Shown here: positions 1 to 7,176 of the stretch, piece by piece | How positions within the stretch are numbered: position 1 is the first letter of the stretch | Layout of the letters: every line of letters starts with the position of its first letter | Notes under the pieces: generated by a model | The model's database searches: none | The model's input: only the letters and a program-made list of their open reading frames with translations | Told to the model about the DNA's origin: nothing | Made by a program: the position numbers and the translations under genes | Assembly: GCA_028718265.1 (NCBI GenBank) | Contig: JAQUMG010000092.1 | Coordinates: 1-7,176 of the forward strand | Origin: Candidatus Omnitrophota bacterium | GTDB lineage: Bacteria > Omnitrophota > Koll11 > JAHIPI01 | Direction: 5' to 3' | Length of the DNA stretch: 7,176 nucleotides

Positions 1-302
1 CCTCCGGCGACTATAGGTATCCCGTTTTTCCTGAGCTGCTTAAGGTAGGCATAGGTCTGTACTATGTAAGTAATCGTCAGGGTCACACCTATAAAGTCCG
101 GTTTGAAATCGATCACGGCCCTGTCGATCTGTTCCGGGGTAAAAGGTTTATAGGGCGCGGTGGCATCTATTATCTTCACCTCATGCCCCGCATTCCTTAA
201 GACAGCGGCGATGTATGCAAGATTCAGGATCGGCATGGTAGAGACGGCCGCGGTGGGCGGATTAAGTAATAATACCCTGAGTTTTTTCATTGTGCTTTCC
301 AT
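1..302 (-). CDS. B12-binding radical SAM protein, N-terminal fragment (runs off left edge)
   Basis: The first 100 codons of a leftward gene are present and the rest lies outside the window. After a short start (MESTMKKL) comes a beta strand ending in LLLNPP, the typical opening of the cobalamin-binding Rossmann domain of BchE-like class B radical SAM proteins. Then follow NLAYIAAVLRNAGHEV, IIDATAP and FIGVTLT, and the fragment stops at IPIVAGG, where family members usually continue with GGPH. No DxHxxG motif is seen in this part, which is usual for this class. The iron-sulfur cysteine motif would lie beyond the edge, so the radical SAM assignment rests on the domain pairing known for the family. 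The ATG at 302 is preferred over the in-frame ATG at 290 because GAGGGGG sits 5 nt upstream of it. The gene starts 23 nt after the class-III aminotransferase and is probably its operon partner. Substrate unknown; a methyl transfer or rearrangement on a glycan or lipid is possible. Confidence 0.82.
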   Translation of the reverse strand, partial: MESTMKKLRVLLLNPPTAAVSTMPILNLAYIAAVLRNAGHEVKIIDATAPYKPFTPEQIDRAVIDFKPDFIGVTLTITYIVQTYAYLKQLRKNGIPIVAG

Positions 303-307
303 CTATT

Positions 308-314
308 CCCCCTC
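308..314 (-). promoter_or_regulatory. Ribosome binding site of the leftward radical SAM gene
   Basis: GAGGGGG on the minus strand lies 5 nt before the ATG at 302 and 17 nt before the alternative ATG at 290. It therefore decides the start in favour of 302. It occupies most of the 23-nt gap after the upstream stop codon, leaving no room for a separate promoter or terminator. Confidence 0.7.
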
Positions 315-325
315 ATTAAATCCAC

Positions 326-1636
326 TTATGCCAATCGCTTGAATCCGCTGTGGCAGACTGGGCCCTTCAAATATTTCTCAGGGCTGCCTTTCCTGATGAT
401 CGCCGCGATAGCTTTAAATACATCATCAACTGCTTCCAAATAATTATCGATGTCTTTTTCCTTGTGGCCATAGGACGCATAAAACGCCGGTACGGCTAAA
501 AATCCTTTTTTAAGCATCTCCTGCGTGAACAGCGTTTTTAAAACAAGCGGCTTGTCGTATTTAAACGAAAAATGGCCCAGCGGATATATTCCTGAGATCT
601 CAATATTCAGCCCGTTTTTGTCCGCCGCGGCCTGCCATCCGTCCTGCACTTTCCTGCCTATCTTATTAAGGTGCGCAGTAACTTTCTCTTTTTTAATCTT
701 ACGCATAGTTGCTAACGCTGCAGCAGGGCCTATGCGCTCTGTCCAGTAAGTACTGCTTATAAATGTTTCCTGCGCTGCCGCCATCACTTCTTTACGTCCG
801 ATAATAGCTGCCATCGGATAGCCGTTGCTCATTGCCTTTCCGAATACTGCCATATCAGGATTGACGCCGTATTTTAAATGCGCGCCGCCTGCGGTCAACC
901 TGAACCCGGCTGTGATCTCATCAAAAATAAGGACTATACCTGATTTTTTTGTCTCTTCTCTTATGGTCTCTAAAAATCCTTCTTCCGGCTCATGATTCCT
1001 GACCGGCTCCATTACGACAGCCGCTACATTTTCTCTGTGAGCCCTTATCAGCTTCAGAAATGATTCGGTACCATTGTAATTAAACGGCAGTGCGGTGCCT
1101 TTCAGCGCTCTTGGTACTCCTTTGGGCGCGAGCCCCGGCAGGAGATGTCCGTTCAGAGACTTATCATCATGCAGATTGGCCGCGAGATACCAGTCGTGCC
1201 ATCCATGATATCCGCAGAACAGTATGAGATCTTTATCTCTCTTGGCCCGCGCTATCCGCACGGCTATGGCCATTGCTTCTCCGCCTGTGCGCGCATATCT
1301 CACCATGCCGGCCCAGGGATGGATATCACATAACGTCTCGGCAAGTTCTACTTCTTCGGGACAATTTAACGTAGCCATCGAACCTTTATCTACGGCGTTT
1401 TTAACTGCGCGGTCTACGTCTTTATCGGCGTAACCCAATATACACGCGCCTATGCCCATATAACTGGCATCCGTGTATTTTTTCCCGTCCATGTCCCATA
1501 TGGTACATCCCTTGGCCCTGTCATAATATGCCGGCCAGATATCCGGCAGGAACATCTCGGGCCGTTTTGACAAAAGCTGCGTCCCGCCCGGTATTATCTC
1601 TTTTGCTCTTTTATATAACCTTTGCCCTTTACCCAT
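326..1636 (-). CDS. Class-III PLP-dependent aminotransferase, glutamate-1-semialdehyde aminomutase-like
   Basis: A 436-residue PLP enzyme of fold type I, full length for the family. Visible motifs: IIPGGTQLLSKRPE near residues 14-27 (substrate-entry region typical of the GSA-aminomutase group), WDMDGKKYTD at 47-56, TGGEAMAIAVRIARA at 117-131 (cofactor phosphate region), YHGWHDW at 143-149, FDEITAGFR at 238-246 with D239 to pair with the pyridine nitrogen, and FGKAMSNG at 265-272 with K267 as the likely Schiff-base lysine. The tail ends in HSGFKRL. The ribosome site AGGAG lies 6 nt before the ATG, and the gene follows the cytidylyltransferase by 14 nt. In true heme-pathway HemL the lysine region usually reads GK(I/V)IGGGLP; here it is GKAMSNGYP. 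With that and the neighbours, a role in transaminating a sugar or sugar-like intermediate is more likely than 5-aminolevulinate synthesis. The actual substrate is not known. Confidence 0.85.
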   Translation of the reverse strand: MGKGQRLYKRAKEIIPGGTQLLSKRPEMFLPDIWPAYYDRAKGCTIWDMDGKKYTDASYMGIGACILGYADKDVDRAVKNAVDKGSMATLNCPEEVELAETLCDIHPWAGMVRYARTGGEAMAIAVRIARAKRDKDLILFCGYHGWHDWYLAANLHDDKSLNGHLLPGLAPKGVPRALKGTALPFNYNGTESFLKLIRAHRENVAAVVMEPVRNHEPEEGFLETIREETKKSGIVLIFDEITAGFRLTAGGAHLKYGVNPDMAVFGKAMSNGYPMAAIIGRKEVMAAAQETFISSTYWTERIGPAAALATMRKIKKEKVTAHLNKIGRKVQDGWQAAADKNGLNIEISGIYPLGHFSFKYDKPLVLKTLFTQEMLKKGFLAVPAFYASYGHKEKDIDNYLEAVDDVFKAIAAIIRKGSPEKYLKGPVCHSGFKRLA

Positions 1637-1650
1637 TTTGCGCTCCTGAC

Positions 1651-2418
1651 CTATTTTATCCGGCTGTCTTCCTTCAGTGACTTCTGATACCCCTCGTTTC
1701 TGGGGATATCTTTATTGATATTTTCTATGCCCGGATGTTCGTTTATGAACTGTAATATATCTTTCATGGTAAAAGCCGGATTAGCGGGGTAAAGCGACTC
1801 TAATACGGCCTTGATAAACTGAAAATCCTTTTCTTTGTCCAGCGTCCATCTTTTGGCCGAAAGATCGGAATCGTTTCTAAGGCCTGCTAACTTGAACCTT
1901 TCGGGATGTTTTGTCATATATGGTGTAACATGTTCTCTCTCCGAACGAAGCCCGGCATTCTTCCACGCATCGCGCAAAGCATTAAAACTAAATACCTCTA
2001 CATCCTCTCCGTCCGGAAAAGTCGGTTCCAACACATTTGAACAGTAATCAGCCCCGCTTTTCTTATAAAGGTTTACAACCGAGTCTATTACGGCAGAGTC
2101 TATCAGAGGACAGTCGGCTGTTATTCTTACAATGTGTCCCGCATCAAATTTTTTTGCGGCCTGATAAAACCTGTCTAAGACATCGTCTTCCGAGCCGCGA
2201 TATACCTCTGTATCAAGCTTAGCCGCTATGTCGGTTATAGTCATATCTTCCTTGCTGTCGGTAGTCGCGACTATTACGCCTTTTATATTCTTTGCCCTTC
2301 TCACTCTTTCTATTACATACTCGAGCACAGGTTTTCCCATGATCGCCAGCAACACCTTGCGCGGTAATCGGGTAGATCCGGTCCTTGCCTGAATAATTGC
2401 CTTTGTTTTCATTGCCAT
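1651..2418 (-). CDS. spsF: SpsF-like cytidylyltransferase / NTP-transferase family protein
   Basis: A 255-residue nucleotidyltransferase of the acylneuraminate-cytidylyltransferase/SpsF group. It probably activates a sugar or sugar acid as its CMP derivative in the cytosol. The N-terminal signature IIQARTGSTRLPRK (residues 8-21) is the CTP-binding loop. Further family motifs are YRGSEDDVLDRFYQAA (73-88), RITADCPLID (98-107, D102 a likely metal ligand), FPDGEDVEVF (134-143) and REHVTPY (161-167). Residue 20 is Arg where relatives usually have Gly (LPGK). Two starts are possible. The ATG at 2418 gives a 10-nt overlap with the reductase gene. The ATG at 2412 (Met3) gives the classic 4-nt ATGA overlap and a protein beginning MKTKAIIQAR, closer to the usual family start. 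Neither has a clear Shine-Dalgarno, which fits translational coupling; 2412 is slightly preferred on family grounds. In the PseB/PseC context it may play the PseF role, but activity on pseudaminate is not shown. Confidence 0.85.
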   Translation of the reverse strand: MAMKTKAIIQARTGSTRLPRKVLLAIMGKPVLEYVIERVRRAKNIKGVIVATTDSKEDMTITDIAAKLDTEVYRGSEDDVLDRFYQAAKKFDAGHIVRITADCPLIDSAVIDSVVNLYKKSGADYCSNVLEPTFPDGEDVEVFSFNALRDAWKNAGLRSEREHVTPYMTKHPERFKLAGLRNDSDLSAKRWTLDKEKDFQFIKAVLESLYPANPAFTMKDILQFINEHPGIENINKDIPRNEGYQKSLKEDSRIK

Positions 2419-3293
2419 TTATAGGGTAAAATCACGTTTTCGTCATGAAGCTGTAAAGACCCCAGACGGTCGTATATCTTTTTCACTTCATCAATTTGCC
2501 GTACAGAGTCAACGTTCTCTTTAAGCTGCGCGGGAGAATCTACCCCTATGATAACTTTATCGATGAGCGGATTGAGTAACGCGAAACACAGACACAGCGT
2601 CTTTACGGAAAAATCATGCTCTTCCGCGATGTGACGCATCTCTTCTATGTTATGACGCGCCGTGCCGAATTCCCTGCTTATCCTTTCTGCATCAAGAAAA
2701 AACAGGCCCTGCAAAAATACCGACCTGACATGGATCTCTATGCCTCGCCCGTGCAGCATAGGAAAGTATTCCTCAAATCGCCTGTCAAACACATTGTAGG
2801 GAATCTGGATTATATCAAAATTGATCTTCCGCTCTAATATAAGCTCCAATTCCATGGGCGTATAAATAGAGACGCCTATCTTTTCTGCCAGTCCTTTCTC
2901 TTTTATTGACTCCAGAGCCGGCCAAAATCCTTCCTTCGACAGAACGTTATCAACCCTGTGCGCCAGATAGCCGTATATGCGCCCGGTGCCGAGTCGTCTA
3001 AGCGTCTCGGCAAAATACTTATCTACCGAGGAAAAACTGCCGCCGTCGATGTCCGGCATTTTCGATACCACATTAAAACGCGCTTTATGCCCGGATAAAA
3101 AATCTCCTATCATTTTTTCGCTGTCTCCGTAAGCATAGGCGGTATCCAGATGTCTTATGCCGGCTTCGCCCGCATACCGCAAAACCTCATAGACATCTTC
3201 TTCTTTCATCCTGCCGTTTTTATTAGCTATGCCGTAATTCAGCCCGAATTGCGCCGTACCTAATGACATTTTCTCAGAACATATCTTATTCAT
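2409..3293 (-). CDS. Aldo/keto reductase family protein
   Basis: A 294-residue TIM-barrel NAD(P)H-dependent reductase, typical in length. The opening LGTAQFGLNYGIANKNG (11-27) is characteristic of the aldo/keto reductases found in polysaccharide loci. The catalytic tetrad can be read: D50 and Y55 in HLDTAYAYG, K78 in VVSKMP and H112 in YLAHRVD. Cofactor-side motifs include IGVSIYTP (139-146), IQIPYNVFD (162-170) and KVIIGVDSPAQLKENV (246-261). The start overlaps the end of the PseC-like gene by 8 nt. Only a weak AGG, about 10 nt upstream, could serve as ribosome site, so translation is probably coupled. Its place between the 4-aminotransferase and the cytidylyltransferase suggests reduction of a keto or aldehyde group on a sugar intermediate. 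Pseudaminate biosynthesis as known does not need this step, so the substrate is uncertain. Confidence 0.87.
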   Translation of the reverse strand: MNKICSEKMSLGTAQFGLNYGIANKNGRMKEEDVYEVLRYAGEAGIRHLDTAYAYGDSEKMIGDFLSGHKARFNVVSKMPDIDGGSFSSVDKYFAETLRRLGTGRIYGYLAHRVDNVLSKEGFWPALESIKEKGLAEKIGVSIYTPMELELILERKINFDIIQIPYNVFDRRFEEYFPMLHGRGIEIHVRSVFLQGLFFLDAERISREFGTARHNIEEMRHIAEEHDFSVKTLCLCFALLNPLIDKVIIGVDSPAQLKENVDSVRQIDEVKKIYDRLGSLQLHDENVILPYKWQ

Positions 3294-4440
3294 ATCCGAA
3301 AAACCTTTTTATCTCTTTTATGACTCTCTTCTGGTCCTGCCCGGACAGGCCCGCATAGAGAGGAAGGCTCAGACACTCGCTGAAATATTTCTCGGCAACC
3401 GGAAAATCTCCCATATGATAACCAAACGACTTTTTGTAATATGTAAGCAAGTGTACGGGTATATAATTTACCTGCGTAAGTATGCCTTTACGCATCAGAT
3501 AGTCATACAGGCGGTTGCGCGCGCCTGCCGGAATCCTGATTACATACAGATGATACGCGGTCCTGGTGTTTTTTATCTCATGCGGCAGTCTGATCTCTTC
3601 GACGCCGCTAAAAGCGTTGTTGTAAGTATCGACGATCTCTCTCCGGATCTTTATCATCTTATCAATTTTTTTCATCTGAGACATGCCCAGGGCACATTGA
3701 AAATCTGTAATTCGGTAATTAAATCCTATCTGGGGAATGTCATAGAACCATTTCGGTCCGTTTTCCGGGCGGCAGATCCCGTGATGCCTCAGCCGCGATA
3801 CCTTTTCGTAAATCTTTTTATCATTCGTAAGAACCGCCCCGCCTTCTCCGGTGGTAATATTCTTTATCGGATGAAAGCTGAATATGGTTACGTCTGAATG
3901 GCGGCAGCTGCCGACCTTTACCCATTTGCCGCCGGTTTTATATGTACTCCCAACGGCATGGGCGGCATCTTCGACTATTTTGATGCCATTTTTATCGCAG
4001 ATATCCCTAATAGCGGCTATATCGGAAACTGAGCCTGTAAAATGGACCGGGACAACTACCTTGACCTTATTGCTCCTGCGGGAATCTCTGAGAAGATATC
4101 TTAATTTTTCTATATCAATATGGCAGGTATTGTCGTCTATATCCGCAAAACGTGGAACAGCGCCGACATAGGCAGCGCAATTCGCACTGGCCGAAAAAGT
4201 AATAGGAGAGGTAACTGTCTCGTCTCCCCTGCCTATTTCAAGCGCCATCATCGCGAGGTGCAAAGCGGCTGTTCCGCTTGAAACAGCTACTGCATATTTT
4301 GCGCCGGTGTAACCGCACAAAACTTCTTCGAACTCTTTCACCCTGGGCCCCTGCGTAAGCCAGTCTGACGCAACTGCCCTGCGGACAGCGTTTATATCGG
4401 ATAAATCTATGTATTGATGCGCGTATGGTATTTTTTTCAT
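3286..4440 (-). CDS. pseC: PseC-like UDP-4-keto-6-deoxysugar 4-aminotransferase (DegT/DnrJ/EryC1 family)
   Basis: A 384-residue PLP-dependent sugar aminotransferase, the usual length for PseC. It should convert the PseB product UDP-2-acetamido-2,6-dideoxy-L-arabino-hexos-4-ulose to the 4-amino sugar, with glutamate as amino donor. Motifs: IPYAHQYID at the start, SDWLTQGPRVKEFEE (25-39), VSSGTAALHLA (53-63, phosphate binding), SPITFSASANCAAY (78-91), VEDAAHAVGSTY (156-167; D158 and H161 near the cofactor) and FSFHPIKNITTGEGG (187-201) with K193 as the Schiff-base lysine. GFNYRITDFQCALG (239-252) and QVNYIPVHLLTYY (323-335) are further group signatures. The ATG overlaps the dehydratase stop as ATGA (4 nt) and no separate ribosome site is visible, so the two are probably translationally coupled. 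The PseB partner supports PseC over other DegT-family activities. Confidence 0.92.
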   Translation of the reverse strand: MKKIPYAHQYIDLSDINAVRRAVASDWLTQGPRVKEFEEVLCGYTGAKYAVAVSSGTAALHLAMMALEIGRGDETVTSPITFSASANCAAYVGAVPRFADIDDNTCHIDIEKLRYLLRDSRRSNKVKVVVPVHFTGSVSDIAAIRDICDKNGIKIVEDAAHAVGSTYKTGGKWVKVGSCRHSDVTIFSFHPIKNITTGEGGAVLTNDKKIYEKVSRLRHHGICRPENGPKWFYDIPQIGFNYRITDFQCALGMSQMKKIDKMIKIRREIVDTYNNAFSGVEEIRLPHEIKNTRTAYHLYVIRIPAGARNRLYDYLMRKGILTQVNYIPVHLLTYYKKSFGYHMGDFPVAEKYFSECLSLPLYAGLSGQDQKRVIKEIKRFFGYE

Positions 4441-5426
4441 TGTTCTAGATTAGTCAGGATCGTTTTCAGCTGGGCCGTGGTAAGCCATTCAGCGTTATTA
4501 TCGCTTCCGTATCTGAACCCTTCCGGGACTGATTTGCACTTCGCATATTTTTTATGCACGTCTCTGCTTTCGAAAAATTGGGGCAATATTACGTACATAC
4601 CGTTGAATATTTTGACCCTCCGCGCGTCATCTTCGGCGATAAGCAATTCGTGCATTTTTTCGCCCGGCCTTATGCCTATGATCTTAAACCGGCATTGCGG
4701 CTCGATCGCTTTCGCCAGATCTACCAGCTTCATGGACGGGATACGCGGGACAAATATCTCGCCGCCGCCCGTCTCTTCCAGTGCACTTATTACAAGCTCT
4801 ACACTTTGTTCCAGGGTCATCCAAAAACGAGTCATCCTTTCATCGGTAATAGGAAAATCTTTTACGCCGGCCTGCTTAAGCTTAAGAAAAAACTCAATAA
4901 CACTGCCGCGGGAGGCCATAACATTGCCGTACCGCACAACCGAAAATATGACGCGGCCTCCGCCGTATGCGTTGGCATCTATGAATATCTTTTCCGCTAC
5001 AAGTTTTGTTGCCCCGTACAGGTTTATAGGGTTTGCTGCCTTGTCGGTCGAAAGCGCGATGACCTTTTTTACGTTTTGATCAAGCGCCGCCTCGACGATA
5101 TTGTCCGCCCCGAGGACATTTGTCTTAACCGCCTCCATGGGATTATATTCCAGGGCCGGGACCTGCTTTAATGCAGCGGCATGAACAACATAATCGACGT
5201 TTTCAAAAGCACGCTCCAGTCTGTCCTTGTCCCTTATATCTCCCAGGAAAAACCGTATTTTGTATTTCGTATCCGGAAATTTTTTGGCCATCTCCGACTG
5301 TTTAAACTCGTCCCTGCTGAATATAATGAGTTTCTTCGGCTTGTATTTCGCGAAGATTATTTCCGTAAATTTCTGTCCAAATGAGCCTGTGCCGCCGGTT
5401 ACAAGAATCACTTTATTGTCTAACAT
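4437..5426 (-). CDS. pseB: PseB-like UDP-N-acetylglucosamine 4,6-dehydratase (inverting)
   Basis: A 329-residue extended short-chain dehydrogenase, the soluble short form without the transmembrane half found in WbpM-type proteins. It should catalyse 4,6-dehydration with 5-epimerisation of UDP-GlcNAc, the first step toward pseudaminic acid or related 4-amino-6-deoxy sugars. The nucleotide-binding motif is VTGGTGSFG (9-17). Next come SRDEFKQ (37-43), LGDIRDKDRL (61-70) and HAAALKQVPALEYNP (82-96). The catalytic segment STDKAANP (126-133) supplies T127, D128 and K129, with Y137 and K141 in LYGATK. The TDK triad in place of the usual S/T before Tyr-x-x-x-Lys is the PseB/FlaA1 hallmark. VRYGNVMASRGSVIEFF (164-180) and TDERMTRFWMT (194-204) are further signatures. 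The ribosome site GGGAGGT lies inside the end of the regulator gene, and the start shares one base with the regulator stop (TAATG). Confidence 0.94.
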   Translation of the reverse strand: MLDNKVILVTGGTGSFGQKFTEIIFAKYKPKKLIIFSRDEFKQSEMAKKFPDTKYKIRFFLGDIRDKDRLERAFENVDYVVHAAALKQVPALEYNPMEAVKTNVLGADNIVEAALDQNVKKVIALSTDKAANPINLYGATKLVAEKIFIDANAYGGGRVIFSVVRYGNVMASRGSVIEFFLKLKQAGVKDFPITDERMTRFWMTLEQSVELVISALEETGGGEIFVPRIPSMKLVDLAKAIEPQCRFKIIGIRPGEKMHELLIAEDDARRVKIFNGMYVILPQFFESRDVHKKYAKCKSVPEGFRYGSDNNAEWLTTAQLKTILTNLEQ

Positions 5427-5761
5427 TATGACCTCCCGTTGACATATTTATCATATTCGTCCTTAAGCCTCTTATATTCCGCCTCTTTTACCTGAAGAAA
5501 CTGGTAGGTAAGCTTCACCTTCTGCTGAAGGCCTTTGCTGGTAAGAATGTATTTTATCTTTTTTGCTTTTTTGGGATTTTTGGAAAAGTTGGATATTTTG
5601 ATCATGCCTTTTTTGGCGAGTTCTCTCAGGAGATAATTCGTTTTCCCCAGAGAAACGTTTAATTTCTGGGAAAGCACCCTCTGGTTAAGGGCCGGATTGC
5701 CCTCGACCTCGCGTATCAGGTTAAGGGTCTGTTCTTCCTTTATGCTGGCATGGTTATTCAT
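5426..5761 (-). CDS. MarR-type EPS-associated winged-helix transcriptional regulator
   Basis: A basic protein of 111 residues. A winged helix-turn-helix occupies about residues 10-75: helix LNLIREVEGN, NQRVLSQKLNVSLGKTNYLLRELAKKG (26-52) as the helix-turn-helix, and a lysine-rich wing around KNPKKAKKIKYILTSKG (61-77). A C-terminal amphipathic, charged helix, KVKLTYQFLQVKEAEYKRLKDEYDKY without its first and last turns, runs about 81-106 and probably forms a dimerising coiled coil. This layout matches the small MarR-like family named for association with exopolysaccharide loci. As first gene of the operon, lying directly behind its promoter and an inverted repeat, it is probably an autoregulator of the glycan genes. 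Activator or repressor is not decided by sequence, but the repeat position favours repression. The start at 5761 has AAGGAA 7 nt upstream. No ligand-binding pocket is evident in so small a protein. Confidence 0.85.
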   Translation of the reverse strand: MNNHASIKEEQTLNLIREVEGNPALNQRVLSQKLNVSLGKTNYLLRELAKKGMIKISNFSKNPKKAKKIKYILTSKGLQQKVKLTYQFLQVKEAEYKRLKDEYDKYVNGRS

Positions 5762-5782
5762 ATGTTCATTCCTTGAACATAT
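5760..5782. promoter_or_regulatory. Perfect inverted repeat, candidate operator 1 for the EPS-type regulator
   Basis: ATATGTTCA (5760-5768) and TGAACATAT (5774-5782) are perfect 9-bp arms around a 5-bp spacer TTCCT. On the leftward mRNA strand the repeat takes in the last two bases of the TACAAT box, the predicted transcription start, the ribosome site (in the spacer) and two bases of the regulator ATG. A dimeric winged-helix protein bound here would block transcription start. As RNA the same arms could fold into a hairpin that holds the ribosome site in its loop. Binding by this regulator is inferred from position. Confidence 0.7.
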
Positions 5783-5809
5783 TGTATGGCGTTATGGCCT
5801 TAGTGTCAA
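5781..5809 (-). promoter_or_regulatory. Sigma-70-type promoter of the leftward glycan operon
   Basis: On the minus strand TTGACA (5809-5804, all six consensus bases) is followed by a 17-bp spacer and TACAAT (5786-5781, five of six). The start is predicted near 5774, an A, which leaves a leader of only about 13 nt that begins almost at the AAGGAA ribosome site. It is the only good promoter seen upstream of the regulator, and the tight gene packing suggests it drives the genes down to the left edge. Confidence 0.8.
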
Positions 5810-5822
5810 GCATAAAAGCGGT

Positions 5823-5843
5823 TTTGTTCAATTTTTGTACAAA
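5823..5843. promoter_or_regulatory. Imperfect inverted repeat, candidate operator 2
   Basis: TTTGTTCA (5823-5830), a 5-bp spacer and TGTACAAA (5836-5843) match as an inverted repeat in 7 of 8 pairs. The left half-site TGTTCA and the spacer length are the same as in the perfect repeat at 5760-5782. The centres are 62 bp apart, close to six turns of B-DNA, so both would face the same side of the helix. It lies upstream of the leftward -35 box and would fall within a possible rightward promoter. A further single half-site, CTTGAAC, occurs at 5863-5869. Confidence 0.5.
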
Positions 5844-5854
5844 TCCTGTAAAAT
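5824..5854 (+). promoter_or_regulatory. Possible weak rightward promoter for the divergent radical SAM gene
   Basis: TTGTTC (5824-5829) could be a poor -35 box, and TAAAAT (5849-5854, five of six) a fair -10 box, separated by a long 19-bp spacer. The predicted start near 5861 would give a leader of 30 to 42 nt. The second candidate operator sits across it. The -35 match is weak, so this call is tentative. Confidence 0.3.
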
Positions 5855-5902
5855 ACTAAATTCTTGAACTTTTGGCCCCTATGTGGTAGAGTGAAAAGAC
5901 TT

Positions 5903-7176
5903 ATGATGAACATACTGACCTTAATACCTCCTGCATTATCAGGCGGAAATACTATAAGGGATGTCCTGTACGGCTGCTGGTGCAGGGGCCGCAGGATAGG
6001 CGGAGGCACAATACCTCCCCTTACGCTCCTGTCTGTTGCCTCCATACTGAAGAAGAACGGCCACTCGGTAAGGCTTATGGATGCTGACGGCGAAAAAAAG
6101 ACCCTGAAAGACATAAAAAACGACATAAAGAGCTTTGATTTTGTCATTCTGCTGACCTCAAGCATGAGCTTTAGGGAAGATGCGCAGGTGCTTGCCGGAT
6201 TAAAAAAGGAAAACCCACGGCTTATTACCAGCGCCTTCGGCTCCCACCCCACCTTTCTGCCTGAGGCATGCCTCAATACCGATGGAATCGACATCCTTGT
6301 CCGTTATGAACCTGAGTTCATATACAGAGATCTGGCCGATGCGCTGTCAAAGAAAAATGATACGTGGAAAGCCGTAAAAGGCATAGCGTTCAGGGACAGT
6401 ACGGGCATACATATAAACGAACGTTATCCTTTCATTGAAAACCTGGACGAACTGCCGATTCCGGACAGGTCATTATTAAACAGAAACCTTGTTTATTTCA
6501 ACCCGCTTGTCAAAAGGCTGCCTTATACGACTTCAATCACCTCCCGGGGTTGTCCGGGCAAGTGTACTTTCTGTACCGCGCCGGCTTTCACCGGAAGTAA
6601 GGTGCGCCATAACAGCGCCGATTACGTCCTTCGCGAAATCGAATACCTCCTGTCTTCGGGAATAAAAGAAATATATTATCGTGATGAAACCTTCTCTTTC
6701 TTCCCCCAAAGGAATAAAATCATATGCGAAACGATAATAGCCAAAAAAATGAATGTGAGCTGGCTCTGCAATGTGAGAGTCGGAACGGTTAAAAAAGACA
6801 TGCTTTCTCTGATGAAAAAGGCCGGCTGCCATACCATAAAAGCAGGCGTGGAAAGCGGCGTACAGGAAATACTGGATAAGTCTCAAAAAAACATAAGATT
6901 AAGAGATACCGAGGACCTCTTCAGGTGGGCCCGTGAACTGGGCATTGCAACACATGCCCACGTGATGCTCGGAATGCCCGGCGAAAACAGGGATACAATG
7001 AAAAGGACTGCGGACTTTGTCATATCACTAAAGCCTACAACGGTTGATTTCGGAATATGCACGCCTTATCCCGGAGCTGCGTTATTCGATAAACTTCTGA
7101 GTGAACATAAGGACCTGAAAGATAAGATGGAAATCGACTGGGAGATGCTCCACACGAGCGGCAACCTGAATAAATA
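5903..7176 (+). CDS. B12-binding radical SAM protein (runs off right edge)
   Basis: At least 424 codons without a stop, open at the right edge. The N-terminal part (about 1-150) is a cobalamin-binding Rossmann domain: NILTLIPP, LLSVASILKKNGHSVRLMDA, FVILLTSS and ITSAFGSHPTFLP, then ILVRYEPEF. A linker with ENLDELPIPDRSLL leads to the radical SAM domain, whose cluster motif is C217-x3-C221-x2-C224 (SRGCPGKCTFC). Later motifs are YYRDETF (258-264), AGVESG (314-319, SAM-binding region) and HVMLGMPGE (353-361). This is the BchE-like class B layout, whose members catalyse methyl transfer, cyclisation or other radical steps. An unusual YGCWCRGRRIGGG segment lies at 23-35. The start is uncertain: ATG at 5903 has a GAGTGA 8 nt upstream, GTG at 5891 is in frame and would begin MKRLMMN, and ATG at 5906 is also possible. 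It diverges from the glycan operon across about 140 bp of shared control region. Substrate unknown. Confidence 0.88.
   Translation, partial: MMNILTLIPPALSGGNTIRDVLYGCWCRGRRIGGGTIPPLTLLSVASILKKNGHSVRLMDADGEKKTLKDIKNDIKSFDFVILLTSSMSFREDAQVLAGLKKENPRLITSAFGSHPTFLPEACLNTDGIDILVRYEPEFIYRDLADALSKKNDTWKAVKGIAFRDSTGIHINERYPFIENLDELPIPDRSLLNRNLVYFNPLVKRLPYTTSITSRGCPGKCTFCTAPAFTGSKVRHNSADYVLREIEYLLSSGIKEIYYRDETFSFFPQRNKIICETIIAKKMNVSWLCNVRVGTVKKDMLSLMKKAGCHTIKAGVESGVQEILDKSQKNIRLRDTEDLFRWARELGIATHAHVMLGMPGENRDTMKRTADFVISLKPTTVDFGICTPYPGAALFDKLLSEHKDLKDKMEIDWEMLHTSGNLNK

Follow-up and report, generated by a model that had tools for sequence, protein, structure and literature searches.

Genes and predicted control elements at the locus

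The window, by which we mean the whole stretch of 7,176 nucleotides that was analysed, encodes a short regulator that is followed on the same strand by pseB, pseC and three further genes, as well as a divergent gene that runs off the end (Table 1); its nearest named relatives in the homologue search are Candidatus Omnitrophota. The regulator belongs to the MarR_EPS family (TIGR04176), whose cut-off it exceeds (E 1.2e-28), and it lies, as the family name implies, in a polysaccharide or surface-sugar cluster, with pseB and pseC directly downstream and both above their cut-offs. As the stop codon of the regulator and the pseB ATG share one base, and pseC and the three genes behind it lie on the same strand, whatever controls the regulator promoter very probably controls the entire sugar operon. 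The genes at 326-3293 form an unusual end for a pseudaminic-acid-like pathway, and all three score below the NCBIfam cut-offs. Among 137 downstream open reading frames of relatives, chosen by a simple rule, we found matches to the partly overlapping families GDP_Man_Dehyd (39), Epimerase (39), Polysacc_synt_2 (31), NTP_transferase (10) and Wzz (7).

An AlphaFold2 model of the regulator (pLDDT 86.3, pTM 0.73) has a winged-helix fold, in which residues 38-50 form the recognition helix and residues 75-108 a long C-terminal helix. Foldseek returned 24 matches with E values of 1e-3 or less (best 8.6e-05; TMq 0.48-0.65), nearly all of them MarR-type regulators, with MarR repressors as the nearest solved structures. 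The protein scores above the gathering threshold of the Pfam model PF13412 (HTH_24; 36.1 vs. 21.9) and below those of the MarR models PF01047 (17.2 vs. 24.6) and PF12802 (20.4 vs. 27), and a sequence search of the PDB returned only ribosomal eS25, with weak E-values. Residues S37, L38, G39, K40, N42 and Y43 are invariant in 31 sequences and begin the modelled recognition helix, which would fit the invariance of the half-site described below.

The original prediction had placed a perfect inverted repeat with 9-bp arms over the end of the -10 box, the transcription start, the Shine-Dalgarno sequence and the first bases of the regulator ATG. The repeat is exact: ATATGTTCA-TTCCT-TGAACATAT occupies 5760-5782, with arms (5760-5768 and 5774-5782) that are complementary at 9 of 9 positions, and its core, TGTTCA-N5-TGAACA, is the site that we designate O1. 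The overlaps agree in their coordinates as well, the start being a predicted one, since the -10 box reaches into the repeat with its last two bases and the ATG with its first two (5761-5760), and both the AGGA and the predicted start lie inside it. The minus-strand promoter, with a 17-nt spacer between TTGACA and TACAAT, matches at 11 of 12 positions; the promoter search gave one promoter-like site, compared to 0.6 expected in shuffles. With up to two mismatches allowed, the 12-base core occurs twice in the window as against 0.19 times per shuffled window, and two copies were reached by 3 of 200 shuffled windows. By itself, the window is only suggestive of a real site; it is the comparative evidence that decides.

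Table 1. Genes and predicted control elements of the window
Feature	Position	Strand	Remarks
Glutamate-1-semialdehyde-aminomutase-like aminotransferase, likely same operon	326..1636	-	Below cut-off
Cytidylyltransferase-like gene, likely same operon	1651..2418	-	KdsB-type matches below cut-off
Aldo/keto-reductase-like gene, likely same operon	2409..3293	-	Sole NCBIfam match KidO, below cut-off
pseC, UDP-4-amino-4,6-dideoxy-N-acetyl-beta-L-altrosamine transaminase	3286..4440	-	TIGR03588, 465.1 bits, cut-off 423.5
pseB, UDP-GlcNAc 4,6-dehydratase (inverting)	4437..5426	-	TIGR03589, 489.7 bits, cut-off 407.75
MarR_EPS regulator (TIGR04176), winged helix of 111 aa	5426..5761	-	99.2 bits, cut-off 88
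O1, primary predicted operator	5763..5779	-	TGTTCAAGGAATGAACA; 9-bp arms if extended to 5760-5782; conserved in relatives
Shine-Dalgarno-like AGGA	5770..5773	-	Within the O1 spacer
Predicted transcription start	~5774	-	Seventh nucleotide after the -10 hexamer, by rule of thumb
-10 hexamer TACAAT	5781..5786	-	Ends 1 nt before the 17-bp operator core
-35 hexamer TTGACA	5804..5809	-	CTTGAC invariant in the four-sequence footprint
O2, second predicted operator	5825..5841	-	TGTACAAAAATTGAACA, 11/12; TGTTCAATTTTTGTACA in forward reading; site and spacer kept in L091, L004 and L003
B12-binding radical SAM gene, divergent, extends beyond the window	5903..7174	+

O2 is a near-perfect second copy of the motif of which the original prediction made no mention. 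Its centre lies 62 bp from that of O1, at about -59 relative to the predicted start. When the window was aligned with the corresponding regions of L091, L004 and L003, we found that O1, O2, the -35 and the -10 hexamers are kept while the remainder is variable; O2 reads TTGTxCAAAAATTGAACAAA, or nearly so, in all four sequences, and the distance between the sites is 62, 62, 64 and 63 bp, respectively, or about six turns of DNA. We also considered whether O2 might be the operator of the divergent radical SAM gene, a reading that we do not favour: O2 is conserved in L091 and L004 even though another gene (TPR-like by eye) takes the divergent position there, and is therefore more likely to belong to the sugar operon than to the neighbour. 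The start of the radical SAM gene (5903-5917, ATGATGAACATACTG) contains one TGAACA half-site, with no second half listed beside it. In L003, operator and promoter precede pseH (TIGR03585, 108.1 vs. 93.1) and the regulator is the second gene, so that 'autorepression' would there amount to operon control.

Conservation of the motif beside the regulator family

Relatives of the regulator were collected from (i) a homologue search, which yielded alignment A1; (ii) a scan of genome contigs, which yielded 61 loci; and (iii) whole-genome searches of 384 genomes from the phylum of an Omnitrophota bacterium, 369 from the class of Methylococcus capsulatus and 297 from the phylum of a Desulfobulbaceae bacterium. 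Loci of the Omnitrophota set were matches of about 79 bits or more, and the Gammaproteobacteria and Desulfobacterota sets are represented by a subset of their loci. The genes were then re-located by profile (at least 75 bits) and made unique, resulting in a set of 162, of which 154 were retained after near-duplicates over -60..+60 had been removed.

The original prediction proposed a search for TGTTCA-N5-TGAACA upstream of homologous regulators, a test that it passed. Sites that agree with the consensus at 10 or more of its 12 bases lie within -150..+25 of 122 of the 154 genes (at least 11 bases, 108 genes; all 12, 73 genes), compared to about 1% of shuffled regions (162 genes, 20 shuffles each). 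Counted before near-duplicate removal, such sites accompany 36 of 41 genes in L001-L041, all titled Omnitrophota except L018 (Planctomycetales), 13 of 19 in the other contig-scan records, 38 of 44 in the Omnitrophota genomes, 24 of 30 in the Gammaproteobacteria and 17 of 27 in the Desulfobacterota, as well as the window. An inverted-repeat scan for which neither sequence nor spacer was preset pointed to the same element: repeats with a 5-nt spacer numbered 156 as against 35.6 in shuffles, spacers of 7 and 3 nt, which are the outer and inner frames of the same repeat, were also raised, and GTTCA-N5-TGAAC was recovered at 118 of the 154 genes. Sites with 11-12 matches are concentrated near gene starts (115 in 24,297 bp), with only 2 in 256,518 bp downstream and 16 in 244,093 bp at -2500..-300. 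Given that the site recurs beside the same type of regulator in distantly related bacteria, it is most likely the regulator's own binding site.

No site with at least 10 matches was found within -150..+25 of the remaining 32 of the 154 genes. Of these, 12 carry a site of 11 or more matches further away, 150-2500 bp upstream; the other 20 lack one, often with only about 1.5 kb of sequence covered. Two genes without the 5-nt form (L214 and L042) carry upstream GTTCAAAATTGAAC, in which the same half-sites are separated by 4 nt and which is perhaps a spacing variant. The L147 contig holds two family genes about 4 kb apart (G257:C1:84474-84791 and 88574-88882), neither of them with an operator of at least 10 matches near its start. 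A second, partial copy of the regulator lies in a short open frame in L016 (68 aa) and in L021 (56 aa), and L021 has an extra perfect operator about 1.5 kb upstream of its intact regulator gene.

Position relative to promoter and start codon

A promoter with at least 9 of 12 matches lies beside 82 of the 122 sites (67%, with 27 positions tried), compared to 3.8% at random positions, and in 64 of these 82 the -10 hexamer ends 1-3 nt before the operator. By the position of the start codon, the genes were grouped into (i) class a (47 genes, which apart from L018 come from the Omnitrophota sets), in which it lies inside the spacer; (ii) class b (11 genes), in which it shares TG with the right half; (iii) class c (22 genes, including the window), in which the operator centre lies 9-16 nt before it; and (iv) class d (41 genes), in which it lies further downstream. 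One gene fell into no class. The promoter was detected in 46 of the 47 class a genes, with 1-3 nt between -10 and operator in 44 of these 46, and in 3 of 11, 13 of 22 and 20 of 41 genes of classes b, c and d, respectively. Wherever promoters are recognisable, then, the distance to the start codon varies while the place beside the -10 hexamer stays. For Omnitrophota the evidence that the site is tied to the promoter is good; for the others it is partial, as the poor promoter matches in classes b-d leave the geometry less certain outside Omnitrophota.

Within class c, a Shine-Dalgarno-like word lies inside the operator in 6 of the 22 genes, namely the window and five relatives. A descent of the window's arrangement from a leaderless one, in which the ATG within the spacer had changed to AGG, is not claimed, since the former ATG would be in frame in the window and is not in L091. 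Two operators 44 bp apart are found in L028 (5930-5946 and about 5974-5990), one beside a consensus promoter and the other still over the ATG, and this locus has the appearance of a transitional form between leaderless and long-leader arrangements.

Codons within the predicted operator

In class a, the operator takes the form TGTTCA-ATGNN-TGAACA, in which the spacer opens with the start codon and the right half is read as codons 2-4 (NNT GAA CAN). Codon 2 ends in T in all 47 genes, spread over ten different codons; codon 3 is GAA in all 47, while further into the same genes GAA accounts for 208 and GAG for 144 of 352 Glu codons; and codon 4 is CAN in 45 of 47. As class a was chosen by its match to the operator, these codon counts are biased by that choice. 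A less biased count starts from the protein: 53 of the 154 begin with M-x-E-[HQRY], and 47 of the 53 have GTTCA directly before the ATG together with a T at the end of codon 2. There are six exceptions. In L029, L199 and L202 the operator lies 70-136 bp upstream, and their proteins keep M-N-E-H or M-D-E-H, as in class a, with a codon 2 (AAC or GAC) that breaks the half-site. L001 and L037 have imperfect sites in place (11/12 and 9/12), and L035 has none there. In class b, the start codon is ATG in 9 genes, GTG in 1 and TTG in 1, and codon 2 is AAC in 11 of 11, which is all but required by the definition of the class.

The predicted 5' untranslated region is 0-4 nt long in all 46 class a genes that have a promoter of at least 9/12, and an alternative start led by a Shine-Dalgarno-like word is available in 1 of 47. 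Judged by these predicted starts, class a messages, to which that of the window does not belong, look leaderless. A Shine-Dalgarno-like 4-mer precedes 3 of 47 class a genes; however, such words are uncommon in all classes (b, 0 of 11; c, 6 of 22; d, 7 of 41), so that their absence is not diagnostic of leaderless messages.

On balance, we lean towards the view that a single operator, TGTTCA-N5-TGAACA, has been kept with the family across at least three bacterial groups, longer relatives included, and has stayed fixed to recognisable promoters while start codons slid along it, the operator dictating the M-x-E-H/Q beginning of the protein in putatively leaderless forms. It forms part of this view, and is held with the same measured preference, that in the leaderless forms the same DNA would serve as operator, transcript start, start codon and coding sequence.

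Genome-wide association and additional sites

Of the 384 genomes in the Omnitrophota set, 135 have a family match and 249 have none; a perfect site is present in 103 of the former and 23 of the latter (odds ratio 31.6, p about 1e-41, for genomes that are not independent of one another), and is absent from 32 of the 135. A reversed pattern, used as a control, was found in 3 of 135 and 10 of 249 genomes, respectively. In three of the 23 genomes that have the site only (G077, G122 and G314), it lies within 131 bp of a contig end, and the regulator gene could there have been cut off. At least 54 of the 75 perfect sites listed fall within -250..+30 of a family match. In ten genomes, a search with a somewhat shorter pattern gave 20 distinct sites, 11 of them at a regulator start and at least one of these in each genome; one further site lay about 350 bp upstream.

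Some of the additional sites are promoter-like and precede polysaccharide genes, namely those for a nucleotidyltransferase (L246, 399 nt) and a Wzz protein (L037, 121 nt). Other additional sites were found 68 nt before a nucleotidyltransferase gene (L035), 307 nt before a methyltransferase gene (L021), 235 nt before an amino acid kinase gene (L245, which has no regulator match) and ahead of a 60KD_IMP gene unrelated to polysaccharide (L231). Perfect sites within or at the edge of open reading frames, such as those in L220, L238 and L244, look like chance matches in coding sequence and were set aside.

Probable mode of action and alternatives

Taking these results together, we consider it highly probable that the MarR_EPS (TIGR04176) regulator uses the repeat as its operator, for autorepression by blocking of the promoter. 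An autoregulatory operator with a motif of family-wide use had been put forward in the original prediction, and the recurrence of the site, together with its place next to the -10 hexamer in Omnitrophota genes with a recognisable promoter, supports that reading. Most likely, a winged-helix dimer would place one recognition helix in each of the TGTTCA and TGAACA half-sites, whose centres are 11 bp, or about one helical turn, apart. Since O1 spans the predicted +1 and lies directly against the -10 hexamer, the bound protein would keep RNA polymerase off the promoter, and the regulator and the downstream pse sugar operon would thereby be repressed together. O2, about six helical turns upstream, would probably strengthen repression through cooperative binding or looping.

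Conservation fits repression and activation alike and cannot separate them; repression is the likeliest effect. It is possible, though unlikely, that the site is indeed the family operator and the regulator an activator or a dual regulator, activating from O2 and repressing from O1 at high protein levels. Classical upstream activators bind at about the distance of O2 from the start, and O2 is conserved with its AAAAT spacer in all four aligned sequences. However, two sites of at least 10/12 within -300..+30 were found in only 16 of the 154 genes, so that second sites are not general, and the common form is a site by the -10 hexamer and over the predicted +1. Moreover, the promoter of the window, already at 11 of 12 matches, would have little need of activation, and the combination of promoter strength with a site over +1 is typical of repression.

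Much less probable is an RNA element, namely a hairpin in the 5' untranslated region that hides the ribosome site, which the original prediction had offered as a second layer of control. Transcribed in full, the repeat would fold with -8.0 kcal/mol (z -1.86) and hold the ribosome site in its loop. With the predicted start, however, transcription would begin downstream of the 5' arm, and the predicted transcript is no more stably folded than its shuffles (-1.8 kcal/mol, z 0.17); the hairpin is thus not supported. Both arms are also conserved letter by letter, and an element that, where promoters are recognisable, tracks the -10 hexamer rather than the start codon favours a DNA operator over an RNA element.

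That a different repressor with a similar motif owns the site, LexA being the foremost candidate, appears more improbable still. LexA also autoregulates, and the half-site found here, TGTTC/GAACA, resembles some LexA boxes; a Verrucomicrobia LexA box has the form TGTTC-N4-GAACA, though literature searches on LexA boxes did not bring up this one. Some LexA boxes have GTTC/GAAC half-sites, and others such as GTTC-N7-GTTC are on record (PMC8565304); spacing, target genes and the associated gene family differ from those described here. We examined 20 regulator-bearing genomes (16 from Omnitrophota), namely the ten searched with the shorter pattern and ten more from the Omnitrophota set: no site with at least 10 matches was found upstream (-300..+30) of 19 recA and 10 lexA genes, where the best scores were 6-9 (one recA fragment and the lexA matches under the cut-off were left out). 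The concentration of the listed perfect Omnitrophota sites at MarR_EPS-type genes, the promoter-like additional sites before the nucleotidyltransferase and Wzz genes, and the recurrence of the association in the Gammaproteobacteria and Desulfobacterota sets likewise argue against LexA, and for the genomes tested the identification as a LexA box is refuted. A chance repeat in an AT-rich promoter, for which only the modest level of the match in the window alone could speak, is refuted by the conservation across genomes and can be practically dismissed.

Relation to known systems

The regulator of the window agrees with the TIGR04176 family in scoring above its cut-off and in its location before nucleotide-sugar genes; the motif and its overlap with the start codon are additions to the family as described. 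In the openly licensed literature, searches by family name and number, for MarR with exopolysaccharide or exosortase, and for Omnitrophota regulators brought up no DNA target for TIGR04176, and an earlier description may exist elsewhere. One study names a family member as a gene up-regulated under salt in Acidithiobacillus caldus (PMC10599003), and another assigns PEP-CTERM genes a different, sigma-54-linked motif (PMC1569441).

With MarR-type autorepressors such as MexR, MepR, HcaR and SlyA, the regulator shares the winged-helix fold. These proteins bind a palindromic site over their own promoter, and a palindromic site over its own predicted promoter is what we found for the regulator of the window. 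It differs from them in its length of only 111 aa, in its site and in sequence, identity over the aligned parts of the 50 matches listed being 11-22% and rmsd mostly 5-10 A. AbfR2 (PDB 6cmv), a biofilm regulator according to its title, is similar in fold and in length (112-113 aa); it is archaeal and 21-22% identical to the regulator of the window.

Phages and restriction-modification systems have leaderless, autoregulated repressor mRNAs, in which a repressor likewise controls a leaderless message from a nearby operator. Here, in contrast, the start codon and codons 2-4 lie within the operator itself in 47 of 154 genes, and the 11 class b genes show a second register, with bases common to the start codon and the right half.

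With the operator reading strongly supported by the comparison across genomes, the main points of interest would be the family motif and the sharing of bases among operator, start codon and first codons in the putatively leaderless relatives. The former gives a regulator family that accompanies surface-polysaccharide clusters in many uncultured bacteria a DNA target open to testing, and from it candidate regulons can be read in sequence, the additional promoter-like sites pointing to a nucleotidyltransferase and a Wzz gene. The latter is a clear natural case of an operator and a coding sequence on the same bases, with a built-in control in the three members whose operator lies upstream and which have the same first residues encoded by codons that break the half-site.

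Longer relatives

The N-terminal domain of the regulator is shared with longer relatives, whose open frames span about 190-250 aa and in some cases nearly 500. A perfect site is present in 49 of 70 genomes that have only weaker matches to the family, many of them of the long type and some of them fragments. A MarR_EPS-like N-terminal domain with an extra C-terminal part was seen in L236, L233, L218, L159, L224, L232, L234, L235 and L237, of which L224 and L232-L237 had been picked because of their perfect operator. The C-terminal part of L159, which has no perfect operator near its start, is a domain of the C-methyltransferase type; in L233 it is a fused nucleotidyltransferase according to Pfam, and in L234 a nucleotidyltransferase by eye. 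These extra C-terminal parts, and the nucleotidyltransferase fusion, hint at a sugar-nucleotide signal, which is a reasonable guess and no more; the inducer of the window's regulator may perhaps be a nucleotide sugar.
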